This document shows positions 1 to 64,000 of a stretch of DNA of 64,000 bases, piece after piece; within the stretch, counting starts at the first letter, position 1; the number at the start of each line of letters is the position of its first letter. The translations under genes were made by a program, and so were the position numbers. The notes beneath the pieces are model-generated. The model was given only the letters and a program-made list of their open reading frames with translations. It did not search any database and was not told the origin of the DNA. Source of the stretch: Pseudomonadota bacterium (GTDB lineage Bacteria; Pseudomonadota; Gammaproteobacteria; Burkholderiales; Burkholderiaceae_F); NCBI GenBank assembly GCA_029778535.1, contig JAKOQB010000124.1, positions 62,001 to 126,000 of the forward strand, given 5' to 3'.

Positions 1-78
1 GACGTGATGGCGCTGCGCCAGCACGCTGGCGATCGCGGTGCCCCAGGCGCCCGCGCCGAGGACCGCCACCTGCGCCAT
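1..78 (-). CDS. gpsA: NAD(P)H-dependent glycerol-3-phosphate dehydrogenase, N-terminus only (runs off window)
   Basis: Reverse translation MAQVAVLGAGAWGTAIASVLAQR, the typical GpsA Rossmann N-terminus, directly upstream of secB. Confidence 0.8.
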   Translation of the reverse strand, partial: MAQVAVLGAGAWGTAIASVLAQRHHV

Positions 79-93
79 GCGAACCGGCTCGAA

Positions 94-579
94 CTACTGC
101 TTGGTTGCCGGCGCGGCCGCCGCGAGCCCCTGCTGCTGTTGCGCGAGCCGCTGCTGGTACATCGCCTCGAAGTTGATCTCGGCCAGATGAATCGACGGCA
201 GACCGGTGCGGTTGATCAGGTCCGCCACATTGGCGCGCAAATACGGATAGATGATGCCCGGGCAGACGATGCCGAGAATTGCCTCGAACTGTTCGTTTGG
301 TATGCCGCGCATCTCGAAGATGCCCGCCTGCTTGCCCTCGACCAGGAACAGCACCTTGTCGCCGACCTTGGCCGTCGTCGTGGCGCGCACCACGACCTCG
401 TAGATGCCGTCGAGCACCCTGCTGTTCGACACCTCGAGCTGCACGTCGACCTGCGGTGCGGTCTGCTCGAGGAAGATCTGCGGCGCATTCGGCAGTTCGA
501 GCGACGCATCCTTCAGGTAGATGCGCTGCAGCTGAAACACCGCCGGCGGCGCAGACGACGGGCTGACGTTCTCGGCCAT
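94..579 (-). CDS. secB: Protein-export chaperone SecB
   Basis: [22 protein letters not shown]...[36 protein letters not shown]. Confidence 0.95.
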
Positions 580-643
580 TTCTATCCTTTCTTGAAGTGC
601 CGGCGGCGCGCCGGCGATGCTTTCCCGGGAGGAATCGGGCCGG

Positions 644-904
644 CTAGGCGGCGAGCAGCGGCGCGAGCTTGCCCTCGCGATCGAGCGCGGACAGATCGTC
701 GAATCCACCGACATGCGTTTCGCCGATATAGATTTGCGGAACGGTGCGGCGCCCGGTGCGAGCGATCATCTCGTCGCGCCGCGCGGCATCCAGATCGATG
801 CGGATCTTCTCGATCTCGGTCACGCCGCGAGCCTTCAGCAGGGCCTCGGCGCGCAGGCAGAACGGGCACACCGCGGTGCTGTACATCTTTACGCGGGCAG
901 TCAT
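644..904 (-). CDS. grxC: Glutaredoxin 3
   Basis: [16 protein letters not shown]...[20 protein letters not shown]. Confidence 0.93.
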
Positions 905-926
905 CGTCTGTCGACTCGTTTTCGTA

Positions 927-1328
927 TCAGGTCCTGACCGGCAGTCCGGCCTCGCGCCAGGCCGCCAGGCCGCCCGCGAGCACGTACACCTCGGCGAAAC
1001 CGGCGGCGCGCAGCTGCGCCGCGGCCGGGCCCGCGCTGCGGCCGGTATTGCAGACCAGGATCACCGGGCGGTCTTTCTTCAGTTCGGCGGCGCGCTGTGC
1101 GATCTTCGCGGTCGGGATGTTCTTCGCGTTCGGCAGCGAACTCCTGCCGAACTCGTCCTCGCCGCGCACGTCGATGACCTGTGCGTGCTTGGAGTTGATC
1201 AGCTGCGTTGCCTGCAGCGTCGTCACCGACGGGCCCGCGGCGCGCGCGCGTATCAGCGGCCACACCAGCATGCCGCCGCTGATGAACGCCACCGCGATCA
1301 GGAAGATGTTGTCGATGAAGAAACGCAC
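927..1328 (-). CDS. Rhodanese-like domain protein with N-terminal TM segment
   Basis: Rhodanese fold VIDVRGEDEF...ILVCNTGRSAGPAAAQLRAAGF; GTG start inferred. Confidence 0.85.
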   Translation of the reverse strand: MRFFIDNIFLIAVAFISGGMLVWPLIRARAAGPSVTTLQATQLINSKHAQVIDVRGEDEFGRSSLPNAKNIPTAKIAQRAAELKKDRPVILVCNTGRSAGPAAAQLRAAGFAEVYVLAGGLAAWREAGLPVRT

Positions 1329-1437
1329 GGAGCAGACGCGATCGGACGAAGGGTCTGAATTATAGAATGTGCGTGCCCAATCCCCCGCGCGCACCGCGCG
1401 CGGGCCGGCATGACCGCTCTTGCAACCGGCGAACCCA

Positions 1438-2199
1438 ATGCACAAGCTTGTACTGTTGCGCCATGGCGAAAGCCAGTGGAATCTCGAAAACCGCTTCACC
1501 GGCTGGACCGACGTCGACCTGTCCGAAAACGGCATTCGCGAGGCGCGCGCCGCCGGCGAACTGCTGAAGCGCGAGGGCTTTGTCTTCGACATCGCGTACA
1601 CGTCGGTGCTGAAGCGAGCGATCCGCACGCTGTGGCTGGCGCTCGACGCGCTCGACCTGATGTGGTTGCCGGTGGTTCACTCGTGGCGGCTGAACGAGCG
1701 TCACTACGGCGCGCTGCAGGGATTGAACAAGGCCGAGACGGCGGCCAAGTTCGGCGAGCAGCAGGTGCTGATCTGGCGCCGCGCGTATGCGGTCGCGCCC
1801 GCGCCGCTCGCGCGCGACGACCCGCGCTGGGCCGGCAATGATCCGCGCTACAGGCACCTGAAGCCGGAGGAGATCCCGGCCACCGAATGCCTGAAGGACA
1901 CGGTCGCGCGCGTGGTGCCGTTCTGGAGCGACTCGATCGCGCCGGCCATTTCGCGCAACCGCCGCGTGCTGGTCGCCGCGCACGGCAACTCGCTGCGCGC
2001 GCTGGTCAAGTACCTCGACAACGTCTCCGACGACGACATCGTCGGCCTGAACATTCCGACCGGGCAGCCGCTGGTGTACGAGCTGGACGATCGGTTGAAG
2101 CCGATCCGCCACTACTATCTCGGCGATCCGGAGGCGATCGCGCGCGCCACCGCGGCGGTGGCCGCGCAGGGACGCGCCGCGCCGACGGGGCGCGGGTAG
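1438..2199 (+). CDS. gpmA: 2,3-bisphosphoglycerate-dependent phosphoglycerate mutase
   Basis: [32 protein letters not shown]. Confidence 0.95.
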
Positions 2200-2208
2200 C
2201 GCCACGCG

Positions 2209-3501
2209 TTGACCGCAAGGCAGCTGCTCGCAGCGTGCACGGCGGCATTGCTGGCCGGGCCGATGCTCGCCGGACCGGCCTCCGCGCAGACGGGCAAGCC
2301 GGCCGCGAAGAAGGACGCGAAGAAGAAGGCCGAGCCGAGCGCCAATCGCAAGGACCAGCTGCAGTCCGAGCAGCGCGACCTGCAGCAGCGGCTTTCGCAG
2401 TTGAAGAAGCAGCTGTCCGCCGCCGAGGCGTCGCACTCCGAGGCCACCGACGCGCTGCGCGCGTCCGAGGCGGCGATCTCGACCGCCAACCGCCGCCTGC
2501 GCGAACTGGCGACCGCGCGCAGGGAACTGGAACGGAAGATCGCGGAACTGCAGGACCGCAACCGCGCGATCGTCGCGCGGCAAGGCGAACAGGAACGCCA
2601 GTTCGGACTGGTGCTGCGCAGCCAGTTCGTGCTCACGCGGGCGTCGCCGTGGCACAAGCTGCTCGACGGCGAGAACCCCGGACAGATCGGCCGCGACCTG
2701 CAGTACCTCGATTACATCGGCCGCGCAAAGGCGCAGCTGATCGGCGAGCTGCGGTCGCGCCGCGACGAGCTGGCCGGCCTCGAGGCCGAATCGCGGCTGC
2801 GCCAGACCGAACTCGCCGCGATTGCCGGCGAGGAACGCGCAAGCCGCGCGCAGTTGATCCAGCAGCAGGCGCTGCACCGGCAGACGCTCGACCGGCTGTC
2901 CCGTCAGATCTCCGCGCAGCGGCATTCGATCGCCACGCTCGAGCGCGACGAACGTCGACTGTCGACGCTGATCGACCGGCTGAGCAAGGTCCTCGCCGAA
3001 CAGGGGCGGCGACGCGAGCGACCGTCGGCTGTCGCCCCGGCGACGCCGCGCGCGCCGGGCGCGGTCGATGCGGAGCCTCCGGCCACCCTCGCGTTCGCGC
3101 AATTGCGCGGCCACCTCGCGCTGCCGGTGCAGGGCGACATCGCGGCGCGCTTCGGCAGCCCGCGCCGCACCGAAGCCGGCGTCGATGCGCCGACCTGGAA
3201 GGGCGTGTTCATCCGTGCGCCGGCGGGCGCCGAGGTGCACGCCGTCGCCGCCGGTCGGGTGATCTTCGCCGACTGGCTTCGCGGCTTCGGCAACCTGTTG
3301 ATTCTCGACCACGGCGAGGGCTTCATCTCGGTCTATGGGAACAACGCCACGCTGATCCGCAGCGTCGGCGAAAAGGTCGGCCGCGGGGACGTGATCGCCG
3401 AGGTCGGAAGCACCGGGGGCAATGCCGAGCCCGGCCTATACTTTGAGTTACGTTACCGGGGCCGTCCCATGGACCCCTTGCGGTGGGCGGCGGCCCGCTA
3501 A
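2209..3501 (+). CDS. envC: Murein hydrolase activator EnvC-like, coiled coil plus peptidase M23
   Basis: Signal peptide, long coiled coil, C-terminal degenerate LytM domain; TTG start uncertain. Confidence 0.85.
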   Translation: MTARQLLAACTAALLAGPMLAGPASAQTGKPAAKKDAKKKAEPSANRKDQLQSEQRDLQQRLSQLKKQLSAAEASHSEATDALRASEAAISTANRRLRELATARRELERKIAELQDRNRAIVARQGEQERQFGLVLRSQFVLTRASPWHKLLDGENPGQIGRDLQYLDYIGRAKAQLIGELRSRRDELAGLEAESRLRQTELAAIAGEERASRAQLIQQQALHRQTLDRLSRQISAQRHSIATLERDERRLSTLIDRLSKVLAEQGRRRERPSAVAPATPRAPGAVDAEPPATLAFAQLRGHLALPVQGDIAARFGSPRRTEAGVDAPTWKGVFIRAPAGAEVHAVAAGRVIFADWLRGFGNLLILDHGEGFISVYGNNATLIRSVGEKVGRGDVIAEVGSTGGNAEPGLYFELRYRGRPMDPLRWAAAR

Positions 3502-3554
3502 GCTGCCGGAACTTTCAATCTACCCCGCGATCTGTTGAAGCTCCAGGAGGTTTC

Positions 3555-4997
3555 ATGAGCGGACGCTTGCGCAACATCGGACTGATCGCGGTCGGCGCGT
3601 TTGCCGGCGTGGCGATCAGCCTGGGCATTTCTGCCTACGCCTTTCGCGAGTCGCGCGGCCCGATCCCGCTCGACGATATCCGCCAGTTCACCGACGTGTT
3701 CGGCGTGATCAAGGCCAACTACGTCGAGCCGATCGATGACAAGAAGCTGATGCAGGAGGCGATCTCGGGCATGCTGTCCGGGCTCGATCCGCACTCGGCA
3801 TTCCTCGACAGCGACGCGTTCAAGGAGCTGCAGACCAGCACGCAGGGCGAATTCGGCGGGCTCGGCATCGAGGTCGCGCCGGAGGACGGCGCGGTACGCG
3901 TGGTCGCTCCGATCGACGACACGCCGGCGGCGCGCGCGGGCATCAAGTCGGGGGATCTGATCATCAAGATCGACGACAAGCTGACGCGCGGCATGCAACT
4001 GAACGAAGCGGTCAAGCTGATGCGCGGCAGGAAGGGCACGGCGGTCTTGCTGACGGTGCTGCGCAAGGGCGAGACGCAGCCGCTCGAGTTCAAGCTGGTG
4101 CGCGACGTGATCCGCACGCAGTCGGTCAAGGCCAAGATGATCGAGCCCGGCTACGCCTTCATCCGCATCTCGAGCTTCCAGGAACGCACGGTCGAGGACC
4201 TGGTGGCGAAGATCAACGAGCTGTACAAGCAGGGACCGGTCAAGGGTTTGGTGCTCGACCTGCGTAACGACCCGGGCGGGCTGCTGCATGCGGCGATCGG
4301 CGTGTCGGCCGTGTTCCTGCCGCCGCGCACGCTGGTCGTGTCCACCGACGGCCGCACCGAGGACGCGCGCCGGCGCTTCATCGCGGCGCCGGAGGACTAC
4401 CAGCGCGGCCGCGGCGACGACGTGCTCGCCAAGTTGCCGCGCGAGATCAAGACGGTGCCGCTGGTGGTGCTGGTGAACAACGCCAGCGCATCGGCGTCCG
4501 AGATCGTGGCCGGCGCGCTGCAGGACCAGAAGCGCGCGTTGCTGATCGGCGCGCAGACCTTCGGCAAGGGTTCGGTGCAGACGATCATCCCGATCCGCAC
4601 CGACGGCGACCAGCCGGCGGCGATCAAGCTGACCACGGCGCGCTACTTCACGCCCAGCGGCCGCTCGATCCAGGCCAAGGGCATCGTCCCCGACATGGCC
4701 GTCGACGACACGCCGGAAGGCAACTTCGCCGGCCTGACCGTGCGGGAGGCGGACCTCGCGCACCATCTGGAAAACAAGGCGAAGCCGAGCGATGTGACCC
4801 AGGCACCCGCGGGTGCGTCGACCTCGCCCGCCGCCCCGCATGCGACGACGGCGCCCCCCGCGGCGCCGCAGCGCCGCTACGAATTCGGTTCGAACGATGA
4901 CTTCCAGTTGCGGCAAGCGCTGAATTATCTGCAGGGCAAGCCGGTCGTCACCGCCAAGCCGCGCGAGAGCGTCGCCGCCACCGCGGTCACCAAGTAG
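3555..4997 (+). CDS. ctpA: S41 family C-terminal processing peptidase
   Basis: PDZ plus S41 motif NNASASASEIVAGALQD...GKGSVQTI; AGGAGG RBS at 3545. Confidence 0.93.
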   Translation: MSGRLRNIGLIAVGAFAGVAISLGISAYAFRESRGPIPLDDIRQFTDVFGVIKANYVEPIDDKKLMQEAISGMLSGLDPHSAFLDSDAFKELQTSTQGEFGGLGIEVAPEDGAVRVVAPIDDTPAARAGIKSGDLIIKIDDKLTRGMQLNEAVKLMRGRKGTAVLLTVLRKGETQPLEFKLVRDVIRTQSVKAKMIEPGYAFIRISSFQERTVEDLVAKINELYKQGPVKGLVLDLRNDPGGLLHAAIGVSAVFLPPRTLVVSTDGRTEDARRRFIAAPEDYQRGRGDDVLAKLPREIKTVPLVVLVNNASASASEIVAGALQDQKRALLIGAQTFGKGSVQTIIPIRTDGDQPAAIKLTTARYFTPSGRSIQAKGIVPDMAVDDTPEGNFAGLTVREADLAHHLENKAKPSDVTQAPAGASTSPAAPHATTAPPAAPQRRYEFGSNDDFQLRQALNYLQGKPVVTAKPRESVAATAVTK

Positions 4998-5010
4998 GCG
5001 TCACCGCTCA

Positions 5011-5046
5011 CACACGCAAGGGCCGCGCTGCGGCCCTTGTCGTGTG
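5011..5046 (+). terminator. Hairpin terminator after ctpA
   Basis: cacacg-caagggccgc-gct-gcggcccttg-t-cgtgtg extended inverted repeat. Confidence 0.7.
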
Positions 5047-5065
5047 AAGCCCGCGGAAACTTCAG

Positions 5066-5818
5066 ATGAACGATCAGGAACTGCTGCGCTATTCGCGCCA
5101 CATCCTGCTGAACGAGATCGGCGTCGAAGGGCAGCAGCGGCTGCGCGCTGCGCACATGCTGGTGATCGGCGCCGGCGGGCTCGGCTCGCCCGCCGCGTTC
5201 TACCTGGCCTCCGCCGGCGTGGGCCGCATCACGCTGGCCGACGGCGACAACGTCGATCTGACCAACTTGCAGCGGCAGATCCTGCACACGACGGATCGAA
5301 TCGGACAGCCAAAAGCCCTGTCGGGACGGGCGACGCTGGCGGCGATCAACCCGCAGGTCGAAGTGATCCCCCGCACGCAGCGCGTCGCCGAAGCGGAACT
5401 CGATGAGCTGGTGCGTGCGGCCACGCTGGTGCTCGACTGCTCGGACAACTTCGCCACCCGGCACGCGGTCAATCGCGCCTGCGTGCGGCACGGCCGGCCG
5501 CTGGTGTCGGGCGCGGCGATCCGCTTCGACGGCCAGCTTGCGGTGTTCGACCTGACGCGCTCCGACTCGCCCTGCTACGCGTGCCTGTTTCCGGAGGGCG
5601 AAGGCGAGGACGAGCTGTGCGCGGTGATGGGCGTCTTCGCGCCGGTCACCGGCATCATCGGCACGCTGCAGGCGGCCGAGGCACTGAAGCTCGCGGCGAA
5701 AGCGGGAGAGAGCCTTTCCGGCCGGCTGCTGCTGCTCGATGCGCTGACGATGAGCTTCCGCACGCTCACCGTGCCGCGCGACCCGGACTGCCCGGTGTGC
5801 CGCGCGCGGGCTACGTAA
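5066..5818 (+). CDS. moeB: HesA/MoeB/ThiF family E1-like adenylyltransferase
   Basis: RYSRHILLNEIGVEGQQRL...GAGGLGSPAAFYLASAGVG; CPVC near C-terminus. Confidence 0.92.
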   Translation: MNDQELLRYSRHILLNEIGVEGQQRLRAAHMLVIGAGGLGSPAAFYLASAGVGRITLADGDNVDLTNLQRQILHTTDRIGQPKALSGRATLAAINPQVEVIPRTQRVAEAELDELVRAATLVLDCSDNFATRHAVNRACVRHGRPLVSGAAIRFDGQLAVFDLTRSDSPCYACLFPEGEGEDELCAVMGVFAPVTGIIGTLQAAEALKLAAKAGESLSGRLLLLDALTMSFRTLTVPRDPDCPVCRARAT

Positions 5819-6425
5819 GCAGCGACGGCAGCTGCGCGTCGAGCCCTTCGGCCGGCAGCCGCTTGAACCCGCTCTTGGCGAAGCGCAGCCAGCGGCCGAC
5901 CACGTAGGCGACGATCAGGTTCGCGTGCGCGGCCGCATCGAACTCGGTCGACAGCTCGTTCTGCGTGAGTGCGACCCGATAGCTCTGCCGGATCGATGCC
6001 TCGATCCGGTCGAGCAGCTGGTTCATCCGCTCCTGCAGCCGTTCGTGCTCGTTGACCAGCGCGTCGCCGATCAGCACGCGCGTCATGCCGCGGTTGGTCT
6101 GCGCGAACTCGAGCAGCATCTGCACGATGCGCCGAACCTGCTTCAACCCCGAGGGTTCCTTGGCCGAGATCTCGTTGATCAGCCCGAAGATGGTCGATTC
6201 GATGAACTCGATCAGCCCCTCGAACATCTGCGCCTTGCTCGCGAAGTGCCGGTACAGCGCCGCTTCTGACACGTCGAGCTTTGCTGCCAGCGCGGCAGTG
6301 GTGACCTTTTCGCCTTTCGGGTCTTCGAGCATCGTCGCCAGCGTCTGCAGGATCTGCAGCCTGCGCGCGCCGGGCTTGCGTTTGCTGGGTGATTCGACCG
6401 ACAGACTTGCGGCGTCCATTGCCAC
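5811..6425 (-). CDS. slmA: Nucleoid occlusion factor SlmA (TetR family)
   Basis: KPGARRLQILQTLATMLEDPKGEKVTTAALAAKLDVSEAALYRHFASKAQMFEGLIEFIE. Confidence 0.92.
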   Translation of the reverse strand: MAMDAASLSVESPSKRKPGARRLQILQTLATMLEDPKGEKVTTAALAAKLDVSEAALYRHFASKAQMFEGLIEFIESTIFGLINEISAKEPSGLKQVRRIVQMLLEFAQTNRGMTRVLIGDALVNEHERLQERMNQLLDRIEASIRQSYRVALTQNELSTEFDAAAHANLIVAYVVGRWLRFAKSGFKRLPAEGLDAQLPSLLT

Positions 6426-6550
6426 CTCGCATGAGTGGCGAAAATCTACCGTAAAGCCGCTTGACGTGGGGAATTACTTCCATCGGGAAGCCGGCCGATA
6501 CACGGATTTGCTAACCCGCGCGGTCTAGGCCGAACGGCGGGTCAGGTTTC

Positions 6551-8398
6551 TCAGCGCGGCTCGCACAAACAGTGCGACATGGCGGAAAGCGGGTTCGCCG
6601 CGGCTTTGCGCAGCCAGGTCAGATCGCGCCGCGCCTGGTTCGAAGCGTCCTGGCCGATCAGCTCAGTCGGGGTCAGACCGAGGCCCGCCTGCAGCGCGCG
6701 CGCGATTTCGCCGAACAGCAGTGCGAGCAGGCGATCGATGCCGCGCGGTTCGCGCTCGAGGTAAACAACGCGGAAATCCTCGCCCAGCTTGGCGCGCGCC
6801 GCGGCGTCCTTCAGCGCATCGACATAGCTGCCGAGGCGATCGACCAGGTTCTGCTCCTTCGCCTGCCGGCCGCTCCACACGCGTCCCTGCGCGACCTCGT
6901 TGATCTTCTCCGGCGTCGACTTGCGCGCGGCCGCCGCCAGCCGGATGAATTGGTCGTAGCTGTGGGCGACCCCGGTCTGGATCAGCTCACCGACGCGCGG
7001 ATCGAGCGGGCGGCGCGGATCGCCGGCGCCGCCGAGCCACGTCGTCGTGACGCCGGCGGTGTGCAGCGACAGCTTTTCCATCGCCTTGTCGGCCGAGGGC
7101 AGAAGCGCGAACACGCCGATCGAACCGGTCACCGTGGCCGGGTCGGCGATCACTTCGTCGGCCGCCATCGAGATCCAGTAGCCGCCCGACGCCGCGACAT
7201 CGCCGAACGAAACGATCACCGGCTTGCCGGCCTGCTGCGTCAGTTGCAGTTCGCGCCGGATCAGCTCCGACCCGAACGCGCTGCCGCCCGGCGAGTCGAC
7301 CCGCAACACCACCGCCTTGACACGCTCGCTCTCGCGCGCGCGCCGCACCAGTTCGGCCGTCGACCGACCGCCGATCATTCCCTGCGGCGCATCGCCGTCG
7401 ACGATGTCGCCGGCCGCGACCACGACGCCGACCACGTCGCCGCGCGTCGACTGCGGCTGCAGCGACAGATAGTCGCCGAGCGCGATCTGGCGAAAGGTCT
7501 TGTGCGCGCGGTCGACCGCCCCGCGCTCGATCAGCAGCGCACGCAGTTCGTCGCGCGTCTTCAGCCCGTCGACCAGCTTCTCCTTCAGCGCGAGCTGCGC
7601 GGCGTCGCCCTTGACCGCGGCAAAGCGCTGCGGCAGCTCGTCGATCAGCCGCGCGATGCTGCCCTCCGGCAGCTTGCGCTCGGCTTCGATCGCCGCGGTG
7701 TATTGCCGCCACAGGTCGTCGAGCAGGCTCTGCTCGTCCGCGCGCGCCTCCGGCGACGGCCCGTTCTGCGTGAACGGCTCGGCGAAGCTCTTGTACTTGC
7801 CGACCTTGAACACGTTGACCGAAATTCCGAGCCGGTCGAGCGCATCACGATAGTAGTTGCGGTAGCCGCCGAATCCGCGCAGCAAAATGGTCCCCAACGG
7901 ATGCAGGTACACCTCGTCCGCGTGCGCGGCGATGTAGTACTGGCGCTGGTCGAACGAGGACCCCCACGCGACCACCTGCTTGCCGGCGGCGCGCACGCGG
8001 CCCAGCGCGGCGGTGACCTCGCGCAGCGTCGCTAGCCCCGCGCCCTCGAAGTCGTCGAGCAGCACCAGCACGCGCGCGATGCGTGTGTCCTTGGCGGCGG
8101 CATCGAGCGCGGTCAGCACGTCGCGCAGCTGCGTTTCGCGCTCGCGCTCCAGCAACGTCTGCGCCAGGATCGCCTCGCTCGCGGCGCCGGTGTACTGCTC
8201 GACGATCGGGCCCTTGATGTCGAGCACTAGCACCGTCTTGTCGGCCGGCGCCGGCCGGAATTCGTAGAACCACGCAAAGACGAAGAGGACCACGATTGCG
8301 AGGAACAACAGGTTCAGCACCAGCCGCCGCGAAAAGTCGAGCGTCCGCCACACGAAGCCCACGAGGCGGCGGATCGGTCCGGGACGGCCAACAGGCAT
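6551..8398 (-). CDS. sppA: Signal peptide peptidase SppA, 67K type
   Basis: Duplicated S49 domains; RVDSPGGSAFGSELIRREL...SFGDVAASGGYWIS. Confidence 0.92.
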   Translation of the reverse strand: MPVGRPGPIRRLVGFVWRTLDFSRRLVLNLLFLAIVVLFVFAWFYEFRPAPADKTVLVLDIKGPIVEQYTGAASEAILAQTLLERERETQLRDVLTALDAAAKDTRIARVLVLLDDFEGAGLATLREVTAALGRVRAAGKQVVAWGSSFDQRQYYIAAHADEVYLHPLGTILLRGFGGYRNYYRDALDRLGISVNVFKVGKYKSFAEPFTQNGPSPEARADEQSLLDDLWRQYTAAIEAERKLPEGSIARLIDELPQRFAAVKGDAAQLALKEKLVDGLKTRDELRALLIERGAVDRAHKTFRQIALGDYLSLQPQSTRGDVVGVVVAAGDIVDGDAPQGMIGGRSTAELVRRARESERVKAVVLRVDSPGGSAFGSELIRRELQLTQQAGKPVIVSFGDVAASGGYWISMAADEVIADPATVTGSIGVFALLPSADKAMEKLSLHTAGVTTTWLGGAGDPRRPLDPRVGELIQTGVAHSYDQFIRLAAAARKSTPEKINEVAQGRVWSGRQAKEQNLVDRLGSYVDALKDAAARAKLGEDFRVVYLEREPRGIDRLLALLFGEIARALQAGLGLTPTELIGQDASNQARRDLTWLRKAAANPLSAMSHCLCEPR

Positions 8399-8455
8399 AT
8401 GTGACTCCAGGATGCAGTTACGAAGCGCGCTGAAGCTTACAGTGCGCGGCCGCGG

Positions 8456-9193
8456 CTACCCGCGCAGTCGCGCCAATGCGCGCGGCAGATCGCGCACCGA
8501 GCGCACGCGCAGTCCGACGTAGCTCGCGCGCCCCGCCCGTCCGCCGCGCCCGATCAGCACGGTGCGATAGCCGACGGCGCGCGCCGCTTTCAGGTTCGCC
8601 GCGCTGTCCTCGACCAGGATCGCGGCACCGCGCGCGACGCGCTCGCGCGCCAGCATGTGGCGCAGCATCGCGCGCGACGGCTTGGGGCGGAACGTGCCGT
8701 GCACTCTCATCGACTCGATCGAATAGCGCGTGCCGATCTGCCGCGCGAGATCGATGCCGGCCAGCACGGATTCCGCGTACGCCTGCGGCGCATTGGTCAG
8801 CAGAACCTTGCGTCCGGAGAGCCGCGCGAACAGCTGCGCCAGCCCGCGCTCGGCACGCAGCAGGCTTGCCACGTCGAAGTCGTGCGTCTCGCGCAGGAAG
8901 TGGTGCGGATCGACCGCGTGATGGCGGATCAGCCCGAGCAGGGTCGCGCCGTAGCGCCGCCAATAGGTGAGCCGCAGCTGGTTCGCCTGCTCGTGCCCGA
9001 CCTGCAGGTGCCGCACCACGTAGTCGGTCATCCGCGCGTCGATCGCCGCGAAGATCGCATGCGACGCATCGTGCAGCGTGCCGTCGAGGTCGAAGAACCA
9101 GATCAGTCGGCGGTCGGCAGTCCTCGGTCGGCAGTCCTTTCCCGACCTGCCCTGCGCCCGACCGTGCGCGCGGCGATGCTGTTTGCCTTTCAC
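8456..9193 (-). CDS. HAD-type pyrimidine 5'-nucleotidase
   Basis: WFFDLDGTLHDASHAIFAAIDARMTDYV; true start probably near 9106, since the upstream part translates a heptamer repeat. Confidence 0.85.
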   Translation of the reverse strand: MKGKQHRRAHGRAQGRSGKDCRPRTADRRLIWFFDLDGTLHDASHAIFAAIDARMTDYVVRHLQVGHEQANQLRLTYWRRYGATLLGLIRHHAVDPHHFLRETHDFDVASLLRAERGLAQLFARLSGRKVLLTNAPQAYAESVLAGIDLARQIGTRYSIESMRVHGTFRPKPSRAMLRHMLARERVARGAAILVEDSAANLKAARAVGYRTVLIGRGGRAGRASYVGLRVRSVRDLPRALARLRG

Positions 9194-9206
9194 TGCCGGC
9201 TGCCGA

Positions 9207-9208
<2 letters not shown>
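9104..9208. repeat. Heptamer-repeat inverted element A (AGTCGGC/GGTCGGC units)
   Basis: cagtcggcggtcggcagtcctcggtcggcagtcc (9104-9137) inverted to tcactgccggctgccgacta (9190-9209), ~16/18 complementary core. Confidence 0.75.
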
Positions 9209-10136
<928 letters not shown>

Positions 10137-10197
10137 TCAGCGGGCCGTCGCCCGAATCGGAGCAAAATGGCGCCTCTGCAAGCGCAGGAACCGACCC

Positions 10198-10410
10198 ATG
10201 CAACAGAGCTTCCAGATCACCGGCATGCACTGCAACGGCTGCGTGAACCGCGTCGCCAAGGCCCTCGCGCCGCTGGCCGACGAGGTCAGCGTCACGCTCG
10301 ATCCGCCGCGCGCCACGCTCGAGGCGCCGTCCGCGGTGCCGCTCGACGCGGTGCGCGCCGCGCTGGCCAAGATCGGCGACTACCAGGCCGCGGAGCTTGG
10401 TCAGTCCTGA
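10198..10410 (+). CDS. Heavy-metal-associated (HMA) domain copper chaperone-like protein
   Basis: MQQSFQITGMHCNGCVNRVAKAL, CxxC in HMA fold. Confidence 0.85.
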   Translation: MQQSFQITGMHCNGCVNRVAKALAPLADEVSVTLDPPRATLEAPSAVPLDAVRAALAKIGDYQAAELGQS

Positions 10411-10547
10411 CCGAGCAGCTTCTTCAGCTTTCGCTTCTCCTGCTGTCGCAGCGCCTTGCGGCTCGGGCCGTGGGGCCCGGCGGCTCGCCGGCGCGCGGCG
10501 AGCGCGATCGGGTTGCGCGGGTGCGCGCCCACGCGCTTGCGCTTCAT
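10401..10547 (-). CDS. Small basic hypothetical protein (48 aa)
   Basis: MKRKRVGAHPRNPIALAARRR...RKLKKLLGQD; abuts the PCu(A)C gene. Confidence 0.5.
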   Translation of the reverse strand: MKRKRVGAHPRNPIALAARRRAAGPHGPSRKALRQQEKRKLKKLLGQD

Positions 10548-10981
10548 CAGTGCGCCGGCGCCCGCTGCGCGACCTCGACCTCGACCGGCAGCGTGACGAG
10601 CCTGCGGTCGTGTGTCTCGATGCGCAGCGACAGCGGAATCTTCTCGCCCGCCTTCAGCGCCTGCTTCAGATCGAGCAGCATCACGTGATAGCCGCCGGGC
10701 TTCAGCTCGACGGCTCGGCCGGCGGGCAGCTCGAGCGCGTCGATCGCGCGCATCTTCATCACGTTGCCTTCCATCTTCATCTCGTGGATCTCGACCACGC
10801 CCGCGACCGGGCTTTCGGCGCCGACCACGCGCGCGCCGTCCTTCGCGGTCAGCGTCATGAACGCGCCGGTGCCCATCTGGCCGGGCACGGTGGGACGCGC
10901 CCACGCACCGGTCACGCTGACCTGCGCCAGCGCGGGCGCCGTGATCAGCGCGCCGAGCACAACCAACAGTCCTCGCAGCAT
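10547..10981 (-). CDS. Periplasmic copper chaperone PCu(A)C
   Basis: Signal peptide; GAWARPTVPGQMGTGAFMTL...VEIHEMKMEGNVMKMRAI...GGYHVMLLDLK, H(M)x10Mx21HxM-type motif. Confidence 0.92.
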   Translation of the reverse strand: MLRGLLVVLGALITAPALAQVSVTGAWARPTVPGQMGTGAFMTLTAKDGARVVGAESPVAGVVEIHEMKMEGNVMKMRAIDALELPAGRAVELKPGGYHVMLLDLKQALKAGEKIPLSLRIETHDRRLVTLPVEVEVAQRAPAH

Positions 10982-11000
10982 CGAATCCCTCTCACTCTCA

Positions 11001-12326
11001 TCAAAGTACGTAGCGTGCCAGATCCTCGTTGCCGGCCAGATTCGCCAGCCGCGCGTCGACGTAGGCCGCGTCGACCGTGATCTTCTGGCCGTGCCGGCTG
11101 CCGGCATCGAACGAGACCTCCTCCAGCAGCCGCTCCATCACCGTGTACAGGCGCCTTGCGCCGATGTTTTCCGTCTTTTCGTTCACCGAGTAGGCGATCT
11201 GCGCCAGCCGCGTGATGCCTGCGGCGGTGAATTCGAGTTCAACCTCCTCCGTCGCCAGCAGCGCCTTGTACTGCTCGGTCAGGCAGGCGTCCGTCGCGGT
11301 CAGGATGCGCTCGAAGTCCTGCGCCGTCAGCGAGTCCAGCTCGACGCGGATCGGAAAGCGTCCCTGCATCTCCGGGATCAGGTCGCTCGGCTTGGCGAAG
11401 TGAAACGCGCCGGAGGCGATGAACAGGATGTGGTCGGTCTTCACCATCCCGTACTTGGTGTTGATCGTCGTGCCCTCGACCAGCGGCAGCAGGTCGCGCT
11501 GCACGCCCTGGCGCGATACGTCGGCGCCCTGCACCTCCGAGCGCGCGGCGATCTTGTCGATCTCGTCGATGAACACGATGCCATTTTGCTCAACGTTTGA
11601 AAGCGCGCGCGTCTTCAGGTCTTCGTCGTTGACCAGCCGCGCGGCTTCCTCGTCGATCAGGAGCTTCATCGCCTCGGCGATCTTCAGCTTCCGTGGCTTG
11701 CGCCGCTCGCGGCCGAGGCTCTGGAACATCGCCTGGATCTGCTGCGTCAGCTCCTCCATGCCGGGCGGCGCCATCACTTCCATCTGCGCGCTCGGCGCCG
11801 TGAGCTCGATCTCGATCTCCTTGTCGTCGAGCTCGCCCTCGCGCAGCCTCTTGCGGAACTTCTGCCGCGTGTCGCTCGTTTCGTCGCGGCGCGCGTCGGA
11901 GAAGCCGAAGTCGCGGGCCGGCGGCACGAGCACGTCGAGGATGCGATCCTCCGCGGCGTCCTGCGCCTTGGCGCGCACCTTCCTCATCTCGCCTTCGCGC
12001 GCCTGCTTGATCGCGATGTCGACCAGGTCGCGCACGATCGAATCGACGTCGCGCCCGACATAACCCACCTCGGTGAACTTGGTCGCCTCGACCTTGATGA
12101 AGGGCGCGTCCGCCAGCCGCGCCAGCCGGCGCGCGATCTCGGTCTTGCCCACGCCGGTGGGGCCGATCATCAGGATGTTCTTCGGCGTGATCTCCGAGCG
12201 CAGCGGCTCGGCCACGTGCTGGCGCCGCCAGCGGTTGCGCAGCGCGATCGCGACCGCGCGCTTGGCGTTGTCCTGGCCGACGATGTGCTTGTTCAGCTCG
12301 TGGACGATTTCCTTGGGAGTCATCAT
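11001..12326 (-). CDS. hslU: ATP-dependent protease ATPase subunit HslU
   Basis: [34 protein letters not shown]; Walker [16 protein letters not shown]. Confidence 0.97.
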
Positions 12327-12330
12327 CTTC

Positions 12331-12416
12331 GTGATCCGTGATCCGTTGTCCGTGATCCGTGGTCGCTGCAGTCCGCGATCCTTCGGATCACGGATCACCG
12401 ATCACGGATCACGACC
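12331..12416. repeat. Heptamer-repeat hairpin element B (GTGATCC units)
   Basis: GTGATCC-GTGATCC-GTTGTCC-GTGATCC / inverted GGATCAC arm; fills the hslV-hslU spacer. Confidence 0.85.
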
Positions 12417-12417
12417 C

Positions 12418-12954
12418 TCAATCCAGCGACTCGATCGTGTGCGACTGGTTGGTGTAGATGCACAGGTCGCCGGCGATGGTGAGCGACTTCTTGACGATGT
12501 CGACCGGCGCGAGTTCCGTGTTTTCGAGCAGCGCGCGCGCGGCGGCCTGCGCGTACGGGCCGCCGGAGCCGATCGAGATCAGGCCGAGTTCGGGCTCGAG
12601 CACGTCGCCGTTGCCGCTGATGATCAGCGACGTTTCGCGATCGGCGACCGCGAGCATCGCCTCCAGTCGGCGCAGGATGCGGTCGGTGCGCCAGTCCTTC
12701 GCCAGCTCGACGGCGGAGCGCAGCAGATTGCCTTGGTGCTTCTCCAGCTTGGCCTCGAAGCGCTCGAACAGCGTGAACGCGTCGGCGGTCGCGCCGGCGA
12801 ATCCCGCGAGGATGCGATCGTGATACAGGCGCCGCACCTTGCGCGCGCTCTGCTTGACGACCACGTTGCCGAGGGTGACCTGCCCGTCGCCGCCCATCGC
12901 GACCACGCTGCCGCGGCGCGCGGACACGATGGTGGTGCCGTGGAAGGGTTCCAT
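12418..12954 (-). CDS. hslV: ATP-dependent protease subunit HslV
   Basis: [41 protein letters not shown]. Confidence 0.97.
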
Positions 12955-13003
12955 TTGGCGCGACATGAGGCCGGGTCGCGCCGCTTTCAAGGGCCGGCAG
13001 CGA

Positions 13004-14470
13004 TCAGCCGCGGCGCGGCTGCACCGTCGCCACGCCGGTGACGCCGAGCAGGTGCAGCAGCGCGGCGATCAAAGGGTTGATGTTGCGCAATTCGAGAGCG
13101 CTGCCGGCCTTCTGGATCCGGCGCGCCAGCGTCAGCAGCGCGGAGGCGGCGGAGAACGCCATGCGCCGCAATTGCGCGCATTCGACGATCAGCTCCGGAT
13201 TGGCGTCCGCAGCGGCGAGCAGCCGCCCGAAGTGCGGCTCACCCTCGCCTTCGATCGCGCCACGCCATTCGAAGAAATCGACCGCCGCGTCGATGACCGG
13301 CATCGGTTCGAACGCGGTCGCCGGCCCCGCCTTGATGTTGGAAGGCGCCGGCTCCCACGACGGCGGCGAAACCTCGAACGTGATGCAGTACTGGATCGCG
13401 GTCTCGTCGAACTCCTCCTGCCGGTCAAGCACGCGCAGGATCTCGAGCATCAGCATCCACAGCGCGTCGCTGGCGTCGCGGCGGCCCGGCTCGGTCGCGC
13501 CGCGCAGCGGCGCGAGAAACTGCTCGGCGCCGGCCAGCACGAGTTCGTGTCGCGCTCGCTTAAAGGCGTTGATCACGCGCAGCAGCAGTTCGGCGCCGAC
13601 CAGGTCGATCGACCGCACCGCGGAGAAATCCAGCTTCAGCGCCGCGTGTGAAGTCGCCAGCTGCTTCAGCTCTTCCAGTTGCTTGACGACGCCGGCGTCG
13701 ATCTTTTCCGCCAGGCGCACCGCCGGCTCGGCGCCGGTGGCGGGGGCCGGTGCGGCCGCGGCCGCGCGCGGATTGCGTGCCGGCGTGTCGACATAATCGA
13801 ACCACGCCGGCGGCGAATTCTCGAACCGCAGCACGTACTCCATCGTCAGCTGCTCGAATGCCTTGGTGTCGCCGCGCTGATTGATCAGCTCGAACAGCAT
13901 CAGCCACGCGTTGTGCGTCGCGTGGCCGAGATCGTCGGCGCGGATGCCCGCGCGCAGCACCGCTTCGGCCGCGTCGATCTGGCCGTTGGAAAACAGGATC
14001 GCCGTCTCGTCGATGATCGAGCCGGCGCCCGAGGTGTTGATCTCGATCGCGTCGACGCTGCCGGCGAGCACGTCGCTGCCGGGATCGAAATCGTCGACGT
14101 CGACACGGCGCTCCTCGGCCTTCGGCACCAGCTTCAGCGCCGGCTCCGCTTCGACGATCGCGGGATTGCCCGTCATCGGCGACGGCGCGGCCGTGATCGG
14201 CCCGCCGGTATTGCGCGCGGATGGCCGCAGGAAGTCGCGCGTCATCTCGCTTTCGATCGCGTCGATCTTCGCCGCGGTCTCCATGGCGAGCGATCGCGCC
14301 ACTTCGCGTTCCGGCGGCACGCCGTCGAGCGGCGTCGCGCGCACGGCGGGCGTGGGGCGCGATACCGGTGCGCCGGGCCGCGCCGCGGGTTCAGCACGCG
14401 CAGCGTTGCCTGCCCGCGCCGGACGCTGCTTCGGATCCTTGGTGTCTTTCTTGAAGAACGAGAAAACCAC
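13004..14470 (-). CDS. STAS-domain-containing protein
   Basis: STAS-like [26 protein letters not shown]; position next to hslV; GTG start inferred. Confidence 0.75.
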
Positions 14471-14708
14471 GTGTGCTCTGTAGATTCCTGGGACGGTCAA
14501 TCGGCCGGGCTGCCCAGGCAGCCGTCGTCGACCGTCGCGGTATCGCCCCTCCCAGCATATCGGGCCGGGGTATCCGCAATCGACGGAGTTGGTAGGTCAG
14601 ACGCCGCCCATCGATCGCTTCACCGCCCCGCGCCCATCACACGGCGGACCACTATATCAACTTTCGCTTTCCGGCTTCATCATCCGACGCAATGTTCGGA
14701 CCGACCGC

Positions 14709-14945
14709 CTACCGTCTTGGCGCTAGGGGAACGCGTTTCGCCTTTTCATGCGACGCGCTCGAAATCTGCGCAGAGGTGAGCCGATAGCAAAGGCCGAACG
14801 GATCGTCGGCGGTCACCGCGCCCTTCAGCTCCGGCAGATTGTTCAGCAGCTCCGGATCGATCGGCGATCCGAGCCAGTTGCCGGGCATCTGCGCAAAGCT
14901 CGGCGCCGCGCCGATCGGCTCAGGCGTCCGCGTCCATGTGGTCAA
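14709..14945 (-). CDS. Hypothetical protein (78 aa, TTG start)
   Basis: Protein-like composition (PGNWLGSPIDPELLNNLPELKGAVTADDPFGLCYRL); frame stays open upstream to about 15097. Confidence 0.3.
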   Translation of the reverse strand: MTTWTRTPEPIGAAPSFAQMPGNWLGSPIDPELLNNLPELKGAVTADDPFGLCYRLTSAQISSASHEKAKRVPLAPRR

Positions 14946-15048
14946 GCTCAGCGAGCGCGGCTGCGCGAGCCAGATGCCGACGAGCCGCCGTAGCGATGCT
15001 CGATCGAGCGGGTCGTCGGCAGGTCCATGGGCAGCGGTGGTCCAGAAG

Positions 15049-15061
15049 GGGGCGCAGCCCC
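15049..15061 (-). terminator. Possible terminator hairpin after dksA
   Basis: ggggc-gca-gcccc, second small inverted repeat (CCTGAC/GTCAGG) nearby. Confidence 0.35.
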
Positions 15062-15098
15062 GTCTGCGTCCTGACGGAAAAGAAGATGTCAGGCGACG

Positions 15099-15893
15099 CT
15101 AGTCGCCGAACAACTTCTGCTTCATCTCGCGGCGCTGCTGCGCTTCGAGCGACAGCGTGGCCGTCGGGCGCGCGAGCAGGCGCGGGATGCCGATCGGCTC
15201 GCCGGTTTCTTCGCAGAAGCCGTAGTCGCCGGATTCGATCGCCGCCAGCGACGCCTGCACCTTCTTCAGCAGCTTGCGCTCGCGATCGCGCGTGCGCAGT
15301 TCAAGCGCGTGCTCTTCCTCGATCGTTGCGCGATCGGCGGGATCGGGGACGATCACCGTCTCGCGCAAGTGCTCGGTCGTTTCGCCCGCGTTGGCGAGCA
15401 ACTCGCGCTCCATCTGCTGCAGCCGGTACTTGAAGAAAGCGAGCTGGTCCTGATTCATGTAATCGGCGTCCGACATGTTGAGGAGCTCCTCCTCGGTCGG
15501 CAGCCTGCGGCCATTGACGATCACGGGTTCTTCACTCCGGCTGGCGGAACGTGACAACAGGTATTCGTGCGCAGCGGCGAGGTCGCGCGGGCTGGCGACC
15601 GGCTGCGCTTTCGGCGCGACGGTGCGCACGCTCGGTACCACCGTTGCCGCCGGCACCGGCACCGTCGGCGGACGCACGATCTTGGGCGGCCGTCCGGGCG
15701 AGACCCGCGCCGGCGATTTCGCTGGCTCGGGCTTCTTCGCCGGCGCCGCCTTTGCGGCCGGCTTCCTGGCCGGCTTGGCCGCCGGCTTCGCGGGTTGCCT
15801 GACCACTGCCTTGGCCGGCTTCGCGGGCTTGGCCGCTTTCTTTGCCTGCGGCTTCGCGGGCTTCTTCGCTGCTGCCTTGGCCTTTGCTGCCAT
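15099..15893 (-). CDS. dksA: DksA/TraR-family RNA polymerase-binding factor with ~100-aa K/A/P-rich N-terminal extension
   Basis: DADYMNQDQLAFFKYRLQQMERELL...ESGDYGFCEETGEPIGIPRLLARPTATLSLEAQ. Confidence 0.92.
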   Translation of the reverse strand: MAAKAKAAAKKPAKPQAKKAAKPAKPAKAVVRQPAKPAAKPARKPAAKAAPAKKPEPAKSPARVSPGRPPKIVRPPTVPVPAATVVPSVRTVAPKAQPVASPRDLAAAHEYLLSRSASRSEEPVIVNGRRLPTEEELLNMSDADYMNQDQLAFFKYRLQQMERELLANAGETTEHLRETVIVPDPADRATIEEEHALELRTRDRERKLLKKVQASLAAIESGDYGFCEETGEPIGIPRLLARPTATLSLEAQQRREMKQKLFGD

Positions 15894-15929
15894 GGTGTGT
15901 TCCTCTGACTTACTGCGCGGCTCCGGGGG

Positions 15930-16997
15930 CTACTTCAGGCACGCTTCCAGCCCCTTCAGGATCGCATCCTGCGGCAGGTTGCGCCCGATGAAGACGATCT
16001 TCGACGACGGTTTCTCGTCCTTTCCCCACGGCCGGCCCACGTCGGCGCCCATAAGCATGTGCACCCCCTGAAAAATCATGCGCCGATGGGTGCCGTCGAT
16101 GAAAAGCACGCCTTTATACCGAAGCATGTCCTGACCGTAAACCTGAGTCAGCGCGCCGAGATAGTCCTCGAGCTTCGCCGGATCGAACGGCCGTTTCGAC
16201 TGGAACACGAACGCCTTGATCGCGTCGTCGTGATGATGATGGTGATGATCGTGGTGGTGGTGATCGTGATCATGATCATGATCGTCGCCGTGCGCGCCGT
16301 CCTTGCGTGAACGCGCCGCGTCCGGATGATCGGCGGCCAGGAACTGCGGATCGATTTCGAGGATCGCGTTCAGGTTGAAGCCGCGGATGTCCAGGATGTC
16401 CTGGATCGGCACCTGGCCCATGTGCACCGGCTTGATCGGCGCGCGCGGGTTCATCCGCACCAGCCGCTCGCGCAGCGATTCGACCTCTTCCTGGCCGACC
16501 AGATCGGTCTTCGACAGCAGGATGCGATCGGCGAAGCCGACCTGGTTCTGCGCCTCGACCTGCGCATCGAGCGTGTCGTGCCCGTGCTTGGCGTCGACCA
16601 GCGTGATCACCGCGTCGAGCAGGTAGTAAGACGCGATGTCGTCGTCCATGAAGAACGTCTGCGTGACCGGCCCCGGGTTGGCCATGCCGGTGGTCTCGAT
16701 GATCACGCGCTCGAAGTTCAGCTCATTGCGCTCGCGCTTGCCCTTGAGGTCGTTCAGGATCCGCACCAGGTCGCCGCGCACCGTGCAGCAGATGCAGCCG
16801 TTGTTCATCTCGACGATCTGCTCGCTGGTGTCGGTGACCAGCAGTTCGTTGTCGATGCCCTCGGGCCCGAACTCGTTCTCGATCACCGCGATCTTGTGGC
16901 CGTGCTGCTCGCTCAGCACGCGATTGAGCAGCGTGGTCTTGCCGGCGCCCAAGAAGCCGGTCAGGACCGTGACTGGCACCGGTGAAGCTTGATTCAT
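15930..16997 (-). CDS. COG0523 (CobW/YjiA-like) GTPase with His-rich loop
   Basis: TGFLGAGKTTLLNRVL, CICC (MNNGCICCTVRGDL), DHDHDHDHHHHDHHHHHHDD. Confidence 0.95.
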   Translation of the reverse strand: MNQASPVPVTVLTGFLGAGKTTLLNRVLSEQHGHKIAVIENEFGPEGIDNELLVTDTSEQIVEMNNGCICCTVRGDLVRILNDLKGKRERNELNFERVIIETTGMANPGPVTQTFFMDDDIASYYLLDAVITLVDAKHGHDTLDAQVEAQNQVGFADRILLSKTDLVGQEEVESLRERLVRMNPRAPIKPVHMGQVPIQDILDIRGFNLNAILEIDPQFLAADHPDAARSRKDGAHGDDHDHDHDHHHHDHHHHHHDDAIKAFVFQSKRPFDPAKLEDYLGALTQVYGQDMLRYKGVLFIDGTHRRMIFQGVHMLMGADVGRPWGKDEKPSSKIVFIGRNLPQDAILKGLEACLK

Positions 16998-17085
16998 CCC
17001 GCACTCCCGTAGTGCTGCGCGCGCCGGGACCGTGTCCCGGAAAAGGGGCGGAATTCTAATGAAATCGCGCGCCGAACGCAGGCGC

Positions 17086-18294
17086 TCAGATCCGCTGAAG
17101 CAGCAGGCCCTTCAGGTACTCGCCCTCGGGGTGAGTCATCAGCAGCGGATGGTCCGCGCCGGCCGCCAGCCGCGCCAGCATCTGCGCGTCGACGCGCGCG
17201 TCGATCACCGCGCCGGCGACGATCTTCTGGAACAGGTCGACGCCGATCGCCCCCGAGCACGAGAACGTCAGCAGGTAACCGCCCGGCGCCAGCAGCCGCA
17301 GCGCGTTGAAGCTGATGTCCTTGTACGCGCGCGCCGCGCGATCGACGTGATGGTGGCTCGACGCGAACTTGGGCGGATCGAGCACGATCAGGTCGAACGA
17401 TTCGCCCGCATCGCGCAGCGCGCGCAGCGCGTCGAACACGTCGGCCGCGCGCCAGTCGTGGTTCGCCTGACCGTTCAGCGCCGCGTTGGCGCGCGCGACT
17501 TCCAGTGCGTCGTGCGAGGAGTCGATCGACACCACCGCGCGCGCGCCGCCGGCCGCGAGCGCGACCGAGAAGCCGCCCGTGTAGCAGAAGCAGTTCAGCG
17601 CGCGCAGGTCGCGGCCGAGCACCGCGCGCGCGCGTTCGGCCAGCCCGCGCGTCAGCAGCCGGTTCGGGCGCTGGTCGATGTAGTAGCCGGTCTTGTGGCC
17701 GCGCCGCACGTCGACCAGGAAGCGCAGCCCGTGCTCGGCGATCTCGATCCGCGCCGGAGGCTCGGTGCCGCGCGCCACGCCGCTGGACGCGGCCAGCCCT
17801 TCGCGCTGGCGGGTCGCGCTGTCGGAACGCTCGTACACATCCTTGCAGCGCGTCGCGGCGATCAGCGCGTCGAGCAGCGCCTCGCGCTGCGCGTCCACAC
17901 CTGCGGCCTGGAACTGCACGACGAGCTGATCGGCGTAGCGATCGGCGATGAATCCCGGCAGCCCGTCGGCCTCGCCGAACACGAGCCGCAACGCATTCGA
18001 TTCCGCCGCCAGCGGCGCGCGGCGCTGCACCGCCGCCTCGACGCGGGCGGCGAGCCACGCGGCATCGATGCGGTCGGATTCGCTGAAGCTCCAGCAGCGG
18101 GCGCGGATCGTCGACTGCGGCGAGTAAGCGGCCCAGGCGAGGAATTCGCCGCCGGCGCCGCGCACCGCGACGGTCGCGCCCGGCGCCGGCTTGCCCTGCA
18201 CCTTGGCGACCGCGGTGTCGTAGATCCAGGGATGGCGGCGGACGAGCGAGCGCTCCTTGCCGGGCTTGAGCACCAGTTCCCCGGTCGCGCTCAT
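17086..18294 (-). CDS. rlmI: Class I SAM-dependent rRNA methyltransferase, RlmI type
   Basis: PUA-like N-terminus LKPGKERSLVRRHPWIY; NCFCYTGGFSVALA; DPPKFA. Confidence 0.92.
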   Translation of the reverse strand: MSATGELVLKPGKERSLVRRHPWIYDTAVAKVQGKPAPGATVAVRGAGGEFLAWAAYSPQSTIRARCWSFSESDRIDAAWLAARVEAAVQRRAPLAAESNALRLVFGEADGLPGFIADRYADQLVVQFQAAGVDAQREALLDALIAATRCKDVYERSDSATRQREGLAASSGVARGTEPPARIEIAEHGLRFLVDVRRGHKTGYYIDQRPNRLLTRGLAERARAVLGRDLRALNCFCYTGGFSVALAAGGARAVVSIDSSHDALEVARANAALNGQANHDWRAADVFDALRALRDAGESFDLIVLDPPKFASSHHHVDRAARAYKDISFNALRLLAPGGYLLTFSCSGAIGVDLFQKIVAGAVIDARVDAQMLARLAAGADHPLLMTHPEGEYLKGLLLQRI

Positions 18295-19241
18295 TTGCGC
18301 TTCGCCCGCGGATGCGCCGCGTCGTATGCCGTTGCGAGATGCTGCCAGTCGAGCCGCGTGTAGATCTGCGTGGTCGAGATGTTCGCGTGGCCGAGCAGCT
18401 CCTGCACCGCGCGCAGGTCGCCGCTGGACTGCAGCACGTGCGACGCCATCGAATGCCGCAGCACGTGCGGGTGCACGCGCACGCCGAGCCCGAGCCGCCG
18501 CGCCAGCAGATCGAGACGCTGCTGCACGCTGCGCGGCGCGATGCGGCCGCCGCGCTCTGAGACGAACAGCGCGCGCTCGTCGACATCGCGGATCCGCGCA
18601 CGCGCCGGCAGCCACGCGCGCAGCGCTTCCAGCGCGGCCGATCCGATCGGCACCGCGCGCGTCTTGCGTCCCTTCCCGAGCACGGTGACCTGGCGCGACT
18701 CCAGGTCGATCCAGCTCGCCGACGCCGCTTGCTTGCCGCTCGCGCCGAAGTGCCGCCAGTCGAGGCTCACCAGCTCGGACAGCCGCAGTCCGCTCGAATA
18801 CAGCAGCTCGACCAGCGCGCGGTCGCGCAGTTGCAGCGCCGAGCCGTCGGTCGCGTGCGCGGCCAGTTGCACCGCCTGGTCGGGCGCGAGCGCCTTGGGC
18901 AGGCGTTTGGCGCGCTTCGGCGCGCGGATGCCGACGACCGGATTGGCCGCCACGCGCCGCTGCTGTCCGAGCCAGCGATAGAAGCTGCGCCATGCCGACA
19001 GCCGCCGCGCCAGCGACGCGGCCGACAGGCCCCCGGCGTGCATCCGTGCGATGAAGCGGCGCACGTCGGCCGACGTGACCTGCTCGATCGCGACCGACGG
19101 CGCAGCCGCGACGAGCGCCTGCAGATCGCGCCGGTACGCCGCCAGCGTGTGCGGCGACATCCGCCGCTGCACGCGCAGGGTGTCGAGGAATTCTTCCGCC
19201 GCGGGCGGCAACGTTCTTTCGTCGTCGCGATCAGCCGTCAT
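18291..19241 (-). CDS. xerC: Tyrosine recombinase XerC
   Basis: SPHTLAAYRRDLQAL...HVLRHSMASHVLQSSGDLRAVQELLGHANISTTQIYT. Confidence 0.95.
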   Translation of the reverse strand: MTADRDDERTLPPAAEEFLDTLRVQRRMSPHTLAAYRRDLQALVAAAPSVAIEQVTSADVRRFIARMHAGGLSAASLARRLSAWRSFYRWLGQQRRVAANPVVGIRAPKRAKRLPKALAPDQAVQLAAHATDGSALQLRDRALVELLYSSGLRLSELVSLDWRHFGASGKQAASASWIDLESRQVTVLGKGRKTRAVPIGSAALEALRAWLPARARIRDVDERALFVSERGGRIAPRSVQQRLDLLARRLGLGVRVHPHVLRHSMASHVLQSSGDLRAVQELLGHANISTTQIYTRLDWQHLATAYDAAHPRAKRK

Positions 19242-19897
19242 GCCCGCAGGCGCGACATCGCCGCGCTCGCGAGTTCGGCGATGCGCGCGAGGAATGACGT
19301 TCCCATCGTGATCTGGAACCGCTCGCGGTCAGGCGAGCCGAGTACCAGCATGCCGAACGCCTCGGAATGGCTGCCGGTCCGCAGCGGCATCATCGCCAGG
19401 CTCGCGATCTGCTTCTCGTCGGACGTCATCCAGTGCGCGACCTCGAAGCCGACGTTGGAGCCGCAGAATGGCGACTGCATGCTCGCCGCCAGCCGCAGCA
19501 CGTCGTCGCTGACCGGCTGCGTCGCCTCGATTCCGGCATAGGCCGGCGCCGCGCCCCACACGCGCACGGCGGCGTACGGCACGGCGAACAGGCGCTTCAG
19601 ATCCGCGATCAGCGTGTCGGGCAGCAGCGCGGCGCTCGGCTGCTGCAGCAGCGCACGGCTCCACTGCACCAGCTTGTCGGCGATCGCGTCGTTCTCCTCG
19701 CCGTGGCGGATCATCTCGGCGATCTTCGCCTCCAGCGCGCGGATGCGCTCGCGCAGCAGCAGCGACTGGCGCTCGATCAGCGAAATCGCCTGCCCGCTCT
19801 GCGGATGCGGCACGGTCAGCAGGCCGAGCAGCTCCGGATGCTGCTCGAAGAAGTCGGCGTGCTGGCTCAGATACTGCGCGACGTCGTCGGACTTCAT
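19238..19897 (-). CDS. DUF484 family protein
   Basis: YLSQHADFFEQHPELLGLLTVPHPQSGQAISLIERQ; dapF-DUF484-xerC order. Confidence 0.9.
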   Translation of the reverse strand: MKSDDVAQYLSQHADFFEQHPELLGLLTVPHPQSGQAISLIERQSLLLRERIRALEAKIAEMIRHGEENDAIADKLVQWSRALLQQPSAALLPDTLIADLKRLFAVPYAAVRVWGAAPAYAGIEATQPVSDDVLRLAASMQSPFCGSNVGFEVAHWMTSDEKQIASLAMMPLRTGSHSEAFGMLVLGSPDRERFQITMGTSFLARIAELASAAMSRLRA

Positions 19898-19904
19898 TGC
19901 GCTC

Positions 19905-20756
19905 CTATAGCTCGATTTCGCCTTCGAAGACTTTCTCCGCCGGTCCCGTCATCAGCACCGGCTGCGCGTCACCCTGCCATGCGATCCGCAGGCGGCCGCC
20001 GCGTGCGTGCACCGCCACCGGCGAGTCGAGCACGCCGCGGCGAATGCCGCTCACGACCGCCGCGCACGCGCCGGTGCCGCACGCGAGCGTCTCGCCGGCG
20101 CCGCGCTCCCACACGCGCAGCCGGATCGCGTGGCGGTCGACGATTTGCACGTATCCCGCGTTGGCCCGCTGCGGGAAGCGTGGATGGGTCTCGATCAGCG
20201 GCCCCTCGGTCGCCACCGGCGCCGCCTCCACGTCGGCGACGATCTGCACCGCGTGCGGATTTCCCATCGACACCACGCTGATCCAGCGCTCGAGGCCCGC
20301 CACGCGCAGCGGCCACAGCCGCTCGCCGTGATCGGCGCGCGCCACCAGCCCGTTCGCGTCGAACGGAATCTCGCCCGGTTCGAAGCGCGGCGCGCCCATG
20401 TCGACCGTCACGTCGCCGTCGTCCTCGAGCCGCGGCTCGATGATTCCGCCCGCCGTTTCGACGCGGATCGTCGTGCGATCGGTCAGGCCGCGCGCGCGCA
20501 CGAACTTGACGAAGCAGCGCGCGCCGTTGCCGCACTGCTCGACCTCGCCGCCGTCGGCGTTGAAGATCCGGTAGCGGAAGTCCACGCCGCCGCGCTGCGC
20601 ACGCTCGACCAGCAGGATCTGGTCGGCGCCGACGCCGAAACGGCGATCCGCCAGCCGCTGCAACTGCTCGCGCGTCAGCGCGAACGGCTGCGCGATGCCG
20701 TCGAGCATCACGAAGTCGTTGCCCGCGCCCTGCATTTTGGTGAAGCGCAATTTCAC
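19905..20756 (-). CDS. dapF: Diaminopimelate epimerase
   Basis: [13 protein letters not shown]...[15 protein letters not shown]...[12 protein letters not shown]. Confidence 0.96.
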
Positions 20757-20763
20757 GCGGCGA

Positions 20764-21663
20764 TTATCGCTTACACGCTTTCCAGTAGACCGGCGGCGCG
20801 CCGGGCGGCCGCGTCTTGAAGCGCCGGTGCGTCCACAGGTACTGCGCGGGCAGGCGCAGCACCCAGCGCTCGATCTCGCGGTTCATGCGCGCGGTGTCGG
20901 CATTGACCGAGCCGGTCGGAAAATCGGCCCATGGCTCGCCGAGGTGCACGATGTAGCCGTCGTCGGTGAGCTCGGTCACCGCCGTGATCACGCGCGCGCT
21001 CGCCAGCTTCGCCAGCCGCGGCAGCATCGGCAGCGTCGCCGCGGCCACACCGAAGAAGGGCACGAAGATCGAGTTGTGCGCGCCGTGGTCCATGTCGGGC
21101 AGGTAGTACATCGGCAACCCGGACTTGAGCGCGCGCAGCGCGCGCCGCATCGCGCCCTCGTCGCTGCGCGCGATCAGCAACTGGTCGTTGAAGCGCGCGC
21201 GACCGGCCTTCAACGCAGCGTCCCACACGCGGTTGCTCTGGCGCGCGTAGATCGACACCGCGCGCGTTTCGGTCGCCAGCCGGATCGCGCCGGCATCGAG
21301 GCCGACGAAGTGCGGCGCCATGATGATCAGCGGGCCTTCGCGCACGAGCGCGAGCGTGCGCTCGAGCCCCTCGCAGCGGACCAGCCGCTGCACGTCGTCG
21401 CGCGAGCCGCGCCACAGCACCGAATGATCGAGCGCGCTGCGCGCGGCCAGGCGAAAGCACGCGCGCGCAATCCTGGTCCGCTCCGCCTCCGACTTCTCCG
21501 GAAAGCACGCGCGCAGATTGGCGAGCGCGATCCGCCTGCGCGGCCGCACGAGATGCCACAGCAGATCGCCGAGCCGCGCGCCCAGCCGCGCGCGGGTGGC
21601 AAAGTGCCAATGCGCGGTGGCGTTGATCAGCGCGATCCACACGTGCGCGAACCACGCGCTCAA
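20764..21663 (-). CDS. Lysophospholipid/lauroyl acyltransferase, LpxL/HtrB family (copy 1)
   Basis: [14 protein letters not shown]...[22 protein letters not shown] start overlapping upstream stop (TTGA). Confidence 0.88.
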
Positions 21664-22523
21664 GAGGTGTCCTCCGCTTCGACCGGCGGCGCGCCGCGCG
21701 GCGCTTTGTAGCGCGCGTAGCCCCACAGGTATTGCTCGGGCCGCGTGCGGATCAGCCGCTCGAGCGCTCGGTTGAGCCGCGCCGCGTCGTGCTCCGGCAC
21801 GCCGGTCAGCGCCTCCTGCAGCGGCGCATAGTGCGCCAGGTAGCGGCTGGTCGGCAGCCGCTCGCAGAACACCAGTACCACGCGCGCGCCCGCGGAGTAC
21901 GCGAGCCGCGCCGGCAGCGTCATCGTGTACGCGGGCCGGCCGAAGAACGGCGCCCATACGCCCTCGCCCTGCGACGGCACCTGGTCGGGCAGGATGCCGG
22001 CGGTGTGGCGCGCTCTGAGCGCGCGCGCCAGCATCCGCACGCCGCGCATGTCGGCCGGCGCCAAGAGCAGGTTGGCGCGGCCGCGCGCCTCGATCACGCC
22101 GCGCAGCGCGGCCTTGCGCGGCACGCGATACAGGATCGTCATCGGCCGCGTGCGCGCCAGCGGACGCGTCGCGTAGTACTGCGCGAACGCCTCGAAGCCG
22201 CCGAAGTGCGGCGTCAGCAGAAGCAACGGGCGCGGATCGGCGAGCAGCGCATCGAGTTCGCCCGCGTTCGCATCCTGCACGCGCGCGGCGACGTCGGCCG
22301 CCGGCCGCAGCCAGAACCAGCCGGCCTCGAGCGCCTGACGGCCGGCTGCCGCGATCGCGGCGCGCAGCACCGCTGGCGCGTCGAGCCGCGCCAGTGCGAG
22401 GTTCGCGCGCATCCGCCGGCGATAGGTCGGCGACAGCAGGTAGACGAGCCAGCCTCCTGAGGCGCCGAGCGCGTGCACCGCGCGCAGCGGCAGCGATGCG
22501 AGGAGCCTGAGCAGCAGCAGCAC
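21660..22523 (-). CDS. Lysophospholipid/lauroyl acyltransferase, LpxL/HtrB family (copy 2)
   Basis: LLLLTPHFGGFEAFAQYY...GILPDQVPSQGEGVWAPFFGRPAYTM. Confidence 0.88.
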   Translation of the reverse strand: MLLLLRLLASLPLRAVHALGASGGWLVYLLSPTYRRRMRANLALARLDAPAVLRAAIAAAGRQALEAGWFWLRPAADVAARVQDANAGELDALLADPRPLLLLTPHFGGFEAFAQYYATRPLARTRPMTILYRVPRKAALRGVIEARGRANLLLAPADMRGVRMLARALRARHTAGILPDQVPSQGEGVWAPFFGRPAYTMTLPARLAYSAGARVVLVFCERLPTSRYLAHYAPLQEALTGVPEHDAARLNRALERLIRTRPEQYLWGYARYKAPRGAPPVEAEDTS

Positions 22524-22606
22524 GCGGATCGATCCGAGCCGAGGTAGACGACAGACGGCGCATTGTCGCAGCCACGCCGCCGGGCGAAATGCGCGCGGTC
22601 ATCCCC

Positions 22607-22612
22607 TATAAT
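22607..22612 (+). promoter_or_regulatory. Putative -10 box of the metK promoter
   Basis: Consensus TATAAT about 140 bp upstream of metK, just before the structured leader. Confidence 0.6.
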
Positions 22613-22631
22613 CCGGCCACGCCGAGTTAAC

Positions 22632-22746
22632 GAACAACTTGCAGGGCGCGCCGCGGCAGTTGGGTACATCCAGCGGCAAATACTGCTAAAGCGTCGCCGC
22701 GCTTTCCGCGGCTTTCGGACGCAAGTTCGAGTACCCACGTGGAGAG
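22632..22746 (+). ncRNA. Candidate structured cis-regulatory 5' leader of metK with pseudoknot
   Basis: P1 aacttgc 22636-22642/gcaagtt 22721-22727; hairpin gcagt 22656-22660/actgc 22682-22686 whose loop tgggtac 22661-22667 pairs with gtaccca 22731-22737; hairpin gccgcg 22696-22701/cgcggc 22707-22712; SD ggaga directly downstream. Confidence 0.5.
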
Positions 22747-22750
22747 CGGC

Positions 22751-23944
<1,194 letters not shown>

Positions 23945-24094
23945 CGCGACCCCGCCGATTCGGCCGATCGACGTAGGTAGCGACACGGAGCGTGCGCAAG
24001 CCGCGCGCTCGCGAAACGCGCAGTCTCAAGTTCCGGCCCGCGCGGCCGAACGTAGGGGCGCGTGCCCGCTGCGGCCCGCGGTCCACGTCCACCC

Positions 24095-25318
24095 ATGCTC
24101 AAGCGCGTCGCGGTCGAGAAGCTTCGAGTCGGCATGTTCCTGCACGAGTTGTGCGGGTCGTGGATCGACCATCCGTTCTGGCGCAGCCGCTTCGAACTGA
24201 CCAGCGCCGAAGAGCTGCAGCAGATCGCCGACAGCGGCATCCGGGACGTGCTGATCGATACGTCGCGCGGGCTCGATGTCGCGCCGAATACCGCCGACGC
24301 GCCGGCCGACGAGAGGACGCCGGCGGCCGCGACCGGGCCGGCGCCGCCGGCCGCGACCGCGACGGTCGAATTCCGCGCCGAGATCGAGCGCGCCGCGCGC
24401 ATCTGCCGCGAGGGCAAGGACGCTGTGGTGTCGATGTTCCAGGAGGCGCGCATGGGCAAGGCGATCGACGCCGAGCGGGCCGCGCCGCTGGTACAGCAGA
24501 TCTCCGATTCGGTCACGCGCAATCCCGGTGCGCTGATCAGCCTGGCGCGGCTGAAGACCGCCGACGAGTACACGTACATGCACTCGGTCGCCGTGTGCGC
24601 GCTGATGATCGCGCTGGCGCGCCAGCTCGGCCTCGACGAGGCGGCGACGCGCCAGGCCGGGCTTGCCGGATTGCTGCACGACCTCGGCAAGGCGCGCGTG
24701 CCGATGGACGTGCTGAACAAGCCCGGCAAGCTGACCGACGCCGAGTTCACGCAGGTCAAGCGCCATCCCGAGCTGGGGCACGAGATGCTGGTCGAAGGCG
24801 GCAGCGCCGGCGCGGCCGCGCTCGACGTTTGCCTGCACCATCACGAGAAGGTCGACGGCAGCGGCTATCCGCACGGACTGAAGGCCGGCCAGATCAGCCT
24901 GCACGCGAAAATGGGCGCGGTGTGCGACGTGTACGACGCGATCACGTCGAACCGGCCGTACAAGGCGGGCTGGAATCCGGCCGAGTCGGTGCGCCGCATG
25001 GCCGCGTGGACGAAGACGCACTTCGACGACACCGTGTTCCAGGCGTTCGTCAAGAGCATCGGCATCTATCCGGTCGGCTCGTTGGTGCGCACGGCGTCGG
25101 GCCGGCTCGCGATCGTGGTCGAGCAGAACGAGCGCGCGCTGCTGACGCCGAAGATCAAGGCCTTCTACTCGATCCGGTCGCAGGTGCACGTGGCGCCGGA
25201 ACTGATCGATCTGGCGCGCCCCGGCACGCGCGAACAGATCGTCGGCCGCGAAGACCCGGCGCGCTGGGGCTTCGCGCACCTGGACGAGCTTTGGGCCGGC
25301 GACGCGGCGCGCCGGTGA
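24095..25318 (+). CDS. HD-GYP domain cyclic-di-GMP phosphodiesterase with DUF3391-like N-terminus
   Basis: MLKRVAVEKLRVGMFLHELCGSW; AGLLHDLGKARVP; HHEKVDGSGYP. Confidence 0.92.
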   Translation: MLKRVAVEKLRVGMFLHELCGSWIDHPFWRSRFELTSAEELQQIADSGIRDVLIDTSRGLDVAPNTADAPADERTPAAATGPAPPAATATVEFRAEIERAARICREGKDAVVSMFQEARMGKAIDAERAAPLVQQISDSVTRNPGALISLARLKTADEYTYMHSVAVCALMIALARQLGLDEAATRQAGLAGLLHDLGKARVPMDVLNKPGKLTDAEFTQVKRHPELGHEMLVEGGSAGAAALDVCLHHHEKVDGSGYPHGLKAGQISLHAKMGAVCDVYDAITSNRPYKAGWNPAESVRRMAAWTKTHFDDTVFQAFVKSIGIYPVGSLVRTASGRLAIVVEQNERALLTPKIKAFYSIRSQVHVAPELIDLARPGTREQIVGREDPARWGFAHLDELWAGDAARR

Positions 25319-25372
25319 CCGCTACGCGTGCAGCAGGCGGCCGCCGCCGAACGACCGGTTCCCCCACGCGTC

Positions 25373-25681
25373 TCACGCAGCGACCCGCGCCGTGCCGGCG
25401 ATCAGATCGACCACGCGCGCCCACAGCGGCGCGCGCACCCGGCGCGGCGCCGCGCGCACCGCGACCTCGACCGGACCGACCAGCGCCGAGATCACCACAT
25501 CGCGGTCGGTGTCGACGACGAAGGCCTCGCCTGGATTGAGCACCACGTCGCGCCGCTCGCCGTCGATCGTCAGCCACGCGGCGCCCCGCCGGCCCAACAC
25601 GCGCAGCCCGCGCGCGCCGCGCAGCAGCGCCACGCCGCGCCGGTTCAACATCAGGTTGCCGCATTCGAGATCGATGCTCAT
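25373..25681 (-). CDS. DUF2917-like protein (copy 1)
   Basis: GRRGAAWLTIDGERRDVVLNPGEAFVVDTDRDVVISAL. Confidence 0.75.
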   Translation of the reverse strand: MSIDLECGNLMLNRRGVALLRGARGLRVLGRRGAAWLTIDGERRDVVLNPGEAFVVDTDRDVVISALVGPVEVAVRAAPRRVRAPLWARVVDLIAGTARVAA

Positions 25682-25819
25682 GGGACTCCTTTCCGGGCCC
25701 CGCGCACATGACCGGCACGCATGCTGGCGGTTGACGCGCGATTCCAATGGAGCGCATATTCCGCTCGGCAGTCGCCGCATTCAAACGATCTTTGCGCAGG
25801 TCTCGCATTCCCGATCCGC

Positions 25820-26734
25820 ATGCGAAAGGAAGCCGATCGTCTGCCGCCGCTGGAACTGCTGACCGCGTTCGAGGCCGCCGCGCGCCAACTGTCGTTCACC
25901 AAGGCGGCGGCGGAGCGCTTCCTGACGCAATCGGCGATCAGCCGGCAGATCAAGGCGCTCGAGGACGATCTGGGCGTTGCGCTGTTCCGCCGCCGCCATC
26001 GTGCGCTCGAGCTGACCGATGACGGCCGGCAACTGCACGAGGCCGCGCGCGTGCTGCTGGCCGAGCTGCGCCGAACGGTGACGCGCATCCGCGCCCCGCA
26101 GGCGCGCACGGTGATCGCGCTCACCACCACGCCGGGGCTGGCGTCGCTGTGGCTGATCCCGCGCCTGTCCACGTTCCTGCGCGCGCATCCGCAGATCGAC
26201 GTGCGCATCGACACCAGCCTCGATCGCCGCAATTTGAACGCCGACGGCTTCGATCTGGCGCTGCGCTATGCGCGCATCGGCGCCACGGCCGGCACGCAGC
26301 TCTTCCGCGAGGCGACGCTGCCGGTGTGCAGCCCGCAGCTCGCGAAGTCGCGCGAGCGGCCGCTGAAGACGCCGGGGGACTTGCTGCGCCACACGCTGCT
26401 GCAGGTGACGGTGCCGCCCGGCGCGAGCGTGCCGCTCGAGTGGCAGCCGTGGCTGCAGGCGGTCGGCCTGGGCGAACTGGCGCCGGCGGCGACGCTGTCG
26501 TTCAGCAACTACGACAGCGCGATCGCCGCCGCGCTGGCCGGGCAGGGCGTGGCGCTCGGCCGCCGCCCGCTGATCGACGATTTGCTGCGCGCGCGCAAGC
26601 TGGTCGCGCCGTTCAAGGCCGATCCGGTCGCCTCCGAGCGCGCGTACTTTCTCGTCGTCGCGCCGGCCGCGCGCGGCCGCCCTGCGGTGCGCGCGTTGGA
26701 GGAGTGGCTGCTGGCACAGGCGCAGCCGAGCTGA
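25820..26734 (+). CDS. LysR-family regulator, GcvA-like (copy 1)
   Basis: LELLTAFEAAARQLSFTKAAAERFLTQSAISRQIKALEDDLGVALFRRR. Confidence 0.92.
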   Translation: MRKEADRLPPLELLTAFEAAARQLSFTKAAAERFLTQSAISRQIKALEDDLGVALFRRRHRALELTDDGRQLHEAARVLLAELRRTVTRIRAPQARTVIALTTTPGLASLWLIPRLSTFLRAHPQIDVRIDTSLDRRNLNADGFDLALRYARIGATAGTQLFREATLPVCSPQLAKSRERPLKTPGDLLRHTLLQVTVPPGASVPLEWQPWLQAVGLGELAPAATLSFSNYDSAIAAALAGQGVALGRRPLIDDLLRARKLVAPFKADPVASERAYFLVVAPAARGRPAVRALEEWLLAQAQPS

Positions 26735-26737
26735 CCT

Positions 26738-26995
26738 TCAGCCGCCCGACAGTGCCTGCACGATGCACAGTTCGTCGTGCGTTGCGAGCGCACGCGTCAA
26801 ATCGAACACAGGTTCGCCGTTGACGAAGAAGCGCACGTGCCGGCGCAGGCGATCCTGCTCGTCGACCATGCGGAAGCGGATGCCGGGAAACTGCCGTTCC
26901 AGATCCGCGAGCACGGCGCCGAGCGTTGCGCCCTCCGCCCGCACCCAGGACTGCTGCGTGTACGAACGCAGCGGCGACGGGATCAGCACGTTCAT
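26738..26995 (-). CDS. MoaD/ThiS family ubiquitin-like protein
   Basis: 85 aa, beta-grasp-like, C-terminal LSGG. Confidence 0.82.
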   Translation of the reverse strand: MNVLIPSPLRSYTQQSWVRAEGATLGAVLADLERQFPGIRFRMVDEQDRLRRHVRFFVNGEPVFDLTRALATHDELCIVQALSGG

Positions 26996-28194
26996 CCGTG
27001 AATTTCGGCCGCTTCGACCGCGTAGATCTCGGGCAGGTTGCGCGCGATGCAGTGCCACTTCGCACCTTCGTCGCGGCTCGCCCACAGCTCGCCGCCGGTG
27101 GTGGCGAAGTACAGGCCGACCGGATCGCGCGCATCGATCGTCATCGCCTGCCGCTTGACGGTCCACCACGCCTGCGACTCGGGCAGGCCCGCATCGAGCC
27201 GCCGCCACGTCTTGCCGGCATTGCGCGTGACGTACACCGCGGGCTTGCCGTCGGGGCTCGTGCGCGGCCACACGGTCTGGCCGTCCATCGGCAGCACCCA
27301 CGCCGTGTCTGCATCGCGCGGATGAACGACGATGGGAAAGCCGATGTCGCCGACCTTCTTCGGCATGCTGCGGCCGATGCGTACCCATTGATCGTCGGGG
27401 CGGTCGAGCCGGTAGATGCCGCAGTGGTTCTGCTGGTACAGCCGATCGGGATTGCTCGGGCACATGCGCACGCAGTGCGGGTCGTGGAAGGTGACGACCT
27501 TGGCATCGAAGCCCTCGACGACCTCCATCCCTTTCACCAGCGGCGCGAAGGTGCGGCCGCCGTCGGTCGATTCGTGCACGCCGCCGCCCGACATGCCGAA
27601 GTACAGATGCTTCGGGTCGCGCGGATCGACGATGATCGAGTGCAGCTTCGGCCCGTCGGGCGTGCCGTCCTGCACGGTGCCCATCCATTCCCGATACTTC
27701 GGATCATCGTTGATCATCGAATACGGCGACCACGTGACGCCGCCGTCTTCGGAGCGGAACAGCCCCTGCGGCGACGTGCCCGCGTACCAGACATTGGGTT
27801 CGTTCGCGTGCGCGGCTGTGAGCCAGAACGTGTGATCGACCGCTCGGCCCGTGCCATCCGCGGCCTTCGCGAACGCGGGAGGTTTTGCGGCCTCCTTCCA
27901 GGTGCGGCCGAGGTCGGTCGAGCGGAAGATCGTCGGACCGAGATGCCCGGTCTTCGCCGCCGCCAGCAGCGTGCGTCCGTCGCGCGGATCGAGCACGACG
28001 TGATTGACGACGTGACCGAGGAAATGCGGCCCATCGGCGCGCCACGTGCGCCGTGACGCGTCGCCGTGGAACAGCCACGCGCCCTTGCGCGTGGCGAGCA
28101 GCAGCACGACCCGATCCTTCTTTATCCTGCGCGTCGTCGCCTTGCCGGTCGTCTTCTTCGTGGTCACGGGCATCTCCTGCCGTTGTTCGCTCAC
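26992..28194 (-). CDS. BNR/WD40-like beta-propeller (exo-alpha-sialidase-like) protein
   Basis: Repeated FRSTDLGRTW, FRSEDGGVTW, ESTDGGRTF, RNAGKTWRRL Asp-box motifs; overlaps MoaD gene by 4 bp. Confidence 0.85.
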   Translation of the reverse strand: MSEQRQEMPVTTKKTTGKATTRRIKKDRVVLLLATRKGAWLFHGDASRRTWRADGPHFLGHVVNHVVLDPRDGRTLLAAAKTGHLGPTIFRSTDLGRTWKEAAKPPAFAKAADGTGRAVDHTFWLTAAHANEPNVWYAGTSPQGLFRSEDGGVTWSPYSMINDDPKYREWMGTVQDGTPDGPKLHSIIVDPRDPKHLYFGMSGGGVHESTDGGRTFAPLVKGMEVVEGFDAKVVTFHDPHCVRMCPSNPDRLYQQNHCGIYRLDRPDDQWVRIGRSMPKKVGDIGFPIVVHPRDADTAWVLPMDGQTVWPRTSPDGKPAVYVTRNAGKTWRRLDAGLPESQAWWTVKRQAMTIDARDPVGLYFATTGGELWASRDEGAKWHCIARNLPEIYAVEAAEIHG

Positions 28195-28203
28195 TCCGAT
28201 CGC

Positions 28204-28614
28204 TCACGCCGTCGCCATCACCATCCAGCCGACGCCGAAGCGGTCGGTCAGCATGCCGAAGCTCGGCGACCAGAACGTCTTGGCAAGCGGCATCGTCACC
28301 TTGCCGCCGTCGGCAAGCGCGTTGAACACGCGTTGGGTCGCGGCGACGTCGGCGACCGAAATCGCCAGCGAGAAGCCGCCGAACTTCGGGTGCCCCGTGC
28401 AGTCGTCGGCCGCCATCACCGTCGTTGCGCCGATGCGGAAGCTCGAATGCATCACCTTGTTCTCGAACCCCGGCGGCACCATGCCCGGCGGCGGCGGCTC
28501 GGGGCTTTCCTTGTAGCGCATCAGCATCTCGACTTGCGCGCCGAGCGCCTTCTTGTAGAACTCGAGCGCCTGCTCGCAGTTGCCGTCGAAGAACAGATAG
28601 GACTGGACCTGCAT
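28204..28614 (-). CDS. VOC family protein (PhnB-like)
   Basis: MQVQSYLFFDGNCEQALEFYKKALGAQVEML...HSSFRIGATTVMAADD. Confidence 0.9.
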   Translation of the reverse strand: MQVQSYLFFDGNCEQALEFYKKALGAQVEMLMRYKESPEPPPPGMVPPGFENKVMHSSFRIGATTVMAADDCTGHPKFGGFSLAISVADVAATQRVFNALADGGKVTMPLAKTFWSPSFGMLTDRFGVGWMVMATA

Positions 28615-28652
28615 GGGACCTCCTCATGGGGGTTGCGGTTGCGATGACGCGA

Positions 28653-29086
28653 CTACCTGCCGGCGGCCTTCCGGGCCACCTGCGCGCGCAGACGTTCCTC
28701 CTGCGCGCGCAACTCGGGAGTGAATTCGGCGCCGAAATCCTCCGCCTCGAACACCTGCCGGATCTCCAGTTCGCCGCCGTCATTGTGCGGGTTCGGGCAG
28801 CGCCTGGCCCATTGGATCGCCTCTTCCAGCGACTTGCACTGCCACAGCCAGAAGCCGGCGACGAGTTCCTTCGTCTCCGCGAACGGGCCGTCGATCACCG
28901 TACGCGACTTCCCCGAGAAGCGAACGCGCTTGCCCTTCGAGCTCGGATGCAGGCCCTCGCCGCGAGCAGCACGCCGGCCTGCGCGAGTTCCTCGTTGAAC
29001 TTGCCCATCGCTCCCAGCAGTTCGTGCTTCGGCATCACGCCGGCTTCGGAATCCTTGCTCGCCTTGACGATCACCATGAATCGCAT
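28653..29086 (-). pseudogene. YciI/YCII-domain protein disrupted by a frameshift
   Basis: MRFMVIVKASKDSEAGVMPKHELLGAMGKFNEELAQAGVLLA in one frame, GEGLHPSSKGKRVRFSGKSRTVIDGPFAETKELVAGFWLWQ in another; break at ~28957-28966. Confidence 0.75.
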
Positions 29087-29198
29087 CGAATTGCCTCCGT
29101 TGAGCGTGAGTCACGATGCGGGACGATCCCGCCTCTGTATTGGACGAATGAGGCGCCGTCAAATCGACAGCGACGCTCGCCTGTTCTTGGGATACGCG

Positions 29199-30203
29199 TT
29201 AGCGCGCGGCGCTCTCGGCACGCCGCCACGCCGCCGGCGGCATGCCGACCGCGCGCTTGAACGCGCGCGCGAACGCGGCCTCGGAGTCGTAGCCGACCTC
29301 GAGCGCGATCGACGCGACATTGGCGTTGGTACTGCGCAGCAGGTTGGACGCGAGCTGCATGCGCCAGTTGGTCAGGTACTGCATCGGCGGTTGGCCCACG
29401 AACTGCACGAAGCGTTCGTGCAGCGCCGAGCGCGACAGCCCGGCCTGCCGGCCGAGCTCGTCGAGCGTCCACGGCGTGGCCGGCTGCTCGTGCAGCAGCG
29501 CGAGCGCGCGGCCGACGTAGCGGTCGCGCAGTCCCGCGAGCCAGCCGCCCGCCGGCTCGGGCAGCGATTCGACGTAACGGCGTACCGCATCGACGAACGC
29601 CATCTCGCTGATGCGCGCGAGCATCGCGTCGCTGCCCGGGCCGGGCGCGCGCGATTCGGCCGCGGCCTGCTCGATCACGCGGCCGACCCAGCCGCCCGCG
29701 CGCGCAGCAGGGATGTGCAGCAGGCGCGGCAACGCCGCGATCAGCGGATTGAACGGCCGCAGGTCGCAGCCGATGAAGCCGCACACCAGCACCGTGTCGG
29801 CGTGGTCGACCGGCGCGGTCGTGCCGGGCTGCTCGACGCCGTAGTGAAACGCGATCGGGATCGGCTTGGGCTGATCGCGGGTCTCGAACACCCAGTTGGC
29901 GTCGATGCGCTGCGGCGGCAGTTCCGGCGCGCTCGACAGCACGTGCGCATCGCCCTGCGGAAACAACACGATGTCGCCGGCCGCGAGCCGCACCGGATTC
30001 AGCCCCGACACCGCGGCCCAGCCGTTGCCCTTGGCGACCAGGTGGTACTCGATCACGTGCTCGGCGCCCGGCATCACGGCTGCGGCGATCTCGCGCGCGG
30101 GCGGCGCCTCCGCCGCCCAGCGGTCGCGATAGCTGACGTAATAGAACACGGCGCCGCGCAGGCGGACCGTACGCAATACGTCGGACAGCGTGTCCTGGCT
30201 CAT
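29199..30203 (-). CDS. AraC-family regulator with cupin N-terminus
   Basis: C-terminal HTH MQLASNLLRSTNANVASIALEVGYDSEAAFARAFKRAVGMPPAAWRR. Confidence 0.92.
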   Translation of the reverse strand: MSQDTLSDVLRTVRLRGAVFYYVSYRDRWAAEAPPAREIAAAVMPGAEHVIEYHLVAKGNGWAAVSGLNPVRLAAGDIVLFPQGDAHVLSSAPELPPQRIDANWVFETRDQPKPIPIAFHYGVEQPGTTAPVDHADTVLVCGFIGCDLRPFNPLIAALPRLLHIPAARAGGWVGRVIEQAAAESRAPGPGSDAMLARISEMAFVDAVRRYVESLPEPAGGWLAGLRDRYVGRALALLHEQPATPWTLDELGRQAGLSRSALHERFVQFVGQPPMQYLTNWRMQLASNLLRSTNANVASIALEVGYDSEAAFARAFKRAVGMPPAAWRRAESAAR

Positions 30204-30448
30204 GGGCGGGCGGCGCCGCGAAAAAGGACGCGCGAGCAAATATCGGCGACGCGCAGCGAAGCGTCAATCGCGCCGCTCGCCAACAATGCGCGGCATCGAT
30301 CGTTTGCCAATCGAGTCGTGCTCCGGCCGACCCGGGAATCCGCGAGAGTGAAGCTGACCCAACCCTGTCCGGTTTGACGCGAAAAGGCCGTCTTGTGGCA
30401 CGCAAGGCCGCCGCACTTCCCTTCGGTTTATCCACCAAGGAATCCACC

Positions 30449-31291
30449 ATGACCTTCGTTCAGACTCGTCCCGCCGCACCCGTGCAACCCGACTTCGACG
30501 CCATCAAGGCCAGGCAGCAGGCCACGTGGTCGAGCGGCGACTACGCGGTGATCGGCATCACGTTGCAGATCGTCGGCGAATCGCTCGCCGAGGCGGTCGA
30601 CATCCGCGCCGGCGAGCGCGTGCTCGACGTGGCCGCGGGCAACGGCAACGCCACGCTGGCTGCGGCGCGCCGCTTCGCGCACGTCACGTCGACCGATTAC
30701 GTTCCGGCGTTGCTGGAGAAGTGCGCCGCGCGCGCGCAGGCCGACGGGCTCGCGGTCACCTGCCAGGTCGCCGATGCGGAGGCGTTGCCGTTCGCCGATG
30801 CGAGCTTCGATGTCGCGCTGTCGACCTTCGGCGCGATGTTCACGCCGCAGCACGCGCGCACCGCCGGCGAGATGCTGCGCGTGGTCCGTCCCGGCGGCCG
30901 CATCGGGCTGGCGAGCTGGACGCCGGAGGGCTTCATCGGCCAGCTGTTCAAGCTGATCGGCAGCCACGTCCCGCCGCCGGCGGGGCTGAAGTCTCCGGCG
31001 CTATGGGGCAGCGAGCCACACATCGTCGAGCTGTTCGGCGCGCAGGCCGCGGACATCCACTGCGAGCGCAGGTACTTCAAGTTCCGCTACGCCTCGGCCG
31101 CGCACTGGCTGCAGATCTTCCGCGACTACTACGGGCCGATGCACAAGGCGTTCGCCGCGCTCGACGCGGCCGGCCGGGCAAAACTCGAGGCCGACATCAC
31201 GTCGCTGCTCGCACGGCTGAACGTGGCGGGGCCGGCGTCGCTGGTCGTGCCCGGCGAGTACCTCGAAGTCGTGATCACCAAGCGCGATTGA
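30449..31291 (+). CDS. Class I SAM-dependent methyltransferase
   Basis: RVLDVAAGNGNATLAAARRFAHVTSTDYVPALLEKCA. Confidence 0.9.
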   Translation: MTFVQTRPAAPVQPDFDAIKARQQATWSSGDYAVIGITLQIVGESLAEAVDIRAGERVLDVAAGNGNATLAAARRFAHVTSTDYVPALLEKCAARAQADGLAVTCQVADAEALPFADASFDVALSTFGAMFTPQHARTAGEMLRVVRPGGRIGLASWTPEGFIGQLFKLIGSHVPPPAGLKSPALWGSEPHIVELFGAQAADIHCERRYFKFRYASAAHWLQIFRDYYGPMHKAFAALDAAGRAKLEADITSLLARLNVAGPASLVVPGEYLEVVITKRD

Positions 31292-31362
31292 CCGAACGAT
31301 GATCGCTGTCTGAACGGCGGCCCGGCCGCGCGCCTGCGACACGCACGCGCCCGGGCCGCGGG

Positions 31363-31368
31363 TACAAT
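31363..31368 (+). promoter_or_regulatory. Putative -10 box of ahcY promoter
   Basis: TACAAT immediately upstream of the SAH riboswitch. Confidence 0.55.
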
Positions 31369-31376
31369 CCGCGCTC

Positions 31377-31460
31377 GCTTCGAGGAGCGTTGCGACGGGG
31401 CCATCGCCCCGCCAGGCTCGAAGCGGCCACCCGCCCGGGTGGCACGTTCCAACGGCGCTC
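31377..31460 (+). ncRNA. SAH (S-adenosylhomocysteine) riboswitch
   Basis: gcttcgag/ctcgaagc P1; ggggc/gcccc P2; gccaccc/gggtggc P3; pseudoknot gagcg/cgctc; core GAGGAGCGTTGCGACGG..GCCAGGCTCG..AACGGCGCTC; directly upstream of ahcY. Confidence 0.92.
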
Positions 31461-31491
31461 GCAAACTTCTTTCCCCAAAGGAGGGCGCGAG

Positions 31492-32910
<1,419 letters not shown>

Positions 32911-32914
32911 TGGG

Positions 32915-32990
32915 GAGTCGGCAGTCGGCGGTCGGCAGCAAATGTCCGGACTGCCATCCGCCGACTGAAGACTGCCGACTGAAGACTGCC
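32915..32990. repeat. Heptamer-repeat hairpin element C (AGTCGGC/GACTGCC units)
   Basis: agtcggc-agtcggc-ggtcggc-ag ... ctgccatccgccgactgaagactgccgactgaagactgcc; fills the ahcY-panE spacer. Confidence 0.8.
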
Positions 32991-32992
32991 TT

Positions 32993-33919
32993 ATGCGAAT
33001 CCTGGTGATGGGCGCCGGCGGGGTCGGCGGCTACTTCGGCGCGCTGTATGCGCGGACGGAGCATGAGGTGACGTTCGTCGCGCGCGGTGCGCATCTGGCC
33101 GCGCTGCGCGCGAACGGCCTCACGATTGAAAGCGGCGTGACGCCGCTGCACCTCGCGTCGGTACGCGCGACCGACGACCCGGCGTCCACCGGCGCCGTCG
33201 ACGTGGTGATGTTCTGCACCAAGCTGTGGGATGTCGAGTCGGCGGGCCGGCAGATCGCGCCGGTGGTCGCCAAGGGCGGGATCGTGATTCCGTTCCAGAA
33301 CGGCGTCGACAGCCACTCGATCCTGCAGCGCCTGCTCGGACCGGAGCGCGTGGCGGGCGGCGTGGCGCAGATCGCCGCCACCATCAAGGCGCCGGGCGTA
33401 ATCGCGCATACGGGCACGATGGCCCGGCTGCAGGTCGGCGCGTTCACGCCCGCGCTGGCGGATCAGGTGCGCGCGTTCGCCGCGGCCGGCAAGGCGGCGG
33501 GCGTCAACATCGAGGCCGTCGACGACATCGAAAAGGCGCTGTGGCAGAAGTTCGCGATGCTCGCCGCGCTGTCCGGCACCACGTGCCTTGCGCGCCAGCC
33601 GGTCGGCACGGTGCGCGCGGACCCCGAACTGCGGGCCACCTTCACCGCCGCGGTGCGCGAGGCGGCTGCGGTTGCTCAGGCGAAAGGCATCGCGCTCGGC
33701 GCCGATTTCGTCGAGCGCCAGCTCGGCTTCCTCGACGGACTGCCGGCGGAGATGCGCTCGTCGATGCTGAACGATCTGACCGCGGGCAACCGGCTCGAGG
33801 CACCGTGGCTGTCCGGCGCGGTCGCGCGCATGGCGCGCGAACTGAACCTCGCCGCGCCGGTCAGTACCACGATCTACGCGGCGATGAAGCCGTACCTGAA
33901 CGGCGCCACGGCGCGATGA
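32993..33919 (+). CDS. panE: 2-dehydropantoate 2-reductase family protein
   Basis: MRILVMGAGGVGGYFGALYART...VVMFCTKLWDVESAG. Confidence 0.88.
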   Translation: MRILVMGAGGVGGYFGALYARTEHEVTFVARGAHLAALRANGLTIESGVTPLHLASVRATDDPASTGAVDVVMFCTKLWDVESAGRQIAPVVAKGGIVIPFQNGVDSHSILQRLLGPERVAGGVAQIAATIKAPGVIAHTGTMARLQVGAFTPALADQVRAFAAAGKAAGVNIEAVDDIEKALWQKFAMLAALSGTTCLARQPVGTVRADPELRATFTAAVREAAAVAQAKGIALGADFVERQLGFLDGLPAEMRSSMLNDLTAGNRLEAPWLSGAVARMARELNLAAPVSTTIYAAMKPYLNGATAR

Positions 33920-33930
33920 AGGAAGACCCG

Positions 33931-34272
33931 ATGCGCATTCTCCTCGTCTGGATCCTGAACGCCGTTGCGCTATGGCTCGTCACGCTGATCGTGCCCGGTG
34001 TGCAGATCCAGGACCCCGTGCACGCATTTATCGCCGCGATCGTGCTCGGACTCGTGAACGCGCTGGTCAAGCCGGTGCTCGTCATTCTGACTTTGCCGAT
34101 CACCGTGGTCACGCTCGGGCTGTTCCTGCTGGTGATCAACGCGCTGCTATTCTGGGCCGTGGGCTCGCTGCTGCCCGGATTTCACGTTGCCGGCTTCTGG
34201 TGGGCGATGGCCGGTGCGCTGCTGTACAGCATCCTGTGCTGGGCGTTCTCGACGCTGCTGCCGCGGCGCTAG
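33931..34272 (+). CDS. 'Phage holin' family (YvlD-like) small membrane protein
   Basis: Four hydrophobic helices; VLGLVNALVKPVLVILTLPITVVTLGLFLLVINALLFW. Confidence 0.85.
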   Translation: MRILLVWILNAVALWLVTLIVPGVQIQDPVHAFIAAIVLGLVNALVKPVLVILTLPITVVTLGLFLLVINALLFWAVGSLLPGFHVAGFWWAMAGALLYSILCWAFSTLLPRR

Positions 34273-34324
34273 CAGCTTGACGCCCGGCGCCGCAAGACTC
34301 CAAAATGGATCTTGTGCATCCGTT

Positions 34325-34666
34325 ATGGAGCAACGAGTGGCTGTCAATCTTTCGGTCAAGAACGTGCCGGACGAATTGGCGCAGAAACTGCGCGAACGCG
34401 CACAGCGCAATCGCCGGTCGCTGCAGCGCGAACTGCTCAGCATTCTCGAAGGGGCGGCCGCCGACACGCGCGGCGGACAGGCAGCAAGGGAATGGGAGGC
34501 AACTGCCCCGGAGAAGGGCAAGCTGCCGATCGAGGAGATCGCGGCGCGAGCGCGGGAAATCTTTCCGCGTCCAACGAAGGGTGAATCGGCAACAGCCATC
34601 ATCCGGGGCATGCGCGACGGCCGATACGGCGACCGCTGGCTGAAGACCGGCCGGCACGACGACTGA
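34325..34666 (+). CDS. FitA/VapB-like ribbon-helix-helix antitoxin
   Basis: AVNLSVKNVPDELAQKLRERAQRNRRSLQRELLSIL; 1-nt overlap with PIN toxin. Confidence 0.82.
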   Translation: MEQRVAVNLSVKNVPDELAQKLRERAQRNRRSLQRELLSILEGAAADTRGGQAAREWEATAPEKGKLPIEEIAARAREIFPRPTKGESATAIIRGMRDGRYGDRWLKTGRHDD

Positions 34667-35112
34667 TGCGCCGGCTGTATGTCGCCGAACCTGTCGCTGC
34701 CTACCGGACGCGGCCGCCCATAGTCGTCGACGCCAGCGTGCTGGCGGCGTCGATTCTTGGCGAACCGACACGCGCAGAAGCCGAGTTGCTGATGCGTGGC
34801 CGGCGGCTGACGGCGCCGACGCTGATTGACTACGAGCTGACCCACGTGGCGGTTCGGAAGCTGCGCGCGCATGCCCTCTCAGAGCGACAGTTCACCGCGG
34901 CAATGGAGAACTTTGCCGCGCTCGACCTGGTGCGTCACGCCGTTGATCCGCTGCCGATGTCGGCCTTGGCGCGGCGTTACGAAATGTCCGCATACGACGC
35001 AGCGTACCTCTGGCTTGCGGGGCTGCTCGACGCACCTCTCGTCACCTTCGATCGCCAGCTCGCACGCGCGGCGCTCGACCATCTGAACCGGCCAAAGGAC
35101 AACCGCGCATGA
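34666..35112 (+). CDS. VapC-like PIN-domain toxin
   Basis: IVVDASVLAAS...YELTHVAVRKL...SAYDAAYLWLA...LVTFDRQLA acidic PIN residues. Confidence 0.88.
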   Translation: MRRLYVAEPVAAYRTRPPIVVDASVLAASILGEPTRAEAELLMRGRRLTAPTLIDYELTHVAVRKLRAHALSERQFTAAMENFAALDLVRHAVDPLPMSALARRYEMSAYDAAYLWLAGLLDAPLVTFDRQLARAALDHLNRPKDNRA

Positions 35113-35160
35113 CCTCGTCGTTTGACGGCCTGCCCGTCTCGTTTCCGGCGCGCCCTTGAG

Positions 35161-35997
35161 ATGCAGCGCACCTACAGCTTCGAATTCTTCCCGCCCAAGT
35201 CGCCCGAGGGCGCCGACAAGCTGCGCGTGGTGCGCACGCGGCTGGCCGAAGTGAAGCCGGCGTTCTTTTCCGTGACGTTCGGCGCCGGCGGCAGCACGCG
35301 CGAAGGCACGTGGAACACGGTGATGGAGATCCACGCCGCCGGACTGCCGGTCGCGCCACACATTTCATGCATCGGCACCACGCGCGAACAGGTCGCGCAG
35401 CTGATCGACGGCTACCGCGCGGCGGGCATCAGGCGGCTGGTCGCGCTGCGCGGCGACCCGCCGTCGGGCGCGGCGGGCGGCGCCGGCGACTTCCGCTACG
35501 CGAACGAACTGGTCGCGTTCATCCGCGCCGAGGCCGGCGACTGGTTTCACATCGAGGTCGCCGCGTATCCGGAGATGCACCCGCAGGCGCGGTCGCCGGA
35601 CGACGACCGCGCCAACTTCCTGCGCAAAGTCCGAGCGGGCGCGAACTCGGCGATCACGCAGTACTTCTACAACGCCGACGCCTATTTCCGCTTCTGCCGC
35701 GAGGTCGAGGCGGCCGGGTGCACGGCGCCGATCGTGCCCGGCATCATGCCGATCACGAATTTCACGCAGCTGGCACGCTTTTCCGACAACTGCGGCGCGG
35801 AGATCCCGCGCTGGATCCGGCTGAAGCTCGCGGGCTTCGGCGACGACAAGGTTTCGATCCGCGCCTTCGGCCTGGACGTGGTGACCGATCTGTGCGAGCG
35901 GTTGTTGGCGGCCGGCGCGCCGGGGCTGCACTTCTACACGATGAACCAGGCCGACGCCGCGCTCGCGCTGTGGCGGCGGCTCGGCCTGCCGAAGTGA
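35161..35997 (+). CDS. metF: Methylenetetrahydrofolate reductase
   Basis: YSFEFFPPKSPEGADKL...FFSVTFGAGGSTREGT...PHISCIGTTREQ. Confidence 0.96.
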   Translation: MQRTYSFEFFPPKSPEGADKLRVVRTRLAEVKPAFFSVTFGAGGSTREGTWNTVMEIHAAGLPVAPHISCIGTTREQVAQLIDGYRAAGIRRLVALRGDPPSGAAGGAGDFRYANELVAFIRAEAGDWFHIEVAAYPEMHPQARSPDDDRANFLRKVRAGANSAITQYFYNADAYFRFCREVEAAGCTAPIVPGIMPITNFTQLARFSDNCGAEIPRWIRLKLAGFGDDKVSIRAFGLDVVTDLCERLLAAGAPGLHFYTMNQADAALALWRRLGLPK

Positions 35998-36003
35998 CCG
36001 CTT

Positions 36004-36666
36004 TCAGTTCGGTGCGCGGCGATACGGTTCGTCGTGCGCGACGAAGTCGTTTTCCTGCACGGCCGCGGCGAGCCACTCCTTCATCTCCGGCAGATCGAGC
36101 ATGGTGTGCATGTATTCATCGAGCGCAGGCGCGAGCTTCGGCTTGTAGGTGTTGAAGCGCGTGACCACCGGCGCGTAGTACGCGTCGGCAATGCAGAACC
36201 GCCCGAACAGGAACGGCCCGTCGGCCCGGTGGCGCGCGCGCAGCCCGGTCCAGATCGCGCTGATGCGGTCGATGTCGTCCTGCACCGCGACGTTCCAGCC
36301 GAGCCCGGCCAGGTTCGCGGTGACGTTCATGCTCAGGTGCGTGCGCAGCGCCGGAAAGCCCGCGTGCATCTCGGCGCAGATCGCGCGTGCCTCGGCGCGC
36401 TGTTTGGCGTCGCGCGGCCACAACTGCTTGTCGGGGAACTTCTCGGCCACATACTCGGCGATCGCCAGCGTGTCCCATACCGTCACGCCGTCGTCAACCA
36501 GCACCGGCACCTTGCCGGTCGGGCCGAAGGCGAGTGCGTCGCGCTTGAACGTGGGCGAATTGAAACTGAGCTTGACCTCATCGAAGGCGATGCCGGCGTG
36601 GCGCAGCAGCAGCCACGGACGCATCGACCACGACGAGTAGTTCTTGTTGCCGATCACCAGCTTCAC
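36004..36666 (-). CDS. Glutathione S-transferase family protein (A)
   Basis: MKLVIGNKNYSSWSMRPWLLLRHAGIAFDEVKL. Confidence 0.9.
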   Translation of the reverse strand: MKLVIGNKNYSSWSMRPWLLLRHAGIAFDEVKLSFNSPTFKRDALAFGPTGKVPVLVDDGVTVWDTLAIAEYVAEKFPDKQLWPRDAKQRAEARAICAEMHAGFPALRTHLSMNVTANLAGLGWNVAVQDDIDRISAIWTGLRARHRADGPFLFGRFCIADAYYAPVVTRFNTYKPKLAPALDEYMHTMLDLPEMKEWLAAAVQENDFVAHDEPYRRAPN

Positions 36667-36691
36667 GCAGCCTCCTTCGGGGAACGAATCG

Positions 36692-37324
36692 TCACTGCGT
36701 CGGCCAATGTGCCTCGAACACCGACGCGACGCATGGTGCGCACTCGATTGTCTGGAGCAGCGCGTGGAAGCGCGGCCGGCTTTCCTTCAGATGCGCGCGC
36801 GTGCCGGACCAGCGCGACACGACGGCCGCCAGCAGGTCGAGCGCGCCGATCCGATCGTCGCTCAGGTACGGCGCGGCCGGAAACGTGTCGGCAAACACAT
36901 CCCACAGCCGGTGCAGCCGCGCGCGCGCGCCGGCGCAGACGCGCTTGGCCAGTTCGTCGTCGCACGGCGCGCACCAGCGTTCCGGATAGTCGATCACGCC
37001 GATCGCCGCGTAGCAGTTGGCGGCGATGTACGTCAGACCGCGGATCGCCTGTGCGCGGCGTGACGGCAGCGCGGGCAGCAGGCCGCTCGCCGGGTGACGC
37101 AGCGCCAGTTCGATCAGGATCGCGCTGCTCTCGGTCAGCACCGCGCCGTCGTCGAGCACCAGCGTCGGCACCTGCGCCAGCGGATTGACGCGCTTCAGTG
37201 CATCGAGTCCGGGGCCGGGCTGCCACGACGCGGCATCGATCAGCCGGTACTCGATGCCCGCGAGCCGCAGCGCGGCCTCGATCGCGGCCACGCCCGAGCC
37301 CTTCGCGCCGTACAGCGTCAGCAT
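36692..37324 (-). CDS. Glutathione S-transferase family protein (B)
   Basis: MLTLYGAKGSGVAAIEAALRLAGIEYRLID...VLTESSAILIELA. Confidence 0.87.
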   Translation of the reverse strand: MLTLYGAKGSGVAAIEAALRLAGIEYRLIDAASWQPGPGLDALKRVNPLAQVPTLVLDDGAVLTESSAILIELALRHPASGLLPALPSRRAQAIRGLTYIAANCYAAIGVIDYPERWCAPCDDELAKRVCAGARARLHRLWDVFADTFPAAPYLSDDRIGALDLLAAVVSRWSGTRAHLKESRPRFHALLQTIECAPCVASVFEAHWPTQ

Positions 37325-37348
37325 CGGCTCCGCCGTCACGGGCTCGCG

Positions 37349-37804
37349 TCAGACGAACTGCGCGAGCGTCGGCGCTGTCGTCGCGATGCCGATCGCGACC
37401 AGCGCGGGAATCGCCACGCCGACCACCGCCGCGAGCACGGCCAGCGTCCCGCGCGGCACGTGCGGCGTCCACGCGGGCGCCGGCAGCCGCCGCGCCGCGC
37501 GCGCCAGCCGAAGGAAGCCTTCGCCGGCGTGCCGCGCCAGCGCGCGCATCCCGCCGCCGCCGGGCGGCTCAATCAGTTCGACGCGGGTCGCGCCCAGGCC
37601 TTCGATCACCGAGCGCCGGTGCGTGCGCAGCGCGACTTCGTCGCCGCCGAGCGCGAACACGTCCTGCGGTTCGCCTTCCTCGGTCAGCCAGACGCCGCCG
37701 TAGATCACCTTCACGCGCGTCCCGCGCTTGCCTTCCAGCATCAGCAGCTGCTCATGGCCGAGATCGATCGTCCGCGACGTGACCGGTCCCCATTCGCCCA
37801 TCAT
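37349..37804 (-). CDS. DUF2917-like protein (copy 2) with C-terminal TM segment
   Basis: VKVIYGGVWLTEEGEPQDVFALGGDEVAL; hydrophobic C-terminus. Confidence 0.75.
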   Translation of the reverse strand: MMGEWGPVTSRTIDLGHEQLLMLEGKRGTRVKVIYGGVWLTEEGEPQDVFALGGDEVALRTHRRSVIEGLGATRVELIEPPGGGGMRALARHAGEGFLRLARAARRLPAPAWTPHVPRGTLAVLAAVVGVAIPALVAIGIATTAPTLAQFV

Positions 37805-37923
37805 GACAACCTCCACTGCGTGATTGGCCTTGCGGCACGGGCGAATTAGAGGACACCGAGCGCGCGCCGACAAACGAAAAGAGCGCAATTGATGCATGCA
37901 TGATTCGCATGTATGGTCGCGCC

Positions 37924-38895
37924 ATGGTTTCCCGTCCGGCAGCTGCGCGACCTGTCCCGCGCCGCAAGCGCCCGATCCAGCTCGCGTCGCTGCGCGGCTT
38001 CGAGGCCGCCGCCCGGCTGCTGTCGTTCACGCTCGCGGCCGACGAGCTGGCGCTGACGCAATCGTCGATCAGCCGCCAGATCGGCGCGCTCGAACGACAG
38101 GTGGGAAAGCAACTGTTCGTGCGCAAGACGCGGGCGCTGGAGTTGACCGCCGCCGGCGAGCGGCTGCAGCGCGCGGTCCAGCAGGCGCTCGCCGCGATCG
38201 ACCGCAGCGTCGACGAGATCCGCGGCGTCGGCCTGCCGCCGCGCATCTCGCTGACCACGTATGCGTCGTTTGCATCGCAGTGGCTGGTGCCGAGGCTGGC
38301 GGCATTCCAGCGCGAGCATCCGCAGATCGAGATCCGGATCGACGCCGCCGACCGCTTCATCGACCTACGCAAGGAAGGCGTGGACGTGGCGATCCGCTGG
38401 TGCAGCCCCGAGCGCACGCCGCTGCCGACGGATGCGATCGAACTGCTGCGTGAATACGTGACGCCGGCCGTCAGCAGCCGGCTGATCGAGCGCACGCGCG
38501 TGACGCTGAATACACCGGCGGACCTGTTCAAGCTGCCGTTGCTGGAGATGGACGAGTCGGCGCCGAGTTCGATCGCCAGCAGCTGGCAGCGCTGGTTCGA
38601 TTTCGCCGGCGTGCCGCCGCAGTCGCCCGCAGGTGGGCGCATGACCTTCTCGTTCATCGACCAGGCCGTGCAGGCCGCCATCCGCGGCCAGGGCGCCGTG
38701 ATGGGACGCTCGCCGCTGATCGAGGATTCGGTCGCGGCCGGCGACCTGACGACGCCGTTTCCGCAACTGAAGATGCAGACCGGCTATCACTACTACCTCG
38801 TCGTCAACCCCGACAGCGCCCGCCTGCCCCACGTGGCCACGTTCACGCAGTGGCTGCTCGAAGAGTTCAGGCGGGGGCCGATGCGGCTCACCTGA
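37924..38895 (+). CDS. LysR-family regulator, GcvA-like (copy 2)
   Basis: QLASLRGFEAAARLLSFTLAADELALTQSSISRQIGALERQVGKQLF. Confidence 0.92.
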   Translation: MVSRPAAARPVPRRKRPIQLASLRGFEAAARLLSFTLAADELALTQSSISRQIGALERQVGKQLFVRKTRALELTAAGERLQRAVQQALAAIDRSVDEIRGVGLPPRISLTTYASFASQWLVPRLAAFQREHPQIEIRIDAADRFIDLRKEGVDVAIRWCSPERTPLPTDAIELLREYVTPAVSSRLIERTRVTLNTPADLFKLPLLEMDESAPSSIASSWQRWFDFAGVPPQSPAGGRMTFSFIDQAVQAAIRGQGAVMGRSPLIEDSVAAGDLTTPFPQLKMQTGYHYYLVVNPDSARLPHVATFTQWLLEEFRRGPMRLT

Positions 38896-38903
38896 GAGAA
38901 GCT

Positions 38904-39071
38904 CGGATCGCGGACCGCACACCTCGGATCGCGGATTGCGGATTGCGAGCGGCATGCAGATATTCCGGGCCGCGCGGCGGGCGCTGACGCCTGAGTGGGC
39001 CTGCGTCTCTTGCTGGCACGGCACTGCGCAGGCCGCGGCCAGCGCAATCCGCAATCCGCATTCCGCAATCC
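38904..39071. repeat. Heptamer-repeat hairpin element D (CGGATTG units) with ~95-bp core
   Basis: Left arm CGGATCG-CGGACCG-CACACCT-CGGATCG-CGGATTG-CGGATTG; right arm inverted GCAATCC units at 39043-39071; inner stem ggcctgcg/cgcaggcc. Confidence 0.8.
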
Positions 39072-39646
39072 TAAAGCGATCCCCCCTCCGTCAGCGCCAG
39101 ATCGAGGCGGATGTCGTGCGGCTTGGGGTTGATCGTCTTGATGCGCGCGCAGTCGAAGCCGATGCCGACCGCGACCGGCCGCGGCGACAGGCGCGCGAGC
39201 GTGCGGTCGTAATAGCCGCCGCCGTAACCGAGCCGGTAGCGACTGGCGTCGATGCCTAGGCACGGGATCAGCAGCAGTTGCGGCTTCATGCGCCGCTTCG
39301 ACGCCGGCTGCTGGATGCCATACGCGCCCGGTTCCAGCGGCGTGGACGGTGTCCATGGAGCGAACTCGAGCAGGTCGCCGACGACCACGGGCAGCCCGGC
39401 CTCGCGCGTTGCATCCTCCGCCAGCCACGCGGTGACCATCTGCGTCAGGCTCGGCTCGCCGCGGGTCGGCCAGTAAAACGCGAGCCGCTTCACCGGCATC
39501 GTGTGCAGCCAGCGCGACACGCGATTCACCAGCACGCGCTCGCGCTCGGCGCGATCTTCCATGTTCATGCGCGCGGCGAGTAGACGCGCGCGCAGGCCGC
39601 CCCGCTCGGGATCGGATGGTGTTCCGCCGATCGACTTTGTCGCCAT
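39071..39646 (-). CDS. 5-formyltetrahydrofolate cyclo-ligase
   Basis: LLIPCLGIDASRYRLGYGGGYYDRTLARL. Confidence 0.92.
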   Translation of the reverse strand: MATKSIGGTPSDPERGGLRARLLAARMNMEDRAERERVLVNRVSRWLHTMPVKRLAFYWPTRGEPSLTQMVTAWLAEDATREAGLPVVVGDLLEFAPWTPSTPLEPGAYGIQQPASKRRMKPQLLLIPCLGIDASRYRLGYGGGYYDRTLARLSPRPVAVGIGFDCARIKTINPKPHDIRLDLALTEGGSL

Positions 39647-39677
39647 CTCTTTCGCGCTGCGTGCTAACGTGATCTCG

Positions 39678-41690
39678 ATGTTATTACGCCGTGCCGTCGT
39701 TCTCGCCGCAGCAGCCGCGCTGTGGCTCGCCGCCTCGCCCATCGGCGCTACGTCGCAGCCGCGCCCCGCCGCCCGCACCGACTCGCTGTCGGCCGACGAT
39801 GCGATTGTGGCGGCGCGCGAGGCATCTCGCGTCGGCGACCGCGAGCGGCTGGCGATGCTGGCCGAGCGCGTGAAGGGTCATCCGCTCGAAGCGTACGTCG
39901 AATACTGGCAGCTCGCCCCCAGGCTGCGCACCGACGATCCCGCAAGCGTCGACGCCGCCGTGTCCGACTTCTTCGCCCGTCATCGCGGCACGTATCTGGC
40001 CGACCGCCTGCGGCTCGACTGGCTGCTGGCGCTGGGCGCGCGGGGCGACTTCGACACCTTCACGCGCGAACTGCCGGCGCTGGTCTGGGGCGACGATGCG
40101 CAGATCCGCTGCTACGCGCTGCTGGCCCGCTACCTGCGCGAAAGGCGCAACGATGCGCTGGGGCGCGAGGCGCGGCACCTGTTGTCGGCGACGCGCGAGT
40201 CCGGCACCGAGGCGTGCGTGGCGCTGACCGACGCGCTGCTGCAGGACGGGCGGTTGTCGGTGTGGGAGCGCGTGCGCGCGCTGGTCGAGCAGAACCAGTT
40301 CGCCACCGCCAAGCGCGTGGCCGCCGCGGCCAAGGGCACCACGCCGGCGCTGACCGCGCAGGCGATCGACCATCCGGCCGCGTTCCTCGCCACCCACGAG
40401 CGGCGGCTGACCGATGCGCAACGCGAGCTGGCGCTGGTCGCGATCGCGCGGCTGGCGCGCGACGACCCGGCGCAGGCGGCGCGCTTCGCCAGCGCGCTGA
40501 ACCTGCACCTGACGCCGGAGCAGCGCGGCGTCGTCTGGGGCCGCATCGGTCACATGGGCGCGCTGAAGCTCGCGCCGGAGGCGCTCGAGTGGTATCGGCG
40601 CGGCGGCGAGCACGTCGGCATCGGCCCGGATGCGGTGCGCGCCGACGAGGTGCTCGAGTGGCAAGTGCGCACCGCGCTGCGCGGCGATCGCAACGGCCCC
40701 GACTGGCGCATGGTGCGCGCGGCGATCGAGCGGATGCCGCGCTCGCTGGCGCGCGAGCCGGCATGGGTCTACTGGCGTGCGCGCGCGCTGCAGGCCGAGG
40801 ACCGCGACGCCGAGGCCACCGAGCTGCTGCGCACGATCGCCGGCCGCTTCGACTTCTACGGCAAGCTCGCGGCGGAAGAACTGGGCGAGCCGATCGTGGT
40901 GCCGCCGCGCGCCGCCGAACCGAGCGCCGAGGAAGTCGCCGCGATGGCGGCCAATCCGGGCTTCGCGCGCGCGCTGGCGTTCTACCGCCTCGGGCTGCGC
41001 GCCGAAGGCCACCGCGAATGGAACTGGCAGTTGCGCGGCATGAACGATCGCCAACTGCTGGCCGCGGCGGAGTATGCGCGCAGCGTGAACGTGCTGGACC
41101 GGATGATCGCGACTTCCGACCGCACGCGCGACGAATTCGATTTCACGCAGCGCTTCCCGGCCCCGCACCGGGCCGAGCTGACGCAGAGCGCGCGCGCGGC
41201 CGGGCTCGACGAGACCTGGGTCTACGGCTTGATCCGGCAGGAGTCGCGCTTCATCCAGGACATCCGCTCCAGCGCCGGCGCGCAGGGCCTGATGCAGCTG
41301 ATGCCCTCGACCGCGCGCTTCGTCGCGCGCAAGGTCGGCATGAACGATTTCGCGCCGGCCCGCATCACCGAGGTCGACGTCAACCTGCGGCTCGGCACCG
41401 GCTACCTGCGCATGGTGCTCGATGACCTCGACGGACAGCCGGTGCTCGCCACCGCCGCCTACAACGCCGGGCCCGGGCGCCCGCGGCTGTGGCGCGCGGC
41501 GCTGGTGCGGCCGGTCGAAGGCGCGATCTTCGCCGAGACGATCCCGTTCAACGAGACGCGCGATTACGTCAAGCGCGTGATGTCCAACGCCGTCTACTAC
41601 GCCGCGCTGTTCGAGGAAAAGGCGCAGTCGCTGAAGGCGCGGCTCGGCGTGATCGCCCCGAAGGCCGCCGGCACCACCGACCTGCCCTGA
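39678..41690 (+). CDS. Soluble lytic murein transglycosylase (Slt70-like)
   Basis: GLIRQESRFIQDIRSSAGAQGLMQLMPSTARFVARKVG...NLRLGTGYLRMVL...AAYNAGPGRPRLWR. Confidence 0.94.
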   Translation: MLLRRAVVLAAAAALWLAASPIGATSQPRPAARTDSLSADDAIVAAREASRVGDRERLAMLAERVKGHPLEAYVEYWQLAPRLRTDDPASVDAAVSDFFARHRGTYLADRLRLDWLLALGARGDFDTFTRELPALVWGDDAQIRCYALLARYLRERRNDALGREARHLLSATRESGTEACVALTDALLQDGRLSVWERVRALVEQNQFATAKRVAAAAKGTTPALTAQAIDHPAAFLATHERRLTDAQRELALVAIARLARDDPAQAARFASALNLHLTPEQRGVVWGRIGHMGALKLAPEALEWYRRGGEHVGIGPDAVRADEVLEWQVRTALRGDRNGPDWRMVRAAIERMPRSLAREPAWVYWRARALQAEDRDAEATELLRTIAGRFDFYGKLAAEELGEPIVVPPRAAEPSAEEVAAMAANPGFARALAFYRLGLRAEGHREWNWQLRGMNDRQLLAAAEYARSVNVLDRMIATSDRTRDEFDFTQRFPAPHRAELTQSARAAGLDETWVYGLIRQESRFIQDIRSSAGAQGLMQLMPSTARFVARKVGMNDFAPARITEVDVNLRLGTGYLRMVLDDLDGQPVLATAAYNAGPGRPRLWRAALVRPVEGAIFAETIPFNETRDYVKRVMSNAVYYAALFEEKAQSLKARLGVIAPKAAGTTDLP

Positions 41691-41771
41691 CCCACCGCGC
41701 GAACGCGGGACGCTGAAGCTCGCGATTCGTGCCCGCCGCGCCGCGGCGCAGATTGCGCGTTGAAGTTCGCA

Positions 41772-41810
41772 GCGTAAGACTGGCGCAAGGCGGCGTAAGA
41801 CTGACGCAAG
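41772..41810 (+). promoter_or_regulatory. Tandem 18-bp direct repeat (21-bp period) upstream of the DUF485-actP operon
   Basis: GCGTAAGACTGGCGCAAG-gcg-GCGTAAGACTGACGCAAG. Confidence 0.6.
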
Positions 41811-41892
41811 TTTCGCTCGGTAGCTTGTGCGCTGGTCTGAATCCGCCGCAGAGCGGACGTGGATTTCGGTTCATTCATTTCGGGAGGCTCCC

Positions 41893-42228
41893 ATGACTGC
41901 TGCATCACCGGCGACGCCGGTCTACAACTGGGCCGCGATCGATGCCGATCCGCGCTTCCAGAAACTGCACAGCAAGAAGGTCGGCTTTCTGGCCGGGTTG
42001 ATGATCTTCTCGATCATCTACTACTTCCTGCTGCCGGTCGGCGCGGCGTACTTCCCCGGGATCTTCAGGATCAAGGTGTGGGGGCCGATCAACGTCGGCC
42101 TCCTGTTCGCGCTGTCGGAATTCGTGGTCGCGTGGGCGATCGCGTTCCATTACTCGCGCCGCGCCAACCGAGAATTCGACGAGATGGCGCGCGAACTGAT
42201 CCGCGACGCCGAGAAGATCGGCAGGTAA
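41893..42228 (+). CDS. DUF485 (YjcH-like) membrane protein
   Basis: ADPRFQKLHSKKVGFLAGLMIFSIIYYFLLPVGAAYFPGIF; upstream of actP. Confidence 0.92.
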   Translation: MTAASPATPVYNWAAIDADPRFQKLHSKKVGFLAGLMIFSIIYYFLLPVGAAYFPGIFRIKVWGPINVGLLFALSEFVVAWAIAFHYSRRANREFDEMARELIRDAEKIGR

Positions 42229-42232
42229 CGAG

Positions 42233-44137
42233 ATGAACAAGCGCACATCGCTTTATCTGGCGGCCGGCGCGCTGTCGGCGCCGCTGATCACGATGCCGGC
42301 GTTCGCGCAGGGCGCGGTCGGCGCCGAGTGGCGCTGGCTCACGTTCGCGGTGTTCGCCGCGATCATCGGGCTGACGATGTTCGTCACGTACCTGGCGGCC
42401 AAGCGGGTGAAGTCGGCGGCCGACTTCTACACCGCCGGCGGCGGCGTGTCGGGACTGCAGAATGGCTGGGCGATCGCCGGCGACTACCTGTCGGCGGCGA
42501 GCTTCCTCGGCATCGCGGGCCTGATCTCGCTGTACGGCTACGACGGCTTCATGTACTCGGTGGGCTGGCTGGTCGCGTACATCACCGTGCTGCTGGTGAT
42601 CGCCGAGCCCTGCCGCAACATCGGCAAGTACACGCTGGCGGACATCCTGGCCTATCGCAACGACCCGAAGAAGACGCGCGTGGTCGGCGCAATCTCGGTG
42701 ATCACCGTGTCGACGTTCTATCTCACCGCGCAGATGGTCGGCGGCGGCGTGCTGGTCAAGACGCTGATCGGCATCGACTACGAGATCTCGGTGATCGTGG
42801 TCGGCGTGCTGATGCTGGGCTACGTGCTGTTCGGCGGCATGGTCGCGACGACCTGGGTGCAGATCATCAAGGCGATCCTGCTGGTCACCGCGTCGATCCT
42901 GCTGGTGATGTTCGTGTGGCTGCCGTACGGCTTCTCGCTGCCGGCGTTCCTGCAGGCCGCGGTCGGCGACGCCAAGATCCAGGCGCAGGTCGCGGCGCTG
43001 CTGGGCGACGCGTCGAAGAACATGAGCGCGGCCGAGCTGGGCCAGCGCTTCCTCGAGCCGGGGTTGCTGTTCAAGGCGCCGATCGACCAGATCTCGCTCG
43101 GCATGGCGCTGGTGTTCGGCACCGCCGGGCTGCCGCACATCCTGATGCGGTTCTTCACCGTCCCCACCGCGCAGGAGGCGCGCAAGTCGGTGATCTGGGC
43201 GATGGCGATCATCGGCGGCTTCTACGTGCTGACGCTGTTCCTGGGACTCGGCGCCGCGATGCATGTCGGTGCCGGCAACATCCGCACGATCGACGCCGGC
43301 GGCAACATGGCCGCGCCGATGCTCGCGCAGTTCGTCGGCGGCGGTCCGGACTCGTTCCTCGGCAACCTGTTCCTCGCGTTCGTCGCGGCAGTGGCGTTCG
43401 CCACCATCGTGGCGGTGGTCGCGGGGCTGGTGCTGGCGGCGGCGAGCGCGATGGCGCACGACCTGTACGTCGGCGTGATCCGCAGCGAACACGTGACGCC
43501 GCAGGAGCAGGTCAAAGCGGCGCGCATCGCCACCGTCATCGTCGGAGCGATGGCGATCTCGATCGGCATCGCGGCCAAGGGCCAGAACGTCGCGCATCTG
43601 GTCGCCCTGGCGTTCGCGGTCGCGGCTTCGGCCAACTTCCCGTGCGTGCTGCTGACGCTGTACTGGAAACGCTGCAACACCGGCGGCATCATGGCCGGCA
43701 TGGTGATCGGCACGCTGACCGCGATCGGGCTGGTGCTGGTGTCGCCGAACATGACCTATCCGAAGGCGATCAAGGCGGCGGCGCAGAAGGTCGTCGACGG
43801 CGCGCCGGCCCGGATGGCCGCGATCAACGAAGCGCTTGCCTCCGGCGACGCCGCCAAGGTCAAGAAGGCCGAACGCGACAAGGCCGCGCTCGACAAGGCG
43901 GTCGCGGCCGCGATGGCGAACCTCGACAAGTTCAAGGACGACAACACCAGCCTGGTCGGCCTGGAGCAGCCGTGGTTCGAACTGCGCAACCCGGGCCTGA
44001 TCTCGATCCCGCTGGGCTTCCTGGCGGTGATTTTCGGTTCGCTGCTGTATCGGGACAAGCGCGCGGAAGACCTGTGGGACGAGGTCTACGTGCGGCAGAC
44101 GACCGGCATCCTGGCGGCGAAGGCGCAGGCGCACTGA
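42233..44137 (+). CDS. actP: Cation/acetate symporter ActP-like (SSS family)
   Basis: FYTAGGGVSGLQNGWAIAGDYLSAASFLGIAGLISLYGYDGFMYSVGWLVAY. Confidence 0.95.
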   Translation: MNKRTSLYLAAGALSAPLITMPAFAQGAVGAEWRWLTFAVFAAIIGLTMFVTYLAAKRVKSAADFYTAGGGVSGLQNGWAIAGDYLSAASFLGIAGLISLYGYDGFMYSVGWLVAYITVLLVIAEPCRNIGKYTLADILAYRNDPKKTRVVGAISVITVSTFYLTAQMVGGGVLVKTLIGIDYEISVIVVGVLMLGYVLFGGMVATTWVQIIKAILLVTASILLVMFVWLPYGFSLPAFLQAAVGDAKIQAQVAALLGDASKNMSAAELGQRFLEPGLLFKAPIDQISLGMALVFGTAGLPHILMRFFTVPTAQEARKSVIWAMAIIGGFYVLTLFLGLGAAMHVGAGNIRTIDAGGNMAAPMLAQFVGGGPDSFLGNLFLAFVAAVAFATIVAVVAGLVLAAASAMAHDLYVGVIRSEHVTPQEQVKAARIATVIVGAMAISIGIAAKGQNVAHLVALAFAVAASANFPCVLLTLYWKRCNTGGIMAGMVIGTLTAIGLVLVSPNMTYPKAIKAAAQKVVDGAPARMAAINEALASGDAAKVKKAERDKAALDKAVAAAMANLDKFKDDNTSLVGLEQPWFELRNPGLISIPLGFLAVIFGSLLYRDKRAEDLWDEVYVRQTTGILAAKAQAH

Positions 44138-44138
44138 T

Positions 44139-44160
44139 CGTGATCGTTGATCCATGATCC
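44139..44160. repeat. Degenerate heptamer element F (GATCNNN units)
   Basis: gatcgt-gatcgtt-gatccat-gatcc directly after the actP stop. Confidence 0.4.
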
Positions 44161-44187
44161 GCGAAGGCCCCGCAGCGGGGCCTTCGC
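44161..44187 (+). terminator. Hairpin terminator after actP
   Basis: gcgaaggccccg-cag-cggggccttcgc followed by gtttct. Confidence 0.8.
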
Positions 44188-44239
44188 GTTTCTGTGCGGG
44201 CGCAATGCCGGGCAACCGCGAGCGCGATACTGTTTGCCC

Positions 44240-46150
44240 ATGAACGAACCGACGACGCCGCCGCTGATCTACGAGTCGGTGCGTGACTTTCTCGCCAGGC
44301 ACGAGCCGTTCTCGCGCATGCGCGAGGAGGCGTTCCGGTTCCTGATCCCGCGGCTGAAGCTCGCGTACTTTCCCAAGGACGCGATCATCGTCGACCGGCA
44401 GGGCGGTCCGTTTCCGCCGTTTCACATCATCCAGAGCGGGCTGGTCTCCAGCGTCACCGCGGGCCTCGACACGCTGCCGGACCGCGTGTTAAGCCCCGGC
44501 GAGTGCTTCCCGGTCGGCGCGCTGTCCGCGGGCGGACAGCCGACGCGTACCTATCGCGCAGTCGACGACGTGTTCGCCTATCAGCTCGACGTCGCGAGCT
44601 TCAACCGGCTGCGCCAGCTTTCGCCGCAGTTCGAGGCGTTCTGCACCGCCGCGGTTACGGTGCTGGCGCAGCAGTCGCTGGCCGAGCTGCAGCGCCACTA
44701 CGCGCAGGTCGCGGCCGACCAGAATTCGCTCACGCGGCCGCTGTCGGAGATCGTCGCGCGCGAGCCGGTGACCTGCCGCGCCGAGACGACGCTGCGCGAG
44801 GCGCTGACCCGCATGCGCGACAGCTCGGTGCGCTCGATCATCGTCGTCGACGCCGACGACGCGCCGATCGGCGTATTCACGCTCAACGACCTGCGCGACC
44901 GCGTGGTGCTGCAGCAACTGCCGCTCGACACGCCGGTGCAGCGCGTGATGACGCGCAAGCCGTTGACGCTCGCCGCCGACGCGACCGCCGCCGAGGCGAT
45001 GCAGATGATGGCCGCCGGCGGATTCCACCAGATGATCGTGACCGATCACGGCCGCGTGTTCGGCACGGTGGCCGAGCACGACCTGTTCGCGCTGCAGCGG
45101 GTGTCGCTGCGGCAGATCCACCATGCGATCCGCTCGTCGCGCACGATCGCGGCGCTGGCGCACGTGGCGGGCGACATCCGCAACCTCGCGCACAACCTGC
45201 TCGCGCAGGGCGTGTCGGCCGAGACGCTGACGCGCACGATCTCGGCGCTGAACGACGCCTTGACGCGCGAGGTCGTCACGCGCGTGCTGCAGGAGCACGA
45301 TCTGACCAACATCGACTGGTGCTGGATGGCGCTCGGCTCCGAAGGGCGCGGCGAGCAGACGCTCGCCACCGATCAGGACAACGCGCTGATCTACGCCGCC
45401 GGTCCCGACGTGACGCCGTCGGAGCAGCTGCGCATCCGGCACGAACTGCTGGGCTTCGCGCGCGAGATCAACGACGCGCTCAACACGCTCGGCTTTCCGT
45501 TGTGCAAGGGCGGCATCATGGCGAGCAACCCGCAGTGGTGCCTGTCCGAGGACGAATGGCGCGCGCGCTTCGCGCAGTGGCTGACCGAACCGACGCCCGA
45601 GGCGCTGCTGCGCGGGAACATCTTCTTCGACTTCCGCGCGCTGTTCGGCGACCGCACGCTCGCCGACCGGCTGTCGCGCTGGCTGCTGGCGCGCACGCAG
45701 GGCAATCAGCTGTTCCTGAGGCTGATGGTCGCCAACGCGCTGCAGACCGAGCCGCCGCTGGGGCTGATCCGCGCGTTCGTGGTCGACGACGATCCGGACG
45801 CGCCGGGCACGCTGGATCTGAAGACGCGCGGCACGCGCATCTTCGTCGACGCGGCGCGCGTGTTCGCGCTGGCGCAGGGGATCGCCGCCACCGGCACGGC
45901 CGAGCGGCTGCGGCGGGCGGGCGAGCAGCTGCGCGTGCAACCGCGCCACGTCGACGCCACCGTCGACGCGTTTCACTATCTGCAGGTGCTGCGCATGCGC
46001 ACGCAGCACCGCCGCGACGCGGGCGGCGCGCCCAACCGCATCGATCCGTACGCCCTGAACGACATCGACCAGCGGATGCTGAAGGAGGCGTTCCGCCAGG
46101 CGCGCAAGGTGCAGCAGCGGCTGAAGGAAACGTACACGTTCGGACTGTGA
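44240..46150 (+). CDS. cNMP-binding + CBS pair + DUF294 nucleotidyltransferase-like signalling protein
   Basis: cNBD-like FPKDAIIVDRQGGPFPPFHIIQSG; CBS SIIVVDADDAPIGVFTLNDL; DUF294 MALGSEGRGEQTLATDQDNALIY. Confidence 0.9.
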   Translation: MNEPTTPPLIYESVRDFLARHEPFSRMREEAFRFLIPRLKLAYFPKDAIIVDRQGGPFPPFHIIQSGLVSSVTAGLDTLPDRVLSPGECFPVGALSAGGQPTRTYRAVDDVFAYQLDVASFNRLRQLSPQFEAFCTAAVTVLAQQSLAELQRHYAQVAADQNSLTRPLSEIVAREPVTCRAETTLREALTRMRDSSVRSIIVVDADDAPIGVFTLNDLRDRVVLQQLPLDTPVQRVMTRKPLTLAADATAAEAMQMMAAGGFHQMIVTDHGRVFGTVAEHDLFALQRVSLRQIHHAIRSSRTIAALAHVAGDIRNLAHNLLAQGVSAETLTRTISALNDALTREVVTRVLQEHDLTNIDWCWMALGSEGRGEQTLATDQDNALIYAAGPDVTPSEQLRIRHELLGFAREINDALNTLGFPLCKGGIMASNPQWCLSEDEWRARFAQWLTEPTPEALLRGNIFFDFRALFGDRTLADRLSRWLLARTQGNQLFLRLMVANALQTEPPLGLIRAFVVDDDPDAPGTLDLKTRGTRIFVDAARVFALAQGIAATGTAERLRRAGEQLRVQPRHVDATVDAFHYLQVLRMRTQHRRDAGGAPNRIDPYALNDIDQRMLKEAFRQARKVQQRLKETYTFGL

Positions 46151-46845
46151 TGGGGTTTTTCGCCAACCTGCTGCATTCGCCGCCGCGGCTGTCACCGGAC
46201 ATCGAGGACCGGCTGTGGCATCTGGCCGAGAAATCGCCACCGCCGACGCGCAACCGCCACCGCGCGTCGCGCTACGTGACCGTCGACGTGGAGACCACGG
46301 GGCTCGACCTGCGGCGCGACCGCGTGCTGTCGATCGGCGCGGTCAGCGTCGCGCGCGGGCGCATCGATCTCGCGCAATGCTTCGAGGTCGTGCTGAAGCA
46401 GCCGGAATCGTCGAGCCACGACAACATCCTGGTGCACCGGATCGGCGGCCAGCGGCAGCTCGCCGGCACGGAGCCGGACGAAGCGCTGGTGCGGTTTCTC
46501 GAATACGTGGCGCACGCGCCGCTGGTCGCGTACCGCGCCGAGTTCGATCAGACGATGCTCGACCGGGCGCTGAAGGAGACGCTGAACGTGCGCACGCAGA
46601 GCCGCTGGATCGATCTGGCCAAGGTGCTGCCGGCGCTATACCCGAACAACGACAACCGCACGATGGACGACTGGCTGCGCTTCATGGGTATCCGGATGAT
46701 TGCGCGCCACGACGCGCTTGCCGACGCGCTGGCCACGGCGCAGATGCTGCAGGTGTGCCTGCCGCGGGCCGACGCGCTGAACCTCACGTGCCCGCAGCAT
46801 CTGATCGAGATGCAAAGGGCACAGCACTGGCTCGGCCGGCGCTGA
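46150..46845 (+). CDS. DnaQ-like 3'-5' exonuclease
   Basis: YVTVDVETTGLDLRRDRVLSIGAV...PLVAYRAEFDQTML...HDALADALATAQ. Confidence 0.92.
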   Translation: MGFFANLLHSPPRLSPDIEDRLWHLAEKSPPPTRNRHRASRYVTVDVETTGLDLRRDRVLSIGAVSVARGRIDLAQCFEVVLKQPESSSHDNILVHRIGGQRQLAGTEPDEALVRFLEYVAHAPLVAYRAEFDQTMLDRALKETLNVRTQSRWIDLAKVLPALYPNNDNRTMDDWLRFMGIRMIARHDALADALATAQMLQVCLPRADALNLTCPQHLIEMQRAQHWLGRR

Positions 46846-46856
46846 GGCGAGGGCCG

Positions 46857-47446
46857 CTACGCCTGCGGCGCCGCGCTGTCGCCAGCCAGATCGCTCCACG
46901 CCAGGCCGCGCCGGGCGGCCAGCGAGCCGCCGAGCGCGTCCAGATCCGACGGCGTCAGAACGCGCTGCGCCAGCGGGCAGATGATCTGATCCTCGACGCG
47001 GTGATGCTCGATCTGCGCGTCGACGAAGCGCTTGATCAGCGCGCGGTCGGGCGGCCGCGCCTGCTCGAGTTCGATCGCACCGAGCAGCTCGCGCATCCCC
47101 CGCCACAGCGCGTCGATGGCGCCGTGATCCGCGCCCAGGCGCTCGATCGCCCGCGCGGCCGTGGCGCTCTCGCCGTTGCGCCGCGCCTGCCGCGCCCGCT
47201 GCAGCACCCGCGGAAACAGATCCTGCTCTTCGTCCGCATGGTGGCGCGGCATCGCCTCCTCGAAGAAGCGCCGGACCTCGCGCGCGGTGATGCCCGCCGC
47301 GGCGTCGGGTCCATGACGGTCGACGTGATCGGCAAGCCGCTCGATCAGCGCAATGACACGCTCGAAACGGTCATGGCAAGCAAGCCACAGGTGCAGCGCA
47401 TTGGCGAAGCCGCCGGCCGGCCGCCGGAAATCGATCAGATCCACTG
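46857..47446 (-). CDS. Hemerythrin HHE cation-binding domain protein
   Basis: ALHLWLACHDRFERVIALIERL...MPRHHADEEQDLFPRVL...QIEHHRVEDQIICPLA; GTG start inferred. Confidence 0.85.
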
Positions 47447-47618
47447 TCTCCCTCGTGCGGCCGCCGCTTTTTGGGGCCGCGATTCGGCGCGCAACACCGC
47501 CGTGCTTCGATGTCGCTGCGCGCAGGATCGAGTTTGAAGCCGGCCGCACGCCGGCACAAGCGCCGGACCACTAGAATCCTCGCTGGCCGCCTCCGTGCGA
47601 GTAGCGATACGTAGCCCG

Positions 47619-48572
47619 ATGCAGCACAAGAACATCCTGGTCCTCGGCGGTTCCGGCTTCATCGGCCGCTACATCGTCAACCTGCTGGTCGACCGCGGCT
47701 GCCGCGTGCTGGTGCCGTCGCGACGGCGCGACCATGCCAAGCACCTGATCCTGCTGCCGACCTGCGACGTGGTCGACGCGAACATCCACGACGACGCAAC
47801 GCTGGACCAGCTTGTCGACGGCCAGGATGCGGTGATCAACCTGGTCGGCATCCTGCACGGAACGCAGCGCGAATTCGAGCGCGCGCACGTCGAGTTGCCG
47901 CAGCGGGTCATCGCCGCGTGCCGTGCGAAAGGCGTGCGACGGTACCTGCACATGAGCGCGCTGGGCGCCGATCCGAACGGGCCGTCGACGTACCAGCGCA
48001 GCAAGGGCACCGGCGAAGCGGCGGTGCGCGCGTCCGATCTCGACTGGACGATCTTCCGCCCCTCGGTCGTGTTCGGCGTCGAGGACCAGTTCCTGAACCT
48101 GTTCGCGCGCCTGGCGAAATGGTTCCCGGTGTTGCCGATCGGCGGCGCCGACGTGAAGTTCCAGCCGGTGTGGGTCGAGGACGTCGCAGCGGCGTTCGTC
48201 GCGAGCCTCGACAACCCGGCGACCTACCGCAAGGTCTACGAACTGGCGGGGCCCAAGATCTACACGCTGCGCGAGCTGGTGACGTTCGCCGCGCGCGCGT
48301 CCGGTCATCCGCGCCCGGTGATCGCGCTGCCCGATTCCATCGCCCGGCTGCAGGCCCTGCTGATGGAGCTGATGCCGGGGCCGACGCTGCTGTCGCGCGA
48401 CAACCTCGACTCGATGAAGCGCGACAACATCGCCTCGCAGCAGCCGTACCGACCCGCGCCGGAGCTCGGCCTGCACCACCTGGCGCCGCTGGAGCCGGAG
48501 GCGTCGCTGTATCTCGCGGGGCTGCATCCGCGCACGCACTTCAGCGGCTTCCGCGCCAAAGCGAGGCGATGA
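47619..48572 (+). CDS. NAD(P)H-binding SDR, complex I NDUFA9-like
   Basis: KNILVLGGSGFIGRYIVNLLVDRG...WTIFRPSVVFGVEDQFLNLFARL. Confidence 0.9.
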   Translation: MQHKNILVLGGSGFIGRYIVNLLVDRGCRVLVPSRRRDHAKHLILLPTCDVVDANIHDDATLDQLVDGQDAVINLVGILHGTQREFERAHVELPQRVIAACRAKGVRRYLHMSALGADPNGPSTYQRSKGTGEAAVRASDLDWTIFRPSVVFGVEDQFLNLFARLAKWFPVLPIGGADVKFQPVWVEDVAAAFVASLDNPATYRKVYELAGPKIYTLRELVTFAARASGHPRPVIALPDSIARLQALLMELMPGPTLLSRDNLDSMKRDNIASQQPYRPAPELGLHHLAPLEPEASLYLAGLHPRTHFSGFRAKARR

Positions 48573-49783
48573 AGGTCTATGCCGTCGGCGGCTGCGTGCG
48601 CGACCAGCTTTTGGGGCTGCCGGTCGCCGACCGCGACTGGGTCGTCGTCGGCGCCACGCCCGACGAGCTGATCCGCGCCGGCTATCTGCCGGTCGGGCGC
48701 GACTTTCCGGTCTTTCTGCATCCGGCGACGCGCGAGGAATACGCGCTGGCGCGCACCGAGCGCAAGACCGCGCCGGGCTATCACGGCTTCGTGTTCCACG
48801 CCGCGCCCGACGTGACGCTGGAGCAGGACCTCGCGCGGCGCGACCTGACGATCAACGCGATGGCAATGGACGAAGCCGGGCAACTGATCGACCCGTTCGG
48901 CGGACGGCGCGATCTGGCGGCGCGCTTGCTGCGCCACGTCGGACCCGCATTCGCGGAGGACCCGGTGCGAATCCTGCGCGTGGCGCGCTTCGCCGCGCGC
49001 TTCACCGACTTCACGGTCGCCGACGAGACGCGTGCGCAGATGCGGGCGATGGTCGACGCGGGCGAGGTCGATGCGCTGGTGCCCGAGCGCGTGTGGCAGG
49101 AGCTGGCGCGCGGGCTGATGGAACGGCAGCCGTCTCGGATGTTCGAGGTGCTGCGCGACTGCGGCGCGCTGGCGCGGCTGCTGCCGCAAGTCGATCGGCT
49201 ATGGGGCGTACCGCAGCGCGCCGACTTTCACCCGGAGGTCGACACCGGCGTGCACGTGATGATGGTGATCGATGCCGCGGCGCGCCTGAACTACCCGCTG
49301 CCGGTGCGCTTCGCCGCCCTCACCCACGATCTGGGCAAGGGCACGACCGATCCGGCGCTGCTGCCGAGCCATCCCGGCCACGAGGCGCGCTCGGCCGAAC
49401 TGGTCGAAGCGGTCTGCACGCGCCTGCGCGTGCCGGGCGATTGCCGCGATCTGGCGCTGATCGTCGCCCGCGAGCACGGGCTCGTGCTGCGCATCGGTGA
49501 AATGCGCGCGGGTACCGTGCTCGAGCTGCTGGAACGCTGCGACGCGCTGCGCCGGCCCGATCGCTTTGCGCAGTTCCTCGATGCATGCGAGGCCGACTAT
49601 CGCGGCCGCGCCGGCAAGGAGGACGAGCCGTTTCCGTATCGGGCACCATGGCTCGCCGCGCTCGCTGCCGCGCGCGGCATCGACGCAGGCGCGATCGCCG
49701 CACGCCATCAAGACGACCAGCCGCGCATCGCCGAGGCGGTGCGGCAGGCGCGCATCGCGGCGATCGCGGCGATCCGGCGCTGA
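48569..49783 (+). CDS. cca: Multifunctional CCA tRNA nucleotidyltransferase
   Basis: MKVYAVGGCVRDQLLGLPVADRDWVVVGATPDEL; HD domain THDLGKG. Confidence 0.96.
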   Translation: MKVYAVGGCVRDQLLGLPVADRDWVVVGATPDELIRAGYLPVGRDFPVFLHPATREEYALARTERKTAPGYHGFVFHAAPDVTLEQDLARRDLTINAMAMDEAGQLIDPFGGRRDLAARLLRHVGPAFAEDPVRILRVARFAARFTDFTVADETRAQMRAMVDAGEVDALVPERVWQELARGLMERQPSRMFEVLRDCGALARLLPQVDRLWGVPQRADFHPEVDTGVHVMMVIDAAARLNYPLPVRFAALTHDLGKGTTDPALLPSHPGHEARSAELVEAVCTRLRVPGDCRDLALIVAREHGLVLRIGEMRAGTVLELLERCDALRRPDRFAQFLDACEADYRGRAGKEDEPFPYRAPWLAALAAARGIDAGAIAARHQDDQPRIAEAVRQARIAAIAAIRR

Positions 49784-49812
49784 TCCGGGCGGCGCGCACG
49801 CCGACCGCGCCG

Positions 49813-50004
49813 TCAGATCAGGCGGCCGATCACGAATGCGATCAGCGTGAGCAGCAGCGTGCTGGCGAACGGCAGCAGGTAGTCGCGCTTGCCGATGCGG
49901 ATTCGGAAATCGCCCGGCAGCCGGCCGATGCCAAGCCGTTGCAGCCACGGCTGCAGCGCGGTCAACACGATCAGCGCCAGGAACAGGGTGACGATGAAGC
50001 GCAT
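49813..50004 (-). CDS. DUF2905 family membrane protein
   Basis: LGIGRLPGDFRIRIGKRDYLLPFASTLLLTLIAFVI. Confidence 0.88.
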   Translation of the reverse strand: MRFIVTLFLALIVLTALQPWLQRLGIGRLPGDFRIRIGKRDYLLPFASTLLLTLIAFVIGRLI

Positions 50005-50032
50005 CTTCGCGTCGGGCGTCGGGCGCAACCGG

Positions 50033-51199
50033 TCAAAGGCGGTGCGCGCGGTCGCCGCGCGCGAAGCCGATCAGCGGCGCATCGACGGCGCGGCCGAGCG
50101 CGAGCACCTTCACCAGTTCGCCCATCTCGGCTTCCGAGATCAGCCGGTGCGCCTCGTTGGCGCGGGCGTGCGTGTGGTCGGCCTGCAGCAGGTCGGCGAG
50201 GCCGCAGTTCAGCAGGAAGTGCGCCTGCGACGTGTAGCCGAGCATGGACAGGCCGGCCGAGTGCGCGGCATCGGCCAGCGCGCTGAAATCGACGTGCGCG
50301 GTGATGTCGTTCAGCCCCGGCAGCCACAGCGGATCGGCGTGCGCGTGATGGCGGTAGTGGCACATCAGCGTGCCCATCAGCCGCTGCGGGTGGTAGTACT
50401 CGCGGCGCGGAAAGCCGTAGTCGATCAGCAACGCGACACCGCGCGCAAGCCAGTCGGCAAGCGACGCGACCCACGCGCGCGCGATCAGGCCGACCTCCGA
50501 GCCGTAACCGTCGGGCAGCGCGCCGACCTCGGCCTCGATCGCCGCCACCGCGGTCGCGAGTTCTCGTCCCGCCGGGGCCTCGGCGAGCACGAGGCGATCG
50601 CCGTCGATCGTCGTCACGCCGCGCTCCTGCACGCGCCCCTCGCGCTTGACGAAAAGCTGCACCGGCATCACGTCGAGCACTTCGTTGGCGATCACGACGC
50701 CGTCGAAGCGCGCCGGCGGCGCGGTCAGCCACTCGACGCCGCGGCCCGCCAGAGTGGCGAGCTGGCGCTCGCGCAGGTCGGCCGACAGCTCGACGATCGC
50801 GTAGCGGACGTCGCGCGCGCCGAGTTGCGCAAGCGCGTCGAGCAGGTCGCGCGCGAGCGCGCCGGAGCCGGCGCCGAACTCGAGCACGTGCGGCGCGCAG
50901 TGGTCGAACGCCTGCACCACCTGATTCGCCAGCGAGCGCGCGAACAGCGGCGAGATCTCCGGCGCGGTGACGAAGTCGCCGCCGCTCGCGGCATCGCCGA
51001 ACTTGCGGGTGCCCGCCGCGTAATAGCCGAACCCCGGCGCGTACAGCGCCAGCTCCATGTAGCGGTCGAACCCGATCCACCCGCCCGCACGCTCGATCGC
51101 GCCGCGGATGTGCGCGGCCACGCGCGCGCTGTGCGCTAGCGCCTCGGCGCTCGGGGCCGCGAGCGAGGAGCGAGGATTCAATTGAGGATTCAGTCCCAC
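50033..51199 (-). CDS. COG1565 SAM-dependent methyltransferase (NDUFAF7-like)
   Basis: IGFDRYMELALYAPGFGYYAAG...HVLEFGAGSGALARDLL; start codon lies in/near heptamer repeat. Confidence 0.88.
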   Translation of the reverse strand: MGLNPQLNPRSSLAAPSAEALAHSARVAAHIRGAIERAGGWIGFDRYMELALYAPGFGYYAAGTRKFGDAASGGDFVTAPEISPLFARSLANQVVQAFDHCAPHVLEFGAGSGALARDLLDALAQLGARDVRYAIVELSADLRERQLATLAGRGVEWLTAPPARFDGVVIANEVLDVMPVQLFVKREGRVQERGVTTIDGDRLVLAEAPAGRELATAVAAIEAEVGALPDGYGSEVGLIARAWVASLADWLARGVALLIDYGFPRREYYHPQRLMGTLMCHYRHHAHADPLWLPGLNDITAHVDFSALADAAHSAGLSMLGYTSQAHFLLNCGLADLLQADHTHARANEAHRLISEAEMGELVKVLALGRAVDAPLIGFARGDRAHRL

Positions 51200-51244
51200 G
51201 GATCACGGATCACGGATCACGGATCACGGATCACGGATCACGGC
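51197..51244. repeat. Tandem heptamer array E (CGGATCA x6)
   Basis: cacggatcacggatcacggatcacggatcacggatcacgg in a divergent intergenic region. Confidence 0.95.
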
Positions 51245-51272
51245 TCATGCTACCGGTAAACTCCCCCGCCCC

Positions 51273-52058
51273 ATGACCACTCACACCGAAGCCGCCCCGC
51301 GCGGCGCGCTCGTCACCGGCGCGGCGCGCCGGATCGGGCGCGCGATCGCGCTCGCGCTGGCGCGCGACGGCTGGGACGTCGCGGTCCATTTCGGCACCTC
51401 GCGTGACGAGGCGCTCGCGACCGTGCGCGAGATCGAGCGGCTCGGACGGCGCGCAACCGCGGTCCAGCGCGACCTCGCGGACGAGGCTGGCGTGCGGTCG
51501 CTGCTCGACGAGTGCGCGGCCGCGCTCGGACCGATGCGCTGCGTGGTCAACAGCGCGTCGATCTTCGAGTACGACGATGCGGTGAACTTCCGGCCCGATC
51601 TGCTCGACCGGATGATGCGCATCAACTGCGCCGCGCCGATCCTGCTCGCGCACGGCCTGCACGCGCGCATCGCCGACGGCGAGCACGGCGTGGTGATCAA
51701 CCTGCTGGACCAGAAGCTGTGGAACCCGAATCCGGATTTCCTCAGCTACACGATGTCGAAGGCGGCGCTGCAGGAAGCGACGACGCTGCTGGCGCAGGCG
51801 CTGGCGCCGAAGCTGCGCGTGGTCGGCGTCGCGCCCGGCATCACGCTGGCGTCGGGCACGCAGAGCGCAGCGGGCTTCACCGCCGCGCACGCGACCGCGC
51901 CGCTCGGCCGCGGCAGCACGCCGGACGACGTGGCGCAGGCGGTCGTCTATCTGGCGCGCGCGCGCGCGGTGACCGGCACCACGCTGCTGGTCGACGGCGG
52001 CCAGCATCTGGCGCCGTCGCCGCGCGACGTGATGTTCCTGACGGAGCCGCAACAATGA
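51273..52058 (+). CDS. SDR family oxidoreductase (pteridine/dihydromonapterin reductase-like)
   Basis: [30 protein letters not shown]; adjacent to folB. Confidence 0.88.
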
Positions 52059-52456
52059 CCACGTGGTGGAGCGATCCGCGCCTGGCCCAGTGCCGGCGCA
52101 TCTTCCTGCGCGAGGTGCTGCTCGATGCCAATATCGGCATCCACGCGTTCGAGAAGGCCGGCGCGCAGCGGCTCGCGATCAGCGTCGACCTGTTCGTGCC
52201 GCTCGCGCTGTCCACGCCGCATCACGACCGCATCAGCGAGGTGGTCGACTACGACTTCGTGCGCACCGCCATCCGCCACCGCATCGAGCGCGGCCACATC
52301 AACCTGCAGGAGACGCTGGTCGACGACCTGGCGCGCGAACTGCTCGCGCACCCGGCGGTGACCGCAGTGCGCGTGTCGAGCGAAAAGCCGGACGTGTATG
52401 CCGACGTCGAGGCGGTCGGCGTCGAGGTGTTTCGATTCAAGGAGGCCGCGAAATGA
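52055..52456 (+). CDS. folB: Dihydroneopterin aldolase
   Basis: [33 protein letters not shown]...[32 protein letters not shown]. Confidence 0.9.
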
Positions 52457-53355
52457 ACGCCCCCGCCGAACTGCAGCGCGCGGAGAAGATCGCGCGCGAT
52501 GACCACAAGCTGGAGAAGCGGTTGTGCCGGCTCGCCGGCCAGGCGATCGCCGACTTCAACATGATCGAGGACGGCGACCGCGTGATGGTCTGCCTGTCGG
52601 GCGGCAAGGACAGCTACGGGCTGCTCGACGTGCTGCTGAAGCTGCGCGAGCGCGCGCCGATCTCGTTCGACCTCGTCGCGGTCAACCTCGACCAGAAGCA
52701 GCCGGGCTTCCCCGCGCACGTGCTGCCGGAGTATCTGACAAAGCTCGGCGTGCCGTTCCGCATCGAGACACAGGACACCTACTCGGTCGTCACGCGCGTG
52801 ATCCCGCAGGGCAAGACGATGTGCTCGCTGTGCTCGCGGCTGCGGCGCGGGATTCTCTATCGCGTGGCGAGCGAACTTAACGCCACCAAGATCGCGCTCG
52901 GGCACCACCGCGACGACATCCTCGGCACGTTCTTCCTGAACCTGTTCTACGGCGGGAAACTGAAGTCGATGCCGCCCAAGCTCGTCAGCGACGACGGCCG
53001 GCACGTCGTGATCCGGCCGCTCGCGTACGTGAAGGAAGCCGACCTCGCGCGCTACGCGCAGATCATGCAGTTCCCGATCATCCCCTGCAACCTGTGCGGC
53101 TCGCAGGACAACCTGAAGCGGCAGGAGGTGAAGCGGATGCTCGCCGAATGGGACAAGCGCTTCCCGGGCCGCGTCGAAAACGCCTTCAATGCGCTCGCAC
53201 GCGTGGTGCCGTCGCATCTGCTGGATGCGCAGATGTTCGACTTCGCTTCAGTGCGCGCGGGCGGCGTCGCTGATCGAGACGGCGACATCGCCTTTGACGA
53301 AGAACCCGGCGCCGAACCCGAAATCATCCGGTCACTTACGCAGCATCGGGCCTGA
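52453..53355 (+). CDS. ttcA: tRNA 2-thiocytidine biosynthesis protein
   Basis: [45 protein letters not shown]. Confidence 0.95.
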
Positions 53356-53370
53356 TCCGTTGCACTGCGA

Positions 53371-54537
53371 TCAGTTCAACGCTACCGCGTTGCGTTGATC
53401 CGGTTTCACCGCGTTTGCGCCCGGCTTCAGGTCGACCCGCACGTTCCACAGCATCGACTCGGTGCCCCGCTTCGCGCTGCCGATCACGTAATAGGTTCCC
53501 GCCGTGAGCGGCGGCGTGTGCGCGTTGCCCTGCGGATCCGTCGTCAGTACGCCAAGCGCATCGGCCTGAATTCCCTGCAGCCCCAGCGCGCAGCCGGGCG
53601 CCTTGTTCCGGCAGGCACTCATCCCGCTCCGGTAGATCGGCACGCCCGGGGGCGGACGATAACCGCGGCTAGCAAGCGCGACCTCGACGCTGTGGCGAAG
53701 CACGATGAACTTGCTGCCCGCCGGCGAACTGAATGCGCCGTCGTCCGCCTGGAAGCCAGCCGCGAGATTCAGCACGGCACCGTCGCGCGGGTTCGCATCG
53801 CCTTTCGCCGTTGGTACGGGCGCAGGCTGCGCATTCGACGTTGCGGGCGCCGCAACGGCCACCGGCGCGGCGCCGACACGGACCAGCACGCAGTCCTGTC
53901 CCGCCCAGTTGATCCGATCGGGACCGTCGAAATCGAACACGAACAGCTTGAACGTGGTCTTCGGAATGACTGCCACGCGCTTCGCATCGCCGCGATATTC
54001 GACGCGGTCGAGTTCCTGCACCCCGGCGCGTTGGTCCGAACCAGGCAGGCGGTCCGCGCGAAACTCGAATACACCGCCACCGAACAACACCTCGCACAGC
54101 CCGCCTTTCAGCATCGCGCCCAACTGCGCGAACGGATCCGACGAATTGCCGCGGTTCGACGTCGGTCGCGTCCACTTGCCGAGCAGCGGGTTGCGATCGG
54201 CCGGCAGCGGCGGGCGCTTCAGCCACGTGCGGCGCGCTTCTTCGAGCGCGTCGCCCTGCGCTCCCTGCGGCGACATGCCGCCGGCAGGCGCGCCGCCCTG
54301 ATATCCCGGCGCGGCGCCCTGGCCCGACGGCGCATCCAGGCGGCGCGATTCCTCCTGCTGCCGGCGCGCGTTGTCGTTCATGATCTGTTGCTGCCGTTGC
54401 TGCTCCTGGCGCTGCTGCTCCTGCTGGCGCCAATATTCGCGCTGCTGGCGCTCGTACTCCATCTGCGCGGGCGTCTGCGCCGCCACCTGCAGCACGGCGA
54501 CCGCAAGCGCAAGCAGTGCGGCTCGAACGGGTGTCAT
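53371..54537 (-). CDS. Secreted hypothetical protein with Q/R-rich coiled N-terminus
   Basis: Signal peptide MTPVRAALLALAVAVLQVAAQ; no recognised family. Confidence 0.75.
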   Translation of the reverse strand: MTPVRAALLALAVAVLQVAAQTPAQMEYERQQREYWRQQEQQRQEQQRQQQIMNDNARRQQEESRRLDAPSGQGAAPGYQGGAPAGGMSPQGAQGDALEEARRTWLKRPPLPADRNPLLGKWTRPTSNRGNSSDPFAQLGAMLKGGLCEVLFGGGVFEFRADRLPGSDQRAGVQELDRVEYRGDAKRVAVIPKTTFKLFVFDFDGPDRINWAGQDCVLVRVGAAPVAVAAPATSNAQPAPVPTAKGDANPRDGAVLNLAAGFQADDGAFSSPAGSKFIVLRHSVEVALASRGYRPPPGVPIYRSGMSACRNKAPGCALGLQGIQADALGVLTTDPQGNAHTPPLTAGTYYVIGSAKRGTESMLWNVRVDLKPGANAVKPDQRNAVALN

Positions 54538-54596
54538 CGCGACCTCCTTCGACGACTGACTGAACCGAGGCAACGCGCCGCGTCCTGCCCGCTGCG

Positions 54597-55160
54597 TCAC
54601 TTCGCTCGCACCATCTGCACATTCCTCGGCTGGACAAAGCGATCGCGGTGCGCGGAGTTGACCAAGGTGATCCAGTCCTTCACGCACAGCGTCGCGTACT
54701 CGTACTTCTCGGCGGTCGAGAACAGCGTTACCTTGCCGCGCGAGAAAATGGCCGCCTCGACGAGCGCGGGCCCGAACGGAGTGACGCAGACCACGCCTTC
54801 CTCCTCGGTGCCCTTGTGAGGCGCATTGCCCGCAATGCTCAGGCTGCCGCCGTCAAAGGCGATCGAACCGCGGACGTTGAGGTTCTGCATCAGTTTCGGC
54901 AACTGCGCGCCGACGACGCGCTGCAGTTCCGCACGCACCGCAGGCTCCTTCAGCAATCCTTCGCTGTCGTCCCGCCCGGGCGATGCGGTGTACTTCGCGA
55001 GCAGCGCACGCGCCTGCGCTTCGCGCGCCTTGGCCAGTTGCTGCGCGGCCGATTGCGCTCCCGCGTCCATGGAAATCAGTGACAGCGCGCAGCCCGTTGC
55101 AGCGGTCAGCGCAGCTGCGCATCCGGCAGTGAAAGCAAAGGCGCGGGGCAGATGATTCAC
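54597..55160 (-). CDS. Secreted hypothetical protein (likely operon head with downstream gene)
   Basis: Signal-like NHLPRAFAFTAGCAAALTAATGCALS; GTG start inferred. Confidence 0.7.
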   Translation of the reverse strand: MNHLPRAFAFTAGCAAALTAATGCALSLISMDAGAQSAAQQLAKAREAQARALLAKYTASPGRDDSEGLLKEPAVRAELQRVVGAQLPKLMQNLNVRGSIAFDGGSLSIAGNAPHKGTEEEGVVCVTPFGPALVEAAIFSRGKVTLFSTAEKYEYATLCVKDWITLVNSAHRDRFVQPRNVQMVRAK

Positions 55161-55248
55161 GGTCGTCGTCCTCGATCGGTGATGGCTGTCTGTTTTTGGA
55201 ACTGCGCGGGGAACTGCGAGACCGCCGTTCCCGGTGAACATGGAGGCG

Positions 55249-55283
55249 ACTCTATGGCCGCGGCTGTTACCGGCCCGTTACCG
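55249..55283 (-). promoter_or_regulatory. Putative SARP-type promoter (a): -10 TAGAGT, 11 bp, CGGTAAC direct repeat with 11-bp period
   Basis: + strand: actcta(55249-55254)-N11-gttaccg(55266-55272)-N4-gttaccg(55277-55283). Confidence 0.7.
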
Positions 55284-55317
55284 CGGACGATCGATCCCAG
55301 ATCGCCAGACCTTGCGT

Positions 55318-58300
55318 CTATTCGCGCAGCCGCCGGCTTGCTGCCGTCACGATTGCCCGGTTGATCGGATTGCGACTGAGAAAGCTGTCGCGGAATTCAT
55401 CGGGAACGCTCGATTGCGCTGTCTGATGAATCCAGTCACGAGCGCGCCTCAGTGCCGCCGTGGCCGACGCGGGATCATGGTTGGCTTCGAAGACTTCGTA
55501 GGCAATCCACCAGGCTTCGGCGAAGTACATGTCGGCGGGTCGCGTCGAATCAAGGCGCGGCAGCAGCCGATGCATTTCGGCCGCGCCCGCGCTTGCGTCG
55601 CCGGCACGCAGCCGGTGCTGCGCCGTCAATAGCCGCGCCTTCATCGCGACGCCTTCGTATTCCAGTGTCTCGGCGCGACGCCAAACGTCCTCGCACCGAG
55701 CCACTGCGTTTTCGGCGGGGCGCGCCAGCGTTTCTTCCAGCTCGGCGAGCATCTGGATGTAAGCGTCCCCGTGTGCGCCGAGCTCGACCAGCGCCTCTCG
55801 AATCTTCGCTGCTCCGCTGCGACCGAGAACGCGATCGATGCGCGCTTCCAGCGTGCAGCGCCGGGCGCGTACCGAATCCATCGAAGGAGGCGCGTACTGC
55901 AGTGCCTTTCTGGCGCGCGCGGCCTGTCCGAGATCGAGCAACACGTTGGCTAGGTGGTTGCTGGCAACGGCGATCCATAGCGTCTGCCCGTCGCGCCGGA
56001 AGACTTCGATCGCCGCTTCGAGGCTCGCGAGCGCCTCGCGATAGCGACCCAGCATCGCGCTGAACATGCCGATGTACATGTCGATCGCGGCGCCGGGCGG
56101 ACCTCCGGTTTCGCCCAGCTGCGCGCGCAGCGCCCGCGCACGCAGCGCCTGTTCGAGCGCGGCATCGAAACGACCGAGATTGCCCTGCGTGAGGGCAAAG
56201 TTCGAGGTCAGCGTCGCCAGTTCACCATAGTCGCCCAATTCGCGCGCGTTCTCGATCGCCCGCGACAGCGCCTCCGCGGCCAGGCGCAAGCGTCGCGCGG
56301 AATTCAGCACATAGGCATAGTCACCCCAGAATTTTCCGCGCTGCTCGCGCGTTCCCTCGCGTTCGACGGCCTCGCGAAACCCCTCGATCAGCGGCAGCGC
56401 CTCGGCCGCGCGCTCCTGCTGCGCCAGGCCGATTGCCAGCAGGCGCGCGGCCTCGAATTTCGGTCCCCACGCGTCGAATTCGCTCGCCAGGTCGTACGCC
56501 TCGCGTGCGGCCGCGATCCCGGCCGCGTGGTCGGCCGCCATCAGTCGCAGATGCGCCTGCGCGGTCAATGCGGCGGCGCGCTGCTCTGTGGTCCGGGCCT
56601 CGCGGATCAGCGAATCGACCACCTCGGTCGCACGCTGGACACCGCCGATCAGGATCAGCGATTCCACGCTTTCGCGCCGCGCATCGAAGGCCGCATCGTG
56701 TTCCCCCACGCGCTCGAAGCATTCGCAGGCGCGCCGCCATTGCTCGATCTCGTGCGAACGCTGTGACATGCGGCGTGCGTCCAACGCTGCCGCAGTGAAT
56801 GCCCGTCCGGCGCGGCTCCATTCCTGCGCGTCAGACCAGTGCGGCGCAACGCGGGCCGCCGGCGCTCCGTGCGCTTCGAGATAGGCAGCCACGTCGCGAT
56901 GCAGAACCTGTGCGATCGGCGCCGGCACCGAACGCTGCGCTGTTTCCAGAATCAGGTCGTGCGCGAACGCGTCGTCGCGCAGGATGTGCGCCGCTTCAAG
57001 TTCGCGCCATGGCTCGGAGAGGTCGAGCGCGTGCACGCCGAGCACGTGTGCCGCAAGCCCGGCGCTGAAGTCCTGTCCGGCCAGCGCAGCGACGCGCGCG
57101 AGCTTTAGCGCATGCGGCGTGAGCTGCCGCAAGCGGCGCTCGATCAGCTCGCCCACGCTCGCGGGCGTCGGCAGCCGCGGCCCGCCCGGAAGCGCGGCGC
57201 CGCCCTGCGCGAGCAGCGCGCCGAGCGTCTCCAGCACGAACAGCGGATTGCCGCCCGTATGCCGCACGAGCAGCGGCGCGAGCCGCGCAGCGTCGACACT
57301 CGGCAGCGCCAGCGAGTCGAGCAATTCGCGCACTGCCGGCTCGTCGAGCGGCCCGAGCGTCACGTGCGCGTGCGTGCCGGCGTCCTGCTGCGCGAGCCAC
57401 GCGTCGACCGCGGCCGGCAGTTCGTTCGCGCGCACGCCGAACAGCCAGAACACCCGCGCGTCGGCCGCCATCGCGAGCGCCGGCAGCACCTCGAGCGTGG
57501 CCTGGTCGGCGAAGTGCAGGTCGTCGAGAGCGAGAATGCGCAGCCCGGCCTCGTGCCACTGTTCGAACGCGTGCGCGGCCGCCAGCCGCAGCCGCAGCGG
57601 CTCGAACTTCGCGGAGGTCTCGCCGAGTTCGGGCAGCACGTGCGCCAGTTCGGCGCCGACCCAGTCGTCGGCTGGCGCGCCATGGCGGCGGACCAGCGCC
57701 CGCAGCAGCGCGGCGAGCGTCGCATACGGCACGCGCGCATCGCCGGGGCGGCTTCCGGCCACGAGCGCGTTTCCGTGCGCCTGCGCGAAATCGGACAGAA
57801 GTCGCGTCTTGCCCATCCCAGGCTCGCCCGCCACCACGACCACGCGCAGGCTGTCGCACCAATGTTCGAGCAACTGCCACTCGCGTTGGCGCCCGACCAG
57901 CCGCGGCGGCCGCAAGATGGCGACCGATTTCGCCGCCGGCGCCGGCTGCGGCAGCGCGCCGCTCGCCTCGATCAGTCGCGCGAGCTCCAGCGTTTCCTTG
58001 CCGGGCAGCGCGCCGACATGCTGCCGCAGAAGTTCGCGGGAGCGCTCGAACGCCGCCAGCGCCGCCGCGCGGTCGCCGCGCAGATAGTGCAGCCGCATCA
58101 CGCGGCGGTGGGCGTGCTCGAGCGTGGGATCCTCGGCCGCAAGCCGCTGCGCGTAGCGCAGCGCCGGAGCGATGCGGCCGTCGGCTTCGAGCCGCGCCGC
58201 GATCTCGGCCAGCGCGTTGCAGCGCGCGGTGCGCCACTGATCGCGTGCGACGCTGACCCATTCGGACAGTTCGAGGCAATCGCCGTAGTCGAGCTCGCCG

Positions 58301-58776
58301 AGCAGCTCGCCGGTCGCGGCATCCGGGTCGTCCAGCAGCCGCGGGCCGAGCGCCTCGAGATCGTGCCGCACGTCCTCCGCGAGCGCGAGCATGGCGCCGG
58401 GACGCACCACATCACCCGAGGCGAGTCGGCGCAGGCGGAACAGACGCTGGCGCAGGTTGTTGCGCGCGCGCTCTTCGTCGATGTCGGGCCACAGCAGCGC
58501 GGCAACCTTGTTGCGCGGTGTCGGTCCTTCGGCGGCCAGCATCGCCAGCAGCGCCGCGTCCTTGCGCTCGAGCACGTGCGCGCTGCCGCTCGCCAGCACG
58601 AGGCACGGCAGGTTCAGCAACTGCAGGCGCAGCCGCGTCGCGGCCGCCGCTGTCGCCAGAACCTGCGCGTCGGATCCGGTTGAAGCCGCCTCGCCCATCG
58701 GCCCCTCCGCAAACCGCAGCAGCAGCCGCAGGCGCAAGTTGCCACGCGGTCCGCCGGGTGCGATGGGGCCGATCAT
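55318..58776 (-). CDS. SARP/BTAD-type transcriptional activator with AAA ATPase and TPR-like C-terminus (up to 1152 aa)
   Basis: N-terminal wHTH KDAALLAMLAAEGPTPRNKVAALLWPDIDEERARNNLRQRLFRLR; BTAD; Walker A VVVAGEPGMGKTRLLSDF; helical repeats. Confidence 0.9.
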   Translation of the reverse strand: MIGPIAPGGPRGNLRLRLLLRFAEGPMGEAASTGSDAQVLATAAAATRLRLQLLNLPCLVLASGSAHVLERKDAALLAMLAAEGPTPRNKVAALLWPDIDEERARNNLRQRLFRLRRLASGDVVRPGAMLALAEDVRHDLEALGPRLLDDPDAATGELLGELDYGDCLELSEWVSVARDQWRTARCNALAEIAARLEADGRIAPALRYAQRLAAEDPTLEHAHRRVMRLHYLRGDRAAALAAFERSRELLRQHVGALPGKETLELARLIEASGALPQPAPAAKSVAILRPPRLVGRQREWQLLEHWCDSLRVVVVAGEPGMGKTRLLSDFAQAHGNALVAGSRPGDARVPYATLAALLRALVRRHGAPADDWVGAELAHVLPELGETSAKFEPLRLRLAAAHAFEQWHEAGLRILALDDLHFADQATLEVLPALAMAADARVFWLFGVRANELPAAVDAWLAQQDAGTHAHVTLGPLDEPAVRELLDSLALPSVDAARLAPLLVRHTGGNPLFVLETLGALLAQGGAALPGGPRLPTPASVGELIERRLRQLTPHALKLARVAALAGQDFSAGLAAHVLGVHALDLSEPWRELEAAHILRDDAFAHDLILETAQRSVPAPIAQVLHRDVAAYLEAHGAPAARVAPHWSDAQEWSRAGRAFTAAALDARRMSQRSHEIEQWRRACECFERVGEHDAAFDARRESVESLILIGGVQRATEVVDSLIREARTTEQRAAALTAQAHLRLMAADHAAGIAAAREAYDLASEFDAWGPKFEAARLLAIGLAQQERAAEALPLIEGFREAVEREGTREQRGKFWGDYAYVLNSARRLRLAAEALSRAIENARELGDYGELATLTSNFALTQGNLGRFDAALEQALRARALRAQLGETGGPPGAAIDMYIGMFSAMLGRYREALASLEAAIEVFRRDGQTLWIAVASNHLANVLLDLGQAARARKALQYAPPSMDSVRARRCTLEARIDRVLGRSGAAKIREALVELGAHGDAYIQMLAELEETLARPAENAVARCEDVWRRAETLEYEGVAMKARLLTAQHRLRAGDASAGAAEMHRLLPRLDSTRPADMYFAEAWWIAYEVFEANHDPASATAALRRARDWIHQTAQSSVPDEFRDSFLSRNPINRAIVTAASRRLRE

Positions 58777-58966
58777 AAGCAGATGCTCACCCGCCGGCTA
58801 ATCGGTACCAACCCACCCACCCCACGCTCGGGTGGCTATCGCGATCGCCGGGGCGGATGTCGATTTCGACACTTCGTCGCGCGCGGTCTGGCCGCGGCGG
58901 CGCCGGTTCGCTGCTTGCGGGGGACCGGCGACGCCGCGGCAGACACGCGACAGCCTACGCCTTTGG

Positions 58967-59887
58967 CTATTTCTTGGCCGGCGGCTTGGCGCCGGTCGCG
59001 GCCGGCGCCTGATTGAGCTCCTTCGACGCCGGCGTCGAGCCGCCGTCGACGCCGAGGCGGCCGCCGGTGCCCAGGCCGCCGCGCACGGTCTGCGCCTTGT
59101 AGTTCTTAAGCGCGCCAACCATCTGATTGAACGAGTCGGCAAATGCCGCGGTGATGATCTTGCCCTGCGGCGTGTTCGAGTACGCGCCCGCGCCCGCGCC
59201 GAGCCCGCCGCCGAAGAGCCCCCCGGCGATGTTGAAGTCGTAGTTCTTGGCACTTCCTTCGGCCGCCGAGATCTGCACGCCCGAGCGGTTGTCGATCAGC
59301 AGCAGCGTGGTGGCCGCCTCGTTCGATTTGAGACCGCCCGCGACCACGCCGGCTGCCGCGCCCAGGAAGCCCAGCCCGCCGAGCGCGCCGCCGATGCCGC
59401 CGGTGCCCTTCTGCGCGAACTGGATGCTCGGCCGCATCGTGTAGTCGGCGGCGACCATCTGGCCCTTGCCGAAGTTGCTGCCGCCGCGCATCTCGCCGGA
59501 CTGCTGCAACGCGCGCTCCTGCGTCATCGCGGCCATGCCGGAGGCGCTGCGCTCGACGATCACGAAGCAGTTCGACTGCTGGATCATCAGCCGCAGCACC
59601 GGCACGGTCGAGCCGAGGTTGTACTGGCGCAGCTGCACGTACCACGGCGCGGCCGAGTCTTCCTCGACGGCGAGCGTGCCGAGCGTCTCGTCGCAGCGGG
59701 TGAGCTGCGTGTTCTGGCCCTGCGCCGTCTCCCCGCCGGCCGCGCCGGTCACGGTGCCCTTCGATCCTCCCATCGTCGGCATCGTGCCGCCGCAGCTCGC
59801 CAGCGCCAGTAGGATCGCCGACGCCAATGTTGAACGCGTGAACACTGCGCGCAGATCCGCCGCGCGCGTCGCCCGAATCGAATTCAT
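58967..59887 (-). CDS. CsgG/HfaB-like lipoprotein
   Basis: Lipobox-like LLALASCGG; PVLRLMIQQSNCFVIVERSASGMAAMTQERALQQSGEMRGGSNFGKGQMVAADYTM. Confidence 0.8.
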   Translation of the reverse strand: MNSIRATRAADLRAVFTRSTLASAILLALASCGGTMPTMGGSKGTVTGAAGGETAQGQNTQLTRCDETLGTLAVEEDSAAPWYVQLRQYNLGSTVPVLRLMIQQSNCFVIVERSASGMAAMTQERALQQSGEMRGGSNFGKGQMVAADYTMRPSIQFAQKGTGGIGGALGGLGFLGAAAGVVAGGLKSNEAATTLLLIDNRSGVQISAAEGSAKNYDFNIAGGLFGGGLGAGAGAYSNTPQGKIITAAFADSFNQMVGALKNYKAQTVRGGLGTGGRLGVDGGSTPASKELNQAPAATGAKPPAKK

Positions 59888-59940
59888 CTCCACCCCCGCA
59901 CTGGTTGATCGCCGATCCCCCACGGACTCGGCGAGGCGCC

Positions 59941-59975
59941 AATGTGCACCAGTCGCCGTTACTGCGGCGTTACCG
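59941..59975 (-). promoter_or_regulatory. Putative SARP-type promoter (b): -10 CACATT, 11 bp, (C/A)GTAAC direct repeat with 11-bp period
   Basis: + strand: aatgtg(59941-59946)-N11-gttactg(59958-59964)-N4-gttaccg(59969-59975). Confidence 0.7.
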
Positions 59976-59978
59976 GGA

Positions 59979-61769
59979 TCACGGCACGAAGGTCGTCACG
60001 CGCGTCACTCCCGCCGCATCGCTGCGGTAGAAGAAGAGGTCGGTCGTGAAGCTGGTGCCGATCAATGCATTGGCGACGAAGAGATCCGGCTGGCGCCACA
60101 ACGTACCGGTGTTCGTGTTCGCCACCGTGATGAAGGCGCCGGCCGGCAGGCTGCCGTAGTTGACCAGCACGTTGCGCGTCGGGCCTTCGTACGCCCGCAG
60201 CGACGCGCCGGAGAACGTGGTGACGCCGGGCGGCAGCGCATGCGCGACGAGGATCGCATACCAGCCGGTCTCGTTGCGGATCGCGGACAGCGGATTGGCC
60301 AGATGCACGCCGATCGTGTAGGCGTCGGCGATCTGCTGCGGATTGCCGCCGTCGGACTGGACGATGCCGAGCGTCTTGCCGCTCGATGTCGAGGTCGGCA
60401 CCCCCACCGACGCGTAATACACGTTCTCTCCGGACGGAAACGCGCTGGCGAGGAACGCCGGCTGCGCGATCGATGCCAGCGTCGTGACGCTGCCGCCGGT
60501 CTTCGGCACCGAGCGCAGGTTGCCGGCGGCGGCGAAGATCACGCGCGTCGGCGTCGTGCCCCAGATGTTCGGCGGCCCGGACGTCTCGGTTGCCAGCGTC
60601 GTGACCGCCAGCGTGTCGGTCACGCGCACGACGCGCCCGCCCGAGCTGGTGTTCACGACGAGGTACATGCCGCTCGAATCGGGCGCGCCGCCGATTGCGG
60701 TTTCGCCCGCCGCGAGGCTGAACAGCGTGGTCGGACCGGCTCCGTTCTTCAGGTCGTACGCGCGCACGTCGCTGCCGTCCTGATAGACGAAGATGTCCTT
60801 GGCCGCATTGACCAGCCGCCCGACGCGGGCGAATGTCCCGCCGCTGACGGTGAACAGCGGCGCCGGATTGGCGAAGCTCGCATCGACGCGCTGGATCTGG
60901 TTGCCGGTGCGGACCACGAATCCCGTCAGCTCGCCCGCGTTGCCGTTGATGGACGTGATCGGGGTGGCGGTCGTCGACAGCGGCGCATCGGTGTCGGCCA
61001 TGTTCAGCCGGACGCCGAGGTACGTGTCGTCGGCGGTGTTGCAGGCGAGGTCGGGTCCGGGCGCGCGATAGACGAGGACGGTCCGATCGGGATTCGGTGC
61101 GTCCGCGCCCAGCAGCTCGCCGAACAGGCCCGACTTCGCACACAACTGCGGAGTCGCGACCGAACTGAGCACCGTGGGCGCCGGCGTGCCACCGCTCTTC
61201 AGCAGGTCGAGCCGATACAGCCGCGCGCCCTTCGCGTACACGAGATAGCGCGTGTTCAGTTGCGTCAGATTGCCCGATCCGTCGAGCACCTGCGCGGCGG
61301 CGCCGCCCTGCAGGACCCAGTTGCCGCTCTCGACCACGACCCCCGGCGTCGGCGCATTCGGGTCGACCAGCGTCAGGTTCGCGCTCGGCACCGTGATCGG
61401 ACCGGACGCCGTGTTGATCGTCGTCTGCGCCGGCGTGCCGGCGCCGGCCCACAGCCAGTAACTCGATGCCGACGGCGCCGGCGCGGGCGTCGGTGCAGGC
61501 GCGGGCGTCGGTGCCGGAGACGGCGCAGGCGACGGTGCTGGTGTGGGCGCCGGCGGCGGCGTGGGTGTCGGCGCGGGCGGCGGCGCCGGGCTCGGCGCCG
61601 GAGCAGGCGCGGGCGACGGTGCGGGCGAAGGCGCCGGTGACGGTGCTGGCGACGGCGTCGGCGAAGGCGACGGCGACGGACTCGATCCGCCGCAAGCCGT
61701 CAATGCGGACAGCGCCAGAGCGCCCGCGACGCAGGCGCCAAAGAGTTTCCTTTCGACCCCACGTGCCAT
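59979..61769 (-). CDS. Lipoprotein with (S/A/T)P-rich linker and a probable beta-propeller-like body
   Basis: Lipobox LSALTACGGS; SPSPSPTPSPAPSPAP... linker of ~75 aa. Confidence 0.82.
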   Translation of the reverse strand: MARGVERKLFGACVAGALALSALTACGGSSPSPSPSPTPSPAPSPAPSPAPSPAPAPAPSPAPPPAPTPTPPPAPTPAPSPAPSPAPTPAPAPTPAPAPSASSYWLWAGAGTPAQTTINTASGPITVPSANLTLVDPNAPTPGVVVESGNWVLQGGAAAQVLDGSGNLTQLNTRYLVYAKGARLYRLDLLKSGGTPAPTVLSSVATPQLCAKSGLFGELLGADAPNPDRTVLVYRAPGPDLACNTADDTYLGVRLNMADTDAPLSTTATPITSINGNAGELTGFVVRTGNQIQRVDASFANPAPLFTVSGGTFARVGRLVNAAKDIFVYQDGSDVRAYDLKNGAGPTTLFSLAAGETAIGGAPDSSGMYLVVNTSSGGRVVRVTDTLAVTTLATETSGPPNIWGTTPTRVIFAAAGNLRSVPKTGGSVTTLASIAQPAFLASAFPSGENVYYASVGVPTSTSSGKTLGIVQSDGGNPQQIADAYTIGVHLANPLSAIRNETGWYAILVAHALPPGVTTFSGASLRAYEGPTRNVLVNYGSLPAGAFITVANTNTGTLWRQPDLFVANALIGTSFTTDLFFYRSDAAGVTRVTTFVP

Positions 61770-61816
61770 CGCAGCCTCTCCTCGTTGACCCCGACGCGGC
61801 GCGTCGAGCGGAGGCG

Positions 61817-61851
61817 AACCTAGCTGGGCGTGTGTTACCGGCGCGTTACCG
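61817..61851 (-). promoter_or_regulatory. Putative SARP-type promoter (c): -10 TAGGTT, 11 bp, CGGTAAC direct repeat with 11-bp period
   Basis: + strand: aaccta(61817-61822)-N11-gttaccg(61834-61840)-N4-gttaccg(61845-61851). Confidence 0.7.
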
Positions 61852-61862
61852 GCAGTGCGGCA

Positions 61863-62966
61863 TCATTCGTTGAGCGCGCGCTCGACCTCGCGCCACAGCA
61901 CCTCGGTCGGCTCGCAGCCGACCGACAGGCGGATGAAACCCTCCGCCACCTGATCGCCCCAGCGCGCGCGGCGCTCGGCGCTGGTATGCACGCCGCCGAA
62001 GCTGGTCGCGGGACGGATGAAGCGGCACGCGCCGATGAAGCGTTCTGCGGCTTCCTTGTCGGCGAGCGTCAAGCCGATCAACGCGCCGAAGCTCGCCATC
62101 TGCGCCTGCGCCAGCGAGTGCGCGGGATGCGAAGGCAGTCCCGGGTAACGCACGCCGACCACCTTCCGGTGCCCGGCCAACCGCTGCGCGAGTACCAGCG
62201 CGTTCGCGCACATGCGGCTGAATCGCACTTCGAGCGTCTCCAGCCCGCGGTGGACGAGCCACGCCTCGAACGGGCCCGGGATGCTGCCTACGATGCGGCG
62301 CCAGTCGCGAACGCCGGCGATCAGCTCGTCGCTTCTCGACGACACGTGGCCGAACAGCACGTCGGAGTGGCCGTTCAGTGCCTTCGTATCCGCGCTGACG
62401 ACGAAGTCCGCGCCGAGATCGAGCGGCCGCTGGCCGAGCGGCGTCATCGTCGTGTTGTCGACCGCCACCAGCGCGCCGACCGCGTGCGCGCGCTCGACGT
62501 TGGCGGCGATGTCGGCCAGATCGAGCGCGGGATTCGACGGCGTCTCGATCAGCACCAGCCTGTAGCCGGCGAGCTTGTGCGCGCCGAGCTGCGCGGTCGC
62601 CACCGTGTCGACCCGCACGCCGATCGGCGCCAGGTACTTGTCGGCGCAGATGCGCGTCGTGTAGTAGCCGTCGCTCGGCAGCAGCACGCGGTCGCCGGGC
62701 TTGAGCACCGAGGTGAAGATTGCCGCGATCGCCGCCATGCCCGACGGGAACGTGATCGTCTCCGCTTCTTCGAGCGCGGACAGCGACGCCTCGAGCGCGG
62801 TCCAGGTCGGATTGCCCCAGCGCGCGTACTGGTACGCGCCGCCCGGATCGCCCGGCAGCGCGTATACCGACGTGTTGACGATCGGCGGCGAGAACGCCTG
62901 ATTGACCGGCGTCGTCTTGCTCGCCAGATGCAGCATGCGCGCGAAGCGTTCGTCGTCGAGGCTCAT
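61863..62966 (-). CDS. Cys/Met metabolism PLP-dependent enzyme (cystathionine gamma-synthase/lyase family)
   Basis: YQYARWGNPTWTALEASLSALEEAETITFPSGMAAI...SADTKALNGHSDVLFGHV. Confidence 0.92.
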   Translation of the reverse strand: MSLDDERFARMLHLASKTTPVNQAFSPPIVNTSVYALPGDPGGAYQYARWGNPTWTALEASLSALEEAETITFPSGMAAIAAIFTSVLKPGDRVLLPSDGYYTTRICADKYLAPIGVRVDTVATAQLGAHKLAGYRLVLIETPSNPALDLADIAANVERAHAVGALVAVDNTTMTPLGQRPLDLGADFVVSADTKALNGHSDVLFGHVSSRSDELIAGVRDWRRIVGSIPGPFEAWLVHRGLETLEVRFSRMCANALVLAQRLAGHRKVVGVRYPGLPSHPAHSLAQAQMASFGALIGLTLADKEAAERFIGACRFIRPATSFGGVHTSAERRARWGDQVAEGFIRLSVGCEPTEVLWREVERALNE

Positions 62967-62969
62967 CGC

Positions 62970-63737
62970 TTATTCCCCAAGTACTCCGCGCGGGATGCCG
63001 AGCGCGCTCGGCGTTCTCGGTTCGTCCTTCTCCGCCGGCTCCGCTTCCGGTGGGGCGGCCTCGGGCTGCGCGGCACGTCCGCGCGCTGCCATCGCCGGCA
63101 TGTCCATCGCGACCATGCCCTGGCAAAGGGACTTCATCCGCACCCTGTCGGCCCGCCTCGGCTGCAGCTCGCTCGATGACCGGAACACGATCTCGGGGTT
63201 GCTGCCGCTGCCGCGCGATCCCATCGCGGCGATGAAGTACGCGCGCGCGTGCGGCACCGGCTTCCGTTCGAGCAGCGTCGCATTCGCGCCTTCGCTTTGC
63301 GACAGCTCGATCGCCGGCATGTTGTCTTGAGCGGCACCGGTCGCGAATCTGACGCCATCCGGCACGCCCTGCCCGCTGAACGCATGCTCGCCGACCCGCG
63401 CTGCGTCGTCGCGCGCCATGCGCGTGTCGGTCCTGCTCGGCCACAACGGGCGTCCGGCCGCGCTGAGCGTGCCGCGCCGGGTCGCGCGCCGCGACTGGAA
63501 CACATCGGCGAGATCCTGCGGCGTGGCAGTCGCGAAATCGACCACGCGCGGCAGTCCGGGCCGCACGGTCTCGCCGCCCGTCCCAGTACAGGTACGCCTT
63601 GCCCTTGGGCGTTCGTCGTCGCGCTCGACCAACTCGCGCGCGGTCGCGCCCGGCGCGACCGCTATGCGAGCGCGCGCGCGCACAGCGTCAAACACTTGCA
63701 GCAATCGCCTTCCATCGTTGCTCCCGCCCATGTCCAT
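62970..63737 (-). CDS. Hypothetical protein
   Basis: Open frame adjacent to the PLP enzyme gene; possible local frame disturbance near 63590. Confidence 0.45.
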   Translation of the reverse strand: MDMGGSNDGRRLLQVFDAVRARARIAVAPGATARELVERDDERPRARRTCTGTGGETVRPGLPRVVDFATATPQDLADVFQSRRATRRGTLSAAGRPLWPSRTDTRMARDDAARVGEHAFSGQGVPDGVRFATGAAQDNMPAIELSQSEGANATLLERKPVPHARAYFIAAMGSRGSGSNPEIVFRSSSELQPRRADRVRMKSLCQGMVAMDMPAMAARGRAAQPEAAPPEAEPAEKDEPRTPSALGIPRGVLGE

Positions 63738-63758
63738 TTCAGCGCGACGATACGCCGC

Positions 63759-64000
63759 CTACTTCGGTAACACGGTCAGCAGGGCCGGCGAACTCGTCAC
63801 GCAGACAAAGTCGTTGCACACGCGCACGTTGAACAGCGACCCGTTGTCGGCGAGCGTCGTCGGCGGGGTGACGTAGGTAAGGTCGTTGGCGCCGGCGATG
63901 TCGGCGCCGTTCTTGCGCCACTGATAGCTGATCGGGCTCAGGCCGACCACGCCGACCGCGAAGCTCGCGCTCTGGCCTGCGAGCACGGTCTGCGCCTGCG
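63759..64000 (-). CDS. Ig-like domain protein, C-terminal fragment (runs off window)
   Basis: LAGQSASFAVGVVGLSPISYQWRKNGADIAGANDLTYVTPPTTLADNGSLFNVRVCN. Confidence 0.8.
   Translation of the reverse strand, partial: QAQTVLAGQSASFAVGVVGLSPISYQWRKNGADIAGANDLTYVTPPTTLADNGSLFNVRVCNDFVCVTSSPALLTVLPK

Follow-up and report, generated by a model that had tools for sequence, protein, structure and literature searches.

A predicted large SARP and its putative 11-bp-repeat operators at a surface-protein locus of a betaproteobacterium

The question raised by this locus is what binds three nearly identical direct repeats placed around an AfsR-like regulator gene in a betaproteobacterial genome, and what binding would do to the genes that follow them. 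The window analyzed is a stretch of 64,000 nucleotides (positions 62001 to 126000 of contig C5) from a source genome of 4.77 Mb in 240 contigs. Our preferred reading, to which we assign a probability of about 0.83, is that a large SARP activates three neighboring transcription units for surface proteins via the 11-bp repeats. It draws on four results shown by computation, namely, the restriction of the sites to this locus, their linkage to the regulator, their spacing, and the fold of the protein; from these we infer binding, activation, gating, and a signal.

Three repeats confined to one locus

Three intergenic direct repeats of the form CGGTAAC-N4-CRGTAAC, with an 11-bp period, can be read directly in the window. 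Each is followed, after 11 bp, by a -10-like hexamer, and all three face minus-strand genes. The features of the locus are as follows, with the basis of each in parentheses.

53371 to 54537, minus strand: gene after target gene 1, predicted secreted protein, possibly in one operon with it (homologue downstream of the regulator in locus L056)
54597 to 55160, minus strand: target gene 1, secreted protein of unknown function (homologues downstream of the regulator in L054 and L063)
55249 to 55254, minus strand: -10-like hexamer TAGAGT, 11 bp from operator 1 (TA at +11 kept in relatives)
55266 to 55283, minus strand: SARP-type operator 1, CGGTAAC-gggc-CGGTAAC (read directly; window and genome motif scans)
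55318 to 58698, minus strand: regulator with OmpR-type wHTH, BTAD, AAA_16, and TPR parts (Pfam, homologue alignment, fold, start analysis)
58967 to 59887, minus strand: target gene 2, lipoprotein with a CsgG domain, PF03783 (homologues beside the regulator in L052 and L074)
59941 to 59946, minus strand: poor -10-like hexamer CACATT, 11 bp from operator 2 (read directly)
59958 to 59975, minus strand: SARP-type operator 2, CGGTAAC-gccg-CAGTAAC (read directly; window and genome motif scans)
59979 to 61769, minus strand: target gene 3, lipoprotein (LTAC/G cut) with a Ser/Pro/Ala linker and a large extracytoplasmic domain (sequence); no match in a Pfam scan
61817 to 61822, minus strand: -10-like hexamer TAGGTT, 11 bp from operator 3 (read directly; relatives)
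61834 to 61851, minus strand: SARP-type operator 3, CGGTAAC-gcgc-CGGTAAC (read directly; window and genome motif scans)

In the gene direction, the whole elements run from 55283 to 55249, 59975 to 59941, and 61851 to 61817, with the architecture and positions described in an earlier, sequence-only reading of this DNA. That reading had also given each site a -10 hexamer followed by a conserved CGCCTC. TAGAGT and TAGGTT stand as -10-like, but CACATT at site 2 makes a poor -10. CGCCTC is indeed present at all three sites, directly after the hexamer at sites 1 and 3 and 2 bp (gg) further on at site 2, but it was dropped from the operator element since relatives do not generally conserve it. The sites had been placed about 50 to 110 bp upstream of genes for secreted proteins or lipoproteins; measured from the 3' edge of the sites to the probable target starts (55160, 59887, and 61769, chosen from reading frames and ribosome sites), the gap becomes ~65 to 105 bp. 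For target gene 1, the GTG start at 55160 is likelier than 55241.

With up to two mismatches allowed, the pattern occurs in the window at these three places only (mean of 0.34 in shuffles), in agreement with the earlier statement that no other such pair is present there. Across the source genome, three matches were found for the full pattern at ≤1 mismatch and exactly three for the 10-base core GTAAC-N6-GTAAC; all are these sites, so that, as expected of a local regulon, the motif is not found at background frequency. A promoter search returned no sigma-70 consensus promoter in the region, in keeping with repeats that stand in for the -35 box.

The regulator as a predicted large SARP

The regulator gene had been read as a SARP-type gene spanning 55318 to 58776. 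The N-terminal part does have a SARP fold, as described below, but the start is probably at 58698, where a GGAGG ribosome site lies upstream and the first residues, MG.(A/D)AST, are common to the nearest homologue. The 26 codons before this start (58698 to 58776) are open in frame and partly conserved as protein in genome G037 (RLLLRF.E.PMG); this stretch may belong to a leader RNA or reflect an alternative start. The gene lies ~270 bp downstream of the CsgG-like target gene 2, with which it may be cotranscribed from promoter 2. Unlike in many relatives, no operator was found upstream of the regulator gene itself in the source genome.

A Pfam scan of the protein gave BTAD (PF03704), AAA_16 above the cutoff, and TPR_12 just below it. 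BTAD directly follows the wHTH; it is present in the window protein and in 38/38 homologues. By sequence, Trans_reg_C is matched by only 3 of the 38 members, and weakly; however, an AF2 model of residues 45 to 280, built on the 38-sequence alignment (pLDDT of 96), matches EmbR and AfsR over 250+ columns, consistent with an N-terminal OmpR-type wHTH. These two are the best PDB matches of the wHTH-BTAD model (E of 7e-7 to 5e-6, TM of 0.56 to 0.64), and the regulator profile detects AfsR by sequence as well, including its TPR part. The window protein carries a Walker A motif, GEPGMGKT, and the segment LALDDLHFAD; Walker A (GExGxGKT/S) and the DDLHFAD Walker B are kept in the aligned homologues. 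The C-terminal ATPase plus TPR arrangement is that of a large SARP, although the ATPase is AAA_16 and not NB-ARC. The same Pfam scan found no N-terminal receiver domain, which sets the protein apart from OmpR/PhoB response regulators, and no C-terminal LuxR/GerE HTH, which sets it apart from the SARP-LAL proteins (PimR, SanG, and PolR) that likewise combine a SARP with an ATPase domain and heptamer repeats with 4-bp spacers (PMC10972967). EmbR of Mycobacterium tuberculosis has the same wHTH-BTAD fold but ends in an FHA domain, without an ATPase or TPR part (PMC10936776).

The closest parallel is with AfsR, a large SARP of Streptomyces coelicolor, which shares the order of wHTH-BTAD, ATPase, and TPR as well as the fold. 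In the AfsR complex, two adjacent SARP domains occupy the afs box, a 22-bp stretch that consists of two 11-bp direct repeats, runs from -40 to -19, overlaps the -35 place, and lies beside a weak -10 (PMC10936776). The putative operators described here follow this design: an 11-bp direct repeat lies about where a weak promoter would have its -35 element, and, when the 22-bp box is counted from the first C, 7 bp separate it from the -10, much as in the AfsR arrangement. With recognition helices lined up by eye, so that the residue matching is by inspection, R87, T88, R92, R94, and K95 of AfsR correspond to R109, Q110, R114, R116, and R117 of the window protein; Q110 is invariant in all 38 homologues. 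The differences are a sequence identity of only ~21% over the SARP domain, the type of ATPase, the repeat word (CGGTAAC here, unlike that of the afs box), and a betaproteobacterial host in which the apparent targets are adjoining surface-protein genes and not afsS or antibiotic production.

In the preferred reading, the product of 55318 to 58698 would be a large SARP that joins an OmpR-type wHTH and BTAD to a STAND-type AAA ATPase and a TPR sensor. Its SARP domains would settle as an adjacent pair on the two 11-bp direct repeats, which substitute for a -35 box, and would recruit sigma-70 RNA polymerase to the weak -10 boxes in the manner of AfsR at afsS. The three neighboring units, for a secreted protein, the CsgG-like lipoprotein, and the large lipoprotein, would thereby be switched on, and the ATPase and TPR parts presumably gate activation in response to a signal.

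Sites, spacing, and targets in relatives

Within the same family, a regulator match at E ≤ 1e-30 was found in 8 of 67 genomes, source included, and exact sites were found in 6 of 67: the source, G041, G037, and three genomes with single matches. Two exact sites in G041 flank an orthologue with 49% identity, with one further site elsewhere, and in G037 an exact site adjoins a regulator homologue. The G041 and G037 loci have further sites before the regulator and before lipoprotein genes, and a Cys/Met-lyase neighbor gene is common to the window and one G041/G037 locus (79% identity). The three single matches are in relatives without a near homologue and lack a -10 at +11; they look like chance. 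A site on G041 contig C13 (L037:8900) reads CAGTAAC-N4-CGGTAAC and precedes a lipoprotein gene, with a poor -10 (CACGAT); no regulator was found near it on its contig, and the gene is possibly a target in trans. G041 (JALHMQ01) has eight regulator matches, some beside large lipoproteins, and pairs of a regulator and a surface protein may form an expanded family there.

A scan of named genomes with a 4-sequence alignment as the query (a single-sequence query gave no match) returned 80 homologous loci, nearly all in Burkholderiales (Rubrivivax, Rhizobacter, Ideonella, Aquabacterium, Piscinibacter, and MAGs) and one in Meiothermus. In one clade (L053, L054, L058, L063, and L067), one site precedes the regulator start by ~100 bp and another lies at or just after the regulator stop, before a next gene that is exported in most. 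Together with L060 and L062, these loci have a site upstream of the regulator itself, which points to autoregulation in many relatives.

The CRGTAAC form at 1 mismatch proved too blunt for these relatives, with 24 matches versus 11 in a reversed control; the informative search form was the core GT[AGC]AC together with the -10 position. Among 81 regulator loci, mostly from other Burkholderiales and searched to ≤4.5 kb from the regulator, GT[AGC]AC-N6-GT[AGC]AC followed by TA at 10 to 11 bp gave 43 matches in 31 loci, 40 of them on the strand of the regulator, versus 2 matches for 14 other repeat spacings together. With the repeat fixed, the TA offset was 11 in 37 cases and 10 in 6, with 0 to 4 at each other offset. 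Both the repeat period of 11 bp and the position of the -10 are fixed features, and this is the strongest single result. The remaining 50 loci have no such pair nearby; possible reasons are a different word, a truncated locus, or regulation that is not local.

The genes downstream of the sites belong to varied families: CsgG-like (the window, L052, and L074), PAN (L054), DUF642 (L056 and L063), Ig plus RCC1 or beta-propeller (L062), Calx-beta (L053), and an Ig-domain protein (L034). Since the sites persist while the downstream family changes, they are linked to the regulator and not to the targets, and export is what the targets share. By a crude signal-peptide rule applied to the regulator loci, whose neighbors are not independent of each other, 19 of 31 genes after sites are exported compared with 181 of 954 other genes (P = 5e-7), a share that is too low because some genes scored as negative are plainly lipoproteins whose starts were miscalled. 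Neither of two conditions that would have spoken against the earlier reading holds: the motif does not occur at background frequency in the source genome, and the sites are conserved next to regulator orthologues and homologues. The targets are secreted proteins or lipoproteins here and, in relatives, more often than background.

The repeat word also follows the regulator. On a quick regulator tree, in which a few rows with frame problems (including L103 and L119) have a spurious basal placement, the GTAAC word requires 6 changes versus 10.8 in shuffles, only 1 of 500 of which was as low. Recognition helices resembling LRQQLLRFR occur with GTGAC or GTCAC and LRQRLFRLRR mostly with GTAAC, but we do not claim a correlation between helix and word, which is too confounded by kinship. 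The variant words CGTGACG or CGTCACG were seen in L111, L075, L109, L122, L125, L120, L079, and L108; they keep the 11-bp register, have TA at +10/11, and often precede exported proteins (RCC1 in L111). In Meiothermus hypogaeus (L092:9721), whose homologue lies outside the Proteobacteria, CTGTCAT-N4-CAGTCAT-N11-TATTGT, of the same architecture with a PhoB-like word, is found just after the stop codon of the homologue.

Competing readings and meaning

Counting against the SARP reading are the lack of an own operator at the regulator here, the poor -10 of site 2, the 50 of 81 loci without a pair, and the binding of similar repeats by PhoB- and OmpR-type response regulators. The alternative that survives best accepts the sites as operators of the regulator but assigns them to repression or mere modulation, such as tuning of its own operon. 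Autoregulatory sites in many relatives would suit it, and the effect of a bound site is unreadable from sequence; however, repeats at the -35 position, with no sigma-70 consensus promoter found in the region, fit activation as at afsS (PMC10936776), and we consider this alternative improbable.

It is less probable still that a response regulator of the OmpR/PhoB family (with a GTTACA- or GTAAC-type box), encoded elsewhere, binds the repeats and that the SARP gene is a mere neighbor. PhoB- and OmpR-type response regulators also use an OmpR-type wHTH and bind similar 11-bp direct repeats, similarly placed upstream of a -10, and OmpR-family boxes have GTAAC-like half sites with that period. Geometry alone does not separate the two readings. 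However, the regulon of such a protein should have members throughout the genome, and only these three sites were found; across genomes, the sites follow the SARP gene while targets change, the word varies with the SARP clade, and the -10 at +11 is missing from the matches in the three relatives that have no near homologue. A chance origin or a mobile repeat family, although ~1.9 copies of the core are expected genome-wide by base composition, is already refuted by the genome count, by the spacing and -10 position conserved across genera, by flanking sequences that are unlike each other, and by a probability of ~3e-9 for three core matches in one given 6.6-kb stretch (0.0026 expected), and its likelihood is negligible.

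The preferred reading, activation by a large SARP, may apply to a second locus of the source genome (G000). Contig C44 encodes another AfsR-like BTAD protein (a 999-amino-acid frame with wHTH-BTAD-ATPase). The divergent intergenic region there contains CCAAACG-CTCG-CCAAACG-N10-TAAGGT (L137:2499-2533, ~23057 on the contig), followed by an operon of a short gene and a gene for a secreted protein with a DLDGDGRDD motif. A repeat with 6/7 identity is not rare in a locus of that size; this one has 7/7 identity and is unique in the source genome. If real, it would mean two SARPs in one genome with two private words.

Nearly all descriptions of SARPs come from actinobacteria, where they activate antibiotic clusters, and a survey doubts that proteobacterial hits are typical SARPs (PMC7040171). 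We found no literature on SARP operators in betaproteobacteria in an open-access library whose coverage leaves out most subscription journals. The data presented here support a betaproteobacterial lineage of large SARPs, each with a small regulon devoted to surface proteins, in which binding and activation are predicted. More tentatively, and with somewhat less than even confidence, we suggest that Burkholderiales carry cassettes of a large SARP with an ATPase/TPR sensor and one to three surface-protein genes, each with a private 11-bp word (GTAAC, GTGAC, GTCAC, or CCAAAC) by which paralogues in one genome would be insulated. If so, a regulator class known mainly for the control of antibiotics would serve as a dedicated switch for cell surface display. 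A whole Burkholderiales lineage has SARPs, a matching operator architecture, and surface proteins as apparent targets, and the operator words in dozens of loci offer ready regulator-site pairs for the study of SARP specificity and of sensing by the ATPase/TPR part.
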